A model generated the notes under the pieces. That model ran no database searches. It was given only the letters and a program-made list of their open reading frames with translations, and was not told the origin of the DNA. A stretch of DNA of 64,000 bases. It comes from Acidimicrobiia bacterium (GTDB lineage Bacteria > Acidobacteriota > Terriglobia > Bryobacterales > Bryobacteraceae). The stretch lies in NCBI GenBank assembly GCA_016871315.1, contig VFZE01000002.1:62001-126000 (forward strand), given 5' to 3'. The number at the start of each line of letters is the position of its first letter. Within the stretch, counting starts at the first letter, position 1. The position numbers and the translations under genes are program-made. This document shows, piece by piece, positions 1 to 64,000 of this stretch.

Positions 1-155
1 GATTGCACTCAGCCAACCGTCCAACGCGGCGGCGAGGCTGATGGAGTCATCCGGCGGCGCCAACAGCGACCCAAATGTGGCGCTATTTCCCGCTTCCTGG
101 CGTTGTTGATCTGACGTAAGGAATGGGCACGTTGGTGGCTAAACGAGAGCGTGGC

Positions 156-1256
156 CTAACGCTTCTGGTTCAAGTAGGCGGCCAGGTCGGCCATTTCGCT
201 GTCTTTGAAGCGTGGCCAGGCGATGTTCTGTTTGATCATCTGCTCGATCATCGCCGGGCCGTGTTTCCAAAGCACCGAGACGAGCGAGATGGAGTTGACG
301 GGGCCGCGGCCGGCGAGAGAAGGGGCGGTGGGGGATGCGCCTTCATGGCACTGTGCGCAGCCTTTCTTGCGGAACGTGCTTTCGCCGCGGCGCGCGTTGC
401 CGGGATCCTCGAAGAACTGAATCGACCAGAGGTAGCCGACCAACATGCGCATGTCGGGGAGCGTGATGGAGGGCGGCAGCTGCAGCATCTTGGGGGAGTG
501 GTTCCACATGGAGGCGGCGAAATCGGTCATCGTGCGGCTGCGCAGCCGGGCGTCCAGCCGCAGCGAGCCCTGATGACAGCCTGAGCAGCCCTTGCTTTGG
601 AAAAGGCTTTCGCCGCTCTCCGGCGGCGCCGGAGAAAAGGCCTCCTGGCCGGGCTTGCGGTCAGGCAAGTTGCGCAGGTAGACCATCAGGTCAGTGAGTT
701 CCTGGGCGCTGATGCGGGGCCAATCGATCTTGTTCTTCGTCATCGCCTGGTACATCTGCGGGCCGTGGGTCCACATGGCGTGGGAGAGGGCGATGGAATC
801 GGTGAGGGCGGCCCAGGAGCTGACGGCAGGACCGGTACCTGTGCCGCCGGGGTCGAGGCTGTGGCAGTCGGCGCAGGCCTTTCTGTAAAAGTACTGGCGG
901 CCGCGGCCGGCGTCGCCCGGCTTCTCAAAATAGCGGAAAGCGTAGAGGTAGGCGTAGAGGTCGGCGGCTTGCTGGGTATCGAGTTGGGGCTTGGCGATGC
1001 CGGCCTGCTCCAGGGCGCGCCACATCACGGGCGCATGGTTCCACATCAGCGAGGCGAGCAGCGAGGGGGTGTAGGCGCGGGCGGAGCGCTTGCCGAGGTC
1101 GGGGGCGGACCCGCCGCCTTCGCCCTGGACGCTATGGCAGACGATGCATTTCTGGGATTGAAACAGGGCGGCGCCGCGGGCGGCGTCGCCGGGAATGGGC
1201 ACCGTGGCGGCGGCGAGGGTTACGGCGGCGAGTGCGGTAAAAAATGGAATACGCAT
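156..1256 (-). CDS. Tetraheme cytochrome c with four tandem cytochrome c domains
   Basis: Exported c-type cytochrome of 366 residues with an N-terminal signal peptide (about residues 1-25). Four CXXCH heme sites are visible in order: CIVCH (C37), CADCH, CSGCH and CAQCH, about 85-95 residues apart. Each domain also carries a W-x-H-x-P-x-M type motif (MWNHAPVM, MWTHGPQM, MWNHSPKM, LWKHGPAM), so the protein looks like four copies of one small monoheme domain; the Met is a likely sixth heme ligand. The start has a good ribosome-binding site (AGGAGGG, 5 nt before ATG). It lies 9 bp after the MtrB-like gene and is the last gene of the decaheme operon. I infer a periplasmic electron carrier between the inner membrane and the outer-membrane conduit. 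It could instead serve another c-type pathway; the operon position favours the former. Confidence 0.85.
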   Translation of the reverse strand: MRIPFFTALAAVTLAAATVPIPGDAARGAALFQSQKCIVCHSVQGEGGGSAPDLGKRSARAYTPSLLASLMWNHAPVMWRALEQAGIAKPQLDTQQAADLYAYLYAFRYFEKPGDAGRGRQYFYRKACADCHSLDPGGTGTGPAVSSWAALTDSIALSHAMWTHGPQMYQAMTKNKIDWPRISAQELTDLMVYLRNLPDRKPGQEAFSPAPPESGESLFQSKGCSGCHQGSLRLDARLRSRTMTDFAASMWNHSPKMLQLPPSITLPDMRMLVGYLWSIQFFEDPGNARRGESTFRKKGCAQCHEGASPTAPSLAGRGPVNSISLVSVLWKHGPAMIEQMIKQNIAWPRFKDSEMADLAAYLNQKR

Positions 1257-1265
1257 GATGCCCTC

Positions 1266-3203
1266 CTATCTGGAAATGCGCAGTCCGCTAACGAACTGGT
1301 GTGTGCGGAAGCCTTCCACCATGAAGAAGGCCTGGTTCATGCCGTACCAGCGCCATTCGCCGTATAGGCTGACGCCCTTCGAAACCGGCAGGATGGCGCG
1401 GCCGATGGGTTGCCAGTAATCGGTGGGGCGGCTTCCGCTGGAGATGAACAGGGAACCGCCGGCTTCGATGAGCGGCTGGAACTGCGCCGAGCAGGGAATG
1501 CGGAACTGGGTCAGAGCGGAAGCGGTGTGTCCATTGTCGCGATAGAAGGAGCGCGCCGGGCGGAGGTTCTGCGGCGTAAGGAAATCGATGTCGGAGCGCC
1601 AGGTGGAGCGGGTATAGTCGCCGAGGATGCTGAAGTACTTCGCGTCGCCCGGGCGCCACTCGAGGGTGATGCCGGCGGACCGGGTTTGAAATTCGTAGTC
1701 GATGCCCTGGGCGGGATTGCGGTTATCGAGGAAGAGGTAAGTTGCTCCGAGGCGCAACGAACTCATCAACTGCCAGCGGAGGCGGGCGCGCAATTGGTGG
1801 TAATTCTGCAGACTGGTGCGGAAGTAGGCCTTGTCGCCGGGCGAGCCTTCATATTCGACGTTGGCGGCGACGGCTGTCGAAGGCCGGTAGTTGACGGCGG
1901 CGAGCCCGACATGGCGGCGGATCTCGCCTTGGCCCGGGCCGGAGGCGAGGAAGGAGGCAGGCGCGATCGCGTCGCCCCAGACGAATCGGTGGCCGCCACG
2001 GAGGGTGAGCTTGGAGGTGAGGTCAAAGAACAGGTCCGCCTGCTGGCGGTTGAGGTTCATGACCAGGCGCGTGGGCTCGAACAGGTCACGCAGTTCGGCG
2101 GGGCCATTGGAGAACAGGAGCCGTTCGGCGAGCAGGGCGGAGCCGGCATTGTGCAGCCGGTCCGTGGACCAGGATTCAAAGACACGGAACCGGCGGTGCG
2201 GCTTAAACTCGACGCCGGCGGAGGCCGCGGTGCGGGGCTGCTTGGCTTCGGAGCTCAACAGCGCGCCGAGCCCGTTGAAGAAACGCGTGGCGCCGAGAAA
2301 GAAAAGACCGTCGGCGTTCTCGCTGAAGCGGACGTCGGAGGTGGGGCGGCTGTAGAGGAACTGCCCGTAGAAGTGCAGCCAGGAGGCGGGCGCGGAGGTC
2401 AGAATGCCCTTCGTGTAGAGGTTGCGGCCGCGGACGCCGTAGGCTTGTTCGGCGCTATTGAGCAGCAGCTGCCGTCCGAAAATGGGCGCCCGGCGGTTGC
2501 CAAGATTGAGCTGGGAAGTAGAGTTGCGCTGGTCATCCTTGAATGTGGAGCCGCCTTGTTCCAGCGTAACGTGCGTGCGTGGAAGTTCCAGGCGGACGCC
2601 GCCGCGGTAGTGATTGGTCTCATCGCGCATCAGCGCGGCAATCGGATACTCATTGCCGTTAGCGACGAAGGGGGTGATGCCGGAGCCGTTGCCGGAGTCG
2701 CGGGCGAAGATCAGGTAAGGGCTGATGCGGGCGCCGGGCAGCAGTTCCAGCTCCACGTTGGCGTTGCGGCGCTCGATGTCGAAGGAGCGCTGGTTGAATC
2801 CGCCGCCGGCCTCGAAGGTGGGGTTGGCGAAGGAGGGCAGGAAGTTGAAGTAGGCAACGTTGCGATAGTCGGCCGTGAGGCGCCAGACGCGGTCCTTTTC
2901 GGCGGTGGCGCGGAGCGTGTTGTACGGCTCACCGCCCCAGCTGGAGGCGGAAACGATCAGGCGGTTGATCCAGGCAGAGCCGGGGTCTTCCAGCGCGGCC
3001 TCGAAGCCGAACAGCTTGGGGCCTTCGCCGAGATTGACCACGCTGCGGTAGGTGTTGAAGTCGCCGCCGACGCCGGTGAGGAAGCGGTTGCCGGTGTCGA
3101 TGGAGTAGGAGAGCTTCCTTTCCGAGACGGGGCTGATTTCGGCGGCCGGCTCCTGCGCGGCGAGCGCGGCGGCAACCAGCGGAATGAGGAGAGAGAGTCT
3201 CAT
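1266..3203 (-). CDS. MtrB/PioB-like outer-membrane beta-barrel, electron-conduit porin
   Basis: Product of 645 residues beginning MRLSLLIPLVAAALAAQ, a clear Sec signal peptide. The rest is rich in alternating polar/aromatic segments, acidic and Arg residues and ends in LRISR, as in large bacterial beta-barrels. No heme motif is present. Length and position, directly after an MtrA-like decaheme cytochrome, match the MtrB/PioB family, whose barrel sheaths the periplasmic decaheme protein through the outer membrane. The longer frame up to 3371 is rejected because the signal peptide starts at 3203 and that ATG overlaps the upstream stop in an ATGA, implying translational coupling. No Shewanella-type N-terminal CXXC is seen. 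Family call rests on context plus barrel-like composition; moderately sure. Confidence 0.75.
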   Translation of the reverse strand: MRLSLLIPLVAAALAAQEPAAEISPVSERKLSYSIDTGNRFLTGVGGDFNTYRSVVNLGEGPKLFGFEAALEDPGSAWINRLIVSASSWGGEPYNTLRATAEKDRVWRLTADYRNVAYFNFLPSFANPTFEAGGGFNQRSFDIERRNANVELELLPGARISPYLIFARDSGNGSGITPFVANGNEYPIAALMRDETNHYRGGVRLELPRTHVTLEQGGSTFKDDQRNSTSQLNLGNRRAPIFGRQLLLNSAEQAYGVRGRNLYTKGILTSAPASWLHFYGQFLYSRPTSDVRFSENADGLFFLGATRFFNGLGALLSSEAKQPRTAASAGVEFKPHRRFRVFESWSTDRLHNAGSALLAERLLFSNGPAELRDLFEPTRLVMNLNRQQADLFFDLTSKLTLRGGHRFVWGDAIAPASFLASGPGQGEIRRHVGLAAVNYRPSTAVAANVEYEGSPGDKAYFRTSLQNYHQLRARLRWQLMSSLRLGATYLFLDNRNPAQGIDYEFQTRSAGITLEWRPGDAKYFSILGDYTRSTWRSDIDFLTPQNLRPARSFYRDNGHTASALTQFRIPCSAQFQPLIEAGGSLFISSGSRPTDYWQPIGRAILPVSKGVSLYGEWRWYGMNQAFFMVEGFRTHQFVSGLRISR

Positions 3204-4126
3204 CGGAGCAGCGCCTTGTTGATGTGGGAGCCATGCACCCTCTGATGGCAGAGGGTGCAATTGCGGAAGCGTGGGTTCAGCTGATCGTGAAAAGCGGGGG
3301 GAATGCCGCCGAGCGCGCCGGTATTGGTGCGGCCGGAAGGCAGCGCGATGTTGGAATGGCACTCCAGGCAAAGTTGCGCCATGTTGGGGCGCGTGAGCAT
3401 GCGGGGGTTGGCCGAGCCGTGTGGCTCATGACAGCTGTTGCAACCTTCCAGCCGCACCGGGGCATGTTCAAAGACAAAGGGGCCGCGCTTGTCGTTATGG
3501 CAGTTGAGGCAGCCGGGTTCGCCGCCGGTGGAGAGGCGGAGCGAGGCGGTCATCTGCGTGCCGTGGGGATTATGGCAATCAGTGCAGTGGATGGCGTTCT
3601 GGTTGAGGCGGTGTCCATGTGGGCGGTTGAAGGCGGCGCGCTGGGAGATGTGGCAGGTTGCGCATTGCGCGTTGAGGCGCGCGGCGCGGTTCTGCGCGGC
3701 TTGCGGAGGAGTGTGGACGGAGTGGCAGGTGGCGCAGGCCACCTGGTTCTGTGCATGGCTGCCTTGGACGCGGCCCACCTGCGTCGGCTGCATGGTGTGG
3801 CAGGAGAGGCAAGAGGAGTCGGCTTGGGAAGGCGGAAGTTTCGCGGGATTGCGGATATCTTCGGCGGAGGTGGTTTCGGTGTGCTTAAGTCCGGGGCCGT
3901 GGCAGGATTCGCAAGCTCTGGCTTCCCAGCCGCGGCGCTTTTCCTTGCCTACGGCGGCGTGGCGGTTCTTGGCGAAGGCGTTGGCGATATCCTCGTGGCA
4001 AAGCGCGCAGCTTTCGGTGCCCGCGTAGCCGGGAGGCATCTCCTGTGCCAGGCAGAGAGTGGCGAACAAGAGGAGGGCCGCCGCCGAAGCAGCAGCCCTT
4101 CCAGACAGATGGAGAGCGCGGATCAT
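3200..4126 (-). CDS. MtrA/DmsE-family periplasmic decaheme c-type cytochrome
   Basis: About 308 residues with a signal peptide (MIRALHLSGRAAASAAALLL then FATLCLAQ) and exactly ten CXXCH heme sites: CALCH, CESCH, CLSCH, CATCH, CATCH, CTDCH, CLNCH, CNSCH, CLECH, CTLCH. Size, heme number and even spacing match MtrA/DmsE/PioA decaheme proteins that form a wire inside the MtrB barrel. The ATG at 4126 is preferred over upstream TTG/ATG at 4153/4150 because GAGGGGAG lies 7 nt before it. The 3' end overlaps the barrel gene by 4 bp. It sits between the OmcA/MtrC-like and MtrB-like genes, so the three together encode a complete conduit. High confidence in family; the direction of electron flow (reduction of an outside acceptor or oxidation of an outside donor) cannot be read from sequence. 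Confidence 0.92.
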   Translation of the reverse strand: MIRALHLSGRAAASAAALLLFATLCLAQEMPPGYAGTESCALCHEDIANAFAKNRHAAVGKEKRRGWEARACESCHGPGLKHTETTSAEDIRNPAKLPPSQADSSCLSCHTMQPTQVGRVQGSHAQNQVACATCHSVHTPPQAAQNRAARLNAQCATCHISQRAAFNRPHGHRLNQNAIHCTDCHNPHGTQMTASLRLSTGGEPGCLNCHNDKRGPFVFEHAPVRLEGCNSCHEPHGSANPRMLTRPNMAQLCLECHSNIALPSGRTNTGALGGIPPAFHDQLNPRFRNCTLCHQRVHGSHINKALLR

Positions 4127-4149
4127 GATGCTACTCCCCTCAAAGCCCA

Positions 4150-6207
4150 TCAACGGGCGTGCGACCTATTGATCGAGAAGGTGGCGTTTGGTCCGTGACA
4201 GGCAGCGCAGCTTTCGCCCAGCCGCGTGGTGTTGGCCAGCGCGTGCGAGGCGGCTGCGATGGTTGTATGGCAGCCGGTGCAGGCCGCGGTGGTCGGTCCA
4301 GCGGGGTTCAGCGGGCCGCGAGGATCGGTGACTTCACCAAGCCCGGGCCTGACAGGCAGTTGCTCGGCGTTGTTGATATGGCAACCGAGGCAGTTCCTGC
4401 GGTCACCCGGATAGTGGACGTTGGAGTAGTCATGCGGCGTGTTGCCGAAGCCGTAAATGATGTACGGCCGCCCTTGCTCCGCGCCGCTGTGGATGCGGTG
4501 AATCATCGTCTTAAAGTCGATGGCTTCAGCCGGCATCTGGTTGGCCGGACGCCGTGCTGCGTCGGTCATCGTCGGGTTGTGGCACATCACGCACTGTTCG
4601 ACCTCATTGCGATTGCCGCCATGGAGGCTGAGATCGAAGTGGCATGCGTTGCACTTGTCGATGGAAACGGCGCGGCGCCGGACGGCGAGCGGGCTTCCAT
4701 CGGTGGAGAAGTGCATCACCTTGTTATCGCCGGCATCGCGCACGGTCTGCTCGCGGACAGTGCCTGCCAGCAATGTGAGATTGCGGTAGCCCTCCATGCC
4801 GATCGTCCAGGTACCTTTCGCGTCGGCGGGTACCGGAGCGGTGAAGGTGTAGGTATGGCGTCCGCCGGCGGCCGCGGTTGCAGTCAACGCATTCTCGGAA
4901 ACGAAGGTGCGGTAGTCGGAGGCTGGTCCCGCAAGGACCAAGGCCAGACGCGACATGTCGGAGGCCGTGAGCGCATTGCCGCGCTTGTCCTTCAGTGTGA
5001 AGGTAACAACGGGCCGCTGCCCGGGGTTTGTGTTGCGCACTTCGTTGAGTTCGAAGACGACGCCGGGCAGATCGCGCGAGAATCGCGGATCGGTGTGCGC
5101 GCCGCGGATGGATACGTCGAATTCGAGTTCACCCTGCGGCTGGTGGCAGGTTCCGCATTGATTGTCGGAAATCTGCGGCAGGTTGGCGTGCCTTTGGCCA
5201 GTGGCGAAATTGACGTTATCGTGGCAGGAGCCGCAAGCGGCGCGCGTCGGCTTGAGCCATGCGTCTTCCTGTGCGGCGCCCTTGCCGGTTTCATGGCAAA
5301 CGGTGCAGTTGCGGGTATCGGGCGCGGCGGGGAAGACAACTTTCGAGTAATCATGCACGCTTTGCTGGAACCCGATGATCTGATACTTCCCGCCGGCTTG
5401 AACGGAGGGCAGATCACGGCCCATGTGAATCTTGTGGGTCATCACTCTCATGTCGACAGTGTTGCCTGTGTCGGGATCGCTGGTCTGCGGCGTATGGCAC
5501 ATGACGCAGAGTTCCATGCTGCGGCGCGAGCCGCCATGGATGGCCAGCGGATCGTGGCAGTTATTGCAGGACGCTGTCTTGATGACATCGCGCGTCACGC
5601 GGACAGCCGCTCCATTGGGGACGAAGTTGAACACGTCGTCGTCGTAACCGGTTCCCAGGTCAAACTCGGAGAGGTTGCGGCTGGCATAGGCGCCAATGGA
5701 GTGGGTGGCGGTGCGGTCGACGTTGGCCGGCGCACGGGCCCGGAAGGTGTAAACATATTCGCCGTCGCCCACTTGCTGAAAGGTTCCGTTATTCTCGCCG
5801 GCCGCCTGTGTGGCGGACTGATTCGTGATCGGCGAGGTTTGGATGCGCGTGGTGTAGGCGGTGTAGTCGGTCTGCCCGGCGGGAATGGTCGCGGCGATGA
5901 AGGAGATGCCGACGGTTCCCGGAGTGGTGACGCCCAGCCGGTCCAGCCCAAGGCCGCGCGGGTCAGTTAACTTAAAGCGCGTGGAGATGGTGCCGTCGGC
6001 GGCGATGGTGGCCGCAGTGATCTTGACTTGAAGACCAGGGCGGACGAAGTTGATGAGATTCGCATCGGCGTAGTAGCCCTTGTCACGCTCGGTGAAAGGA
6101 TTCTTGGGCGCGCTGACAAGAGTCGCGGCGGTGAGCACCGCCACCAGCGCAACGATAAGCCTGACAAGCGGCACGCCGGATGGGAAAAATTTAGGACGTA
6201 GGTTCAT
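4150..6207 (-). CDS. OmcA/MtrC-family decaheme c-type cytochrome
   Basis: 685 residues with ten CXXCH motifs in two groups of five (CNNCH, CVMCH, CTVCH, CGSCH, CGTCH, then CNACH, CVMCH, CLGCH, CTGCH, CAACH), separated by a beta-rich region. That pentaheme/beta/pentaheme/beta layout is the OmcA/MtrC surface-cytochrome plan. The N-terminus has a Sec signal (hydrophobic stretch about residues 14-32) cut near VSA, but there is no lipobox cysteine, unlike the lipoproteins MtrC and OmcA of Shewanella, so outer-surface anchoring must differ. The start is set by GGGAGG 6 nt upstream of the ATG. First gene of the operon. Family assignment is firm; surface location is inferred. Confidence 0.93.
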   Translation of the reverse strand: MNLRPKFFPSGVPLVRLIVALVAVLTAATLVSAPKNPFTERDKGYYADANLINFVRPGLQVKITAATIAADGTISTRFKLTDPRGLGLDRLGVTTPGTVGISFIAATIPAGQTDYTAYTTRIQTSPITNQSATQAAGENNGTFQQVGDGEYVYTFRARAPANVDRTATHSIGAYASRNLSEFDLGTGYDDDVFNFVPNGAAVRVTRDVIKTASCNNCHDPLAIHGGSRRSMELCVMCHTPQTSDPDTGNTVDMRVMTHKIHMGRDLPSVQAGGKYQIIGFQQSVHDYSKVVFPAAPDTRNCTVCHETGKGAAQEDAWLKPTRAACGSCHDNVNFATGQRHANLPQISDNQCGTCHQPQGELEFDVSIRGAHTDPRFSRDLPGVVFELNEVRNTNPGQRPVVTFTLKDKRGNALTASDMSRLALVLAGPASDYRTFVSENALTATAAAGGRHTYTFTAPVPADAKGTWTIGMEGYRNLTLLAGTVREQTVRDAGDNKVMHFSTDGSPLAVRRRAVSIDKCNACHFDLSLHGGNRNEVEQCVMCHNPTMTDAARRPANQMPAEAIDFKTMIHRIHSGAEQGRPYIIYGFGNTPHDYSNVHYPGDRRNCLGCHINNAEQLPVRPGLGEVTDPRGPLNPAGPTTAACTGCHTTIAAASHALANTTRLGESCAACHGPNATFSINRSHAR

Positions 6208-6478
6208 GACTGCCTCCCATCTGTCTGGATAGAATGAAAGTGCGCGAAGTAATCACGTACATTAGTTAAGCAAGTCACTCTCCATTCTGGGGCGATATGG
6301 AGGCATTAATATAAACGCTTTAAAAGCAATGGCTTGTGCGCAGCCGTCAAGATCGCTGCGCGAAAAGACTCACAGACGGGCTTGAGCGAATTCCCGCTTT
6401 TTGGGGTTTATCACCCAATTCCGCAACGCCTCAGTTTGTTGGCTATCTCACGCACTTGCATGAGTTTGCGGGCAGAAC
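6208..6478. promoter_or_regulatory. Divergent intergenic region, cytochrome operon / PFOR
   Basis: 271 bp between two divergent operons. It is clearly more A+T-rich than its surroundings, especially 6300-6330 (taatataaacgctttaaaag). No match to an FNR box (TTGAT-N4-ATCAA) or to a sigma-54 site was found by eye, and no convincing spaced -35/-10 pair on either strand. It must hold the promoters for both units, so a shared redox regulator is possible but not shown. Confidence 0.5.
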
Positions 6479-6517
6479 ATGAGTTGGGTCACCGACGTGC
6501 ACTTAGCCGCAGTAGAC

Positions 6518-10062
<3,545 letters not shown>

Positions 10063-10066
<4 letters not shown>

Positions 10067-11064
10067 TCGACCTGTCGACGGAATATCTCGGCATGAAATT
10101 GCGGAGCCCGATTGCGGCTTCCTCCGGGCCGCTCCAAAAGTCGCTGGACAATATCCGGCGCATGGAGGATGCGGGCGTCGCGGCCGTGGTGATGCACTCG
10201 TTGTTTGAGGAGCAACTAGAGGTGGAGTCCGAGCACCTGGACGCCTTCCTGAGCGGCGGCGCGGAGTCATTCGCCGAATCGCTGAGCTACTTTCCCGATC
10301 TGACCTCCTACAACATCGGGCCGGACGGTTATCTGGAACATCTGCGCCGTGCCAAGGAGACGGTGAAGATCCCGGTAATCGCGAGTCTCAACGGCGTGTC
10401 CGACGGCGGCTGGCTGGATTATGCGCGTCTGATCGAGGAGACCGGCGTGGATGCGCTGGAGCTGAACATCTATTACCTGTCGACCGATATTCACGTGTCT
10501 GGCGCCGAGATCGAGCGGCGGCATACGGAGCTGGTGCGGCGTATGCGGCAACACGTGAAAATCCCGCTGGCGGTGAAGCTGTCGTCCTTCTTCAGTTCCA
10601 TTCCCCACATGGCGCTGGAATTGGACCAGGCGGGAGCCGACAGCCTGGTGATCTTTAACCGCTTCTATCAGCCCGATTTCGACCTGGAGGAGCTGGAGGT
10701 AAAGCCGCACCTGGAGCTGAGCAGTCCGAATGAGCTGCTGCTACGGCTGCACTGGGCGGCGATTCTCTATGGAAGGATTCAGGCGGACATCGCCATTACG
10801 GGCGGAATCCATTCGGCGCACGACGTACTGAAGGCGATGATGGCGGGCGCGCGCGCGGCGATGATGACATCCTGCCTGCTGCGGCATGGCATCTCCTGGG
10901 CGGCGGTGCTGGAGCGCGATCTCGTTGCGTGGATGGAGGAACACGAGTACAGCTCCATTGAGCAGATGCAGGGATCGATGAGTTACGGGGCGGCGCCGGA
11001 CACCACGTCGTTTGACCGGGGGAATTACATGCGGGTACTTTCCAGCTACGCGCTGCGGCGCTAG
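10063..11064 (+). CDS. Dihydroorotate dehydrogenase-like flavoprotein
   Basis: 333 residues with the FMN-binding TIM-barrel plan of class 1 dihydroorotate dehydrogenases: IAASSGPL near the start, a VIASLNG strand, LAVKLSSFF, and a C-terminal phosphate-binding segment (ITGGIHSAHDVLKAMMAGA). The usual catalytic loop of true PyrD (ELN-x-SCPN) reads ELNIYYLSTD here, so the catalytic Ser/Cys and Asn context is missing. It starts inside the PFOR stop codon (ATGA) and must be cotranslated. Similar genes are known beside nifJ in other bacteria. I infer a flavin reductase/oxidase partner of PFOR rather than a pyrimidine-synthesis enzyme; substrate unknown. Confidence 0.8.
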
Positions 11065-11519
11065 TCCTTCCCGGTTTTCTTCACTGGACGGGAAAGATAG
11101 CCGTTCCATTTGGCCTGGTTGGCCGGCGAGGCGAAGTGCATAGTCCAGTATTCGAAGAACTGGTCGCGCTTGGCTCGCATTCTCTCCTCGGCGTAAGCGG
11201 TGAGTTTGGCGTCGCGCGGGCGGGCGGCGAGAACTGTTTCACAGTCCTGTAGCGCGCCAAGGATCTGCTGCACCTTTTTGATTTCTTCCAGCTTGTTTTT
11301 CAGCGCCGGGCCATAGACCGGCAGAAAAAGCTCGAGTGTATAACGGAACGCCTTTGTGGAAAGACGGAACTCGTGCATCTGTGCGTTGGGAGTCGTTTCC
11401 GCACTAAGCGAGCTGCCCTCTTGGAAGTAGGCGCGTGCCATCTCCGGGAGTCTGCGGCGCGCGTTCTCCGCGGCGCTTTTCCGGGTGTTCCACTTTTTCA
11501 CGACAAATGCTCCCGCCAC
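11061..11519 (-). CDS. CHAD domain protein, C-terminal half (split gene)
   Basis: 152-residue product starting at a GTG inside the end of the preceding CHAD frame. It contains the second conserved helix motif of CHAD domains, HEFRLSTKAFRYTLELF, followed by a helical segment with QQILGALQDCE, typical of the C-terminal repeat. CHAD domains bind inorganic polyphosphate through basic residues. Alone it has only half a domain. The two halves overlap by 22 bp in different frames (relative shift one base), so either both are translated separately and associate, or a one-base indel near 11505 split a normal single gene of about 290 residues. Its 3' end overlaps the convergent PFOR-operon gene by 4 bp. 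Confidence 0.7.
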   Translation of the reverse strand: MAGAFVVKKWNTRKSAAENARRRLPEMARAYFQEGSSLSAETTPNAQMHEFRLSTKAFRYTLELFLPVYGPALKNKLEEIKKVQQILGALQDCETVLAARPRDAKLTAYAEERMRAKRDQFFEYWTMHFASPANQAKWNGYLSRPVKKTGKD

Positions 11520-11920
11520 TTGCGTGTGAAATCCTTGCGGTCCAGGCGGGTCAATTCCTTTTTGAGCGCCGCCATCTTCTCCTCGCGTTCGCGCTTCATC
11601 TTTTTGACCAGCCGTGAGGTGTCCGCCACTCCCGCCTTGCGCGCCATTTGCATCGTGATGTCGCGGTCGCGAACCTCGCCGGCCCGCTTCATCACCGCCT
11701 TCAGTTGCTTGCGGATCCTCCTGGTTTGCTTTTCGCCGAGGATTCCGGCGAAGAGCTTGAGAGCGGCATTGAAGCGTCTGATCGCCACACGAAGGTCGTG
11801 GATCGCGTCGTCATCTGGCAGCTTCACTGCGTGCTGTACCTGAAAGGCGACGCGCGCCAGCCGCGCCGCCACTTGCTCTTGCACAAATTGCTTCATGCCC
11901 GTTCTTCTTATTATGGTCAC
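11498..11920 (-). CDS. CHAD domain protein, N-terminal half (split gene)
   Basis: 140-residue product with the first CHAD motif HDLRVAIRRFNAALKLF and the EVRDRDI motif that follows it, then a lysine-rich helix ending KWREHLS. The GTG at 11920 overlaps the Ppx stop (GTGA); an internal ATG at 11896 is another possible start. The frame stops exactly where family members would continue into the second repeat, which is found in the next frame. Its coupling to a polyphosphatase gene agrees with the known polyphosphate affinity of CHAD domains. Confidence 0.72.
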   Translation of the reverse strand: MTIIRRTGMKQFVQEQVAARLARVAFQVQHAVKLPDDDAIHDLRVAIRRFNAALKLFAGILGEKQTRRIRKQLKAVMKRAGEVRDRDITMQMARKAGVADTSRLVKKMKREREEKMAALKKELTRLDRKDFTRKWREHLS

Positions 11921-13455
11921 GCCCGCTCCACTTCGAGCTTCTTGCCGTACACCTGCTCAAAGGCTCCCCCCACTTGTTCGCCGGACCATTCCTCCAAAGC
12001 GATCTTGCCGCTGCCCTTGATTTGCAGAAGAACGCGCCCGTCCCTGACCTGACAACCGAGCGCCTCGACGCGCTGCTCCTTACCTCGATCGAGCGCGTCG
12101 GCCAGCCGCAGCAGCGGAATCAGCAGCAGCAGAGCCTTGCGGTCCTCTGGGGAAAGCGCCTGATAGTCGGCGTGCCTGGCTGCGGGCATTGACTTGCGAT
12201 GGAACCGGCAGAGCTGTGCGATGAGCGTGCGCTCACGGTCGGTGAAACCGGCCAGACCGGAATTCTCAATCAGGTAGGCGGAGTGCTTGTGGTGTCCGGT
12301 GTCGCTGACGAAGAGCCCGGTCTCGTACAAATAGGAGGCGGCTTCCAGCAATTTGCCCCAGTAAGGCGGCAGGCGGTGGAGCTGTTCGAGCGCTTCAAAC
12401 AGCGTGCGGCCGAATCGGGCCACCTGCCGTGCATGCTTGAGCGTGCCGGCAAAGGGCGTGGAGTACTTGCGGGCCATCTGCTCCACCACGGCGCGCTGTT
12501 CGCGGCTCAGCAGCGCCTGCTCACTTCCAACGCGGCGGGCGGCGAGATCGGCGATAATGCCATCGCGCACCCCGGCCGTCGAATAGTACATCGAAGGCAG
12601 TTGCAGTTTCTCCATCACCTGCAACAGCACCGACACACCGGCGACGATGATTTCCGCGCGCCGCGGGCCGATGCCGGTAATCCGAGCCCGCTTGGAGCGA
12701 TCCCTCTCCTGGAGTTTCCCAAGAAGCTTCCTCGCCTGCGCCGTAGTGGTTCGGCGGCGGTCGGCCTCATCGCGGCGGGCGCGGGGGACGCGGTTTGCGG
12801 AGCAGACCATGGCGGCGGCGGTGGAGCTGGTGCCGATGACGCGATCGAATTTCTGGACGCCAATCTTGTGAACCACGGGAGCGAGCTTTTCGTCGATGAA
12901 TTCGCGCAGGTGCTGGAGCTGTTTCTTCTTCGGCGGATCGTGTTTCATGAACAGGCCGGTCAAGCGAACGGCTCCCAAGGGTTTCGAGAAGCTCTCCTCG
13001 ATGCGCCCATTCTGGGAGACGATCACCTCCAGGCTTCCGCCGCCGATATCGGCGATCAGCACGCGCTTGTCCGGATGCGGCCACTGGGTCTGGATGCCGA
13101 GATGCACCAGGCGCGCCTCTTCCTGTCCGGAGATGATCTCCACCGGCGCGCCGATGGATTCCGAGGCGCGTGCAAGGAACTCGGCTTGGTTGCTGGCGTC
13201 GCGCACGGCGGCGGTGGCGACGGCGCGCACGCCGGCCACTTCCAGTTTCTGATAGGCACCGGCCATGCGCCGCAAGAAGCCGCACACCAGTTCCATCGCC
13301 TCCTGGCTGATCATGCCGCTTTCAAAGACACTGGCGCCGAGCCGTGTCACTTCGCGATCCGAGGTAAGCATCGTCCAATCGCCGCCGAGCGGAACCTCGG
13401 CTGCGAGCATGCGTACGGAGTTGGAGCCAATGTCGACAGCCGCGTAGCGGGGCAT
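11917..13455 (-). CDS. ppx: Ppx/GppA-family exopolyphosphatase with C-terminal HD domain
   Basis: 512 residues, the same size as long Ppx/GppA enzymes that hydrolyse terminal phosphates of polyphosphate or convert pppGpp to ppGpp. The actin-like ATPase fold is marked by AVDIGSNSVRML at residues 6-17 and DIGGGSLEV near 141; a GTSSTAAAM segment follows. The C-terminal third (about 310-500) is helical with HARQVARFG and RLADALDR elements typical of the appended HD-like domain. It overlaps the CHAD gene by 4 bp and follows the serine hydrolase by 22 bp. Polyphosphatase versus guanosine pentaphosphatase cannot be separated by eye; the CHAD partner favours polyphosphate. Confidence 0.9.
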   Translation of the reverse strand: MPRYAAVDIGSNSVRMLAAEVPLGGDWTMLTSDREVTRLGASVFESGMISQEAMELVCGFLRRMAGAYQKLEVAGVRAVATAAVRDASNQAEFLARASESIGAPVEIISGQEEARLVHLGIQTQWPHPDKRVLIADIGGGSLEVIVSQNGRIEESFSKPLGAVRLTGLFMKHDPPKKKQLQHLREFIDEKLAPVVHKIGVQKFDRVIGTSSTAAAMVCSANRVPRARRDEADRRRTTTAQARKLLGKLQERDRSKRARITGIGPRRAEIIVAGVSVLLQVMEKLQLPSMYYSTAGVRDGIIADLAARRVGSEQALLSREQRAVVEQMARKYSTPFAGTLKHARQVARFGRTLFEALEQLHRLPPYWGKLLEAASYLYETGLFVSDTGHHKHSAYLIENSGLAGFTDRERTLIAQLCRFHRKSMPAARHADYQALSPEDRKALLLLIPLLRLADALDRGKEQRVEALGCQVRDGRVLLQIKGSGKIALEEWSGEQVGGAFEQVYGKKLEVERA

Positions 13456-13477
13456 ATGGATATGATAGGCGGCGCGT

Positions 13478-14677
13478 TCAAGGCAGCGGGGAGGGAGTTA
13501 TGTTCACCGCATCCGCGACAGCATTCTGGAACGCGCGGACGGCCTCGGTACGGCCCCTATCCTGGGCCGCCGGCCAGGCGCTCAAAACAACGGCGATCAG
13601 CTTGCGGGCGGGGTTGAAATAAATGCGCTGTCCGAAAATGCCGATGGCGCTATAAGTTCCGGCCCCGTCGATTCCCACCCACCATTGGTAGCCGTATCCG
13701 CTGCCGGGAGCCAAGGCGCTCCGGGAGGCCTCTGTCGCTGTCACGGCATCCGCGGCCCAGTTGGGAGGAGTCACTTCCGAGGCGCCCTTGAGGAAAAAGA
13801 GGGCGAACCGGCCATAGTCGCGCAAGCTCATGCTCAGGCAGCAGCCCGCCAGCTCACGCCCTTCTATCGCGATCCAGAAGGCATCCTGCTCCATCCCCGA
13901 CGGCGCCCAGATTTTCTCGGAGAGATAGTCTGCCAGTTTCTTCTTCGTGGCGGCCATCACAATCTCGCCGGCCAGATTTGTTTCTCCGGTCTTGTAGACG
14001 AACTTCTCGCCCGGCGCGGCTTCCCGCGGCAGCTTCGCCATGTAAGTCACCAGCGGGCTTCCCCTGGAGGCATCGGTGGAGAAGGCGAAGCGGCTGACAT
14101 CGGAGGCAGCGTCGGTGTAGTCTTCATTCCATTTCACGCCGGAGGTCATATTGAGTACGTGGCGAATGCTGACGCCCTCGTACGCGGAGTCCTTCAGGCC
14201 GGGCAAGTAACGAGTAACCGGTTCGTCAATGGATGGAATGTTGCCGTCGCGGATAGCGACGCCGAGTAAAGTGGAGGTAACCGACTTCGCTACTGAGAAA
14301 GAGGTCCAGCGGCTCCGCTCATCAAAACCGAGGGCGTAGCGTTCCAAGAGAATTGTTCCTTCGTGAATCACCAGCAGGCCGGCGACGTTGTTGGCCTCCA
14401 TGAAGCGCGCCGTATTCCATGAGGAGTCTTTGTAACGATAGGAAACCTCGAAAGCTGCGCTGGCATAGGGAAGTGGGTGGATGCGCGGTCCGCGCTTGAC
14501 GGCGTGGCCGGGAAGGACCTTCTCCATGTTGCGGAAACCGAATGGTTTTTCCTGAGGCGACCAGAACAGGATCTTCGAGGCATCCGGGTAGTGAACCTGC
14601 GGCGAGGCAGGCTGGGCGAGAATCGCCGGGACGAAAGCGAGCATCGCGGCGCAGGCCAACCGGGTAACGGAGGACAT
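13478..14677 (-). CDS. Secreted serine hydrolase, class C beta-lactamase fold
   Basis: About 399 residues with a signal peptide (MSSVTRLACAAMLAFVPAIL, AQ). The active-site S-x-x-K is SVAK in TSFSVAKSVTST, followed by GLKDSAYEGVSIRHVLNMTSG, characteristic of the beta-lactamase/DAP-esterase superfamily. It is likely a periplasmic or secreted esterase/peptidase; the substrate cannot be predicted. ATG 14677 gives the clean signal peptide; the frame extends to 14707 but that would overlap the divergent kinase gene. First gene of a likely unit with ppx and the CHAD genes. Confidence 0.85.
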   Translation of the reverse strand: MSSVTRLACAAMLAFVPAILAQPASPQVHYPDASKILFWSPQEKPFGFRNMEKVLPGHAVKRGPRIHPLPYASAAFEVSYRYKDSSWNTARFMEANNVAGLLVIHEGTILLERYALGFDERSRWTSFSVAKSVTSTLLGVAIRDGNIPSIDEPVTRYLPGLKDSAYEGVSIRHVLNMTSGVKWNEDYTDAASDVSRFAFSTDASRGSPLVTYMAKLPREAAPGEKFVYKTGETNLAGEIVMAATKKKLADYLSEKIWAPSGMEQDAFWIAIEGRELAGCCLSMSLRDYGRFALFFLKGASEVTPPNWAADAVTATEASRSALAPGSGYGYQWWVGIDGAGTYSAIGIFGQRIYFNPARKLIAVVLSAWPAAQDRGRTEAVRAFQNAVADAVNITPSPLP

Positions 14678-14700
14678 ATCGATATAATAGGAGTTCCCGC

Positions 14701-15417
14701 ATGCCATCGCCCGCCTTCGCTCCCAACCGATATCGGGGCAAACTCATTGTGGTGGAGGGAATAGACGGCTCGGGAAAATCCACTCAGCTGTCGCTGTTGT
14801 CGCAGTGGCTGCGCTCGCAGGGTTTCGCCGTCGCCTTCAGCGAGTGGAACTCCTCCCCGCTGGTGCGCGCGACAACCCGCCGCGGCAAGAAGAAGGAGAT
14901 GTTCACGCCCAACACCTTCAGCCTGATTCATGCCACCGATTTCGCCGACCGGATGGAGGGCTACATATTTCCATTGATGAAGGCCGGCGCGGTGGTTTGC
15001 GCGGACCGCTACGCTTACACCGCATTCGCCCGCGATGTGGTGCGCGGCGTCAGCAGGAGCTGGGTCCGCAACCTGTACCGTTTCGCCATCCGGCCGAACC
15101 TGGCCTTTTATTTTCGCGTTCCGCTGGAGGTGGCCATCGGGCGCATACTGGGCGGGCGCGACGCCATCAAATACTACGAGGCCGGCATGGATCTGGAGCT
15201 GTCGCGCAACGTGGTGGAAAGCTTCCGGCTTTTCCAGGGGCGGATTCTGGAGGAGTACGACGCGATGGCGCAAGAGATGGGGTTCCACGTGATTGACGCG
15301 ACGGGGTCCATTGAGGAACAGCAGGAGCTGATGCGCGAGATCGTGATGAAAGAGATCGGCGACAGCTTGCACAACCATGTGCTGCGTATTCCGGAGGGAA
15401 CGCCCAATGACCGGTAA
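14701..15417 (+). CDS. Thymidylate kinase-like P-loop kinase (copy 1, intact P-loop)
   Basis: 238 residues with an intact Walker A, GIDGSGKST (residues 20-28), the DRY-like CADRYAYTAFARD motif of dTMP kinases and a C-terminal lid/helix region. AGGAG lies 8 nt before the ATG. The fold is that of nucleoside monophosphate kinases, and ATP-dependent phosphorylation of dTMP is the nearest known reaction. However, it is longer than Tmk (about 210) and stands in tandem with a related gene, so it may have another role; real Tmk could be elsewhere in the genome. Its last 11 bp overlap the second copy. Confidence 0.8.
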   Translation: MPSPAFAPNRYRGKLIVVEGIDGSGKSTQLSLLSQWLRSQGFAVAFSEWNSSPLVRATTRRGKKKEMFTPNTFSLIHATDFADRMEGYIFPLMKAGAVVCADRYAYTAFARDVVRGVSRSWVRNLYRFAIRPNLAFYFRVPLEVAIGRILGGRDAIKYYEAGMDLELSRNVVESFRLFQGRILEEYDAMAQEMGFHVIDATGSIEEQQELMREIVMKEIGDSLHNHVLRIPEGTPNDR

Positions 15418-16168
15418 GACGCCACTCGAGTTTTACGCCGAACCGCTGCCCGACGTGGACATTAGCGAACTGCAAGGCAAGCTCATCGTGATTGAAGGGC
15501 CCGACGGCGTGGGACGCACGACGCAGATTGAGCGGTTGCGCGTCTGGCTGGAGCAGTCTGGCCACGCCGTATTGGACACCGGCATGGCGCGCTCGGCGCT
15601 GGCGGGGAAGGGAATTCAGAGGGCCAAGGAAGGCAACACCTTCGGCCCGATCACGATGACTCTGTTTTATGCCACCGATTTCGCCGACAGGCTGGAGAAC
15701 GAGATTCTGCCGGCGCTGCGTGCCGGCTTTGTAGTCATCACCGACCGCTACATCTTTTCCCTGATCGCGCGGGCCGTGGCGCGGGGAGAAGATCGCAACT
15801 GGATCGAAAAGGTGGCGGGTTTCGCGCTGGTGCCGCACGCCGTTTTCTACCTGCACGCGGAGGTGAAGGACCTGGTGGCGCGCGTGGTGGCCGGCCGCGG
15901 GGCGTTCGACTATTGGGAATCCGGCATGGACTATGGATTCGGCAAGGACAAGTACGAAAGTTTCCTCCGCTACCAGGCGCGGGTGATCCGCGCGCTGGAT
16001 CAGATGGCCAAGAAGCACGAGTTCCGCACCATCGACGCCAGCCGCCCGCCGGACAAGGTATTCGCGGATCTGCAGCGTGCGATCTCGAAGATCGTGCCGG
16101 CTGCAAGCAAGCGCAAGCCGGTCAGGCCGGCAGCAGCTTCAGCACGTCGCGCACGTAGGCCCGGTTGA
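15407..16168 (+). CDS. Thymidylate kinase-like protein (copy 2, altered P-loop)
   Basis: 253 residues, paralogous to the preceding gene: shared YATDFADR/HATDFADR segment, ITDRYIFSLIARA, DYWESGMD versus KYYEAGMD. The Walker A reads GPDGVGRTT (residues 31-39): the invariant Lys is Arg. In P-loop kinases this usually destroys or strongly changes catalysis, so a regulatory or structural partner of copy 1 is possible. An N-terminal extension of about 23 residues and a basic tail (KRKPVRPAAASARRARRPG) are extra. The tail overlaps the convergent isomerase gene by 47 bp. The frame begins at 15377, but ATG 15407 is taken since it starts before the stop of copy 1 in the usual overlap style. Confidence 0.78.
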   Translation: MTGKTPLEFYAEPLPDVDISELQGKLIVIEGPDGVGRTTQIERLRVWLEQSGHAVLDTGMARSALAGKGIQRAKEGNTFGPITMTLFYATDFADRLENEILPALRAGFVVITDRYIFSLIARAVARGEDRNWIEKVAGFALVPHAVFYLHAEVKDLVARVVAGRGAFDYWESGMDYGFGKDKYESFLRYQARVIRALDQMAKKHEFRTIDASRPPDKVFADLQRAISKIVPAASKRKPVRPAAASARRARRPG

Positions 16169-17042
16169 TTTCCAGGTTCTCCTCGATCGTGCCCTCGCCC
16201 GGGCGCGGCGGGTCCAAATCGAGGGTGATCCAGCCCCGGTACCGGTGACGGATCGACTTGACGATCTCCGGAAAGGCGACGCCGCCCGTGCCGAGGTTCT
16301 TGTAGAGGTTGACCTTGCGGTGCTCCTGCTGAGTGGGCGTCGGGCCGCGCCATCCGCGATACTTCCCTTCGGTGTCCTTGAAGTGAATCGCCACCAGCCG
16401 GCCGTATTGTTCAATCATCAGCGCCAGCGGATCGATGCCCCCCAGGGTGAGGTGGGCGGTGTCCATCACCAGCCCGACCAGATCCGGATCGGTGAAACGC
16501 AGCAGGGCGTCCACCTCCTCCCGCCGCTCCACCGGCGACCAGATGTGCGGGTGCGGGGCCAGCTTCAAACCAAGTTTCGCCGTACGCCGCCCGATTTCGT
16601 TCACGGTGTCGCAGAGGTTTCGCAGCTGATCGCGAGTCGGCGCTTCCGCCGGTCTTCGCCCGAGGTTGATCTTGAAATGCTTGCAGCCGAAATGCGCGAT
16701 GAAGTCGCCGGCGAACCGCTCATGATCCTCAATCGTCTGCCTCGCTTTTGCAGGATCGAGAAAATCGACGGACATGTCGCCGCCGTTGGAGCAGGTGACC
16801 AGCGCGATGCCGGCGTCGTCGAGCTGCTTCTTCAGTTCCTTCGGCTGGCCCAGATACTTCATGATGTGATTGCGAAACGGCTCAATGCCATGGAAGCCGA
16901 AGCGGGCGGTGGTGCGTATGCCCTCTTCGATATTCATCTGCCAGATGAAACCACTGGTGGCGATGCGGATGTTGGGTTCGGCGGCTGGGGCCGCGGAAGC
17001 GGCAGCGGCAGCGGCAAGGAAATCGCGGCGGCGCAAGGTCAT
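16122..17042 (-). CDS. Tat-exported sugar phosphate isomerase/epimerase-like TIM barrel
   Basis: 306 residues. The N-terminus RRRDFLAAAAAASAAPA is a twin-arginine signal. The rest is an AP-endonuclease-2/xylose-isomerase-like TIM barrel: GFHGIEPF, a HFKINLG strand, LAPHPHIW, VMDTAHL and VAIHFKDTEG carry the expected His, Asp and Glu metal ligands. Such proteins act on keto-sugars or inositols. The start has GGGAGG 5 nt upstream and overlaps the sbcC stop (ATGA), so it is cotranscribed with sbcDC, with no obvious functional link. The long upstream extension to 17399 is a shadow of sbcC. Confidence 0.85.
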   Translation of the reverse strand: MTLRRRDFLAAAAAASAAPAAEPNIRIATSGFIWQMNIEEGIRTTARFGFHGIEPFRNHIMKYLGQPKELKKQLDDAGIALVTCSNGGDMSVDFLDPAKARQTIEDHERFAGDFIAHFGCKHFKINLGRRPAEAPTRDQLRNLCDTVNEIGRRTAKLGLKLAPHPHIWSPVERREEVDALLRFTDPDLVGLVMDTAHLTLGGIDPLALMIEQYGRLVAIHFKDTEGKYRGWRGPTPTQQEHRKVNLYKNLGTGGVAFPEIVKSIRHRYRGWITLDLDPPRPGEGTIEENLEINRAYVRDVLKLLPA

Positions 17043-18862
17043 GTGGACCTCCCTTGTGGTGCGGTGAGTGCATTGTAACTCAGGCGGCTGCCGGTGATGC
17101 TCTTTTCGACATCGATGCGGGCGGGGAGTTGTTCGGCCAGCGCGGGCAGATGGGTGACGACGCCGATGAGACGCTCGCCGTTTTCGAGCAGCTGCAATGT
17201 ATCGACCGATTTGGCGAGGCTCTCCGCATCCAATGTCGAGAAACCTTCGTCCAGGAAGAGTGACTCCAGCGCGGCGACGCCGCGCTCGCTGCCCAGGTCG
17301 GAGATGCTGGCGGCCAAGGCAAGGGCGAGCGACAGGGACGCGACAAAGGACTCGCCGCCGCTCAGCGTGGACACCGAGCGGGGCTCGCCGGCGTTCCATT
17401 GGTCGAGAACTTCAAAATCGTCGCCGGTGGCCTGGAACGAGTATCGTCCGCCGGAGAGGGTGAGGAAATGCACGGAGGCGGCGCGGGCAAGCCGCTGGAC
17501 CGATTCCGCCAGAAGGAACTGTTGGAAGTTGGCGGCGTTGAGCAGGGTGCCGAGTTGGCGGTAGAGAGCCGATTTGCGTTCCAGCCGGCGCGACTGTTCG
17601 CGCAGCTTTTTGTTCTCCTTGATGCGGTCATCCAGGGTTTGCAGAGCGGTCTGCTGTCCGGCCAGACGGATGCGCGTACGTTCCAGCAGGGCGTTGACCG
17701 CGGACTGGGCCATGTCGAGCGCCGCGGCTTCATCGCGCGCCGGCGGTAGGTCAAGCGCCGCAGTGGCGCGGGTCCATTTCTTGAGATGGGAATCGGTTTG
17801 TGCGCGCAGGGCGGCGGCGGCTGTTTCCGCGGCTTCGATCTGACGTTCCAGCAGCTGGTGCTGCATCTCGCATTGAGCACGTTCCTGCTCCTGCTTCTCC
17901 CTGTGATTGCGCAGGCGCCGTTCCGGCGCGGTTTCCTTGGGCAACTGGCGGACCAGTTGAAGGCAGACAGGGCAACGGCTGCCCAGCTTCAAGTGCAGCC
18001 GCATGTGTTCGGCGGGGCTCAATTCCCTGCGCTCCGGTTCGGGCTCTGGAACGGTGGGCTGGGCGGGAGCCTGCAGGCGCGAAGTCACGGCTGCCAGTTC
18101 GCGCTTGCGCTTGAAGAGTTCCGATTCGGATTCCTCCAGCGCGCGGCGCCTCTGCCGGAGCTCAGCGGCAAGCGGGAAACTTTTCTGCACGGCTTGCAGG
18201 CGCTCGGAAAGGCGCGCGGCTTCCAGCTCCAGCTTTGCGAGATCGGCTTCCAGGCCGGCGCGGGCTTCCGGCGAGGCTTCCGGCTGAATGAGGCCGGCTT
18301 TCCATTCGGCTTCGCGGGCCAGGTCGCGCGCCTGGTCATTGGCGCGCTGCTTCATCTGGTCATAGAGGTCGAGGCTGAGCAGGCCGGTGAGAATGCGGCG
18401 GCGTGTTGCCCTGTCGCCGCGGAGGAACTCGTCGAACTCGCCTTGCGGCAGGATGACGGCCTTGGTGAAGCCGTCGAAATCCAGGCCGACGATGCGCTCC
18501 ACTTCTTCTTCGATTTCGCGCGCCTTGCCTGTGACGGGCTGCCATTCGCCAAGCTGACGCGTCTCCAGGCGGACGGTGGCGGCGCGGTCATCCAGTGAGC
18601 GGAAGACGCGGAACTCGCGGCCGGCGGCGCGGAACTCCAGCGTCACGGTGAGCCGCGGCGCGCCCTGGCTGATCAGTTCGCGCGCGCTGCGGCCAAGACG
18701 CGCGGTGCGGCCGTAGAGGGCATAGGTGATGGCATCGAGCAGCGATGTTTTGCCGGCGCCGGTGGGGCCGGTGATGGCGAACAGGTCAAGGGCGGAGAAG
18801 TCGAGCAGGGCCGCCTCACGGAAACTGGTGAATCCGGCCAGCTCCAGCCTAACGGGGCGTAT
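17039..18862 (-). CDS. sbcC: SbcC-type exonuclease ATPase subunit, compact, apparent ATA start
   Basis: SMC-like subunit of the SbcCD nuclease that opens hairpins and DNA ends. Reading upstream of the first standard start (GTG 18646) the frame stays open and encodes the essential N-terminal lobe: LELAGFTSFREAALLDFSAL, then Walker A GPTGAGKTS and a DAITYALYGRT helix. The frame meets no ATG/GTG/TTG; an ATA at 18862 aligns with the usual initial Met (IRPVRLEL) and lies 6 nt after a perfect AGGAGG. With that start the protein has about 607 residues: short coiled coils, a CPVC zinc hook mid-way, the signature LSGGESFVASLSLALALA and Walker B LFLDEGFSTLD. Typical SbcC has about 1000. It overlaps sbcD by 14 bp. 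Confidence 0.88.
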   Translation of the reverse strand: MRPVRLELAGFTSFREAALLDFSALDLFAITGPTGAGKTSLLDAITYALYGRTARLGRSARELISQGAPRLTVTLEFRAAGREFRVFRSLDDRAATVRLETRQLGEWQPVTGKAREIEEEVERIVGLDFDGFTKAVILPQGEFDEFLRGDRATRRRILTGLLSLDLYDQMKQRANDQARDLAREAEWKAGLIQPEASPEARAGLEADLAKLELEAARLSERLQAVQKSFPLAAELRQRRRALEESESELFKRKRELAAVTSRLQAPAQPTVPEPEPERRELSPAEHMRLHLKLGSRCPVCLQLVRQLPKETAPERRLRNHREKQEQERAQCEMQHQLLERQIEAAETAAAALRAQTDSHLKKWTRATAALDLPPARDEAAALDMAQSAVNALLERTRIRLAGQQTALQTLDDRIKENKKLREQSRRLERKSALYRQLGTLLNAANFQQFLLAESVQRLARAASVHFLTLSGGRYSFQATGDDFEVLDQWNAGEPRSVSTLSGGESFVASLSLALALAASISDLGSERGVAALESLFLDEGFSTLDAESLAKSVDTLQLLENGERLIGVVTHLPALAEQLPARIDVEKSITGSRLSYNALTAPQGRST

Positions 18863-19982
18863 GAGCCACCTCCTCGTACAGTTCGCGGAACAGGGCGATC
18901 AATTCACGAGGCGGGGCGGCGTTGTGGCGCGTGCGATAGAAGGCGGCGAAGAGTTCGGCTGGTTCGAGCGAAGATGGCAGGGGCGCGGGCGTAGCTGGTT
19001 CCTGCGAGCGGTGGCGGATATCGACGGCGTTCGGGAGGCTGCGGCGAAGCTCGGCGGCAAAACCGGGCAAGGGGTGAGGCGTATCGAGTGTGACGCGGAG
19101 GAAATCATCGCCGGCCGATGTGGCGAAGGTCCGGAGCTGATCGAGGGAAAGGGAGACGTCGCGCAGGCGGCGGCCGGCGGTGAGAGGGATGCTTTCCACA
19201 TGCGCGCGTGCGCCGGCGCGTGCATCAATGAGGAGGATGCGCTTGGACTGGCCGGCCTCGCCGAAGTCAAGCTGTAGCGGGGAGCCGGCATAGTGGCAAG
19301 GTGCGCGGCAATCGATTTGCTGTGGGCGGTGGAGATGGCCGAGGGCGATGTAGTGGGCGGCTTCCGGCAAGCAGCGGGCGGGAAGGGCGTAGGGCATTGT
19401 CACGTGCGAGGCTCGTTCACTGCCGCTAACGAGCGCGCCGTGGATATGAAGATGGGCGACGACGAGGTTGACCGCGCCGTTGCGGAATTGCGACACCGCC
19501 TGCTGCAGGTGCGCGGCTACCGCATCGGCATAGACACTCGTGGAATCCATGGAGGCGCGCAACTCCGCGACCGGCACGGCAAGCCGCTCGGGAACCCAGG
19601 GCAAGGCGGCGACCACTGCGCGCTCGGAGCCCGACTCGAGTTCCACCATGCCGCCGGGATGCTGCCCGCGGACGAAGATGCGCAACGGATCCAGCAGGCG
19701 GGCGAGAGCGTCGAGCCGGTGCGGATGATCGTGATTGCCGCCGATGACGACGGCGGAGATACGCGTGCGGACGAGTTCCGCGAAAAAATTGTAGACCAGA
19801 CGCTCGCTCTCTGCGGCCGGGGCGTAGGAGTCAAACACATCGCCGGCCACCAACAGGCAATCGACGCGTTCGCGGGCGGCGATGTCGAGCAATTCAGTCA
19901 GCGCCAGGCGCAGCTCCTCCAGGCGCGGGCGGCCGCGCAGGCTCTTGCCGGCGTGCCAGTCGGCGGTGTGCAGAAGACGCAT
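18849..19982 (-). CDS. sbcD: SbcD exonuclease subunit (metallophosphoesterase)
   Basis: 377 residues. Nuclease partner of SbcC with the full calcineurin-like metal set in order: HTADWHAGK (Asp-x-His), VAGDVFDS, GGNHDHPHR, VAHLHIHG and ALGHLHRPQ, which bind two Mn ions. A C-terminal domain of about 100 residues follows, as in other SbcD/Mre11 proteins. ATG 19982 starts MRLLHTADWH, the family-standard N-terminus; the frame open to 20423 is spurious. It heads the sbcD-sbcC-isomerase unit and ends in the sbcC start region. Confidence 0.93.
   Translation of the reverse strand: MRLLHTADWHAGKSLRGRPRLEELRLALTELLDIAARERVDCLLVAGDVFDSYAPAAESERLVYNFFAELVRTRISAVVIGGNHDHPHRLDALARLLDPLRIFVRGQHPGGMVELESGSERAVVAALPWVPERLAVPVAELRASMDSTSVYADAVAAHLQQAVSQFRNGAVNLVVAHLHIHGALVSGSERASHVTMPYALPARCLPEAAHYIALGHLHRPQQIDCRAPCHYAGSPLQLDFGEAGQSKRILLIDARAGARAHVESIPLTAGRRLRDVSLSLDQLRTFATSAGDDFLRVTLDTPHPLPGFAAELRRSLPNAVDIRHRSQEPATPAPLPSSLEPAELFAAFYRTRHNAAPPRELIALFRELYEEVAHTPR
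18860..18874 (-). promoter_or_regulatory. Ribosome-binding site deciding the sbcC start (ATA codon)
   Basis: On the minus strand AGGAGG (18874-18869) is followed by a 6-nt spacer TGGCTC and then ATA (18862-18860). This is ideal Shine-Dalgarno geometry and marks ATA as the probable initiation codon. The site lies inside the last codons of sbcD. A base error turning ATG into ATA would explain it equally well. Confidence 0.6.
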
Positions 19983-20042
19983 GCTTCTAGTGATCTTCGC
20001 ATAGGGCCGCGAAGCGCCGATCAGACGCGCCATAATGAACCT

Positions 20043-20546
20043 ATGAAGCCAATACTCTGGGTTTTGTTGTTGGCGGCGGCTGCCCTTGCGGAAACGGCGG
20101 GCGGTGTCGAGTGGACAGCGCCAAGCGGATGGAAGACGCTGGGCGAACGTCCGATGCGCGCGGCCACGTATAGGGTGCCCGCGGCGGCGGGTGACAAAGA
20201 GGATGGAGAATGCGCGGTCTTCTACTTCGGACCCGGCCAGGGCGGGGGAGTGGAGGAGAATGTGCGGCGCTGGCTGGGGCAGTTCGAGGGCGGCCAGAGC
20301 GTGACGCCGAAGACGAAGCCGCAGACTGTGGCGGGAATGAAGGTGACGACCGTCGAGCATGCCGGGACTTATCTTGCCGGCGCGCCGATGGCTCCTGTAA
20401 AAACACCGAAGCCCGGTTACCATTTGATCGGCTCGATCGTCGAAGCACCAGGAGGCAATGTGTTCTTCAAATTGACAGGTCCGGCGAAAACGGTGGAGGC
20501 ATCGAGAGCGGTGTTTGAGAAGATGCTGGCGGGGATGAAGAAATGA
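20043..20546 (+). CDS. Secreted protein of unknown function
   Basis: 167 residues with a signal peptide (MKPILWVLLLAAAALAETAG). The mature part has no motif I recognise; it starts VEWTAPSGWKTLGERPMR and contains the repeated theme of a small alpha/beta protein with an FYFGPGQGGG turn. One upstream frame extension to 19293 is antisense to sbcD and discarded. The stop overlaps the next start (ATGA), so it is probably translated together with the beta-propeller protein. Confidence 0.75.
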   Translation: MKPILWVLLLAAAALAETAGGVEWTAPSGWKTLGERPMRAATYRVPAAAGDKEDGECAVFYFGPGQGGGVEENVRRWLGQFEGGQSVTPKTKPQTVAGMKVTTVEHAGTYLAGAPMAPVKTPKPGYHLIGSIVEAPGGNVFFKLTGPAKTVEASRAVFEKMLAGMKK

Positions 20547-21727
20547 ATCTCGTCATTGTGCTTGCGATGCTGGCGGCCTGGCCGCAATGGCGCGGGCCGA
20601 ACCGTGACGGTGTCTCGCCGGAGAAGGGTCTTCTTCAGCGGTGGCCCGAGGGCGGTCCGAAGCTGGTTTGGAAGGCGCAGGGGCTGGGCGAAGGTTATTC
20701 CAGCATGTCGGTAGCCGACGGGCGCATTTACACGCAGGGCCAGCGCGGCGAGGTGCAGTATGTGATGGCGTTCGACGCGGCGACGGGAAAGAAGCTGTGG
20801 GAGACGGCCAACGGCAGACCGTACCGCGAGCGGCGCGGCGATGGTCCGCGCGGCATGCCCACCATTGAGGGCAACCGCCTGTGGGCTTACGCGGCCGATG
20901 GCTCGCTGATTTGCGTGGAGGCGGCGACAGGGAAGAAGATCTGGGGCTACAACGCCGTCGAGAAGTTTGGCGGTTCGGTGCCGCATTGGGGCATCAGCGA
21001 ATCGCCGCTGATTGACGGCGACAGATTGATCGCGGTGACCGGTGGAAGCGGGGCTTCGGTGGTGGCGCTGAACAAGGCGACCGGGGATCTGGTATGGAAA
21101 TCGCAGAGCGATGATGCGGCGTATTCCTCGGCGGTCATTGCGGTGACCGGCGGCGTGCGGCAGCTGCTGACCTTCACCGAGCGTGGAGCTTTGGGCTTGC
21201 GCGCCGATAACGGCGAGCTGCTATGGCGCTATGCGCAGGTGGCCAACCGCACGGCTAATGTCGCGACGCCGATTTATCGCGATGGGCACGCGTTTTACTC
21301 CTCCGACTACGGCACCGGCGCGGCGCTGCTGAAGCTGGAGGCGCAGGGCGGCAGCGTGAAGGCGAGCGAAGTCTACTTTACGCGCGAGATGCGCAACCAT
21401 CATGCGACTTCGGTGCTGGTGGGCGACACGCTGTACGGGTTTTCCTCATCGGTGCTGACGGCGATGAAGTTTCTTACCGGCGAAGTTGCCTGGCGCGACC
21501 GCAGCGTGGGCAAAGGCTCGCTGATTTTCGCCGAGGGGCATTTGTATTGTTTCGGCGAGAATGGCGAGGTGGCGCTGGTGGAGGCGACGCCGGAGGGGTA
21601 TAAGGAGAAGTCGCGGTTCCGGTTGACGATCGGCAGCCGGCCGAGTTGGGCGCATCCAGCGATCGCCGATGGCAGGCTCTACTTGCGGGATCAAGACACG
21701 CTGTACAGCTACGGTATCCGCCAATAG
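20543..21727 (+). CDS. PQQ-like beta-propeller secreted protein
   Basis: 394 residues with a short hydrophobic N-terminus and repeated propeller blades of the pyrrolo-quinoline quinone type: WPQWRGPNRDGVS, the AFDAATGKKLWE, CVEAATGKKIWG and ALNKATGDLVWK motifs (A-x-D/E-A-x-T-G-x-x-x-W), each one blade. No dehydrogenase domain or heme site is present. Such proteins are common in acidobacteria and planctomycetes and are thought to be exported binding scaffolds. Translationally coupled to the preceding secreted protein. Confidence 0.85.
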   Translation: MNLVIVLAMLAAWPQWRGPNRDGVSPEKGLLQRWPEGGPKLVWKAQGLGEGYSSMSVADGRIYTQGQRGEVQYVMAFDAATGKKLWETANGRPYRERRGDGPRGMPTIEGNRLWAYAADGSLICVEAATGKKIWGYNAVEKFGGSVPHWGISESPLIDGDRLIAVTGGSGASVVALNKATGDLVWKSQSDDAAYSSAVIAVTGGVRQLLTFTERGALGLRADNGELLWRYAQVANRTANVATPIYRDGHAFYSSDYGTGAALLKLEAQGGSVKASEVYFTREMRNHHATSVLVGDTLYGFSSSVLTAMKFLTGEVAWRDRSVGKGSLIFAEGHLYCFGENGEVALVEATPEGYKEKSRFRLTIGSRPSWAHPAIADGRLYLRDQDTLYSYGIRQ

Positions 21728-21970
21728 GACAGGGGCGGGATGCGCGACTCGACTGGTGCAAGAAACTCGCGTTAACGCCATCGATTTGCGCATCAAGCGC
21801 GGCGCATTTCAAGCGCCTTTTCCGGCCGCTCGCGTCATTTCTACCGCAGCACCAGTCAGTGGCGCGTCACCGCCCCCTGACTTGTCAGGTTCTATTGCAA
21901 CCTCCTTACGGTTCCATAATGAACCTCCATTCCAGAGGTGTCAATAGCAGAATGGTTCTACCACCCGGGT
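21728..21970. other. Convergent intergenic region with clustered inverted repeats
   Basis: 243 bp between two convergent genes, no ORF. Four short inverted repeats lie within 21876-21940: CCTGACTTGTCAGG (21876-21889), AGGTTctattgcAACCT (from 21887), GGTTCcataatGAACC (21910-21925) and CCTCcattccaGAGG. They may be terminators for both genes, but none is followed by a T-run. Confidence 0.5.
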
Positions 21971-22594
21971 TTAATCTTTTGCGATTTCGCCACTGATTTT
22001 CACGCCGCGGAAGGAGCCCATGTCGAAGAAGCTGCCGATCCCGAATCGTCCCGCGCCGAGGCTCATGTCGACGGCGCGCATGGCAGGCGATGTTTTCCCG
22101 TTCACGTAAACATCCACGCGGTGCGTGGCGGCGTCATAGCTGAGCCGCACTTTGTGCCACTCCTCGGAGGTGAGCATGGCGGGGCCGTCGAGCGAGCTGA
22201 TACGCACGCGGTCGCCGCCGTAGACGTGAAAGATGCCGTTGTGATGCGCGGCCTGGTGACCGGTATCGACGGAGAGGTGAGCGTAGTTGAAGTGATTCTC
22301 ATCACGCCAGGCGTAGACGAGGATGAGCGAGGTGCGGCGATTGCGGACCGGCAACGGCTCCTTCTTCACTTCCAGTTCGAGGTGCAGCCGTTGATAGGGC
22401 GGAGTTTCAGCGAGGGCATACTGTGTGGGGCGCCTCGGCTGAGTGGAGGGGCGCGGGACCAGGAGATGGAGGACGCCGCTGTCCAGTTTCCAATCGGCGG
22501 GGTCGGGCAGCCGCCAGCGGAGTCCGAAGGCATCGAGAGTGCTTTGAGCTGATGCGGAGAGACTGAAAAGGAGAAGCAGCGTCAGGACGCGCAT
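21971..22594 (-). CDS. Secreted concanavalin-like (LamG/DUF1080-type) protein
   Basis: About 207 residues with signal peptide MRVLTLLLLFSLSASAQS. The mature protein looks like a single jelly-roll domain: LRWRLPDPADWKLDSGVL, LILVYAWRDENHFNYAHLS, VRLSYDAATHRVDVYVNGK and GRFGIGSFFDMGSFRGVKI. This pattern is shared by 3-keto-disaccharide hydrolase-like and LamG domains. Carbohydrate binding or hydrolysis is possible; no catalytic residues can be named. ATG 22594 is chosen for the signal peptide, although the frame begins 9 codons earlier. Confidence 0.75.
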   Translation of the reverse strand: MRVLTLLLLFSLSASAQSTLDAFGLRWRLPDPADWKLDSGVLHLLVPRPSTQPRRPTQYALAETPPYQRLHLELEVKKEPLPVRNRRTSLILVYAWRDENHFNYAHLSVDTGHQAAHHNGIFHVYGGDRVRISSLDGPAMLTSEEWHKVRLSYDAATHRVDVYVNGKTSPAMRAVDMSLGAGRFGIGSFFDMGSFRGVKISGEIAKD

Positions 22595-22644
22595 GGTGTC
22601 CATGATAGCGAGAATAGACACCGGCCGATCAACGCGGGCAGAAA

Positions 22645-23487
22645 TCAGTGTGCCGGTTTGGCTTCCGGCCTGGCGCCGGCTTCTGTTTCAGGTTTCGATT
22701 CCTGGCTGGCGGGTGCTCCATTGGCATCGGCGGGTTTGGCGTCCTCGGAGGCGGCGGTGGCTTGATACTGGACGATTACGGAGATCCGGCGGTTGGAGGC
22801 GTGCACGGGATTGTCGGCAACACGCAGGCGCCGGTCGGCGAAGCCGCGGACCTGCGCAACCTGGCCTTGGCGCAGGCCGGCCGACTCCATCAAGTGGCGC
22901 GCGGCGTTGGCGCGGTCCGCCGATAGCTCCCAATTGCTATAGCCGGCCTTGGCGGCGAACGGCTTGGCATCGGTGTGACCCTCGATCAGCAAATTGTTCG
23001 GCATCTGGCCGAGTTGATTGGCCAGCAGTACCAGCAGCTCCTCACCAACCGAGCTGGGCATTGGAGAGCCGCTGGCAAAGAACATCCCCTTGTCGGTCTC
23101 CAGAAGCTCAATCCGAAGCCCTTCGCCGGTGACCGTCATCTGCACCTGGTCTTTCATATCTTCAAATCTGGGCATCGACTTCATCGCCGATTCCAGTCTG
23201 TCCTTCAGCTCGCCCATGTCGTCCTTACTTATTTCCACCCCTTCACCCTGGCCGGTCAAGGTGGAGCCGGACGCTTTGCCCTTTCCGGTCGGGTCACGGA
23301 AGTATCCGCCCACGGCCTCCTGCACCTTGGGGCTGGCATTCATCAGCCACATCACCATGAAGAAGGCCATCATCGCCGTGACGAAGTCGGCGTAGGCCAC
23401 CTTCCAGGCTCCGCCATGGTGGCCGCCATGGCCGACCTTCTTCTTGATGACGATGATTGGTGCTGGTGGTCCGGATTCTTCAGGCAT
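22645..23487 (-). CDS. motB: MotB flagellar stator protein
   Basis: 280 residues. N-terminal HGGAWKVAYADFVTAMMAFF supplies the single membrane helix with the proton-carrying Asp (D33), followed by a plug/linker rich in charged residues and a C-terminal OmpA-like peptidoglycan-binding domain (IEGHTDAKPF, NWELSADRANAARHLM, NRRISVIVQY). A Glu/Pro/Ala-rich tail follows. Forms the stator with MotA; gene starts 12 bp after motA. Confidence 0.95.
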   Translation of the reverse strand: MPEESGPPAPIIVIKKKVGHGGHHGGAWKVAYADFVTAMMAFFMVMWLMNASPKVQEAVGGYFRDPTGKGKASGSTLTGQGEGVEISKDDMGELKDRLESAMKSMPRFEDMKDQVQMTVTGEGLRIELLETDKGMFFASGSPMPSSVGEELLVLLANQLGQMPNNLLIEGHTDAKPFAAKAGYSNWELSADRANAARHLMESAGLRQGQVAQVRGFADRRLRVADNPVHASNRRISVIVQYQATAASEDAKPADANGAPASQESKPETEAGARPEAKPAH

Positions 23488-23499
23488 CGTGGTTACTCT

Positions 23500-24366
23500 C
23501 TAACTCGCTCCCGCCGGGGCGCCCTTGCAAGCAGCTTCAAACTCCTTGAATGTGGGCCGCACCTCATGCGGCACGGCGCGCCGCGCGAACTCCGCCGAGA
23601 GAATCGGGGCGTTGCCGCGGATGTAGCTCATCACGCCGACGCGCAGCACGTTATAGTAAGCCCCCTCGGCGTCGACGATCTTAGTCATGTTGGAGGCCAG
23701 CGGACCAACTAGCCCGTAGCACATCAGAATGCCGAGGAAGGTCCCCACCAGCGCCGCAGCCACGTGATGGCCGATTTGCTCGGGCGGGCCGCCCAGCGAG
23801 CCCATCGTGATCACGACGCCGAGCACGGCGGCGACGATGCCAAGACCCGGCAGCGCGTCCGAGATGGTGTTGAGCGCGGTGGAAGGCTGCACCGCCTCAT
23901 GATGGTGCACTTCCATGTCAAGCTCCATCATCCGGTCCAGCTGAAACGGATCCACGCCGCCGCTGATCGACATGCGCAGCGTGTCGCAGACAAAATCCAC
24001 CGCGTGGTGATTGGCGAGAAAAGCCGGGAACTTGCTGAACACGTCGCTTTTCTCCGGTTCCTCCACATCGGCTTCCAGCTTCGTCGCTCCGTTCTTGCGC
24101 GCCGAAACGAACAGTGTGTTCAGCATCTTCAGGGTTTCCAGATAGAGATCCTTGTTGTAGCGGTTGCCCTTGAGGATTCCGATCAGCCCCGCGAACACGC
24201 CCTTGATCACATGCATCGGGTTGGCGACGAACAGCGTGCCGAATGCGGCTCCTCCGATGATGACCAACTCGGCCGGCTGGAACAGCACGGCGAGATTGCC
24301 GTGAGCCATCAAGTAGCCGCCGAGGACGGCGCCGAGCACAATGACGATTCCGATGATTGCGAACAT
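23500..24366 (-). CDS. motA: MotA flagellar stator protein
   Basis: 288 residues with four predicted membrane helices: 1-20, about 33-52, and the pair near 165-215 (SDALPGLGIVAAVLGVVITM, VAAALVGTFLGILMCYGLVG), separated by the long cytoplasmic loop that contacts the rotor. These are the hallmarks of MotA; PGLG is the conserved proline motif of helix 3. It is transcribed ahead of motB and has a sigma-28-like promoter upstream, so it is likely part of the late flagellar regulon. Confidence 0.95.
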   Translation of the reverse strand: MFAIIGIVIVLGAVLGGYLMAHGNLAVLFQPAELVIIGGAAFGTLFVANPMHVIKGVFAGLIGILKGNRYNKDLYLETLKMLNTLFVSARKNGATKLEADVEEPEKSDVFSKFPAFLANHHAVDFVCDTLRMSISGGVDPFQLDRMMELDMEVHHHEAVQPSTALNTISDALPGLGIVAAVLGVVITMGSLGGPPEQIGHHVAAALVGTFLGILMCYGLVGPLASNMTKIVDAEGAYYNVLRVGVMSYIRGNAPILSAEFARRAVPHEVRPTFKEFEAACKGAPAGAS

Positions 24367-24409
24367 GATTGGTTGAACCTGGACCCCAGCATCCGGCGGT
24401 CATTCTCTC

Positions 24410-24436
24410 TTATCGGTGGAAGCGAACGCGGGTTGA
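24410..24436 (-). promoter_or_regulatory. Candidate sigma-28 (FliA) promoter of motAB
   Basis: Reading the minus strand, TCAA (24436-24433), 15 bp, then ACCGATAA (24417-24410). The flagellar consensus is TAAA-N15-GCCGATAA, so 3 of 4 and 7 of 8 core bases match with exact spacing. Transcription would start about 35-40 nt before the motA ATG. Function agrees with the downstream genes. Confidence 0.65.
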
Positions 24437-24494
24437 GGGTAAGACCGAGAAAGGGGAACGGTACGAAACGCCATGCAAATCCAGGACTTAGCAC

Positions 24495-26168
24495 TTAAGA
24501 GTCTTTGCTCCTTTTCTCCCGGTACATGCGCTGGTCGGCGGTGGCCAGCAGTTGATCGGCGTCACGCCCGTCCTCAGGAAAACTGGCGCAGCCGGCGCTC
24601 AACTGCAGCAGGCCTTCTCCGCAAACTTCGCTGCCAACCTCGGCGGCGATCCGGGAGAGCGACTCGATCTTCTCCGAGATATTCCCGTGCGGATAATCGG
24701 GCAGAACCAGTACGAATTCATCGCCGCCCATGCGCGCCACACAGTCGTAGTCGCGGCATTCCGTCTTGATCCGCCCGGCCAGCAGGCGAAGCACCTCGTT
24801 GCCTGCCAGGTGGCCGTGACGGTCGTTGACCTGTTTGAATCCGTCCAGATCGCACACCAGCACCGAGAGACCGTTGCCGGAGCGGCCGCAGCGGGCCAGT
24901 TCGCGGTCCAGGTGAACGAAAAGAGAGCGCGCGTTGGGCAGGCCCGTCAAGCCATCGGTGGCGGCGCTCTGCTGAACGTTCCGGTGAGCGACCGCGTTGG
25001 CCAGAGCCATGCCGAGCTTGCCGGATACAGTTTCGAGCAAACGCAGATGGTCGCGCCGGAAGGCGTTCCTTTCCAGAGAATAGAGCGCCAGTACACCCAC
25101 AAGGTTCTCTCCGTCGCGCAGCGGAACGATCAGAGCCGAGCGAAGCGAAGTGAGACGCGCGGCTTCCACGGCCGGATCCCCGTTCACTATCGGCTGCTGA
25201 TGCGCGGCCACCCAGCCCGACAACCCCTGACCAAGAGGAGTCTCCAGGGACGCAAGCAGCCGGCTGCTTTCCCCGCTCACAAAGCAAGGTTTCAGCAGTC
25301 CGCCCTCGGCCAGGCTGACCGAAACCGCGTCATAGGGGACCAGGTCCTGAATGCGCGAGCAGAATAGGGATAGAGTATCCGGCACGCGGAGGGAATTCCC
25401 CAGATCGCGGGTGAGCTCATACAGACGCTGCGCCTCATGGCGGGCCGCGGCGATCCGCTCCAGAAAGCCGGCGGCGGGCGGGACGGCCGGCTGAGCCGGG
25501 GCGTCCGCTGCGGTGCATTGCTCCAGGTCCGCGGCCTTGCCGAGAAGGATCTTCACCACCTGAGGGTCGAAGGCGCGGCCGGATTCCGCGCCGACCAGCT
25601 CCAGCGCCTGCGGCAGCGGCAGTGCGCCGCGGTGCGGGCGGGCGGAGGCCAGTGCATCCAGACTGTCGACCGCGGCGATGATGCGCGCGCCGATGGGGAT
25701 GTCCTCGCCGGCCAGCTTGTCCGGGTAACCGGTGCCGTCCCATTTTTCGTGGTGAGCGCGGACAATCCCGCATACCGCCGCCGGGAATCCGGCCTGCTCA
25801 AGAATCTGCGCGCCCACCGCCGGATGGATCTGCACCTTCTCAAACTCCTCCGGAGTCAGGCGGGCTGGTTTGGAGAAGATGTGGCCTGGTACGGCCAGCT
25901 TGCCGATGTCATGAAGAATGGCCGCCGTGCGGAGCGCGCTGAGTTCCTCCCGCGAGAGGCCCATCCGCCTCCCGATTTCCATCGAGTAGACCTGAAGGCG
26001 GCGAAGGTGAAACTCGGTGGCGTCACCGCGCACCTCGATCGCAAGGGCGAAGGCTTCCAGCGTGCTCAGGTGCCGCTCCGCCATCCGCTTCATCGAGAAC
26101 TTCACACGAAAGACCACCAGGGCCGAGAGGGCAAGGGCGGCAGCGGCAACCAGTATCCAGAGACTCAT
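24495..26168 (-). CDS. HD-GYP / GAF / GGDEF cyclic-di-GMP enzyme
   Basis: 557 residues: N-terminal membrane helix (about 3-22), HD-GYP phosphodiesterase domain (about 50-190, with AAILHDIGKL and HHEKWDGTGYP), a GAF sensor (about 215-375) and a GGDEF cyclase domain (about 395-555, RMGGDEF) with an RxxD inhibition site (RDYD) five residues before it. Both catalytic motifs look intact, so it may both make and break cyclic-di-GMP; the order HD-GYP first and GGDEF last is less common than the reverse. ATG overlaps the stop of the ABC ATPase gene (ATGA), placing it last in the peptide-transporter operon and just ahead of motAB. Confidence 0.9.
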   Translation of the reverse strand: MSLWILVAAAALALSALVVFRVKFSMKRMAERHLSTLEAFALAIEVRGDATEFHLRRLQVYSMEIGRRMGLSREELSALRTAAILHDIGKLAVPGHIFSKPARLTPEEFEKVQIHPAVGAQILEQAGFPAAVCGIVRAHHEKWDGTGYPDKLAGEDIPIGARIIAAVDSLDALASARPHRGALPLPQALELVGAESGRAFDPQVVKILLGKAADLEQCTAADAPAQPAVPPAAGFLERIAAARHEAQRLYELTRDLGNSLRVPDTLSLFCSRIQDLVPYDAVSVSLAEGGLLKPCFVSGESSRLLASLETPLGQGLSGWVAAHQQPIVNGDPAVEAARLTSLRSALIVPLRDGENLVGVLALYSLERNAFRRDHLRLLETVSGKLGMALANAVAHRNVQQSAATDGLTGLPNARSLFVHLDRELARCGRSGNGLSVLVCDLDGFKQVNDRHGHLAGNEVLRLLAGRIKTECRDYDCVARMGGDEFVLVLPDYPHGNISEKIESLSRIAAEVGSEVCGEGLLQLSAGCASFPEDGRDADQLLATADQRMYREKRSKDS

Positions 26169-27049
26169 TGGCTTTCTCCGGCGTGCACCGGCGGCGTGAC
26201 CGGTTCCCCTTGTCCCACCGAGTTCACCAGCGCCCGGAGATCATTGGCCGGGACCGCCTCCGGCTCCCGTGACGGAGGTTGCGGAAGGCAGCCGATCAGC
26301 CGGCGCGTAAACGGATGCGCCGGACTGTCGAAGACCTGCCTTACCGGGCCGCATTCCACCAGCGACCCCCTCTCGAGTATCGCGACACGGTGCGCGAGCG
26401 TGCTCACCGACAGCAGGTCATGAGAGATGAACAATACCGCGGTGGAGAGCTTGCGGTTGAGATCGGCGAACAGCTTCAGGATCTCCGCCTGCGTAATGAC
26501 GTCCAGCGCCGAGGTCGGCTCATCGGCGATCAGCAATGACGGACGGTGCAGGATCGCCATGGCAATGAGCACGCGCTGCGCCTGGCCAACGCTGATCTCG
26601 GACGGATAGCGCCGCAGAAACGTCTCCTCCGAGGGCAGGCAGGCAAGCTCCATGGCGCGGCCCGTCTCCTGGCGCCAAGGCGAGCCGTCCGCGGAGCGGT
26701 GCGCCAACCAGGCCTCGCGCAGCTGATCTCTCAGCCGCAAGCAGGGATTCAGCGACGATACCGGGCTTTGCAGTACCAGCCCGATACGGCTGCCTCGCAG
26801 CTCGCGCATGCGCCGCTCCGGCAGGCCCATCAGATCCGTCCCTTCGAAAACAATACTGCCCCGCACCCATCCGCCGCGGTAACCGATCAGCCGCAAGAGC
26901 GCCATCGCGAGCGAACTTTTACCGGAGCCGCTTTGTCCCACCAGCGCCAGGATCTCGCCGGACTCAACCGCCAGCGTGATGTCCTCAAGCACCGGCTGCC
27001 CCTTGCCGTAACCCGCCGTGATCCGCATTTCCAGTAATCTGGCCGCCAT
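26165..27049 (-). CDS. Oligopeptide/dipeptide ABC transporter ATP-binding protein
   Basis: 294 residues, OppD/DppD-like. Walker A GQSGSGKSS, Q-loop region VLQSPVSSLNP, signature SVGQAQR (canonical SGGQ has Val at position two), Walker B LLIADEPTSALD and the switch His in FISHDL. The C-terminus has the HPFTRRLIGCLP extension typical of OppD/DppD. No second ATPase (OppF) follows, so the transporter may use a homodimer. ATG 27049 overlaps the binding-protein stop by one base (TGATG). Longer frame to 27097 rejected. Confidence 0.88.
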   Translation of the reverse strand: MAARLLEMRITAGYGKGQPVLEDITLAVESGEILALVGQSGSGKSSLAMALLRLIGYRGGWVRGSIVFEGTDLMGLPERRMRELRGSRIGLVLQSPVSSLNPCLRLRDQLREAWLAHRSADGSPWRQETGRAMELACLPSEETFLRRYPSEISVGQAQRVLIAMAILHRPSLLIADEPTSALDVITQAEILKLFADLNRKLSTAVLFISHDLLSVSTLAHRVAILERGSLVECGPVRQVFDSPAHPFTRRLIGCLPQPPSREPEAVPANDLRALVNSVGQGEPVTPPVHAGESQ

Positions 27050-28665
27050 CAGTTGCCCGCTGCCCCCTTGGCGAAATGAATCCGGTCGATGTTCCAAAAA
27101 ACCTGCGGGAACATGACCGCCGGTTGCACGCCGGCCAAGGCGCCGGAGGAGGCCGCAAGGGAATTCTTGTACAGCAGGTAGACAAACGGCTCCTCGTCGA
27201 AGACGATTTTCTGCACGCGGTCGACATGACGCTTGCGCTCGGCAGGGTCCGCCGAGGCGGCCTGGGCGCGCATGAGCCGGTCAATTTCCGCCTCCCACGC
27301 GGTGGCCGGCGCCGGCTGCGACGGATTCCACTGATGATTGGGTGAGGAGCTCAGCCAGACGTTCATCTGCGAGTTCGGATCCAGATCGAGATTGGTCTGG
27401 CCGAGCAGGCAGGCGTCATAGTCGAAGGTGCGCGTGATGCGTTCAATCAGGCTCGGAAAATCGAGCGGCGCCAGGTGCACGCGGATGCCGATCTCGGCCA
27501 GATCCTGCTGAATCAAAGCGGCCATGCGCGCGCGTGTCTTGTTGCCGGAGTTGGTGATCAAGGTGAACTCCACCGGCTGGCCGGAGGGGCTCACCAGGCG
27601 CGGGCCCTGTTTGCGGAAACCTACCTTGGCCAGCAGACGCAGCGAGCCGGCCGGATCGTGGCGGCGCGGAGACAGATCCTTGTTGAACCAGAAACGGTTG
27701 GCGGGGCTGACCGGGCCCGCCGCCGGAGTTGCCAGCAGCTGAAATGCGATACGCACCAGATCGTCGCGGCGTATGGCGCCGGAAACGGCGTTGCGGAATG
27801 GGCGCGAAGTGAACCATGCCTTCTTGTGCGCCGGCAGCGGCGCCGTGGGAACCATGTTGAACCACAGCATCTCCGGCTCCAGCGACGGACCGGCGTTGTA
27901 GGGAGCCTTCGGCATGTCGCCCTTCAGCCGGAGGAAATGTTCCGGTTCGATCTTATTGATGAGATGGATCTCGCCGCGCCGCAGCCGCAGCAGCTCCGTG
28001 TCGCGGTTGGTCTGGATCTCCAGCCGCACCGCGTCAAGATAGGGCAGGCGGCGGCCGGCCGGAGCGGTCTTCCAGTAGTGCGGGTTACGGTCGAGATGGA
28101 AGTAGACGCCCGGCTGATGCTGCGCGATGAGGAACGGACCGAGCACGGCCTTCTCTTTGAGCGGCGAGCGGCGGGACAGGATCGAGAGCCCGTCGAAACG
28201 CCGGTCCAGACCGGCAACCGGGGCGGGGAAGTCGATCGTGATGGCTAGCGCGGAATGCACCGTCGTCTTCAATACGCCCAGTGGGGAGCGGAACGAATCG
28301 GCGACCGGTGAGCGCAGCGAGGCGGCCGAAAGCAGATCGAACGTGTAGGCGACATCCTCGGCCGTGAACGGCGTTCCGTCGGAGAAGCGCACGCCTTCCC
28401 GCAGTTGAAACCGGATGCGGCGGCCGGCGTCGGTGATTTTCCAGCTCACGGCAAGATCCGGCTCCGGCTGCTGGCTGGCGCGGTTCAGGCGGATCAAGGC
28501 AGCGGAGGTGAGGAAGCGGATCGTCTCCGAGGATTCCTCGGCCGCCTCCAGCGGGTGCAGCGTCTTGGGCTCCGAGCGCAGGCAAAGGCGCAACGTGCCG
28601 CCCCATTGTGCGCCGAGCGGGACGCTCAGCCAAACTGCGATTGCGGCAACCAGCAGCCGTCTCAT
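27049..28665 (-). CDS. Peptide ABC transporter substrate-binding protein
   Basis: 538 residues with a signal peptide (MRRLLVAAIAVWLSVPLGAQ; no lipobox Cys) followed by the SBP family 5 layout: LRLCLRSEPKTLHPL, VSWKITDAGRRIRFQLREGV, FSDGTPFTAEDVAYTFDLL and a C-terminal lobe ending before FVYLLYKNSL. This class binds oligopeptides, dipeptides or nickel. It overlaps the DppC-like permease by 4 bp and the ATPase by 1 bp, so it is embedded mid-operon rather than first. Confidence 0.92.
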   Translation of the reverse strand: MRRLLVAAIAVWLSVPLGAQWGGTLRLCLRSEPKTLHPLEAAEESSETIRFLTSAALIRLNRASQQPEPDLAVSWKITDAGRRIRFQLREGVRFSDGTPFTAEDVAYTFDLLSAASLRSPVADSFRSPLGVLKTTVHSALAITIDFPAPVAGLDRRFDGLSILSRRSPLKEKAVLGPFLIAQHQPGVYFHLDRNPHYWKTAPAGRRLPYLDAVRLEIQTNRDTELLRLRRGEIHLINKIEPEHFLRLKGDMPKAPYNAGPSLEPEMLWFNMVPTAPLPAHKKAWFTSRPFRNAVSGAIRRDDLVRIAFQLLATPAAGPVSPANRFWFNKDLSPRRHDPAGSLRLLAKVGFRKQGPRLVSPSGQPVEFTLITNSGNKTRARMAALIQQDLAEIGIRVHLAPLDFPSLIERITRTFDYDACLLGQTNLDLDPNSQMNVWLSSSPNHQWNPSQPAPATAWEAEIDRLMRAQAASADPAERKRHVDRVQKIVFDEEPFVYLLYKNSLAASSGALAGVQPAVMFPQVFWNIDRIHFAKGAAGN

Positions 28666-29468
28666 GCGGCGCGCTCCTTGCGGGCCAGCAGGACGTGCAT
28701 CGCCCAGACGCAGGCAAGCAGCAGCGCCGCCGGCGCCAGCACGAACGGGTTCTCCGCGATCGCCGAATAATTCTCCAGCTCCTTGAGAAGCCCTCCCCAG
28801 CTGGGCAGCGGCTCCACCACGCCCAGGCCGAGAATGCCGAGGTTGGCCTCGGCGAGAATGAACAACGGAATCGAGGTCCAGAATTGCGCCGCCAGCACCG
28901 GCCGCAGGGCAGGCATCAGGTGGCGGCTCAGCAATCGCCAGCCGGCGACTCCTTGCGCGCGGGCCAGCAGCAGGAAGTCGGAATTACGCAGTGAGGCTGC
29001 CGCGGCCCGTACCACGCGCGAGGGGCCGGCCCAGCCCAGCGCCCCGAGCAATAGAAACGTAATCACCAGCGAGGCGAGCGGTTCCACATCCAGCGGCAAC
29101 GCGGCGCGGACCGTGAGCAGCAGGAACATCCAGGGCAGGCACAGCAGAAGATCGGAGGAGACTTGGTGCGCACCCGCGGGAAAACGTCCGAGCCACGCCG
29201 CCGATGCGCCGGCAAAGGCGGCCAGCAGCGTGGACAGCAGCGCCGCGGCAGGAGCCAGCAGCAGCGAAACACGGGTCGCGTGCAGGAGCCGCGAGAGCCG
29301 GTCGCGGCCCAGTTCGTCGGTGCCGAGCGGATGGTCCGCCGAAGGCGGCGCCGCAATCGCCTCGCGGAACTGGCGATGGTATGGCGCCGGCGCGATCCAG
29401 CCGGCCGCCAGCGCCGGTCCCAGGATCAAGGCGAGCACGATCCATGCGGCCATCCGCGCCCGGCTCAT
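28662..29468 (-). CDS. Peptide ABC transporter permease, DppC/OppC type
   Basis: 268 residues with about five to six membrane helices. The hallmark HPLGTDELGRDRLSRLL follows the first helix and loop, and an ARAQGV segment forms the EAA-type loop that docks the ATPase. Overlaps both neighbours by 4 bp. Pairs with the upstream DppB-type permease. Confidence 0.9.
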   Translation of the reverse strand: MSRARMAAWIVLALILGPALAAGWIAPAPYHRQFREAIAAPPSADHPLGTDELGRDRLSRLLHATRVSLLLAPAAALLSTLLAAFAGASAAWLGRFPAGAHQVSSDLLLCLPWMFLLLTVRAALPLDVEPLASLVITFLLLGALGWAGPSRVVRAAAASLRNSDFLLLARAQGVAGWRLLSRHLMPALRPVLAAQFWTSIPLFILAEANLGILGLGVVEPLPSWGGLLKELENYSAIAENPFVLAPAALLLACVWAMHVLLARKERAA

Positions 29469-30337
29469 CCCGGCCTCCGCAGTGAGGCGGCGGCGATGTC
29501 AGCCAGCGCGTTCGCCGACATGGTGATCAGCGCCGTCAACAAAGTGAGCGAAACCAGCACCGGCAGATCGCGTCCCAGAGCGGCGTTCCAGGCCAGCTGG
29601 CCGATGCCGGGCACATCACACAGCACTTCCAGGGGAATACAGGCTCCCCACGCGATGCTGACGGTTACTCCGCCCAGCGCCGCCAGTTCGCCCAGCGGTG
29701 GCCGCAACAGATGACGCCCCAGCAGGGCCGCCCCGGAAACGCCCTTGGCGCGCGCCAGCAACACGTGTGGCCGGGTGGCGGTTTCCTGAAGCAGCCGGCT
29801 CGCATAGGAGTAAATACGCGGGAACACCACCACTCCCACTGCCGCTTCCCTCGGCCATCCGCCATGAAGAAACGCAAGGCCCACCAGCGCGGCGGGAACC
29901 GACAGAATCAGACCGGCCACGGCTGCGCCCCCTGCCGAAACCCCGGAACCGGGAAATGCGGCGCCAGACAGAGCGAAACCCAACCCGGCCATCCAGCCCA
30001 GCAACAGGCCCACCGCCACAAGCCGCAGCGTCGCTGGCAGACGCTCCCCCAGCAACTCCCTCACCGGACGGTTCAAGCTACGGGAAAAACCCAGGTCGCC
30101 GGAAGCCAGGCCTCCTAAGTAATTTCCATAGAAGGCAAGCAGACCGGCATCGGCGGCCCGCTCGGCCCGCACGGCGTTGAGCGTTTCCTCAGAAAGCCGT
30201 GTGTCCAACTCGCGTTCATCCACGGCAAAGCCCGGCGCAAAACGTACCAGCGTGGCGCCAAGCAGACCGGCGAGCAGCAACATCAACGGAAGCCGAAGCA
30301 GGCTGCGTGCTGGCGTAGAAAGCCTCACTAGGCTCAT
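29465..30337 (-). CDS. Peptide ABC transporter permease, DppB/OppB type
   Basis: 290 residues, hydrophobic, with the DppB features GLASGDLGFSRSLNRPV after the first helix and periplasmic loop, and an ARAKGVSGAALLGRHLL coupling loop near residue 195. First gene of a chain of five that overlap each other by 1-4 bp (two permeases, binding protein, ATPase, cyclic-di-GMP enzyme). The start lies 131 bp from the divergent sigma-54 activator, so the promoter sits there. Confidence 0.88.
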   Translation of the reverse strand: MSLVRLSTPARSLLRLPLMLLLAGLLGATLVRFAPGFAVDERELDTRLSEETLNAVRAERAADAGLLAFYGNYLGGLASGDLGFSRSLNRPVRELLGERLPATLRLVAVGLLLGWMAGLGFALSGAAFPGSGVSAGGAAVAGLILSVPAALVGLAFLHGGWPREAAVGVVVFPRIYSYASRLLQETATRPHVLLARAKGVSGAALLGRHLLRPPLGELAALGGVTVSIAWGACIPLEVLCDVPGIGQLAWNAALGRDLPVLVSLTLLTALITMSANALADIAAASLRRPG

Positions 30338-30468
30338 ATCGGCGGCGAGGGGGAATAGGGAGTGCGGAATAGGGTGCGAAGGTGCGCCCGGCTACCAGAT
30401 CCTGCGTACCCCCTCAGGGGATAGTTCACATTCTCTTCCGTTCAGCCGATGACTGAAAGGGTAGGTAC

Positions 30469-31458
30469 GTGTGTGCAATGAGCGTTGAGACGGCGACCGA
30501 AACCTTTCTCGGGCTGGAAGCAGTCATCGTCAGTCCCGTCATGCGGAATCTGATGGCGCAGCTCCAACGCGTGGCGCAGACGGAGGCCTGCGTGCTGATC
30601 ACTGGCGAAAGCGGCAGCGGCAAGGAACTGGCCGCGCGGGCGATCCACCAATACTCGCTGCGCTCCGCCAAGCCGTGGGTTGATGTCAACTGCGGCGCGC
30701 TGCCCGAACACCTCATGGAGAGCGAGCTGTTCGGCTATGAGAAGGGCGCCTTCAGCGGCGCCGACACCGGCAAGCCAGGTCTGTTTGAAATGGCCGACAC
30801 CGGGACGCTGTTCCTCGATGAAATCGGCGAGCTGGACCCGAAGATGCAAGTGAAGCTGCTTCGTGTGCTCGACCGCGCGCCCTACTACCGCCTGGGTGGC
30901 AAGAAGAAGATCACCGTCGATGTGCGCGTGCTGGCGGCCACTAACCAGGACCTGAAAGCAGCCATCAGGGAGGGCCGGTTCCGTAGCGATCTATATCATC
31001 GTCTCAGTCAGGTGAAAGTGCCCGTCCCTCCGCTGCGCGAACGGCCGGAAGATATTCCCGCGCTGGCGCGTTTCTTCCTGGATCAGCAGAACACGGCCAT
31101 CGAGCTCAGCCAGGGCGCCCTAGCCAGGATGCAGCGGCACGCATGGCCGGGTAACGTGCGGGAATTGAGGAATGTGCTGATCAGTTCCTCCATCGCGGCG
31201 CTCAGCGATCGCATCGAAGAAAACGACCTCGTGCTGGAAGGGGAAGAGAAGCCGGCGGCTTCCTTGAGCGCCGACACGGTCAACCTGGAGGAACTGGAAC
31301 GGCAGACCATCCTGCGCGTGCTGCGCGAAACCGGCAGCCATCATGAGAAGGCGGCCGTGCTGCTGGGTATTTCCACGCGAACGCTGAGCAGGAAGCTGAA
31401 GGCATACGGAATGGGGAGGGTGAATGAAGACTGCCTCACAGGATCCGTCGATGAATAG
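30469..31458 (+). CDS. Sigma-54-dependent transcriptional activator without receiver domain
   Basis: 329 residues: nearly the whole protein is the AAA+ activator domain, with Walker A GESGSGKE, the sigma-54 contact loop GAFSGA (usual GAFTGA), LFLDEIGELDP Walker B, and R-finger region. A C-terminal Fis-type helix-turn-helix (about 275-315, KAAVLLGISTRTLSRKLKAY) binds DNA. There is no receiver, PAS or GAF domain, so activity must be set by expression or by a partner protein. Start is GTG 30469 or ATG 30478; AAAGGG upstream fits the GTG slightly better. The 3' end overlaps the PilZ gene by 35 bp. Confidence 0.88.
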   Translation: MCAMSVETATETFLGLEAVIVSPVMRNLMAQLQRVAQTEACVLITGESGSGKELAARAIHQYSLRSAKPWVDVNCGALPEHLMESELFGYEKGAFSGADTGKPGLFEMADTGTLFLDEIGELDPKMQVKLLRVLDRAPYYRLGGKKKITVDVRVLAATNQDLKAAIREGRFRSDLYHRLSQVKVPVPPLRERPEDIPALARFFLDQQNTAIELSQGALARMQRHAWPGNVRELRNVLISSSIAALSDRIEENDLVLEGEEKPAASLSADTVNLEELERQTILRVLRETGSHHEKAAVLLGISTRTLSRKLKAYGMGRVNEDCLTGSVDE

Positions 31459-31720
31459 ATCGCCGATGGACCGGCGGTGTGAGTTGCGCCAGGCGGCCGA
31501 AGGCGAGGTGGTGCTCGACCTGGTCGTGCCTGCCGTGGAGATTTGCGGCAGTTTGCTCGACGTGAGCACGAGCGGCTTCCGCGCCGCGCACGAATCGCCT
31601 CTTCTGGAGACCGGTCAGATCGTGGAGTTCGCCTATTCCGGCAAACGCGGCAAGGCCCGTGTCGTCTGGAACCGCGTCTGCGACGGCCACTGGCAGAGCG
31701 GCTTCTTCATTCTCGGTTGA
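31424..31720 (+). CDS. PilZ domain protein (cyclic-di-GMP receptor)
   Basis: 98 residues forming a lone PilZ domain: the RRxxxR motif is RRCELR (residues 17-22) and the D-x-S-x-x-G motif is DVSTSG (about 46-51), both needed to bind cyclic-di-GMP. GGGAGGG lies 4 nt before the ATG. It starts within the end of the sigma-54 activator gene, so the two are translated together, suggesting that second-messenger level may tune this activator. Confidence 0.82.
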   Translation: MKTASQDPSMNRSPMDRRCELRQAAEGEVVLDLVVPAVEICGSLLDVSTSGFRAAHESPLLETGQIVEFAYSGKRGKARVVWNRVCDGHWQSGFFILG

Positions 31721-32174
31721 GGCGCTTGGCAAGCAGGCTCGCGCAGCGGGCAAGATTCCCGCCCGTCAGCGCACCGCCGGGGTGAAACGGCAGATCGGCG
31801 GTTTCCAAACCCGGCGGGAAAACCGGCTCCCACCCTAGCGCCTCCGCATGCGCCCGCCGTCCAAGCACCCGGATCACCACCGGCCGGACCGGCAGCGGCT
31901 GTGGCGAGTAGCGGAACGCCATCGCGCGGTGGCGCGACGCCGGGGAGGAAGGGCCCAGCCACGCAGCGATGTTCTCCCGGTGGTTCCGCGCAAAGTCGAG
32001 CGACCGCATCATCAAATACTCCAGCTGCGCGGAAAAATCCTGGCTGCGCAGGGTTGCCGCGTGCGCGCGCACCCGTTCACGAAACTGCCCGTAAAGGGCA
32101 CCTGCAGTGGCAGAGACGCTCTGCCCCTTGCGCCAGGCCGGGTTCAGCGTATCGATGAGGCACAGAAGATCCAC
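31707..32174 (-). CDS. Hypothetical protein, probably missing its N-terminus by frameshift
   Basis: 155 residues from GTG 32174; contains SAQLEYLMMRSLDFARNHRE and a Pro-rich C-terminal half, with no family I recognise. Upstream in another frame a GTG at 32262 overlaps the tsaB stop (GTGA) and encodes STAGVWAVLQQAAALHP, after which deleting one C near 32214 would join SGRQLVASGETVDLLCLID of this frame into one plausible protein of about 184 residues. So the natural gene likely spans 31707-32262 with a one-base insertion, either real or a sequencing error. The 3' end overlaps the convergent PilZ gene by 14 bp. Confidence 0.55.
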   Translation of the reverse strand: MDLLCLIDTLNPAWRKGQSVSATAGALYGQFRERVRAHAATLRSQDFSAQLEYLMMRSLDFARNHRENIAAWLGPSSPASRHRAMAFRYSPQPLPVRPVVIRVLGRRAHAEALGWEPVFPPGLETADLPFHPGGALTGGNLARCASLLAKRLNRE

Positions 32175-32258
32175 CGTCTCCCCTGATGCGACAAGCTGCC
32201 GGCCGCTGCGGATGGAGCGCGGCGGCCTGCTGAAGAACCGCCCAGACGCCGGCCGTAC

Positions 32259-32912
32259 TCACCCGACCTCCTTCCAACTCAACTCCGCGTCGGAGCGCCG
32301 CACATAGTTCGCTTCCAGAGCCGCCGCCTCCGCCGCCAAGCCGGCTAGTAACCGCCCGGCCGCGATATGCGCGACCGCCCGCGCCAGTTCCCGGGAAACA
32401 CGGCATACACGAGGATGGCCTGCCGGCAGCGGTAGAGAATCCGCAGTCACGATCTCCACCTCGCCTTCCGGCAGCGATGCCAGCCATGCCTCCACCGGAC
32501 CCACGGTCTCCGGCTGCACCAGCCGCAACTCTCCATCGTAAACCGCCCCATACACCTCTTGCCGCCGAGCATCGATCAGCGGCGCGCGCAGCTTTGCCGA
32601 ACCGTGCCAGGCCAGTGCCTGCAGATTGGAAACCCCGGCGGCCGCCTTGCCCGTTGCCTCCGCCAGCCCCTTCACCGCCGATAGCGCCACGCGGACTCCC
32701 GTGAACGAACCCGGCCCCGATGCCGCCGCGAAACAGTCGATATCGGCCACGCCCAGGCCGGCTTCCCGCAACAACGCCTCTACTTGCGGGAACAACAAGT
32801 GCGCATGGCCTTCGGCGGAACGATGCCTCTGCTCATACAGCCCTTCCGGCGTAAGAAGCGCGAGCGAGCATACCTCGCCGCTGGTATCGATTGCCAGCAC
32901 CCGAAGCTTCAT
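32259..32912 (-). CDS. tsaB: TsaB, tRNA threonylcarbamoyladenosine biosynthesis factor
   Basis: 217 residues, ASKHA fold. Starts MKLRVLAIDTSG; SGPGSFTGVRVALSAVKGLA is the family's signature segment. It dimerises with TsaD in the complex that makes the t6A37 modification of ANN-decoding tRNAs. ATG 32912 overlaps the upstream glycoside-hydrolase stop (ATGA), and the C-terminus (SWKEVG) ends in the start of the following hypothetical gene. The extra N-terminal frame up to 33095 is not used. Confidence 0.93.
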   Translation of the reverse strand: MKLRVLAIDTSGEVCSLALLTPEGLYEQRHRSAEGHAHLLFPQVEALLREAGLGVADIDCFAAASGPGSFTGVRVALSAVKGLAEATGKAAAGVSNLQALAWHGSAKLRAPLIDARRQEVYGAVYDGELRLVQPETVGPVEAWLASLPEGEVEIVTADSLPLPAGHPRVCRVSRELARAVAHIAAGRLLAGLAAEAAALEANYVRRSDAELSWKEVG

Positions 32913-34747
32913 TTCTCCACGCGGACAACCTTGTCGATGGCGTACAACTTCCCGTTCAGGTTCAGCCCGTATAGCCGCAGATTCACCACCGCCGGATAGT
33001 TGCGCGCCAGCGAAGCCGGGATCGTGAAGGAGCCTTTCTCGCCCGATCCGATCACACGGTAACCCTGCCGCTCCGAGGTTGCCTCCGCCGTCCACAAATA
33101 GTACATCGACGAGGTGGCCCGCGTCTGCCGCGTCAGCTTCACCGCGAACTCCACCGGCTTGCCCGCAGGCAGCGGCCCCTCCACCGGCGCCGCGATCTCA
33201 AACGGCGTGCGCTGCGCGTTACGCTCCGCCTCCTGCATGAAAACAGGCCGCGATGCAAACTTCCAGCTTCTCAGCATGCCCTCTTTTCTGCCGTCGCGCG
33301 ACAGATGCAGCACCCAGTCGCTCGAGATATCCGGCGGCTGGCCGGAAAAGCGCTCGCCCTTGTAGTCCTTCTTCTCCTTCACGACCTCCCCGGTCGCCGG
33401 ACGGAACCAGTAAACTTCGTAGCTCTTCTTCTCCGTCACCACCTCCACGGGCCCCGGTTTCTCCAGGTACACAATGTACTCGATCCCCGGCAGCGCCAGC
33501 GCGCGCCCGCCGTCGATCTCAAAAAACGGCTGCAGCTCCCAGAACCGGGTGCGCGAGAAAAACTCAAACCACGCCGACATCGCGCGCGCGCCCGGCGAAT
33601 CCAGGTAATTCTCCTCCACTTCAAACTTGCGTCCGCCATACGTGCCGGTGTTGCCGAAGGTGGGATACTGTCCGTTCATCGCCGCGTTCCACAACCGCCG
33701 CCGGAAAGTGTCCGAGTCGACATGATGCGGATGCGACTTGCCCGCTCCGGAATCCTCATAGGCGAACTCGGCGTTCACCAGCGGCGCCCGCACAATTTGC
33801 CGCTCCACCGCTCCCAGCGCGGTGTCGGAAGATTGATAGGTGACGTAGTTCATCCAGCCGTCCTCCAGCAGCGGTGCCGACGTGCGCACGGTGTGCGTCG
33901 ACCGCGGGTGCTGATAAGGATCCAACTTCTTCAGCAACAGCCCGATCTCCTTGAGCAGCCCGCGGCCATCTTCGTACTCCTCGAACTCCTGCACCCCCTG
34001 CCAGGTGATCCGCATCGGCGCGTAGCGCGCAACCAGATGCCGAATGTAGCGCTCCCGCTGCTGCCATTGCGGCATCTCGCGCGCCAGGTGATTCTCATCG
34101 CCGGCCAGTACCAGATCGGCGAAGATGCCTTCCCGGTTCATTGCCAGGATGCGGTTGTCCAGCTCCTGGAAGTGCGCCAGGTTCGGCTCATCCGGCGATA
34201 GATACGCCTTCGCCAGCCGCTCATCGTTGTGCATCACCAGCCCCCGCAGATGATTGAAGTTCTGCGACGCCCGGACCTCGATCAGCTTATCGAACAATGA
34301 ACGCTCGATCCACGCAAACCGATAGCAGGTATCGCCCATCCACAAATGCGCGTTGCGCGTCTCCGTGGTCGACCAGTGGTGCACATTGTCGGGCCGCAAG
34401 TAACCGGGATTGCCCGAATCGGTTGCCGGGAAGCGGCCAGTTGCCCCCGACAACGATTTCACGTTGGAGGTAATGCGGAAATCCCACTCGCCCGGATCGG
34501 TCGGGGAGAACCGAATCACAAACCGCCTCCCGCCGTCCCAGAACCCCGGCATCAAGAAAGTCCGGTGCCGCGGGCTCCGGAATTCCGCGTGCAACTCCAC
34601 GCTCAGGTAGGGATTCCCGTGCGCGGCCGCTTCGGCTTCGGCCATCTCCAACACCAGTTCGCACGGCGTGTAGGTCGGTGTTGGCGGGCAACCGGGCTGG
34701 CCGTTTACCACGGCGGCCAGCAAAACCAGCGCGGCAAGGCAACGCAT
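32909..34747 (-). CDS. Secreted DUF5060/DUF4038 glycoside hydrolase-like protein
   Basis: 612 residues with signal peptide MRCLAALVLLAAVVNGQ. An N-terminal Ig-like DUF5060-type region (YTPCELVLEMAEAEA, FWDGGRRFVIRFSPTDPGEW) precedes a TIM-barrel of the DUF4038/apiosidase-like class (HLWMGDTCYRFAWIERSLFDKL, ITWQGVQEFEEYEDGRGLL, LVNAEFAYEDS) and a C-terminal beta region (YWFRPATGEVV) of the collagen-binding-like type. Acidic residues in QEFEEYED and NAEFAYED are catalytic candidates. It likely cuts plant or microbial polysaccharide side chains outside the cell. Head of the unit with tsaB. Confidence 0.78.
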   Translation of the reverse strand: MRCLAALVLLAAVVNGQPGCPPTPTYTPCELVLEMAEAEAAAHGNPYLSVELHAEFRSPRHRTFLMPGFWDGGRRFVIRFSPTDPGEWDFRITSNVKSLSGATGRFPATDSGNPGYLRPDNVHHWSTTETRNAHLWMGDTCYRFAWIERSLFDKLIEVRASQNFNHLRGLVMHNDERLAKAYLSPDEPNLAHFQELDNRILAMNREGIFADLVLAGDENHLAREMPQWQQRERYIRHLVARYAPMRITWQGVQEFEEYEDGRGLLKEIGLLLKKLDPYQHPRSTHTVRTSAPLLEDGWMNYVTYQSSDTALGAVERQIVRAPLVNAEFAYEDSGAGKSHPHHVDSDTFRRRLWNAAMNGQYPTFGNTGTYGGRKFEVEENYLDSPGARAMSAWFEFFSRTRFWELQPFFEIDGGRALALPGIEYIVYLEKPGPVEVVTEKKSYEVYWFRPATGEVVKEKKDYKGERFSGQPPDISSDWVLHLSRDGRKEGMLRSWKFASRPVFMQEAERNAQRTPFEIAAPVEGPLPAGKPVEFAVKLTRQTRATSSMYYLWTAEATSERQGYRVIGSGEKGSFTIPASLARNYPAVVNLRLYGLNLNGKLYAIDKVVRVEK

Positions 34748-34809
34748 GCCTAACAGTGTATCCGCTCACCTCGGTAAGAAGGAAGCTCGTGCGATGGAAA
34801 GCTCGCCGC

Positions 34810-37203
<2,394 letters not shown>

Positions 37204-37372
37204 GGTTCGATGAACGGGTACAGAAGCTCCATAACCTATCGGCGGAAAGAAGAGATACCTCCAGGGTTGCAGGGGAGATTCCTGGTCCCTGTGGAAAAGG
37301 CGTTGCATAAACATAATTTATTGAGAGATGTGCTATGATTTATGCAAGTCCGCCGGTTCAGGAGATGCCCAA

Positions 37373-37388
37373 CCTCAATTGTTTGAGG
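37373..37388. promoter_or_regulatory. Inverted repeat CCTCAA-N4-TTGAGG upstream of PEP-CTERM gene
   Basis: Perfect 6-bp arms separated by TTGT, 20 bp ahead of the -35 element of the PEP-CTERM promoter. Size and position suit a dimeric regulator's operator, but no regulator gene is adjacent. Confidence 0.35.
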
Positions 37389-37407
37389 CGATCTGCCTAA
37401 GTCCCCC

Positions 37408-37437
37408 TTGACTTTCCCATTTTGTCTGACTTAAGAT
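37408..37437 (+). promoter_or_regulatory. Sigma-70 type promoter of PEP-CTERM gene
   Basis: TTGACT (37408-37413), 18-bp spacer, TAAGAT (37432-37437). Five of six bases match -35 consensus TTGACA and four of six match TATAAT. The start site would fall near 37445, followed by GGAGGAGG (37457-37464) and the ATG at 37471. Arms TAAG/CTTA around the -10 form a small inverted repeat. Confidence 0.65.
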
Positions 37438-37470
37438 ATACCTTAGTCTTCGCCTTGGAGGAGGATCATA

Positions 37471-38187
37471 ATGAAAGGGAAAGTGCTTTTTGTAGGGTTG
37501 TTGTTGACAGCAGTTGCTTTCGCAACACCTGTCACAGTGACCTTTGCTGGTACCGGTACAAACGTAACACTACCAACCACGTTAACAACTGGAACGGCAT
37601 TCAATACAAACGGAATCAATTTCAACACGAGTTTTCTAGACATGCTTGGTGGTGCTTTGACCATCACGGCATTTGTCGACACCACGCCGGGGCCTTTGGC
37701 CAACGGCCCGCACATTACCTGCTACAAGACCAGTAACGCGGCAACTGCCTGCTCATCGACGCTTGGCTCAGCCGGTATCGGCATCCGCTGGAACAGCGGC
37801 AATGTGGCTGTCGGCGGTACCGAGGTGGATGCCGACCCGAGATTGGAATGGTTCCACGTCACAGTGAACAGCGGTGTCTGGCGGCTGCTGGAAGTTGGTC
37901 TCGCCAACTTCACAGGCAATGAGCAGTGGCGCATCTCTTTCAACAACGGCTCGACATTCACGAATTTCACGAATCTGGGAGACGTGATCGACCTCTATCC
38001 CTTCAACCAAACAATTGACTCCAACGGCGTGCGGATCGGCTTGGTTAGCACCACCAGCGACTTCCGGCTCTACAGCCTGACGTTCGAAGAAATCCTCGAG
38101 CCGATCCCGGAGCCGACAACCTACGGCTTGATCGCTCTCGGCTTGGTCGGACTCGGCCTGGCTGCCCGCCGCCGCGCCACCAAGTAA
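37471..38187 (+). CDS. PEP-CTERM sorting domain protein
   Basis: 238 residues: signal peptide (MKGKVLFVGLLLTAVAFA), a Thr/Asn/Gly-rich beta domain with two Cys (C82 and C91, possible disulfide), and the C-terminal PEP-CTERM module PIPEPTTYGLIALGLVGLG followed by AARRRATK. Such proteins are exported, cut by an exosortase and usually glycosylated or linked to extracellular polysaccharide. Base composition is lower in GC over the first 200 bp than in neighbours. Strong ribosome-binding site, own promoter and own terminator show a monocistronic gene. No exosortase in this window. Confidence 0.9.
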   Translation: MKGKVLFVGLLLTAVAFATPVTVTFAGTGTNVTLPTTLTTGTAFNTNGINFNTSFLDMLGGALTITAFVDTTPGPLANGPHITCYKTSNAATACSSTLGSAGIGIRWNSGNVAVGGTEVDADPRLEWFHVTVNSGVWRLLEVGLANFTGNEQWRISFNNGSTFTNFTNLGDVIDLYPFNQTIDSNGVRIGLVSTTSDFRLYSLTFEEILEPIPEPTTYGLIALGLVGLGLAARRRATK

Positions 38188-38208
38188 TTCCTGCACAAAA
38201 AATATACC

Positions 38209-38235
38209 AACGCCGGGTCTCCCGGGACCGGCGTT
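38209..38235. terminator. Hairpin terminator after PEP-CTERM gene
   Basis: AACGCCGG and CCGGCGTT form a perfect 8-bp stem around an 11-nt loop that can pair further. It lies 21 bp after the stop codon and just before the 3' end of the convergent glycosylase gene, so it may act in both directions; only a short T-rich run (gttgttcattt) follows. Confidence 0.6.
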
Positions 38236-38237
38236 GT

Positions 38238-38849
38238 TCATTTGGAGGAGACGCTGGGGTTGCCGCGAATATGAAACCGCAGCTCCCAATCGGTGGAGTG
38301 CCGGATTCCCACGCGCGGCCCTGTTAGCACTTCTTCCCTGGGAACGTCCATCTGCCGGATCGTCAGCGCTCCGTGCGTCAGATCCGCTCCATAGTGGCGC
38401 CGCGAGATGCCCATGGCTCGTGTGAGATTGCCCGGACCGGAGCAAAGCTCCGCTGTGGAATGCGTACGCGGGCGCTCCACCGTCATCGCGCCGATGCCCG
38501 CCACCGGTTCCAGCGCCCGGATCAGCACACAGCCCGGCGATCCCGCCGGTTCGGCCACCACGTTCAGGCATTCATGCATTCCATAGATCAAGTACACATA
38601 GGCGTGGCCCGGCTCTCCGTACAGAACTTCTGTTCTGGCGGTGCGGCCGTGGAACGTATGCGCGGCACGGTCTGTTTCCCCTAGATACGCTTCCGTCTCG
38701 ACAATTCGCCCGGCCCGTCCCCCATGCACCAACATCTTTCCCAGCAGTAGCCTCGCCACCTCGGCCGCCGGCCGCGCGTAAAAGCTGCGCGGCAGGATCG
38801 CCAGCGACCGAATCTCGGCGGGGGTCATTGAATCCGGCACTGCTTTCAT
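38238..38849 (-). CDS. mpg: DNA-3-methyladenine glycosylase (AAG/MPG family)
   Basis: About 203 residues. Excises alkylated purines in base-excision repair. Seen: RSFYARPAAEVARLLLGK, GRIVETEAYLGETDRAAH (catalytic Glu and the base-flipping region), YVYLIYGMHECLNVV and LCSGPGNLTRAMGI, all family hallmarks. The start is uncertain: ATGs at 38891, 38849 and 38828 are in frame; the first would overlap the divergent thpR gene, so 38849 is used. Confidence 0.9.
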   Translation of the reverse strand: MKAVPDSMTPAEIRSLAILPRSFYARPAAEVARLLLGKMLVHGGRAGRIVETEAYLGETDRAAHTFHGRTARTEVLYGEPGHAYVYLIYGMHECLNVVAEPAGSPGCVLIRALEPVAGIGAMTVERPRTHSTAELCSGPGNLTRAMGISRRHYGADLTHGALTIRQMDVPREEVLTGPRVGIRHSTDWELRFHIRGNPSVSSK

Positions 38850-38871
38850 TCGAGAATGAACAGTTCGGCTC

Positions 38872-39450
38872 ATGCGGCTTTTTACGGGCATCGAAATCCC
38901 GGCTCCGGCTCTTCAACCCGTCGGGCGGCTACTCGATCGATTGCGCCCACTCGCGCCGCTGCGCTGGTCGAAGGTGGAAAACCTGCACATTACCACGAAA
39001 TTCATCGGCGAGTGGCCCGAGGAGCGTCTGAACGAGCTGATCCGTCAACTCCGCGATGTCGATCCCGGTTCAAGCTTCGAGATCAGTCTCCACGGTCTTG
39101 GCTGGTTTCCCGAGCCGCAAAGGCCGCACATCTTCCACATCGGAGTCCAGGCCGGCGCACCGTTGATTGATCTGGCCGCGCGCACCGAGCGCGCCCTCGC
39201 CGCCCTTGGTATCGAACCGGAAAACCGGCCCTACCGGCCACACCTTACCTTGGCACGCATCCAGCCTCGCGGCGGACGTAATCCGAACCTCGACGCTTTG
39301 CGCAAGGCAGTGGCCTGCAAACTGGACCAGCAGTGGAGCGCTTTCACCTGCGCCTGCTTCCATCTGTACCGCAGCCAGCCAGGCGCAGCGGGTTCCCAAT
39401 ACACCCAAATCGCGGCATTCCCGATACCGGCCGCCGAAAGAGGGGTTTAA
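38872..39450 (+). CDS. thpR: RNA 2',3'-cyclic phosphodiesterase
   Basis: 192 residues of the 2H phosphoesterase family. Both catalytic H-x-T/S motifs are present: HITT (residues 39-42) and HLTL (about 123-126), plus the MRLFTGIEIP start and RLFTGIE strand. Hydrolyses 2',3'-cyclic ends of RNA. Divergent from the glycosylase gene with a very short gap, and 8 bp upstream of plsY. Confidence 0.9.
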   Translation: MRLFTGIEIPAPALQPVGRLLDRLRPLAPLRWSKVENLHITTKFIGEWPEERLNELIRQLRDVDPGSSFEISLHGLGWFPEPQRPHIFHIGVQAGAPLIDLAARTERALAALGIEPENRPYRPHLTLARIQPRGGRNPNLDALRKAVACKLDQQWSAFTCACFHLYRSQPGAAGSQYTQIAAFPIPAAERGV

Positions 39451-39458
39451 GGAAAAAC

Positions 39459-40055
39459 ATGGCCATCGTTTCGATTCTGTTTGCCTATTTGCTCGGCTCC
39501 GTTCCGTGGGGCTTCCTCCTCACCAAATGGCGGCTGGGCGGCGACATCCGCAAGATGGGCAGCGGCAACATGGGTGCTGCCAACGTATGGCGGCAGGGAG
39601 GCCGCGGACTCGGTTTGGCGGTCCTTCTGCTGGATGCCGGAAAGGGCACACTCGCGGTATGGCTCACGGGCAACTGGAGCGGTGAATCCATGGATTGGAT
39701 GAGCGCCGCCGCGCTGGCGGCCATGCTCGGCCACGTCTTCCCGGTCTGGCTTAAGTTCAAGGGTGGCAAAGCGGTCGCCACCTTCTTCGGCTGTTTCGCC
39801 TGGCTTGCTCCCCTCCCGGCTCTCGCCGTCACCATTGTCTGGCTCGGCGGGACGATTCTCACCCGCCATACTTCGGTGGGCAGTTGCCTGGCTGTGGGCA
39901 CTTTCCCGATGGCGTTATGGCTCATTCTTCACCCGCCTGCGGCTCTCTTGATGGCCTCGGCTGCTTCCGCCGCATTGATATTATGGCGTCATAAGGAGAA
40001 TTTTGTCCGGATCCGCGCAGGAACCGAGGTCCGAATCCGGTTTGGAAGCCGGTGA
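39459..40055 (+). CDS. plsY: Acyl-phosphate glycerol-3-phosphate acyltransferase
   Basis: 198 residues with five membrane helices. The PlsY motifs are SGNMGAANVWR (motif 1), LDAGKGTLAVW (motif 2) and FKGGKAVAT (motif 3). It acylates glycerol-3-phosphate at sn-1 from acyl-phosphate in the inner membrane. AAGGAA lies 4 nt before the ATG. Its 3' end overlaps the sigma-factor reading frame by 53 bp if that gene uses its TTG start. Confidence 0.94.
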   Translation: MAIVSILFAYLLGSVPWGFLLTKWRLGGDIRKMGSGNMGAANVWRQGGRGLGLAVLLLDAGKGTLAVWLTGNWSGESMDWMSAAALAAMLGHVFPVWLKFKGGKAVATFFGCFAWLAPLPALAVTIVWLGGTILTRHTSVGSCLAVGTFPMALWLILHPPAALLMASAASAALILWRHKENFVRIRAGTEVRIRFGSR

Positions 40056-40686
40056 AGTCTTTGTGAATCAACCGCAACATCGGCGAAAAGGTCGTGTTCA
40101 CAAGGATATGGCGGCGGCCATCGCTTTGGAGCACGATGCCGAATTGATGGTCCGTGTCCGCGAAGGCGACACGGCCAGTTTCACTCAGTTGCTGGAGCGC
40201 CACCGGACTTCGGTGGTCCATTTTCTCTATCGCATGGTCCAGAACCAGGCTGTCGCTGAAGAGCTCGCCCAGGAGGTTTTCCTGCGCGTTTACAAGTCCA
40301 GGGCCGGTTATGAGCCGTCGGCCAAGTTCACCACCTGGCTGTTCCGCATCGCCACTCATTTGGCGTTGAACTGGATCCGGGATAACAAGGGCAGTTTGCA
40401 GACACAAAGTCTGGATGAGCAGATTCTGGAGGGGGCCGAACGCCAGGTTCGCGACCGCGCCCCCAGCGTTGAGCAAAAGATGGTACGCGAGGCGCGGATG
40501 GAGGAGATCCGGAAGGCCATCCGGCTGCTGCCTGCCAAACAGCGGGCGGCCGTGCTCATGCATAAGTATGAAGAGTTGGAGTATTCTCAAATCGCGAAGG
40601 TGCTGGAATGCTCGGAGTCGGCGGTGAAGTCGCTGCTGTTCCGGGCCTACGAGACGTTGCGGGCCAGGCTGGCCCACTTGAGGTGA
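40003..40686 (+). CDS. ECF-type RNA polymerase sigma factor
   Basis: 227 residues. Region 2 (LERHRTSVVHFLYRMVQN, AEELAQEVFLRVYKSR) and region 4 (RKAIRLLPAKQRAAVLMH, YSQIAKVLECSESAVKSLLF) without regions 1 and 3, the ECF plan. TTG 40003 has AAGGAG upstream; an ATG at 40108 (MAAAIALEHD) is also possible and would avoid overlapping plsY. A zinc anti-sigma factor gene follows 16 bp downstream, so this is a self-contained sigma/anti-sigma pair. Confidence 0.9.
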   Translation: MSGSAQEPRSESGLEAGEVFVNQPQHRRKGRVHKDMAAAIALEHDAELMVRVREGDTASFTQLLERHRTSVVHFLYRMVQNQAVAEELAQEVFLRVYKSRAGYEPSAKFTTWLFRIATHLALNWIRDNKGSLQTQSLDEQILEGAERQVRDRAPSVEQKMVREARMEEIRKAIRLLPAKQRAAVLMHKYEELEYSQIAKVLECSESAVKSLLFRAYETLRARLAHLR

Positions 40687-40702
40687 AAGGAGGCGGCAGG
40701 CA

Positions 40703-41182
40703 ATGATTTGTCCGATGCAAGACCGGGAGAACGCGGCCATCCTGCTGGACTACTGCGACCGCAGGCTGGATACCGACCTGATGCGCCGCATCAGTTCTCA
40801 CGTCGAAGTTTGCGTGGAATGCCAGAACGTGCTGGCCGCGCAGCGGCAGGTGTGGAGCGCGCTGGATGCCTGGGAGCCGGCGCCCGTTTCCACGGATTTC
40901 AACCGCCGCCTATATGCACGCATCGAGCGCGAAGAGGCCGCCGGATTCTGGAAGCGGCTGTTTGCGCCGGTCACGCCGGTGCTGCTGCGGCCCGCTTTGC
41001 CGGTAGCTGCGGCCTGCCTGCTGGTCGTCGGGACGTTGCTGTTTCAAACGCCGCAGGAGCCCAGTCTCGGCAAGCAGGCCGGCGCCGAGCTGGTTGACCT
41101 GGATCAAGTGGAAAAGGCGCTGGACGATATGGAGATGCTGCGCCAGATGGGTGTCTTTGCCGGCTCCGAGGGCGGGGTCTAG
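40703..41182 (+). CDS. Membrane anti-sigma factor with zinc-binding ZAS motif
   Basis: 159 residues: N-terminal zinc anti-sigma domain with HVEVCVEC (H-x3-C-x2-C) plus an earlier Cys, a membrane helix about residues 95-113 (PALPVAAACLLVVGTLLF) and a short acidic periplasmic tail. AAAGGAGG lies upstream. Expected to hold the preceding sigma factor at the membrane until a signal releases it. Confidence 0.88.
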   Translation: MICPMQDRENAAILLDYCDRRLDTDLMRRISSHVEVCVECQNVLAAQRQVWSALDAWEPAPVSTDFNRRLYARIEREEAAGFWKRLFAPVTPVLLRPALPVAAACLLVVGTLLFQTPQEPSLGKQAGAELVDLDQVEKALDDMEMLRQMGVFAGSEGGV

Positions 41183-41224
41183 CTGGGTTTCTTATCAGGT
41201 TTGAGGATTAGGGAAGTGGTGAGC

Positions 41225-41761
41225 ATGCGCGTCCGGTTCACAGTTGCGGTATGTCTGTCTGCCTTGTTGGCGGCGCCGCTCTGCGCCCAGAAGAAGGGGC
41301 CCGGCCCAGCGGCCAAGATCATCCAGCCTAATCCCAAGCAGGGGCGCAACCAGCTGGACCGGATTCGCAAGATGACTCCGGCCGAACGCCGCCGCCTGAT
41401 GGAGCGCTTGCCGCCGGAGCGCCAGAAAGCCATCGCCGACCGCCTCGAGCGCTTCCAGCAACTCACTCCGGAGGAGCGCGAGCAGCTACGCCACCAGTAT
41501 GAACTCTTTGAGCGCCTCCCTCAGGAACGCCGCGAAGCAATGCGGCGGCTCTATCAACGCTTCAATAGTCTTTCCGAAGAACGCCGCCCGCTGCTGCGTG
41601 AGGAGTTTCAATCGCTTCAGGCCCTCTCCGTGGAGGAGAGGCAGGCGCGCATGAACAGCGATGAATTCCGCAACAAATACACCGCCGCGGAGCAGCAGCT
41701 GCTCTCCGACATGAGCAAGATCCTGCCGGAAAACACTCCCGAGAAGGCTCCCAAACCCTGA
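41225..41761 (+). CDS. DUF3106-like secreted Arg/Glu-rich protein
   Basis: 178 residues with signal peptide (MRVRFTVAVCLSALLAAPLC, AQ) followed by helical, highly charged repeats of the form LTPEEREQLRHQYELFERLP, as in DUF3106 proteins. Four such units can be counted. Function unknown; third gene after sigma and anti-sigma factor, so possibly part of an envelope stress sensing unit, with a fold like the periplasmic Spy/CpxP helices. Confidence 0.75.
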   Translation: MRVRFTVAVCLSALLAAPLCAQKKGPGPAAKIIQPNPKQGRNQLDRIRKMTPAERRRLMERLPPERQKAIADRLERFQQLTPEEREQLRHQYELFERLPQERREAMRRLYQRFNSLSEERRPLLREEFQSLQALSVEERQARMNSDEFRNKYTAAEQQLLSDMSKILPENTPEKAPKP

Positions 41762-41799
41762 GTACGTAACCGCGCTTGCTTTTTGCTAAGATAGCCCTC

Positions 41800-44700
41800 A
41801 TGCTGCTTAGGGTCATTACTCGCACTTTACTTGCCGCCTGCCTTCTGGCGGGATCTCTGTTCGGCCAGGGAACCACTTCGCGCGCCGTCGGCATCATCCA
41901 GGACTCCACCGGCTCGGTGGTTCCCGGCGCCACCGTCAGGCTGACCAATGAGGGCACGAACACCACCTTCACCGTCACCTCCGCCGAGAACGGCGTCTAC
42001 GTCTTTGAAGCCGTCCAAACGGGCTCCTACACGCTCACGGTGGAGGCCAGCGGCTTCAAGAAATTCACCGCCAAGGGCAACCCCGTTTCCATCGGCCAGC
42101 CGCTCACGGTGAATGTCACGCTCGAGGTCGGCGCGGTGACCGAAACCGTGGAAGTGGCCGGCGCTTATGAGACTGTTCAAACCTCCACTTCGGGCAACTT
42201 CGGAAACCTGTTTGAAGGCCAGGTGATTCGCGATCTGCCCATCGTCGGCACCCGCGGCCGTAACCCATTGGAACTCGTGCTGCGCCAGCCCGGCGTCGTC
42301 TCTGGCGCCAATACCGGCGGCGGCACTCACGTCCACGGCGCCCGCGACCGCGCCTGGAACTTCACCCTCGACGGCATCGACATCAACGAGACCAGCGCCG
42401 GCGGCAGCAACTTCTCCCCGCTGCGCACCAATCCCGATTCCCTCGCCGAATTCCGCGTGCTCACCTCCAACTTCACCGCCGAATACGGCCGCAACTCCGG
42501 CGGCCAGGTGGCCATGATCACGCGTTCCGGCTCCAACCAGTTTCATGGCGACGGCTTCTGGTTCTACCGCACCCCGCGCCTCAACGCCAATGAGTGGCAG
42601 AACAACCTCAACAACCTCGGCCAGCGCCAGTTCGTTCAGAACATCTGGGGCGGCTCCCTCGGCGGACCCATCCGCCGGAACAAGACTTTCTTCTTCACCA
42701 ACCTCCAATGGCTGCGGGCGCGCGAATCGGCCGTCACCGACCGCACCGTCTATACGCAATCGGCGCGCCAGGGAATCTGGCGCTACGTGCGCGGCGGACG
42801 CAACGGCGCCGCGGGCGGCCCCTTCGCCGCGGTCGATTTCAACGGCCATGTCCTCCCCGGCCGCGATATCGGAACCTACAACATCGCCGCAAGTGATCCG
42901 CAGCGTCTCGGCATGGACCAGCGCATCCGCGGCTTGATCGAAGCCAGCCCGCTTCCCAACAACTTCACCGGTGGCGACGGGCTAAACACAGCGCTATTCA
43001 CCTTCACCGCCCTCCAGCAGGAACGCCAGTACGACGCCGTCTTTAAGATCGATCACAATATCAACGATCGCAACACCGTCTATGCCCGTCTCGCCTTTGG
43101 CCAGCAGAACACCAATTGCGACCGCGTCAACGGCGGCTCGGAGTTCTTCCCCGGCACCGGCTGCGTCGTCAACACCCTGCGCTCCCCGCGCAACTACGCC
43201 TTCAATTGGCGCACCACGCCCACTGCTTCGGTAACTAATGAGCTGGTCGTCGGCTTCAACAACTTCGCCTTCGATTTCCAGATCCCCACCGCGGATCTGA
43301 ACAAGATCACCCTCACCTCTCCAGTCACTATTCCGGAGACATTCAGCTTCGGCAACCTCCGCGAACTCACCACGTACCAGTTTGTCGACAACCTGGCCTG
43401 GTTCCGCGGCACGCACGCCATCAAGTTCGGAGCCAACGTCCGGCTGCAGCGTCACCGCGACACGCGCGGATCCATCGCCGGCTTGAACGCCAACCAGAGC
43501 GTCAATTTCTCCACCGCCGTCAGCCCCGTCGACCCGGCCACCTTCGGTCTGCCCCGCGACATTAACGTCCAGTTTGACCAGGTGCCCTTGCAGGCCCACG
43601 TCAACTTCCTGCTCGGCCGTGTCGGGACCACCTCCAAGGCTTTTGTGGCCCAAGGCGACCAGTTCGTCAACCAGCTATACAACGTCACCTCCCGCTATGA
43701 TGAGTACGATTTCTACTGGCAGGACAACTGGAAACTACGCCGCAATCTCACCATTGACGTCGGGCTGCGCTGGGAGTGGAAGCTCAGCCCGCGCGCCGGC
43801 AATGGCATCATCCGCGCTCCCAACGCCCTGATGACCGCCGGCGCGGCGGCCACCAACACCCTCCGCTGGGAACCGCGAGCTTTCTATGGCGACGATCTCA
43901 ATAACCTGGGGCCTTCGCTCGGCTTGGCATGGGATCCGTCCGGGAAAGGCAAATCCAGCGTCCGCGCCAACTATCGAATTGCCTATGACCGCATCAACAC
44001 CTTCGCCTTCTCCTCCTCCGTGCTCCAGAATCTGCCCGGCGTCGCGCAGGGCGTCGTCAATCAGGCCTACGGACAGGGTGGCGGCCGTCTCGGCGGCCTT
44101 CCCGTGCTTCAGCCGCCTTCGCTCTCCCCCAACAGCCTGGCTCAGCCTCCGGCCTTCTCCAACAACTCCATCACCGTGGTTGATCCCGATTTCCGCATGC
44201 CCATGACCCATCAATGGGGCCTCAGCCTTCAGCAGGAGATCATGAGCCGTACCGTGGTTGAGATCAACTACATCGGCCGCCGCGCCTATGGCTTGTTCGG
44301 CGCCTACAATGCCAACCAGACCGAGATCTTCCGCAACGGATTCCTCGACGCCTTCAAGATCGTGCAGGCCGGAGGCCAATCGGATCTCATGAACCGGCTG
44401 TTGCTGCCCGATACCAGACGCCAGGCGAACGAAACGGGCTCCAACATGATCCGCCGCCTGTTTCCCGCCGACCTACGCAACAATTCGGTCGGCGCGGTTG
44501 CCGGCAACATCGCCGCGCGCATTCAGGGCTCGCGGTCGGTGGCCGATCTCTCCGATCTCGGCACCTTTTACCTCACCGCTTTCCCGCAGTTCCTCGGCGG
44601 CGTCAACGTGATCGACTCCAATGACTTTTCCACCTACCACGCCGTCGAATTCCAGGTCGAGCGCCGCTTCCACAACGGGCTCAGCTGGCAGGCCAGCTAT

Positions 44701-45405
44701 ACGTTGTCCAAATCGCTCGACACGCGCTCCTATGATCCGGCCTTCACCGTTGTCAGCGGGGCTAACAATCAGTCGGCCTCCTCCACGCCGTTTGACCTCT
44801 CCAACCGCAAACTCAACTATGCGCTTTCCGATTTTGACCGCACTCACGTCGTGCAATCCTTCTGGTCCTTCGAGCTGCCCTTCGGCCGCGGCCGCCGCTA
44901 CGCCTCCTCGGCAGGCGCGTGGATGAACCGTGTCATCGGCGGCTGGCAACTGTCCGGCTTCATGACCCTTCAGGGCGGCAGGCCCTTTACCATCTACTCC
45001 GGCTCCAACACCGTCTCGAACGTCAATCAAAGCCCGGCCAACTGCAGCGGCTGCACCCGAGCCGACGGCCGTGTTTTTGACGATCCCTCGCAGGGCCTGA
45101 AGTTCTACTTGAACGAAAGCGAGCGCAACCGCTTCTCCATACCCGGTCCGGGCGAGCTTGGCAACACCGGCCGCAACTTTCTCCGTGGCCCAGGTTCATT
45201 CTCCATGGACGCCGCCTTCCTGAAGCGCACTCCGCTCACCGAACGCACCAGCCTTGAGTTGCGAGCCGACATGACCAACATCACCAATACGCCCACGTTC
45301 GGCTTCCCGACCGCGACCTTTACCTCCACAATCTTCGGCCGCATTCGCGACTCCGTTATCAGCGGATCGCGCAAGATCCAGCTCGGCGCGAAGCTACATT
45401 TTTAA
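41800..45405 (+). CDS. TonB-dependent receptor with carboxypeptidase-regulatory domain (Oar-like)
   Basis: 1201 residues. Signal peptide, then a carboxypeptidase-regulatory-like domain (about 30-110: GIIQDSTGSVVPGATVRLTN, AVQTGSYTLTVEASGFKKF), plug domain (GRNSGGQVAMITRSGSNQFH), and a large beta-barrel ending KLHF with the terminal Phe needed for outer-membrane insertion. Proteins of this type are numerous in Solibacter-like genomes and take up complex polymers or peptides; the substrate is unknown. ATG 41800 chosen by signal peptide. The 3' end overlaps the convergent kinase gene by 4 bp. Confidence 0.93.
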   Translation: MLLRVITRTLLAACLLAGSLFGQGTTSRAVGIIQDSTGSVVPGATVRLTNEGTNTTFTVTSAENGVYVFEAVQTGSYTLTVEASGFKKFTAKGNPVSIGQPLTVNVTLEVGAVTETVEVAGAYETVQTSTSGNFGNLFEGQVIRDLPIVGTRGRNPLELVLRQPGVVSGANTGGGTHVHGARDRAWNFTLDGIDINETSAGGSNFSPLRTNPDSLAEFRVLTSNFTAEYGRNSGGQVAMITRSGSNQFHGDGFWFYRTPRLNANEWQNNLNNLGQRQFVQNIWGGSLGGPIRRNKTFFFTNLQWLRARESAVTDRTVYTQSARQGIWRYVRGGRNGAAGGPFAAVDFNGHVLPGRDIGTYNIAASDPQRLGMDQRIRGLIEASPLPNNFTGGDGLNTALFTFTALQQERQYDAVFKIDHNINDRNTVYARLAFGQQNTNCDRVNGGSEFFPGTGCVVNTLRSPRNYAFNWRTTPTASVTNELVVGFNNFAFDFQIPTADLNKITLTSPVTIPETFSFGNLRELTTYQFVDNLAWFRGTHAIKFGANVRLQRHRDTRGSIAGLNANQSVNFSTAVSPVDPATFGLPRDINVQFDQVPLQAHVNFLLGRVGTTSKAFVAQGDQFVNQLYNVTSRYDEYDFYWQDNWKLRRNLTIDVGLRWEWKLSPRAGNGIIRAPNALMTAGAAATNTLRWEPRAFYGDDLNNLGPSLGLAWDPSGKGKSSVRANYRIAYDRINTFAFSSSVLQNLPGVAQGVVNQAYGQGGGRLGGLPVLQPPSLSPNSLAQPPAFSNNSITVVDPDFRMPMTHQWGLSLQQEIMSRTVVEINYIGRRAYGLFGAYNANQTEIFRNGFLDAFKIVQAGGQSDLMNRLLLPDTRRQANETGSNMIRRLFPADLRNNSVGAVAGNIAARIQGSRSVADLSDLGTFYLTAFPQFLGGVNVIDSNDFSTYHAVEFQVERRFHNGLSWQASYTLSKSLDTRSYDPAFTVVSGANNQSASSTPFDLSNRKLNYALSDFDRTHVVQSFWSFELPFGRGRRYASSAGAWMNRVIGGWQLSGFMTLQGGRPFTIYSGSNTVSNVNQSPANCSGCTRADGRVFDDPSQGLKFYLNESERNRFSIPGPGELGNTGRNFLRGPGSFSMDAAFLKRTPLTERTSLELRADMTNITNTPTFGFPTATFTSTIFGRIRDSVISGSRKIQLGAKLHF

Positions 45406-48400
45406 TCACGGGAGCGGTTCAGCAGTGCCGCCGACTGAATCGCCTCCGTCATGGCTCCGACGTCAATCGGCTTGGACAAGTAGCCGTCCATTCCCGCCTC
45501 AAGGCATTTATCCCGGTAGTCCGGACCGGCATGGGCCGTCAGAGCCAGCACGGGAGTGAAGCGGCCTGTCCTGTTCTGTATTCCGCGTATGACTCGGGTG
45601 GCTTCCAATCCGTCCATGCCGGGCATCTGCACGTCCATCAGCACTAAGTCGAACTCGCCTTTCTGGTATAAATCGATCGATTCGGCCCCCGAGCATGCCA
45701 GCACCACAAGGTGCCCCTGCCGCTCCAGCATGCGCCGCGCCACCAGCTGGTTGACGGGATTATCCTCAGCAATCAGGATCCGCAGCTTCTTCGCCGTTTG
45801 CCCAGGCGCCGCTTTGCTGACGCCGGCTATCGCCGCCTCCGTTTCCGGGCACGGCTGGACTTCGATTTCGCATCGGAAGCGGCTTCCTTCACCCTCTCGG
45901 CTCGCCACCTGGATCTCGCCGCCCATCATCTCGACCAACTGCTTGCTGATTGCCAGGCCTAGCCCGGTTCCGCCATGCAGTCTTGTGGTGGATCCATCCA
46001 CTTGCCGGAACGCCTCGAAGATGATTCTCTGCTGATCCTCCGGGATGCCGATTCCCGTATCCTCCACCTCCAGCTTCAGCCTCAGGCCGCCCGCCGGATT
46101 TGCCCCGGCGCTCATCCGCACAACCACCCAGCCCGTCTCAGTGAACTTGACTGCGTTACCCAGCAGGTTCAACAGCACTTGCCTGATCCGTGCCTCGTCC
46201 CCTACCACCTGTTCCGGCAGATCCGGGGCGAATTCCAACCGCAACTGCAGCTTCTTGACCTGCGCCAGCGCCGCCACGGACCGTACCGCGGACTCGCCGC
46301 ATTCCCGCACCGTAAACGGCTGGGGCCGGAGTTCCAGCCGACCCGCCTCGATTTTCGAAAAATCCAGCAGCTCGTTCAGCAGCGTCAGCAGCGATTGCGC
46401 GGAATGCTTGGACGCCTCCAGGTAGCCGCGCTGCTCGCCGTTCAGCTCCCCTTCCAGCGCCAGGTCGGTCATTCCCAGAATTCCATTCATCGGCGTCCGG
46501 ATCTCGTGGCTGATGTTGGTCAGGAACTCGGTCTTGAGCCGGCTGGCTTCCTCCGCCCGCCGCTTTTCCAGGCTCAGCTGCTGTGTTCGCGCCTCCACCA
46601 GCTGCTCTAATTCCCGCCGGTGGTGTTCCAGCCGCTTGAGACGCCATTTCCACACCGCACCCACCAGGCCGGCGCAGCCGGAAACAACCATCAGAAGGAA
46701 CCACCAGGTAAGCCAGAATGGCGGTCTCACACGGAACCGCAGCCGGGTAGGATTGGCGCTTTCCACTCCCTCGGCGGAGATCCCGAAAACCTCGAACAAA
46801 TACTCCCCTGGCGCCAGATTCGGATAGCGCAGTTCACTCTGTTGGGATTCAATCCAGGTATCGTCCACCCCGGAGAGCCGGTACCGGTAGCTCACCTTCT
46901 TCTCATTCCGGAAGCTCAGCGCCGCAAACCGCAGATGCAGCGACCGCTCGGCGTAGGGAACCTCGACGGTCCCGGCCGGATTCCGCTGTTTTCCCCCCAG
47001 GCTTACCGAAACCAGTTCTACGGGCGGCCCTCCTGGCTGCAGCCGCTTCCCGCTCGGCGTGTATCGCGACAATCCCCTGCTTGTGGAGATCCAGATCGCC
47101 CCATCGGAATCCTGAAAGAAACCGTTGGAGTTGCAGTCGTCCCAAAGCAGTCCGTCCGCTGTGCCGAACTGGCGCCAGGCCCTTCCGTTCCAGGCGTTCA
47201 AACCCCGCTCGGTTCCCGCCCAGATGTTGCCAGACTTGTCCCGGCCCAGAAAATAGGTTTTGTCGGAGGAAAGCCCGGTTTGGGTTCCATGATGTTCCAC
47301 TTGCAGTTTGCCATTCAGCAGCCGGATCGCTGATATCCCCAATGGCTCCGCATAGGCCACCCAGATCCTTCCGTCGTTTGCCGTGGTGACCGAGCTGCTT
47401 CGCTGGCTTTTCAGACCTTCCTGCACGCCAAACCGCCGCCATTGACCCTCCCGCCAGCGCACCAATCCTCTTGTGGCGGGTATCCAAACCGCGCCCTCTG
47501 CATCCTGTACCGCCTGGTAGAAACGCTCGGCCAGGTCAGTCCCGGGAACTTCCAAACGCTCCACATGGAAAGGTCCGTCCACAGGCGAACTTCGGTACAA
47601 TCCGCCGATCGTCGAGATCCAAAGCCGCTGCTCCCGGTCCAGCATCAGACCATATACGGAATCGGTAAGTAGGCCAGACTCCTTGCCGAATCGGCCGGCC
47701 GGCTTTCCACCCGGTTGAAACCGCGCCAAACCTCCAGGCGCCAATCCGGCCCATAGGTGGCCATCCGGATCCACCGCCAGTGCCCGCGCCTTCACATCCC
47801 GCAACGCCAGATGAACCCCCCCCTCTCCCTTCCCCGTCATCCGGTTCAATCCATGATCAGTCCCAACCCATAACTGCCCGGCGCCATCCCGCCGCACTGC
47901 CCAAACAACGGGAAAGGATAGGCCGGATTCGGTTGTCCAGTTCTCCCACTCCTGATAACCCAGCCATCTGACCACGCCTTCGCCGGTAATCGCGATCCAT
48001 AGGGAGCCTTCCCGGTCCTGAAACACATGAGAGGCGGCATCTCGTGGCAAACCCTGCTTCGACCCTATGTATTTCCACCTGCCTTCTGCCCGCACCGCTA
48101 GCCCTTTCTGCGTGGGAACCATCAACTCCCCGTCGGCGGTGATCGTCAAAGGCCGCGCCGGATAGGCAGTGCCTGCAAGTCCCTCGCTGGCGTCTTCCGC
48201 CCAGCCTCCGCTGCTAACACGATAAAGCATGGTGGGGCTGCGCAGCCACAAGTTTCCTTTGCCGTCCCTGGCTAAGCTGGACCAGTTCTGGGCAGGCAAT
48301 CCCAAAGAATCGCCGTGCTTTTTTACTTTCCAACCCTCCAGGCGGCACAAGTCCGTGCCGCAACCAAACCAAAGCCGGCCCTCAGGCTCCACCTCCAGCC

Positions 48401-48917
48401 CATGCGTTTCCCCACGGTAAACCCACTCGGCCCGGTATCCTCCCGATTCCCCGCTTACGCGGGCCACGCCTTTGCTTGTAGATAGATACACGGTTCTCAA
48501 GCCGTGCGAGGCAATGTGATCGTAGCCAACCATCTCTACCGGTTCGCCTAGATACACCGTCTTGAACTGGCTCCCGGTCCGCACCACAACCCCGTTTCGA
48601 GTGCCCACCCAGAAAATGCCGCCGCGGTCTTCGTGCAGCGACTGCACATCGGTGCTTGGCAGACCATCCTGCAAGCCATAAGAAGTGAATTGCTGGCCGT
48701 CATAGCGGTGCAGGCCGTTTTGCGTGCCGATCCACAGAAAACCGCTCCGGTCCTGCATCAACTGGTTGGAATTGATGTTCGACAGGCCTTCCGCGTAGGC
48801 GTAGCTCTTGAAGCTATATTTTTGGGCGGCTCCGACGGCTGGCATTGCAAGCAGCAGCGCGGCCACCCCTGCTACGGCACTCCAACTGGCACCCTCACGC
48901 CTGATGCGACGGTCCAC
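45402..48917 (-). CDS. Two-component regulator propeller hybrid histidine kinase
   Basis: 1171 residues: signal peptide/first helix, two seven-bladed propellers built from repeats like DRSGFLWIGTQNGLHRYDG (about residues 30-640), a Y_Y_Y domain (VSYRYRLSGVDDTWI), a membrane helix (about 740-760), HisKA with [12 protein letters not shown], HATPase (NAVKF, DTGIGIPE, GTGLGLAI) and a C-terminal receiver with DLVLMDVQMPGMDG. There is no AraC output domain. This architecture senses carbohydrate-like ligands in Bacteroidetes; beside a TonB-dependent receptor, it could control uptake genes, an inference. Confidence 0.92.
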   Translation of the reverse strand: MDRRIRREGASWSAVAGVAALLLAMPAVGAAQKYSFKSYAYAEGLSNINSNQLMQDRSGFLWIGTQNGLHRYDGQQFTSYGLQDGLPSTDVQSLHEDRGGIFWVGTRNGVVVRTGSQFKTVYLGEPVEMVGYDHIASHGLRTVYLSTSKGVARVSGESGGYRAEWVYRGETHGLEVEPEGRLWFGCGTDLCRLEGWKVKKHGDSLGLPAQNWSSLARDGKGNLWLRSPTMLYRVSSGGWAEDASEGLAGTAYPARPLTITADGELMVPTQKGLAVRAEGRWKYIGSKQGLPRDAASHVFQDREGSLWIAITGEGVVRWLGYQEWENWTTESGLSFPVVWAVRRDGAGQLWVGTDHGLNRMTGKGEGGVHLALRDVKARALAVDPDGHLWAGLAPGGLARFQPGGKPAGRFGKESGLLTDSVYGLMLDREQRLWISTIGGLYRSSPVDGPFHVERLEVPGTDLAERFYQAVQDAEGAVWIPATRGLVRWREGQWRRFGVQEGLKSQRSSSVTTANDGRIWVAYAEPLGISAIRLLNGKLQVEHHGTQTGLSSDKTYFLGRDKSGNIWAGTERGLNAWNGRAWRQFGTADGLLWDDCNSNGFFQDSDGAIWISTSRGLSRYTPSGKRLQPGGPPVELVSVSLGGKQRNPAGTVEVPYAERSLHLRFAALSFRNEKKVSYRYRLSGVDDTWIESQQSELRYPNLAPGEYLFEVFGISAEGVESANPTRLRFRVRPPFWLTWWFLLMVVSGCAGLVGAVWKWRLKRLEHHRRELEQLVEARTQQLSLEKRRAEEASRLKTEFLTNISHEIRTPMNGILGMTDLALEGELNGEQRGYLEASKHSAQSLLTLLNELLDFSKIEAGRLELRPQPFTVRECGESAVRSVAALAQVKKLQLRLEFAPDLPEQVVGDEARIRQVLLNLLGNAVKFTETGWVVVRMSAGANPAGGLRLKLEVEDTGIGIPEDQQRIIFEAFRQVDGSTTRLHGGTGLGLAISKQLVEMMGGEIQVASREGEGSRFRCEIEVQPCPETEAAIAGVSKAAPGQTAKKLRILIAEDNPVNQLVARRMLERQGHLVVLACSGAESIDLYQKGEFDLVLMDVQMPGMDGLEATRVIRGIQNRTGRFTPVLALTAHAGPDYRDKCLEAGMDGYLSKPIDVGAMTEAIQSAALLNRSRD

Positions 48918-49222
48918 GATTCCTTATCGGCACCCTCGCTGGGGCACCGTGCCACATTATCCTACTATCGGCCACAGCCAAGCAACCTCCGGCGCCCACG
49001 CCTGGGCGCTCCTCCCCGGGTGTTTGACGGGCGCAAAACCCAAGTGTGCAAAAACATACAGGCTCGTATAGGTGTTCTCTAGCGTCAACTCTAGGGATCT
49101 GTCCTAGTGCTTTAAGGCAGTGTTATTCCTCAAAATGAGAATGCAGCGATCAACAAAAATTTGCCCTCCAGTTACTGGCTATAGTTGGCTTATTTGGGGG
49201 GGTACCTTCGTGGATTGGAGAA
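48918..49222. other. Intergenic region between divergent genes
   Basis: 305 bp with no ORF I trust. A perfect hairpin, GCGCCCA-cgcc-TGGGCGC (48992-49009), is present; the part near 49050-49200 is A+T-rich and likely carries the promoter for the chemosensory operon, but no spaced -35/-10 pair stood out. GGAG directly precedes the ATG at 49223. Confidence 0.45.
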
Positions 49223-50347
49223 ATGAATTTTCGCGGAGCAGCCGTCACCAAGACAGTTACGTCGCAGTCCAAGATCAAAATGCGGGAGGTGGTTTCCGCC
49301 GCCCGGTTGGGTCAAAAAGATCTTGCACGTACCCATTTGAAGGAGTTGTTGGGGGAAGATCCCGACAATGAACAGGCGCTGTTGTGGGCCGCCGCGCTGG
49401 CCTTGACCCCCGAGGAGGCTTCTCTCCACCTGGAACGCGTCCTCAGCGTAAACCCGAACAATCAGCAGGCCATCAACATTCTCGCCGTCAGCCGGCTCAG
49501 CGGCGTCATTTCCCGGCCACAGCCGATGACATCTCCGGTGTCGGCGCCGATTCCTCATTTCGAGCCCGAACCGGTCGTCGAAGCCCGCCCCGCCCCGCCG
49601 GCGGCGCCCGCCGGCCGCGTACTCGAATTCCGGGAGATGCTCAAGCGCAACTGGGCCTGCCCGCTTTGCCACGGCGAAGCCATGCAGCCCCAGCGCCGCT
49701 GCGGCCGCTGTGGCGCACTCCTGGCCCTGGAAGATCTCCAGGCCCTGGCGGAAAACCGCGGTGTCGACGAAAAACTGCTCGCCGAGGCCGTCGGCATCCT
49801 CGAGAAGCGCGCTACCGTCGAGCCCACCTCGGATGCTTGTGTGAACGTCGCCCGCGTCTACCTCAATCTCAACCGCTCCGCCGAGGCGATGCCGTGGCTC
49901 AAAAAGGCTCTCGATGCCAATCCGAATGACACCGGCCTCAAGCTGGTTGTCCGCCAGCTCGAAAGCCGCCAGTTGGTTCTTGCCGTCGATGACAGCACCA
50001 CCCTGCGCAAAATCCTCTCCATCATGCTGGAGCGGAAAGGCTACCGCGTGCTCACCGCCGGCGACGGCATGCAGGCCCTGGCCCGCCTCGATGAGCAGGT
50101 TCCCGATCTCATTCTGCTGGATATCACCATGCCGCGCATGGATGGCTATCAGGTCTGCAAGGTCATCAAGCAGAATCCGTATACGAAGAATATCCCCGTT
50201 GTCATGTTGTCCGGCAATGACGGTTTCTTCGACAAGGTAAAAGGCAAACTGGCTGGCGCCGCCGACTACGTTACCAAGCCGTTTGAAGACGAGCAACTTA
50301 CGAAAGCTGTCAAGAAGTATATCCGGGCCGCGCAGCCCAAATCATGA
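49223..50347 (+). CDS. TPR / zinc-ribbon / receiver protein (PilG-like)
   Basis: 374 residues: TPR-like helices (about 15-95), a small zinc ribbon (CPLC near 143 and CGRC near 158), another helical repeat (about 180-240) and a C-terminal receiver (about 250-370) with LAVDDSTTLRKIL, phospho-Asp in LILLDITMPRMDG and KPFEDEQL. The receiver resembles the PilG/PilH type of type IV pilus chemosensory systems. The N-terminal additions are unlike PilG itself and may bind partner proteins. First gene of a five-gene (+) chemosensory cluster. Confidence 0.82.
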   Translation: MNFRGAAVTKTVTSQSKIKMREVVSAARLGQKDLARTHLKELLGEDPDNEQALLWAAALALTPEEASLHLERVLSVNPNNQQAINILAVSRLSGVISRPQPMTSPVSAPIPHFEPEPVVEARPAPPAAPAGRVLEFREMLKRNWACPLCHGEAMQPQRRCGRCGALLALEDLQALAENRGVDEKLLAEAVGILEKRATVEPTSDACVNVARVYLNLNRSAEAMPWLKKALDANPNDTGLKLVVRQLESRQLVLAVDDSTTLRKILSIMLERKGYRVLTAGDGMQALARLDEQVPDLILLDITMPRMDGYQVCKVIKQNPYTKNIPVVMLSGNDGFFDKVKGKLAGAADYVTKPFEDEQLTKAVKKYIRAAQPKS

Positions 50348-50360
50348 GAGAGGACATGAG

Positions 50361-50723
50361 ATGACGAGGACCATTCTGGTTGTCGACGACAGCCCGTCGG
50401 AGTTGAGGCTGATGCAGCTGGCCCTGGAAGGAAAGGGCTATCAGATCCTCACCGCCGCCGACGGCGAGCAGGCCCTGCAGCAGGCCGAACTGCATCACCC
50501 CGACCTGATTGTGCTGGACGTCGTGTTGCCGAAAAAGAACGGCTATCAGGTCTGCCGCCAGATCAAGAGCGGCGACTCCACTAAGAATATCAAGGTCATC
50601 ATGGTGACCAGCAAGAATCAGGACAGTGACCGTTTCTGGGGCCTCAAACAAGGCGCCGACGAATACATCATCAAACCCGTTCAGCCGCAGGATTTGCTGG
50701 CGAGCGTGGAGCGGAATCTGTAG
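50361..50723 (+). CDS. Single-domain response regulator (PilH/CheY-like)
   Basis: 120 residues: ILVVDDSPSELR, phospho-Asp in LIVLDVVLPKKNG, the conserved Thr in MVTSKNQDSD and Lys in IIKPVQPQDL. Starts 13 bp after the TPR-receiver gene with GAGAGGA upstream. Output partner or phosphate sink for the CheA-like kinase below. Confidence 0.9.
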   Translation: MTRTILVVDDSPSELRLMQLALEGKGYQILTAADGEQALQQAELHHPDLIVLDVVLPKKNGYQVCRQIKSGDSTKNIKVIMVTSKNQDSDRFWGLKQGADEYIIKPVQPQDLLASVERNL

Positions 50724-50733
50724 GTAACTTGCC

Positions 50734-52200
50734 ATGGAAAGTGAAAACATCCAGGCGCGCGGCGGCCAGCCCGAAGAGGGCGACGCCTTTCAGCAGCTCC
50801 TCACCGACCTGCTGACTCAGTGGGACGAAGACCACGCTCAGCCCGTTGGCGCCGCCCAAGCCGGCGCCGCCGATGGATCCGGCGAATTCGAGCCGGCCGC
50901 CGAGGTGGAAGATACCCTGGCCAGCCTCGCCGAGGCTGTCTACCACACCTCCCTCGATGAGCCGCAGGACCCCGTCTGCCAAGAGACTCCTCCAGTCGAT
51001 GGATCGGCCATTGCCGGGGTGGTCCTAGAAACCGCGGAGACTTTTGCCGCCGAACAGGAGCCCGTAGTCGAGGCCGCACACGAATCTCCGGCCGAAGAAT
51101 TCACCGTGCCGGAAGAGACCGCCGAGCCCGATCTATGGTCCGCCGCCATCTCCGAGTACCCGGCTTCCCCGCCGGCTCTGCCGGAATGGCAGACGGAGGA
51201 TCATGCCGAAACCGGCGGCTGCACGATTGAACCTCACCAAGGATTTAACTTCAGTCTTGACGCCTGGCTGGAGGAACCAACTCACCAGGCGCACTCCGGC
51301 GATCACGCGGGAGAAGAAACTCCGGCGGCAGAGGAGGAGATGTCTTCTGCGGAGGAGACCTTGCAAGCCGGCGATCCGGATGCCGGCCTGGATTTCCAGG
51401 CCGGCCAAGCCGGAGACCAGATCGCGGATCAAGCGGCGGAACCGTTCGCCGATTCCGGCCTTTGGGAAATGCTTCTTGCGCAGTCCGCCGAACAAGAGGA
51501 AGCCGAATCTGAGCCCGAGGCCGTCTGCCAAGAGCTGGACGAGGAACTGGAGCCGGTCGCCGCTTCCGAGCCGGAAATCGAACCGCAACTCGAACCCACG
51601 GCCATCTCCCCGCCGGCGCCAGAAGCTCCGGCCCCCGCGCGTGTTCGCGCACTTTCCGACAAGACCGAAGGTCTGCTCGAACTCATCCGCGCCATGTATG
51701 GCCGCATTCAGGAGCGCAAGTCCGACGTCGGCGTCGCCGGCAAGGACGGCTACGTCGTGGTCAAGGTCGGAGCCGGGATGTTCGGCCTGCCCATGCGCCG
51801 CGTCATGGAGACCGACAGGCTCCCGCGCATCACCCCGCTTCCGTTTGTGCCGGACTTCGTCCCCGGCGTCGCCAACCTCCGCGGCGAGGTTTTGCCGCTC
51901 ATCGATCTGCGGCTGCTGCTGGGCTTGGAGGCGGATAGCGATGGACGCATGGTCGTCGTGCGGCCAAAGGAAGGCGAAAGCCCCGCCGCCCTGCTTGTGG
52001 ATGGCTTGGGGGGCATCGCCTGGCTGGGCAGGTCCGAGTTGACTCGCGTCGAGCCGCAGCAGGCCCCGGAACAGGAAGATGCTCTGCAACTGGAGCAATT
52101 GGTTTCCGCTGTCGGGCAACACCGCAGCAGGGAACTCGGAATTCTCGATTTGGAACGGCTCTTTGCGAGCAAGGAGCTCACGGAGTTACGCAACGTTTAA
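50734..52200 (+). CDS. CheW-domain protein with long acidic N-terminal extension
   Basis: 488 residues. Only the last 150 (about 338-487) are a CheW domain: YVVVKVGAGMFGLPMRRVME, GVANLRGEVLPLIDLRLLLG. The preceding 330 residues are low-complexity, very acidic (Glu/Ala/Gln/Pro), presumably disordered, and unlike the 170-residue PilI. It should couple the receptor to the CheA-like kinase. Starts 10 bp after the response regulator. Confidence 0.88.
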   Translation: MESENIQARGGQPEEGDAFQQLLTDLLTQWDEDHAQPVGAAQAGAADGSGEFEPAAEVEDTLASLAEAVYHTSLDEPQDPVCQETPPVDGSAIAGVVLETAETFAAEQEPVVEAAHESPAEEFTVPEETAEPDLWSAAISEYPASPPALPEWQTEDHAETGGCTIEPHQGFNFSLDAWLEEPTHQAHSGDHAGEETPAAEEEMSSAEETLQAGDPDAGLDFQAGQAGDQIADQAAEPFADSGLWEMLLAQSAEQEEAESEPEAVCQELDEELEPVAASEPEIEPQLEPTAISPPAPEAPAPARVRALSDKTEGLLELIRAMYGRIQERKSDVGVAGKDGYVVVKVGAGMFGLPMRRVMETDRLPRITPLPFVPDFVPGVANLRGEVLPLIDLRLLLGLEADSDGRMVVVRPKEGESPAALLVDGLGGIAWLGRSELTRVEPQQAPEQEDALQLEQLVSAVGQHRSRELGILDLERLFASKELTELRNV

Positions 52201-52304
52201 TGCCGGGCCTTTGGCGCACGGAAAGTTTGAGGGCATGCAGTGACGGCCTCTCTCGGGAGGAGCGGCCGGGAAAAATGAACCGTTTTGTGGAGGGATGAAG
52301 TCGT

Positions 52305-54485
52305 ATGTTTAAGCTGAGAATTTGGCATAAGTTGAGCTTGATCGCCCTTTTGATGGGCGTCCCGGTGGTGGCCCTGGTCTACCTGTTCGTGCAGTCTCAG
52401 AACCGCCAGATCGACACCACCAAGAATGAGCTGGCTGGTTTGGAATACCTGCAGCAGGTAAGAAACCTGCTCCAGAACGTCCCTCACCACCGCGCTGCGG
52501 CCGCCGCCGTCATCGGCGGGGACAACAGCTGGCGCGAGGAGCTGGAAAAACTGCGCAGCCAGATCGATCTCAACGTCAAGGCCGTCGAGGAAGTCGAGAA
52601 GAAGTACGGCGTCGCCTGGCGCACGGGCGAATCGTGGCTCCGCATCAAGAACGAATGGAACGCCGTCCGCGAAGGCGCGCTCAACCTCGACGCCCGCACC
52701 AGCATGGAGGCCCACAACAAGGTCATGACTGACCTGCTCGGCCACGTCCAGCTGGTCGGTGAGCGTTCTCAGCTCCGTACCGACTTCGAACTGGCCACCT
52801 TCTATCTCGCCGACAGTCTCGTCAACACCCTCGGCTGGTCCAGTGAACACGTCGGCCAACTGCTCGCTCTTGGTACCGGCGTCTCCACCAAGCAGAAGGC
52901 CAGCCCCGAAGAACTCGCCCAGCTCACCTACCTCACCCGCCAGATTCAGACCGCCGGTGAGCAATCCCGCCGCAACCTCCAGGCCGCCATCCGCTACAAT
53001 CCGCGCGTCGCCTCGGAGATCTCCGCGGTCATGAACACCGCCGTCGACGCCGCCAACGTCTTCAGCCGCTATGCCAATGAGCAGTTCCTGAAGGGCTCCG
53101 GCAGCGCCTACGACGTCCGCGCATACATGGAGCAGGGCAGGGAGTCGCTCCACCAGTACTTCCGCCTCTATGACCTCACCGCCACCACGCTGTCCGATCA
53201 GTTGAGCCGCCGCGTCGCCTCTCTGCAGGAGGAAACCTGGAAGCAGCTCCTTCTCGCCGGCGTCGTCCTCCTGCTCGCCGCCGCCGCCGTCTTCCTCGTC
53301 TCCAGCGGCATCGCCACCCAGGTCAACGCCATCCAGAACACATTCACAGAAGTGCGCAGCGGCAATTTCGGCGCCCGCATCGACATCCGCTCCCGCGACG
53401 ACCTCGGCGAAATGGCCCGCTCCATTAACGAGACCTTCGACAACACCCTCGCCCTGATTCAAAGCAAGGACGAGCGGGACCAGATTCAGGCCAACATTCA
53501 GAAGCTGCTCGAGGAAGTCAGCGGCGTCGCCGAAGGAGACCTCAGCAAGGAAGCCGAAGTCACCGCCGACGTCACCGGTGCCATCGCCGACTCGTTCAAC
53601 TACATGATCGCCCAGCTCCGCCAGATCATCAGCTCCGTGCAGAAGACCACCCGCGAGGTCACCTCCTCGGCCCAGCAGGTTCAGGCCACCGCCGAATCGC
53701 TCGCCCAGGGCAGCCAGGCCCAGTCGGTCCAGATCGGGGAAGCTTCCCACGCCATCGGTGAAATGGCACAGTCGATTCAGCAGGTCGCCACCACCGCCAA
53801 CTCCGCCGCCGTCGTCGCCGAGCAGGCTCTGTTCAGCGCGCAGCAAGGCTCGCAATCGGTGAACAAGACCATCGAGGGTATGAACTCCATCCGCGGCACC
53901 GTGCAGGAAACCTCCAAGCGTATCAAGCGGCTGGGCGAAAGCTCGCAGGAGATCGGCGAAATCGTGCAGCTCATCTCAGACATCGCTGACCGCACCTCCA
54001 TTCTCGCCCTCAATGCCTCCATTCAGGCCTCCATGGCCGGCGAGGCCGGAAAGGGCTTCGCCGTCGTCGCCGAGGAAGTCGAACGCCTCGCCGAACAGGC
54101 CGCCGAATCCACCCGCCGCATCACCGGCATCATCAAGTCGGTGCAGGGCGACACCAACGAAGCCATTTCGGCCATGGAAGAAACCACCCGCGAAGTGGTC
54201 GCAGGTTCGCAGCTGGCCAACGAAGCCGGTCTCCGCCTGTCCCAGATCATGGACGTCTCCAAGCGCATTTCCGAACTCGTCCGCACCATTTCGGCAACCG
54301 CCAAACAGCAGGCCGAAGGTTCCGAGTTTGTTTCGCGGAACGTGACCGGCATCTCCTCGGTGACCCAGCTCACCGCCGAAGGCGCCCAGCAGGCGGCCGA
54401 GAGGATTCGCCGCCTCACCTCGCTTGCCAACGAGCTCAACGACTCGGTCAGCCGGTTCAAGCTGCCCCAGCGGGCGGCGGCGTAA
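52305..54485 (+). CDS. Methyl-accepting chemotaxis protein (PilJ-like)
   Basis: 726 residues: membrane helix near 11-29, a periplasmic or type-IV-pilus-sensing helical domain to about 315, second helix near 320-340, HAMP (about 340-395), a second HAMP-like segment, and the signalling domain (about 470-720) with the conserved hairpin tip DRTSILALNASIQASMAGEA. Heavy Ala/Gln/Glu heptads flank the tip. Its signal input domain does not resemble known ligand-binding folds by eye. Confidence 0.92.
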   Translation: MFKLRIWHKLSLIALLMGVPVVALVYLFVQSQNRQIDTTKNELAGLEYLQQVRNLLQNVPHHRAAAAAVIGGDNSWREELEKLRSQIDLNVKAVEEVEKKYGVAWRTGESWLRIKNEWNAVREGALNLDARTSMEAHNKVMTDLLGHVQLVGERSQLRTDFELATFYLADSLVNTLGWSSEHVGQLLALGTGVSTKQKASPEELAQLTYLTRQIQTAGEQSRRNLQAAIRYNPRVASEISAVMNTAVDAANVFSRYANEQFLKGSGSAYDVRAYMEQGRESLHQYFRLYDLTATTLSDQLSRRVASLQEETWKQLLLAGVVLLLAAAAVFLVSSGIATQVNAIQNTFTEVRSGNFGARIDIRSRDDLGEMARSINETFDNTLALIQSKDERDQIQANIQKLLEEVSGVAEGDLSKEAEVTADVTGAIADSFNYMIAQLRQIISSVQKTTREVTSSAQQVQATAESLAQGSQAQSVQIGEASHAIGEMAQSIQQVATTANSAAVVAEQALFSAQQGSQSVNKTIEGMNSIRGTVQETSKRIKRLGESSQEIGEIVQLISDIADRTSILALNASIQASMAGEAGKGFAVVAEEVERLAEQAAESTRRITGIIKSVQGDTNEAISAMEETTREVVAGSQLANEAGLRLSQIMDVSKRISELVRTISATAKQQAEGSEFVSRNVTGISSVTQLTAEGAQQAAERIRRLTSLANELNDSVSRFKLPQRAAA

Positions 54486-54538
54486 GCTTCAGCCAGGTTC
54501 GGAGCGGCCACCGCCGCTCCGCATCCGAGGAGAGGGAA

Positions 54539-57208
54539 ATGGCAAACTCTGTCGCCAATGAAGTCCTGGGCAGCTTCCTCGCCGAAGCGCGCTCCAACCT
54601 TCCCGCCATGCGGAAATGTTTGCAGGCCTTGGCCGCCAACTGCTCTGACCGGGAAGCTCTCGAGGAATTGCACCGGCTCGCGCACAATGTCCGCGGCGCC
54701 AGCAACATCATCGGCATGCCCGAAATCGGCCAGCTCGCCGAAGGTCTCGAAGATCTCCTCCGCCAGATCTCCGAGGGGCTTATCCCCCTGGACGCCGAAC
54801 TGGTCGAGCTGATGGGCCAAGGTCTCGATCACATCGAATCCATGTTGGACAGCACGGCCGCCCCGGCTCCGCTCGTCTCGGAAGCGAAATCCGCCGGTTC
54901 CCCGGCCGATGACCTCGCCGGCGAGCTCGTCGACGGCTTCCTGGTCGAGGCTGACGAACATCTGCATCTCATCTCGCCCTGGCTCCGCGAACTCGAACAG
55001 AATCCCGGCAAGAAGCCGCTCGTTCAGGACATCCGCCGCAGCGTCCATACCATCAAGGGCGCCGCCGCCATGGTCGGCCTCCCGGCCATCAGCAAGCTCG
55101 CCCACCGGATGGAGGACTTGCTCGATCACCTCTACGAGGACACCATCGCCTACAACGCCGATTGCCAGCGTCTGCTCTACGGCGCTTCCGACTTGCTGGC
55201 CGAGCTCGTTTCCGCCCGCGGCCAAAGTGAACGCCACCAGCCTGCTCTCGATACCATCTACACCGAATATCAGGCGGTGCTCTCGGCCGCCTCTGGCGAA
55301 GCCCACGAAACCGGGGACGCGATTGCGGAAACCGTTCCCGTCGAAGCCGCCGCTACGCAGGAGTTGGCCCCCGATGCGGCCCGCACCGTGCGTGTGCCCA
55401 TTGAGCAACTTGATCAGCTCATGCGTCTGGTCGGCGAGTTGTTCGTGCAGCACTCCTTCTTTGAACGCCAGCTTTCCTTTTGCAATCGCGAAGTTGACGA
55501 GCTTGGCCTCAGCCAGGAGCGGCTCAAGCGCATCAGCTCCACCATGGAAGTCGAGCAGGTCAACTGGCTCCCCGGCACCATGCAATCCACCGGCGCTGCC
55601 GCTTCCGGCGGACGTGAGGAATTCGACGCCCTCGAATTCGACCGCTACACCCAACTGCACTTGGTCACGCGCGACCTCTCGGAAACCGGAAGCGACTTGA
55701 ATTCCGCCGGCGCGCAATTGCGGGACCTTCTGCGCGGTTTCAACGGATACGTCACCCAGCAGGAACGTCTCACCAGTGAAATCCAGGACAAGCTCATGCG
55801 CCTCCGCATGGTGCCCCTCTCCTCGCTCGCCAATCGTCTCGAGCGTACCGTCCGCGTCACCGCCTCCAGAACCGGCAAAATGGCTGAGATTTTCCTGCAC
55901 GGCTTGTCCACCGAACTCGACAAGAAAGTCATCGAGGAACTCGCCGGTCCGCTGGAGCACCTGCTGCGCAACGCCGTGGATCATGGTATTGAAGATCCCG
56001 CGGCGCGTGTGCAGGCCGGCAAATCCGCCTCCGGCCGCATCACCCTCCGTGCTTCCCAGGAAGGTACCGACGTCGTCATCCGCTTGTCCGATGACGGCGC
56101 CGGATTGAATGAGGAAAAACTCCGCCGCGAGGCCGTCGGGCAGGGTTACGCCACCGACCCGGCCGACCTCTCCTGGGACCAGTTGATGAACTTTGTCTTC
56201 GAGCCAGGTTTCAGCACCGCCGGCCAGATTTCGGAGATCTCCGGACGAGGCGTCGGCCTCGACGTCGTCAAGACCAAGGTCGAGTCCCTCAAGGGCTCGG
56301 TTTCCATGGAATCGGTCGCTGGAGAAGGCGTCACCTTCACGCTCCGGCTGCCGATGACGCTCGCCATCACCAAAGTCCTCCTTGTGGAAGCTTACCAGCA
56401 GACCGTTGCCCTGCCGGTTCAGTCCGTGCTGCAGGCCGCCCGCTTGTTGCCCGCCGAACTCCAACCGGACGGCGATCACTACTCCGCCATCATCGGTTCG
56501 CGAAGCATCCAGGTAATGGACCTTGCCAGGGTCTTCGGGTTGCGTCATGAGGCCGTAACCTATACCGAACGCGTTCCGGTCGTCGTAGTGCGGGCCGGCG
56601 AACGCGATTTCGGACTCATCGTCGACGGGATTCTGGAGGCGCGCGAGGTGGCGGTTCAGCCGCTCACCAGCGTGCTGCGCCGCCTCCAGGCCGTCGCCGG
56701 CACCACCATTCTCGGCGATGGGAGCGTCGTGCTCATCCTTAACCCCGCCCAGCTTCATGGCGAGCATCAGGTCGCCACGCCCATCCGCCGTCAGGCCGCC
56801 ACCTTCCGCAAGGCGCTCAACGTCCTCATCGTCGACGATTCGCTCAGTGTACGCCGCGTCGTCGCCAACCTCATTCGCAACACCGGCTGGCATCCGTTCC
56901 AGGCCAAGGACGGCGTCGAGGCGCTCGAGATCCTCGGTCAGGGAGACTTCCGTCCCGATGCCATCCTGCTCGACGTCGAGATGCCTCGCATGGACGGCTT
57001 CGAGCTCACCGAACGCCTGCGCGAGCGCGCCGAGTTCGAACATACCCCGATCATCATGCTCACCTCGCGCGCCGGCGAAAAGCACCGCAACCGCGGCTTC
57101 CAATCCGGTGTCAACGAGTACCTCGTCAAGCCTTATCAGGACGAAGTCCTGCTGGCTACCATCCGCCGCCACGTCGCCCAAAGCCGCGACGCTTCGCAGG
57201 TCGCCTGA
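54539..57208 (+). CDS. CheA-like hybrid kinase with two Hpt domains (ChpA/PilL type)
   Basis: 889 residues: Hpt1 (LAHNVRGASN, His near 48), Hpt2 (SVHTIKGAAAM, His near 169), dimerisation segment (about 280-430), HATPase (NAVDHGIEDP, DDGAGLNEEKL, GRGVGLDVVK), CheW domain (about 600-735) and a C-terminal receiver with VLIVDDSLSVRRVV and DAILLDVEMPRMDG. The multi-Hpt plus C-terminal receiver plan is that of ChpA/PilL, the kinase of Pil-Chp systems. The five genes receiver, receiver, CheW, MCP, CheA match pilG-H-I-J-chpA order. No CheB/CheR homologue is in the window. Confidence 0.93.
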   Translation: MANSVANEVLGSFLAEARSNLPAMRKCLQALAANCSDREALEELHRLAHNVRGASNIIGMPEIGQLAEGLEDLLRQISEGLIPLDAELVELMGQGLDHIESMLDSTAAPAPLVSEAKSAGSPADDLAGELVDGFLVEADEHLHLISPWLRELEQNPGKKPLVQDIRRSVHTIKGAAAMVGLPAISKLAHRMEDLLDHLYEDTIAYNADCQRLLYGASDLLAELVSARGQSERHQPALDTIYTEYQAVLSAASGEAHETGDAIAETVPVEAAATQELAPDAARTVRVPIEQLDQLMRLVGELFVQHSFFERQLSFCNREVDELGLSQERLKRISSTMEVEQVNWLPGTMQSTGAAASGGREEFDALEFDRYTQLHLVTRDLSETGSDLNSAGAQLRDLLRGFNGYVTQQERLTSEIQDKLMRLRMVPLSSLANRLERTVRVTASRTGKMAEIFLHGLSTELDKKVIEELAGPLEHLLRNAVDHGIEDPAARVQAGKSASGRITLRASQEGTDVVIRLSDDGAGLNEEKLRREAVGQGYATDPADLSWDQLMNFVFEPGFSTAGQISEISGRGVGLDVVKTKVESLKGSVSMESVAGEGVTFTLRLPMTLAITKVLLVEAYQQTVALPVQSVLQAARLLPAELQPDGDHYSAIIGSRSIQVMDLARVFGLRHEAVTYTERVPVVVVRAGERDFGLIVDGILEAREVAVQPLTSVLRRLQAVAGTTILGDGSVVLILNPAQLHGEHQVATPIRRQAATFRKALNVLIVDDSLSVRRVVANLIRNTGWHPFQAKDGVEALEILGQGDFRPDAILLDVEMPRMDGFELTERLRERAEFEHTPIIMLTSRAGEKHRNRGFQSGVNEYLVKPYQDEVLLATIRRHVAQSRDASQVA

Positions 57209-57256
57209 GCGAAAGCGGTGTCACGGCCCAAGCCCGGCGCGCTCTTGCAGCGTGCT

Positions 57257-57276
57257 GGCCGGCTACGCCGCCGGCC
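57257..57276. terminator. Candidate bidirectional hairpin between convergent genes
   Basis: GGCCGGC-tacgcc-GCCGGCC, a perfect 7-bp GC stem, placed between the cheA-like stop and the convergent pseudokinase stop. No T-run, so only a tentative terminator. Confidence 0.4.
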
Positions 57277-57303
57277 TCGGAGACTCCAACTCCGTCCGCC
57301 TCG

Positions 57304-58605
57304 TTATTCAGGAATAGCTGACGCCTTCACGCCCTCGGGCGTGAACTCATACCGGATCACCCACCGCCCGGGCGCCGCCGGCGTGAACTTCCATTGCCGG
57401 GAGGACCGTTCCGCCAGCCCCGCGAAATACCGGCTCGGTCCCGCCGACTGTATCCGCGAAGCGCTCACGTTGCCCGCCTCATCCACCTCTACTCTTATGC
57501 TCACCCGCACGCTCCCGTTGATCGTGTTCAGCACCTCTCCCGGCACATCCGGCAGCCCTTGACTCATCACCGCTCCCCGCGGCGGCGGATCAACCTTCCT
57601 CTTCACCTGCTCCTCATTTTGTGGGGCAAGCTTCAGCTTGCGCGAGGCTTCAGCCTCGCTGCTCTTCGGCTCCACCTTCGCTTTCACAACCACTGGTGGC
57701 GGAGGCTCCGGCTCTGGCTTAGGAGCCGGAGGCGGTGCCACCGGAGCCGCCACTGGTGCAGCTTGCGGAACCGCCACCGGCACGGGAGCCTGCGCCGCCA
57801 CCGGCTCCGGATCCTTCGCCGGCTCCATGAACCGCGGCCAAACCACAACTGCCGCCAGCACCGCCGCTCCCGCCACCCCTGCCATCAAATACCGCGACCG
57901 CTTCGCCTTCACCGGCGCAGCCAGTCCGAGCCGCGACCGGATCTGCTCCACCGTACCCCGGCTCCGCGGATCTTCGTGCAAACACCGCCGCGTGATCTCC
58001 TCCCATTCCCCCTCCGGCTGCCGGCCCAGCGCAGACACGATCACACGCCCCAGCGACCACAAATCCCCGCTTACCGAGCATTTCCCTTCCGGCGCTCCGT
58101 ACGCATCCCGCTCCAAAGCCGCCCCGAACTCCTGCGCCCCGTCGCAGCTGATCTTCAACACCTCACCCACCGACACAATATTCGACGGCCGCAGCTCCGC
58201 ATGCCCCAATCCCTTCCCATGCAGATAATCAAGCCCTGCCAGGCACGGCCCGATCAGCGCCTTTACTTCGTCCCCCGTCAGGCACCGTTCCCGCAGCACG
58301 TCCCCCAGCACTTCCTCGGCGTACTCCATCGTGACGTACACCACATCGCTTTCCGCCGCCTTCCCTCGTCCCGCATCAAACACCCGCACCACGTGCGGAT
58401 GCGACAGCCGCGCCCGTTCCTTCCACCTCTGCAACAACGTATACGCGGTCCCCGCCTCCGCCGCCATCAGCTTGATCGCCGCCCGCCTCTGCCCGCTTTC
58501 CCGCGTCGTCAAATACACGGCCGAGCGCTCCGTCGCGCCCAGCAGACGCACCAACGGATACGCATCAATCGCGGTTCCTTCCAGCTCTTGCCAAATTACA
58601 CTCAT
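57304..58605 (-). CDS. Pseudokinase-TonB fusion protein
   Basis: 433 residues. Residues 1-230 have a Ser/Thr protein kinase fold: the ATP-Lys is kept (AAIK, K45), and APE (171-173), but the glycine loop is absent (LGATERSA), the HRD motif reads HAEL (Asp to Glu) and DFG reads CDG (154-156), so the Mg-binding Asp is lost; catalysis is unlikely. A membrane helix (240-257), a Pro/Ala/Val-rich linker and a TonB C-terminal domain (about 345-433: [21 protein letters not shown]) follow. This places the kinase-like part in the cytoplasm and TonB end in the periplasm, like RodZ or TonB scaffolds. The linker holds an in-frame palindromic repeat. Convergent to the chemosensory operon. Confidence 0.85.
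57626..57659. repeat. Tandem palindromic (REP-like) repeat inside coding sequence
   Basis: Two adjacent palindromes, GCAAGCT-TC-AGCTTGC (57626-57641) and GCGAGGCT-TC-AGCCTCGC (57642-57659), preceded by GTGGG. Both have identical TC centres. In the fusion gene they encode [14 protein letters not shown] in the TonB linker without breaking the frame. Confidence 0.7.
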
Positions 58606-58646
58606 CCCCGGATCAGTTCTCTATTCTATTTCCATTCCGCGGTACA

Positions 58647-59120
58647 ATGCTCGTCATTCTGGGTGAACGCCTCGGCCCTTACGAACTGCTCGAAGAAATC
58701 GGCGAAGGCGGCATGGGCGAAGTCTGGAAGGCCCGCGACACGCGCCTCGACCGCATTATCGCCATCAAGCGCTCGAACCAGGGTCGCGGCGGCGCCTGGA
58801 ATCGGGACGGCGTCATCCTGTTTGCTGACCCGATTATGCCTTCGAGGAAAGTCTTCGCTTCCGGCGGACCCGTTTCCGACGTCACCCTCTTCGATGCCGA
58901 GGCCGGCGACCAGGCGCACTATTATCCGCAGTTCCTGCCCGGCGGCCGCCGTTTCCTGTATCTGGCCCGCAGTCAGAACGCCGAACGCCGGGGTCTGTAC
59001 AGCGGCTCCATCGACGACCCCCCGGCGAAGAACCGGGAGACCGCATTCTTAACTGTATTCCCGGGATGTGCGAGACCTCTGGATATTGCCTCTCACGGGC
59101 GCTCCAAGCCTTTTCTTTAA
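58647..59120 (+). pseudogene. Broken Ser/Thr kinase-PD40 gene, 5' remnant
   Basis: The frame starts as a normal kinase ([37 protein letters not shown] with intact glycine loop) but about 40 residues in jumps to PD40 propeller sequence ([23 protein letters not shown] type). About 400 residues of kinase are missing, an internal deletion. After a frameshift near 59060 the downstream frame reads [15 protein letters not shown], the usual propeller continuation. Divergent from the pseudokinase-TonB gene. Confidence 0.75.
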
Positions 59121-59352
59121 ACAGGTCAGCCTGATCACGAGTCAGGCTGGCGGGTATTTCAAGGACCGTAGCCCCGCACTTCGCACGCTCTTCGACGCGT
59201 TTGTCGCTGCGCTTCAAACATTCGGCCCCGTGACGATCCTGCCGGAGAAGACGAGAATCGCTTTCCAGGTACGGATGTCGTTTGCCCAGCTCACGCCTCG
59301 TAACTGGCGGAGGCCTACGCGGTCGGAAACCAAGAGCACCTTCGTCCGCTAG
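59068..59352 (+). pseudogene. Fragment joining PD40 sequence to a DUF5655-like piece
   Basis: 94-residue frame: the first 17 residues continue the PD40 remnant, then SPALRTLFDAFVAALQTFGP, VTILPEKTRIAF and MSFAQLTPR match the DUF5655 pattern (a domain normally about 100 residues at the C-terminus of small proteins). The join near 59120 is probably a deletion scar. Not a functional gene. Confidence 0.55.
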
Positions 59353-59401
59353 AGCGCATGCGGACATCGCTCCCATCGCTGACCAACCCCGGGCGGGCCA
59401 C

Positions 59402-59860
59402 ATGAGGCTCGGCCACCGACTCGCCAGTATCCTGGCAATAGCCGCAGTCTGCGGCATATGCCGGACGCAGGCCCAAACCGTGGCTGGCGCGGCGAGTTCC
59501 GGCAGGATCGCTGTGGGCGTTCGGGAACCCGTTCCTCTCGATCGAACGCCCCTTGCGATCACGAACGTTTCTGTCATTCCGATGGACCAAGACGCCATCC
59601 TGGCTGGCCAGAACGTGGTGATCGAGGACGGATTCATAGTCGCCGTCGGGCCGGCCGCAAGTACCCCCGTTCCTGCCGGAATCCGTCGCCTGGATGGGAC
59701 CGGCCTCTTCCTAATGCCGGGCTTGATTGACGCCCACGTACATCTGCAGTACCAAGCTGACAGCGCCGCCAACCCGACGCTGCTCGGCTTGCATCTTGCC
59801 CACGGCGTCACGACCATCGTGAACCTGCTCGGGTTTCCTAAGGGGGCGGATCCTCGGTAG
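59402..59860 (+). pseudogene. Amidohydrolase gene, truncated after first metal motif
   Basis: 152 residues: signal peptide (MRLGHRLASILAIAAVCGIC), the N-terminal beta-sandwich (LAITNVSVIPMDQDAILAGQ, VVIEDGFIVAVGPA) and the first metal site PGLIDAHVHLQYQ, then a stop at ADPR. Amidohydrolases of this exported class have about 430 residues, so roughly two thirds, including the other metal ligands, is absent. Confidence 0.75.
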
Positions 59861-59900
59861 TCTCGGGAGCCCAGGCGCCCAGGAGTAGCCTCGATAGATA

Positions 59901-59933
59901 CAACCAACCACTCCCTGACGGCCGTGGCTCAGA
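59901..59933 (+). repeat. Possible interspersed repeat (translates NQPLPDGRGSE)
   Basis: The stretch caaccaaccactccctgacg followed by gccgtggctcaga reads QPLPDGRGSE in one frame. I recall this phrase as a frequent intergenic repeat in acidobacterial genomes, but only one copy is in this window, so the call rests on memory. Confidence 0.3.
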
Positions 59934-60156
59934 AAACGCGCGTTGAAGGTGTTGCGTTCACAGATCCCGGCGTGGACCTTGGCGAGGAAGACCGTTTGCA
60001 TCAAGGTCCGGTTGTCTACGATGGGCAACACCCGAAAGGTCTCGACCTCGCAGATCGAGGCCGATGCCGACAAAGACTTGCTCCGGGTATCGAAGCACCT
60101 GGTCGGTTCGGCGGAGTTGAAGGCGATCAGCCTTTCTTTATCTGGAATCGCCGGCT

Positions 60157-60345
60157 TTCACCTTTGCCTACGCGGCCTTCTCCCCAGACGGCCGATGGAT
60201 CTCCTATATCTCCGACGACTCCGGAACTCGGCAGCTTTACGCACAGGAGTTTCCCCAGCGGCGGGGTAAGTGGCAGATTTCCACCAAGCCGGTTAACTAC
60301 GCCTTATGGCGGGCCGACGGAAAGGTGATTTTCATTCGCCGAGCT
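60157..60345 (+). pseudogene. PD40 propeller fragment of a second kinase-like gene
   Basis: One frame encodes FTFAYAAFSPDGRWISYISD and DSGTRQLYAQEFP then GKWQISTKPVNYALWRADGK: two PD40/TolB-type blades with the S-P-D-G-R-W hallmark. No start codon or upstream domain in frame; a remnant. Confidence 0.65.
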
Positions 60346-60519
60346 CGCCAAGCCCCGCCTCCGTCCTCGCCACCCACCGCAAAATCCTCCACCCTTAGAT
60401 TCGTGCGGCAGCTCCCGCCTGTCCCGCCCGCCTCGCGACCCGCTCCTCTTTCCTTCTCTGCTACTCCCACTCTCTCAAGCTCCCTCTCTGGACTGCTCAC
60501 GAACTCCTCCCCCACCACC

Positions 60520-60670
60520 AATCCTCCCCAACCAAGACCAAATCTCCCAACCCCTCCCGGAATTCCTCACCACCGTCGACGAAGTAGAACGCCTCACCGG
60601 CCTCGACTTCTTCTCCTCCCTTGACGATCCCGAAGAACGCCTCCTGAAATCCTCCCGCCCTCTTTTCTGA
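60520..60670 (+). pseudogene. C-terminal remnant of DNA/RNA non-specific endonuclease
   Basis: The frame ending in TGA at 60668 reads ILPNQDQISQPLPEFLTTVD then EVERLTGLDFFSSLDD. The phrase TVDEVERLTGLDFF is the C-terminal signature of NUC1/EndoG-type nucleases. The catalytic DRGH region and the N-terminal part are not found upstream, where sequence is C-rich and without coding character. Confidence 0.6.
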
Positions 60671-61050
60671 ATCCGCGTTCATTACCTTTCCCCACCGCCC
60701 AAACCCCTTTCAATAAGCAACCTTTTTCAAGCACCGAAGCCCGAAGAATATTTCAGCCCTCTTCTCAATCACTTCCCCCGTGCAAGCCGTCATCCTTTCC
60801 CCCAGCCCGCCACAATCGGACCGAAAGGATTCTATTTGCCCACATCTTCTATCAGGACGCCGACTCCGCGCAGTCCATTCAGTCCCTGAAACAGCTCCTG
60901 CAGCTCCAGGCCCTGCGCCGCAAGCTCGCCAAACCCGCGCTCCTCAACCGGATACGCGGAATTACAAAACAAACCCAATTCCGCCCGAACCCGTCACCAT
61001 TTCACCTCCTAAATCAGCCCCGCAGCGCCCCGTCCATGCTCAAGCGGATA
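60671..61050. other. Non-coding stretch upstream of topA 3' end
   Basis: 380 bp with strong C/T bias and frequent stops in all frames. A short (+) frame reads DADSAQSIQSLKQLLQLQAL, perhaps another gene scrap. Nothing else supported. Confidence 0.4.
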
Positions 61051-63474
61051 TCAAGCCGGCGTCAATTCCCGCTTAAACTTGCACTCCGCGTTCGGGCACT
61101 GCGCGAAGCTGCCCTTCTTCAGCCACTTCTCCACCAGGTACGAACTGCCGCAGTCAGGGCACTTCTCCGGGATCGGCTTGCCCCAGCTTACGAAGTCGCA
61201 TTCCGGATAACGGTTGCAGCCGTAGAAGGTCTTGCCGCGCTTGGAGCGCCGCTCGATGATCTGCCCGTCATTGCAATTCGGACAAGCCACGCCGACCAGC
61301 TTCTGCTTCACGTACTTGCAGGTCGGGTAGTTCGAGCAGGCGGTGAACTCGCCGAACCGGCCATATTTCATCACCAGCTTGTTGCCGCACTGTGGACAAT
61401 CCTCGTCCAGCGGCACATCGGCCTTCTTCTGCTCGGAGCTGCCCAGCGGACGCGTCGTCTTGCAGTCCGGATAACCGGTGCAGGCGTAGAACTGGCCGAA
61501 GCGGCCCTTCTTCAGCACCATCACGCGGCCGCAGTTCTCGCAATACTCCTCGGCATCCTGCTCGCCTAGTTCCGCGGGGTTGGTGCCCTCCACCATATCG
61601 GCGCTTGGCTCGCGCGTATTGGTGCACTCCGGGTAGCCGGAACAGGAAATGAAGCTGCCGTGCTTGCCCCAGCGCAGCACCATCGGACGGCCGCACTTGT
61701 CGCAGGTCAGCCCGGTCGGCTTCTCCATGCGCTTGATGTCGACCATCTCGGTCTCGGCGCGAATCAGGTCCACCTTGAACTTCTCGTAGAACTCGTTCAT
61801 CGCCGCGCGCCAGTCCATCTTGCCTTCGCCGATCTCGTCCAGCTCCTCCTCCATCCGCGCCGTGTACTTCACGTCGAAGATGTCGTCGAAGTTCTGTACC
61901 AGCAGATCGGTCACCACGATCCCCAGCTCGGTCGGGAAGAACCGCCCTCCCTGCTTGTTTACGTAGCCGCGATCCTGAATCGTCGAAAGAATGGATGCGT
62001 AGGTGGAAGGCCGTCCGACGCCGTCGGCTTCCAGTTCCTTCACCAGCGTCGCTTCGGTAAACCGCGGCGGCGGCTCGGTGAAATGCTGCTCCGGCAGAAT
62101 CGCCTTGAAGCGCAGCTCCTCGCCCTGAGTCACGGCGGGAAGCTTGTGCTTCAGCTCCTCGTCCTCTTCGTCCTTTTGATCCTTTCCTTCCTGGTATACG
62201 GCCCGGAAGCCGTCGAACTTCGGCACCGAACCCGTCGCGCGGAACAGATACTCGGCCTGGTCGCTGCCATTGGCCAGCACTTCGATCGTCGTCTGGTCAA
62301 ACAGCGCCGACTTCATCTGGCTCGCCACGAAGCGCGCCCAGATCAGCTTGTACAGCTTCAGCTCATCGTCGGACAGATACGGCTGCACGGCCTCCGGCGT
62401 GTTCATCGCCGACGTCGGCCGGATCGCCTCGTGCGCGTCCTGCGCATCCTTCTTGCTCTTGTAGAGATTCGGTGTCGCGGGCAAGTAAGCTTCGCCGTAG
62501 CGCTGCGAGATGAACTTGCGCACCTCGTCCAGAGCCTCCTGACCCACACGCGTAGAATCGGTACGCATGTAGGTGATCAGCCCCACCAGCCCTTGCGGCC
62601 CCAGCTCGACGCCCTCATATAGCCGCTGCGCCAGCCCCATCGTACGCTTCACCGAAAAGCGCAGTTTGCGCGAGGATTCCTGCTGAAGCGTCGAGGTAAT
62701 AAAAGGAGGAACCGGATTGCGCTTCTTCTCCTTGGTCGCCACCGAGCGAACCACATAGGCCGCCCCGTCCAGCACCCCGACGATCGCCTGCGCCCCGGCC
62801 TGGTTCGGAATCTCGACGTTCTGCCCGTTCCGCTTGGCAAGCTGCGCCGTGAGCACCGGCGGCTTCTGCGCGTTCAGGTGAACGTCGATGGTCCAGTACT
62901 CTTCCTTTTGGAACGCGCGGATTTCCCGCTCGCGGTCCACAATCAGCCGCAGCGCCACCGTCTGCACGCGCCCCGCCGACAGGCCCCGCCGCACCTTGTC
63001 CCATAAAAGCGGCGAGATCTTATAGCCCACAAGCCGGTCCAGCACGCGCCGCGCCTGCTGCGCCTCCACCAGGTGAATGTCCACCTCGCCCGGCGTCTCA
63101 AATGCCTTCCGAATCGCGTTCGCCGTGATCTCGTTGAACATCACCCGGAAGATCCGCGGCGTGTCGCCCTTCTTCGGCTGCAGTTCCTCCATCAGGTGAT
63201 AGCAGATCGCCTCGCCTTCGCGGTCCGGGTCGGCCGCCAGGTAGATGGCTTCGGCGCCCTTTGCCGCCTGCTTCAACTCCTGGATCAGCTTCCTCTTGCC
63301 TTCGATGACCTCGTAGCGCGGCGTGAATCCGCCGTCGATGTCGACTGCCAGGTCCTTCTTCGGAAGATCCTTCACGTGCCCAAGGCTCGCCTTCACGACG
63401 TACTGCTTTCCCAGGTACTTACTGATGGTTTTCGACTTCGCCGGCGATTCGACGATGACGAGAGATTTAGACAT
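61051..63474 (-). CDS. topA: DNA topoisomerase I with five C-terminal zinc fingers
   Basis: 807 residues. Relaxes negative supercoils. TOPRIM domain at the N-terminus (LVIVESPAKSKTISKYLG, AADPDREGEAICYHL with the DxDxxG-like acid cluster), central gate domains with the catalytic Tyr in GLITYMRTDSTRV, and RPSTYASIL. The C-terminus has five CxxC...CxnC zinc fingers (pairs CDKC/CSGYPEC, CENC/CTGYPDC, CPQC/CSNYPTC, CPNC/CNRYPEC, CPDC/CPNAEC); three to four are usual. Follows dprA in the same direction, a common acidobacterial arrangement. Confidence 0.96.
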   Translation of the reverse strand: MSKSLVIVESPAKSKTISKYLGKQYVVKASLGHVKDLPKKDLAVDIDGGFTPRYEVIEGKRKLIQELKQAAKGAEAIYLAADPDREGEAICYHLMEELQPKKGDTPRIFRVMFNEITANAIRKAFETPGEVDIHLVEAQQARRVLDRLVGYKISPLLWDKVRRGLSAGRVQTVALRLIVDREREIRAFQKEEYWTIDVHLNAQKPPVLTAQLAKRNGQNVEIPNQAGAQAIVGVLDGAAYVVRSVATKEKKRNPVPPFITSTLQQESSRKLRFSVKRTMGLAQRLYEGVELGPQGLVGLITYMRTDSTRVGQEALDEVRKFISQRYGEAYLPATPNLYKSKKDAQDAHEAIRPTSAMNTPEAVQPYLSDDELKLYKLIWARFVASQMKSALFDQTTIEVLANGSDQAEYLFRATGSVPKFDGFRAVYQEGKDQKDEEDEELKHKLPAVTQGEELRFKAILPEQHFTEPPPRFTEATLVKELEADGVGRPSTYASILSTIQDRGYVNKQGGRFFPTELGIVVTDLLVQNFDDIFDVKYTARMEEELDEIGEGKMDWRAAMNEFYEKFKVDLIRAETEMVDIKRMEKPTGLTCDKCGRPMVLRWGKHGSFISCSGYPECTNTREPSADMVEGTNPAELGEQDAEEYCENCGRVMVLKKGRFGQFYACTGYPDCKTTRPLGSSEQKKADVPLDEDCPQCGNKLVMKYGRFGEFTACSNYPTCKYVKQKLVGVACPNCNDGQIIERRSKRGKTFYGCNRYPECDFVSWGKPIPEKCPDCGSSYLVEKWLKKGSFAQCPNAECKFKRELTPA

Positions 63475-63532
63475 GGACTACCATTGAGATTCTTAGATTG
63501 TCTTGGGTTGCACTCTGCGGAAGCGAGGTGTC

Positions 63533-64000
63533 TCACCACACTTTAACAAAGTTTTTGCCCGGAAGTTGCCTCACCAGGCCCAGCAGTTCGATTTCGAACA
63601 GCACCGCAATCAGCTCAGACGAGGAACAGTTTGGCATCTTTTCGATGATTTCGTCAATCTGGGTCGGCTGGTCCGGGCTCAGCAACTGCAGAATCTGGCC
63701 CGCCAGCGGAGCCGATGGACCCAGGCTGTTTTGCAATGTAGCGGTCGGATCCGCACCCTGTGCCGGTGCAAACGGAAGCCCGCGCTGCCCGAAGATTGAG
63801 CGCCTATCTTCCGGGGAAAGCTCATTCAACACATCTTCGGCTGATTGCACCAGTGTCGCCCCCTGCTTGATCAGCAGATTCGCCCCCCAGCTCATCTTGG
63901 AAGTGATGTTGCCCGGCACCGCGAATACTTCCCTGCCCTGCTCCATCGCCAGCCGCGCCGTAATCGCCGAGCCGCTGTACTGCGCCCCTTCCACCACCAG
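63533..64000 (-). CDS. dprA: DprA/Smf DNA-processing protein, C-terminal part (runs off window)
   Basis: Partial, 155 residues visible. The Rossmann-like DprA core ends with VEGAQYSGSAITARLAMEQG, REVFAVPGNI and GANLLIKQGATLV; then a linker and a C-terminal winged helix (TQIDEIIEKMPNCSSSELIA, VLFEIELLGLVRQLPG). DprA loads RecA on incoming single-stranded DNA in transformation. The 5' end lies beyond position 64000. Confidence 0.92.
   Translation of the reverse strand: MVVEGAQYSGSAITARLAMEQGREVFAVPGNITSKMSWGANLLIKQGATLVQSAEDVLNELSPEDRRSIFGQRGLPFAPAQGADPTATLQNSLGPSAPLAGQILQLLSPDQPTQIDEIIEKMPNCSSSELIAVLFEIELLGLVRQLPGKNFVKVW

Follow-up and report, generated by a model that had tools for sequence, protein, structure and literature searches.

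A predicted transmembrane pseudokinase with exchangeable C-terminal heads in a class of acidobacteria

The gene at positions 57304 to 58605 (minus strand) of the window, the whole 64,000-nucleotide stretch of DNA, encodes a protein in which a kinase fold without the catalytic base is followed by one predicted membrane helix, a disordered linker and a small C-terminal head with the TonB fold. The same architecture recurs in a family of relatives in which a SPOR domain or, in one case, an RlpA-like DPBB domain takes the place of the TonB-type head, and several features of a Ton motor are missing. We consider the chances to be almost even that the family represents a transmembrane pseudokinase scaffold or sensor that is conserved in one acidobacterial class.

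Protein layout and catalytic residues

The open reading frame is intact, with exactly the boundaries given above, and the features of the gene and its product are the following:

57304..58605, minus strand: gene for a pseudokinase, membrane helix and TonB C-terminal domain protein (433 amino acids, ATG start, TAA stop; relatives found)
57919..58578, minus strand: pseudokinase domain, residues about 10-229 (Pfam Pkinase; AlphaFold2 pLDDT mostly 91-98; kinase fold at Z 22-23)
58516..58539, minus strand: degenerate glycine loop, residues 23-30, GATERSAV (sequence and relatives)
58471..58473, minus strand: beta-3 Lys45, kept (Lys in 149 and Arg in 33 of 203 members)
58423..58425, minus strand: Trp61, which phmmer aligns with a PknB Glu (174 of 203 members have Trp here)
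58195..58203, minus strand: HAE, residues 135-137, where HRD is expected (Asp missing in 199 of 203 members)
58138..58146, minus strand: CDG, residues 154-156, where DFG is expected (Asp155 is one residue past the DFG Asp column)
57829..57894, minus strand: one predicted membrane helix, residues 238-259, preceded by KAKRSR (AlphaFold2 helix and hydrophobic segment)
57571..57828, minus strand: Pro/Ala-rich disordered linker, residues 260-345 (pLDDT blocks of 43-65 over residues 261-340, and sequence)
57310..57570, minus strand: TonB C-terminal-type domain, residues 346-432 (fold match; Pfam and NCBIfam matches below threshold)

The window protein belongs to the protein kinase-like superfamily: Pfam Pkinase matches residues 18-194 at 57.1 bits (cut-off 31.7), and the solved chains that are nearest by sequence are PknI and PknB. 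The AlphaFold2 model, computed from the window protein aligned with 35 relatives, has a mean pLDDT of 84 and a pTM of 0.58, with a pLDDT of about 94 over the last 80 residues, and its kinase part matches solved kinases at Z 22-23 over about 215 residues (PknB 5u94: Z 22.4, rmsd 2.3, 217 residues). The basic KAKRSR flank of the membrane helix would mark its inner side.

Because Foldseek and VIA searches with the whole protein returned kinases only, the C-terminal head was folded separately (45 sequences, pLDDT 89.9). The best Foldseek match of the isolated head is the E. coli TonB C-terminal domain 1xx3 (E 4.4e-4); in VIA, FusB (Z 10.6, rmsd 2.3, 88 residues) stands level at the top with two TonB structures, 1xx3 (Z 10.5, rmsd 2.7, 87 residues) and Salmonella TonB (Z 10.0, rmsd 2.4, 87 residues). 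In profile searches, the head scores below the cut-off of Pfam TonB_C (18.7 bits, cut-off 24.6) and narrowly below that of TIGR01352 (26.6 versus 27.1 bits), and the window protein is not among the matches of a Pfam TonB_C search of its own genome; TonB_C was matched at E <= 0.01 by all 36 rows of an alignment of the window protein with 35 relatives that had been retrieved with a TonB-type query. The fusion of a kinase fold to a TonB C-terminal domain across a membrane, which an earlier note on this DNA had proposed, is thus borne out by the matches to PknB and 1xx3 and by the single predicted helix that joins the two parts.

In the kinase part of the window protein, the first Gly of the glycine loop is kept and the second and third are lost, AIK is kept, H-A-E replaces H-R-D, and C-D-G replaces D-F-G. 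Most of these changes recur across the 203 distinct members of the family that were compared. The beta-3 column holds Lys or Arg in 182 members, and the glycine loop is degenerate (94 members compared). The HRD Asp is present in just four members, with His (99) or Arg (68) in most of the others, and the DFG Asp column contains no Asp in any of the 203; in 188 of them, Asp stands at the position that follows. The PknB Glu that faces Trp61 is one that we take to be the alpha-C Glu. The activation segment is wholly or mostly missing in L007, L010, L117 and several SPOR-type members. The signature of the family can be summarized as Lys/Arg, Trp, H-x-[HR] and S-x-D.

What is secure in the case for a pseudokinase is that the HRD Asp, which is the catalytic base, is lost. 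The DFG motif is a different matter: the active-type kinases closest in score to the family (L240, L243 and L272) read K/Q-x-S-D, in the forms WKLSDG, WQISDG or WKISDFG, as against K-x-S-x-D in the family, so that the DFG Asp is perhaps displaced rather than lost, and Asp155 may be this very residue, shifted by a one-residue insertion. Accordingly, of the altered motifs described in the earlier note, the HRD part holds and the DFG part is open to a shift; the glycine loop, described there as missing, has lost its second and third Gly but retains the first. The changes are in any case no accident of one gene, given that they are seen through the 203 distinct members.

It seems improbable to us that the family consists of unusual active kinases, in which the displaced Asp155 would work with Lys45, and another residue would stand in for the HRD Asp, in phosphotransfer or in a different reaction such as AMPylation. 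His or Arg occupies the catalytic-base column in 167 of the 203 members, and the degenerate glycine loop, the Trp opposite the presumed alpha-C Glu and the missing activation segments argue in the same direction. What speaks for activity is the retention of the basic residue at position 45 and of Asp155, the motifs of the nearest active types, the four members with Asp at the HRD column and the precedent of DYD kinases, which are predicted to bind ATP, and of POMK, which does bind it, with rearranged charges (PMC12599244, in part). Under the definition in the same source, again in part, pseudokinases are those in which at least one of the beta-3 Lys, the HRD Asp and the DFG Asp is missing; on its sequence, the window protein qualifies through the missing HRD Asp, which is replaced by Glu. 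Under the preferred reading, that of a pseudokinase scaffold or sensor, the kinase fold of the family would perform no phosphotransfer; a point against this reading is that Asp155 together with the kept Lys45 could permit nucleotide binding or residual chemistry.

Distribution of the family and its exchangeable heads

A search of the contigs of its own genome with the window protein alone yielded 16 stretches and no relative, and ten clear members came from a search of 61 related genomes. A kinase-domain model built from these ten (match threshold E <= 1e-30) gave matches in 152 of 399 genomes from the class and, in draws from three families of the class (set at a completeness of at least 90%, with part of the matches inspected), in 32 of 50, 80 of 150 and 51 of 150 genomes, tallies that are somewhat high for the class because at least two weak matches (L240 in genome G415 and L272 in genome G892) are active-type. 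The family is common in the class. In a phylum-wide draw, 32 of 396 genomes matched, 31 of them from the same class; the sole match outside it has both HRD and DFG and is active-type. Going by record titles and taxonomy, the class would be Terriglobia. A scan of named genomes gave 131 relatives, of which 80 were retained, 77 of them with acidobacterial titles. The other three, L137, L171 and L195, are titled Xanthobacteraceae, Gammaproteobacteria and Betaproteobacteria, respectively, and are likely to be mis-binned acidobacterial contigs.

The 203 distinct members, in which identical kinase domains are counted once, are acidobacterial (soil bacteria) almost throughout. They comprise 184 members that remained from 194 distinct hits after removal of eight active control kinases (L011, L013, L016, L017, L019, L020, L022 and L024) and of the active-type L240 and L243, and 19 that remained from 20 rows added later after removal of the active-type L272. 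In kinase-domain trees, both of them quick and with SH-aLRT support alone, the family forms one clade, with a support of 100 against nine active rows and of 99 with 15 active rows. The clade covers several families of the class, usually with one copy per genome, and open frames and conserved non-catalytic residues are found throughout the members examined. These observations already largely refute the reading of the family as decaying kinases without function, which would be compatible with the degenerate catalytic motifs and with the gene fragments that adjoin the window gene (58647-59120 and 59282-59860), and to which we attach next to no probability.

The C-terminal heads, typed with profiles made from the family itself (E <= 1e-3), are TonB-like in 133 of the 203 members, SPOR in 55, RlpA-like DPBB in one and none of these in 14; the ratio of 133 to 55 does not measure abundance because the query of the named-genome scan included the TonB-type head pattern. 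That scan contributed 53 of the 184 members, 52 of them TonB-type, and the remaining 131 consist of 79 TonB-type members, 40 SPOR-type members and 12 that are neither. The 14 members without a typed head are ten paralogue rows of one genus, three truncated or cut rows, and L257. One genus has additional paralogues (L213-L218 and L220-L222) that lack a TonB, SPOR or DPBB head, and some have long C-terminal parts; in a Pfam scan of two long ones, L213 and L214, these parts match no family.

Pfam SPOR was matched (E <= 0.05) by 30 of the 40 SPOR-type members scanned. SPOR domains bind denuded glycan strands, and a conserved glycan-binding Gln has been described in them (PMC6895207, in part); in the SPOR-type members, the corresponding residue (profile position 8) is Val or Ile in all 54 that are readable among the 55, a position that was mapped through the Pfam match of L009 on the assumption that the profile numbering in PMC6895207 is that of Pfam. 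Because this Gln is replaced, the usual wall ligand is not assured even for the SPOR head, and the ligand of the SPOR-type members may differ from the usual one. The third type of head is represented by a single protein (L274:3983-5413; DPBB_1, RlpA-like, E 6.4e-16); in Pfam, DPBB_1 is described as lytic transglycolase. Since TonB C-terminal, SPOR and DPBB domains are swapped on one pseudokinase, the task of the head appears to be contact with the envelope. For peptidoglycan binding by the TonB C-terminal domain, we found no usable literature source, and nothing here depends on it. Constancy of the TonB end among homologues, on which the reading in the earlier note depended, did not hold up, with 55 of the 203 members carrying SPOR, and one DPBB, in the same place.

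Members were typed in 117 genomes: the TonB form is present in 75 (seven of which also have headless paralogues), the SPOR form in 40 and nothing but truncated copies in two, and no genome combines the two main heads. Among 16 further genomes, with two copies or weak scores, one (G847) has both a TonB-type and a SPOR-type member, and another (G841) has a TonB-type copy and a SPOR-lineage copy whose frame stops before the head; these two genomes rule out strict exclusivity of the two forms. The heads cluster on the kinase-domain trees. The first tree implies two changes for SPOR and the wider tree five for SPOR and seven for all labels, with the well-supported branches requiring just one, so the SPOR form may have arisen once or several times.

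The swapping of heads also bears on the possibility that these proteins are wall-tethered division factors like FtsN, DamX or RlpA, the pseudokinase being merely an inner anchor at the divisome. The layout is indeed that of SPOR division proteins, and there are relatives that end in SPOR or DPBB. We nevertheless regard this alternative as unlikely: the window protein and 133 of the 203 members (a biased sample) have a TonB-like head instead of SPOR, the glycan-binding Gln of SPOR is missing, and, because the family model matches in only 152 of the 399 genomes of the class at E <= 1e-30, the protein is not an essential part of division there.

The Ton motor and the genome neighborhood

The YP motif of TonB is highly conserved (PMC13253070, in part), and TonB(H20A) is inactive (PMC11658791, in part). 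Among the 131 TonB-type members analyzed for these features, the Tyr of YP occurs in none of the 126 that are readable, the position being taken by Leu, Met, Val or another residue (LP in the window protein). A His lies within the most hydrophobic 21 residues in six of the 131, versus 17 of 40 SPOR-type members; the membrane helix of the window protein contains none.

Six of the seven TonB_C hits in the same genome were taken as controls and their sequences read by eye. YP is present in three of the six (L250, L253 and L254), and a helix His in three of the four with a clear helix (L251, L252 and L255), L250 being the exception. TonB_C and ExbD hits lie together on two contigs, C48 (with L250) and C7 (with L251). 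Of these ExbD-linked TonB-like proteins, L250 lacks the membrane His and L251 lacks YP, compared to the window protein that lacks both; because each of the two is also without one of the features, the case against a Ton function is suggestive only.

The genome encodes three ExbD proteins at two places and yields five MotA/ExbB-family hits. A search of this genome found no ExbD on the contig of the window, and a phmmer search with the three ExbD proteins found no ExbD-like open reading frame near 140 family loci (median locus length 11.7 kb). Within the window, one of the five MotA/ExbB-family hits, a weak one (43.8 bits), is located at 23683-23991 (minus strand), in a 299-amino-acid frame some 34 kb from the pseudokinase gene; its product is perhaps MotA.

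The earlier note had suggested that the fusion might set outer-membrane energization. In its full form, this would be a regulated Ton energizer, in which the pseudokinase senses the state of the cytoplasm and tunes an ExbB/ExbD-driven TonB that pulls on outer-membrane receptors. Such a function would account for the TonB fold of the head, with TonB structures among the best matches, and for the TonB-like layout of one helix and a Pro-rich linker; the genome does encode ExbD and MotA/ExbB-family proteins, and the examples of L250 and L251, next to ExbD, indicate that the lack of one feature is not excluding. Against it stand the counts for the YP Tyr and the membrane His, the lack of ExbD on the contig and near the 140 loci, and the replacement of the TonB domain by SPOR or DPBB in relatives. 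We consider this function quite unlikely, and the suggestion of the earlier note fares poorly in this respect: the TonB fold is present and the Ton motor probably is not.

TonB-type domains do occur in this genome on proteins other than plain TonB, as illustrated by L254 (positions 758-2359 of its locus), which combines a BlaR1-like M56 peptidase and a carboxypeptidase-regulatory-like domain with a TonB_C end that keeps YP.

No neighbor is conserved across the 140 family loci, with clustering reaching a maximum of 22 loci; under coarser clustering, the maximum is 25 loci for a real gene, and an antisense frame reaches 30. Named by eye, the most frequent neighbors look like a histidine kinase and a response regulator, both located downstream, and like a TrmH-like methyltransferase, each in a subset of the loci. 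Because there is no family-wide neighbor, no partner is indicated and nothing is drawn from the genomic context.

In the window itself, the pseudokinase gene is convergent with a chemosensory cluster at 50734-57208 (plus strand) that encodes a CheW-domain protein, an MCP and a CheA-response regulator hybrid. On its other side, a divergent open reading frame at 58647-59120 (plus strand) opens like the N-lobe of an active Ser/Thr kinase ([13 protein letters not shown]...AIK) and continues with other sequence; Pfam Pkinase matches it at 17.4 bits over 35 residues, and it seems to be what is left of an active kinase next to the pseudokinase. A further frame at 59282-59860 (plus strand) has a sub-threshold amidohydrolase match (15.9 bits) near its end and looks like a truncated amidohydrolase gene.

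Proposed mechanism and comparison with known systems

The architecture, the missing catalytic base, the exchange of heads and the absence of several Ton-motor features emerge from the computation. In the mechanism that we propose, the lack of activity, the membrane topology, the partner, the ligand and the direction of signaling would be as follows. The cytoplasmic kinase fold would transfer no phosphate and would serve instead as a docking surface, possibly gated by a nucleotide, for a cytoplasmic partner, candidates for which are an active Ser/Thr kinase and an envelope-synthesis or division protein. The membrane helix and the Pro-rich spacer would carry the small head towards the cell wall and the outer membrane, where the head, a TonB C-terminal domain here and a SPOR or RlpA-like DPBB domain in relatives, would bind a component of the envelope. 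The occupancy or location of the head would then be passed to the cytoplasmic partner or would recruit it. A scaffolding or ligand-sensing role, which the earlier note had likewise considered, is still the best guess.

In its most specific version, which we put forward tentatively and with more doubt than belief, the family would be a class-wide envelope-to-cytoplasm device of Gram-negative acidobacteria, in which the pseudokinase monitors the state of the wall or of the outer membrane by means of exchangeable heads. It would correspond to PASTA kinases and MviN elsewhere, and the TonB fold would act in it as an envelope-binding sensor head that makes no use of the Ton motor. Should the sensor reading be true, a Gram-negative group would couple kinase-fold signaling to the cell envelope, and TonB-type domains could act as sensor heads instead of as arms of a motor. 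The exchange of heads further predicts that different heads are interchangeable on one pseudokinase.

In a search of titles and abstracts, we found no description of this family, in line with the statement in the earlier note that no characterized example was known; most subscription papers lie outside the scope of that search, so an earlier mention is possible. The main text of a 2025 review of bacterial pseudokinase families (PMC12599244) does not contain the terms TonB, Acidobact, SPOR or periplasm, and the kinase and TonB passages of the Solibacter genome paper (PMC3174227) have nothing on this family. As a membrane-bound bacterial pseudokinase, the family is of a kind already known; the TonB C-terminal, SPOR and DPBB heads are a variant that we have not found described.

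The window protein shares with TonB the C-terminal fold, the single helix and the Pro-rich linker, and differs from it in the lack of the YP Tyr and of ExbD on the contig and in the 230-residue pseudokinase that precedes the helix; among TonB-type members, the membrane His is also rare. The link to the SPOR proteins FtsN, DamX and RlpA is through relatives that end in SPOR or, in one case, in an RlpA-type DPBB domain; unlike these proteins, the family has a cytoplasmic pseudokinase, and the glycan-binding Gln is replaced. The BlaR1-like M56 protein L254 resembles the window protein as a signaling-type membrane protein with a TonB_C end, but has a peptidase domain in place of the pseudokinase and keeps YP.

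PASTA kinases consist of a cytoplasmic kinase fold, one membrane helix and an outer domain directed towards the wall. The window protein has the same succession of a kinase fold, a helix and an outer domain, and PknB is among the close solved folds. Unlike the window protein, PASTA Ser/Thr kinases have PASTA repeats and intact catalytic residues; no PASTA domain was found in the window protein with Pfam at E <= 1, and the match of the NCBIfam PASTA-kinase model is confined to its kinase part and far below the cut-off. PASTA kinases are active enzymes that sense fragments of the wall (PMC7286690, in part).

Among pseudokinases, those of the DYD type lack the alpha-C Glu, and an acidic residue near DFG may pair with the basic beta-3 residue (PMC12599244, in part). 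The acidobacterial family likewise lacks the presumed alpha-C Glu and has an acidic residue close to DFG. The DYD pseudokinases combine a beta-3 Arg with a DYD motif and come from actinobacteria and firmicutes (same source, in part), whereas the present family is acidobacterial and usually has a beta-3 Lys, as in the window protein with its Lys45 and CDG.

M. tuberculosis MviN, of the MviN/ActPs3 group, is likewise a membrane pseudokinase and regulates the wall via a partner: by recruiting FhaA, its pseudokinase domain keeps wall synthesis in check (PMC12599244, in part). As described there, the catalytic motifs of the MviN/ActPs3 pseudokinases, including the beta-3 Lys, are fully degraded and the group is mainly actinobacterial, and MviN itself has the motif VALT and a carbohydrate-binding domain, where the acidobacterial family retains a basic beta-3 residue (Lys or Arg) in 182 of 203 members and has a TonB C-terminal, SPOR or DPBB head. 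By analogy, MviN is the nearest mechanistic precedent for the acidobacterial pseudokinase family.
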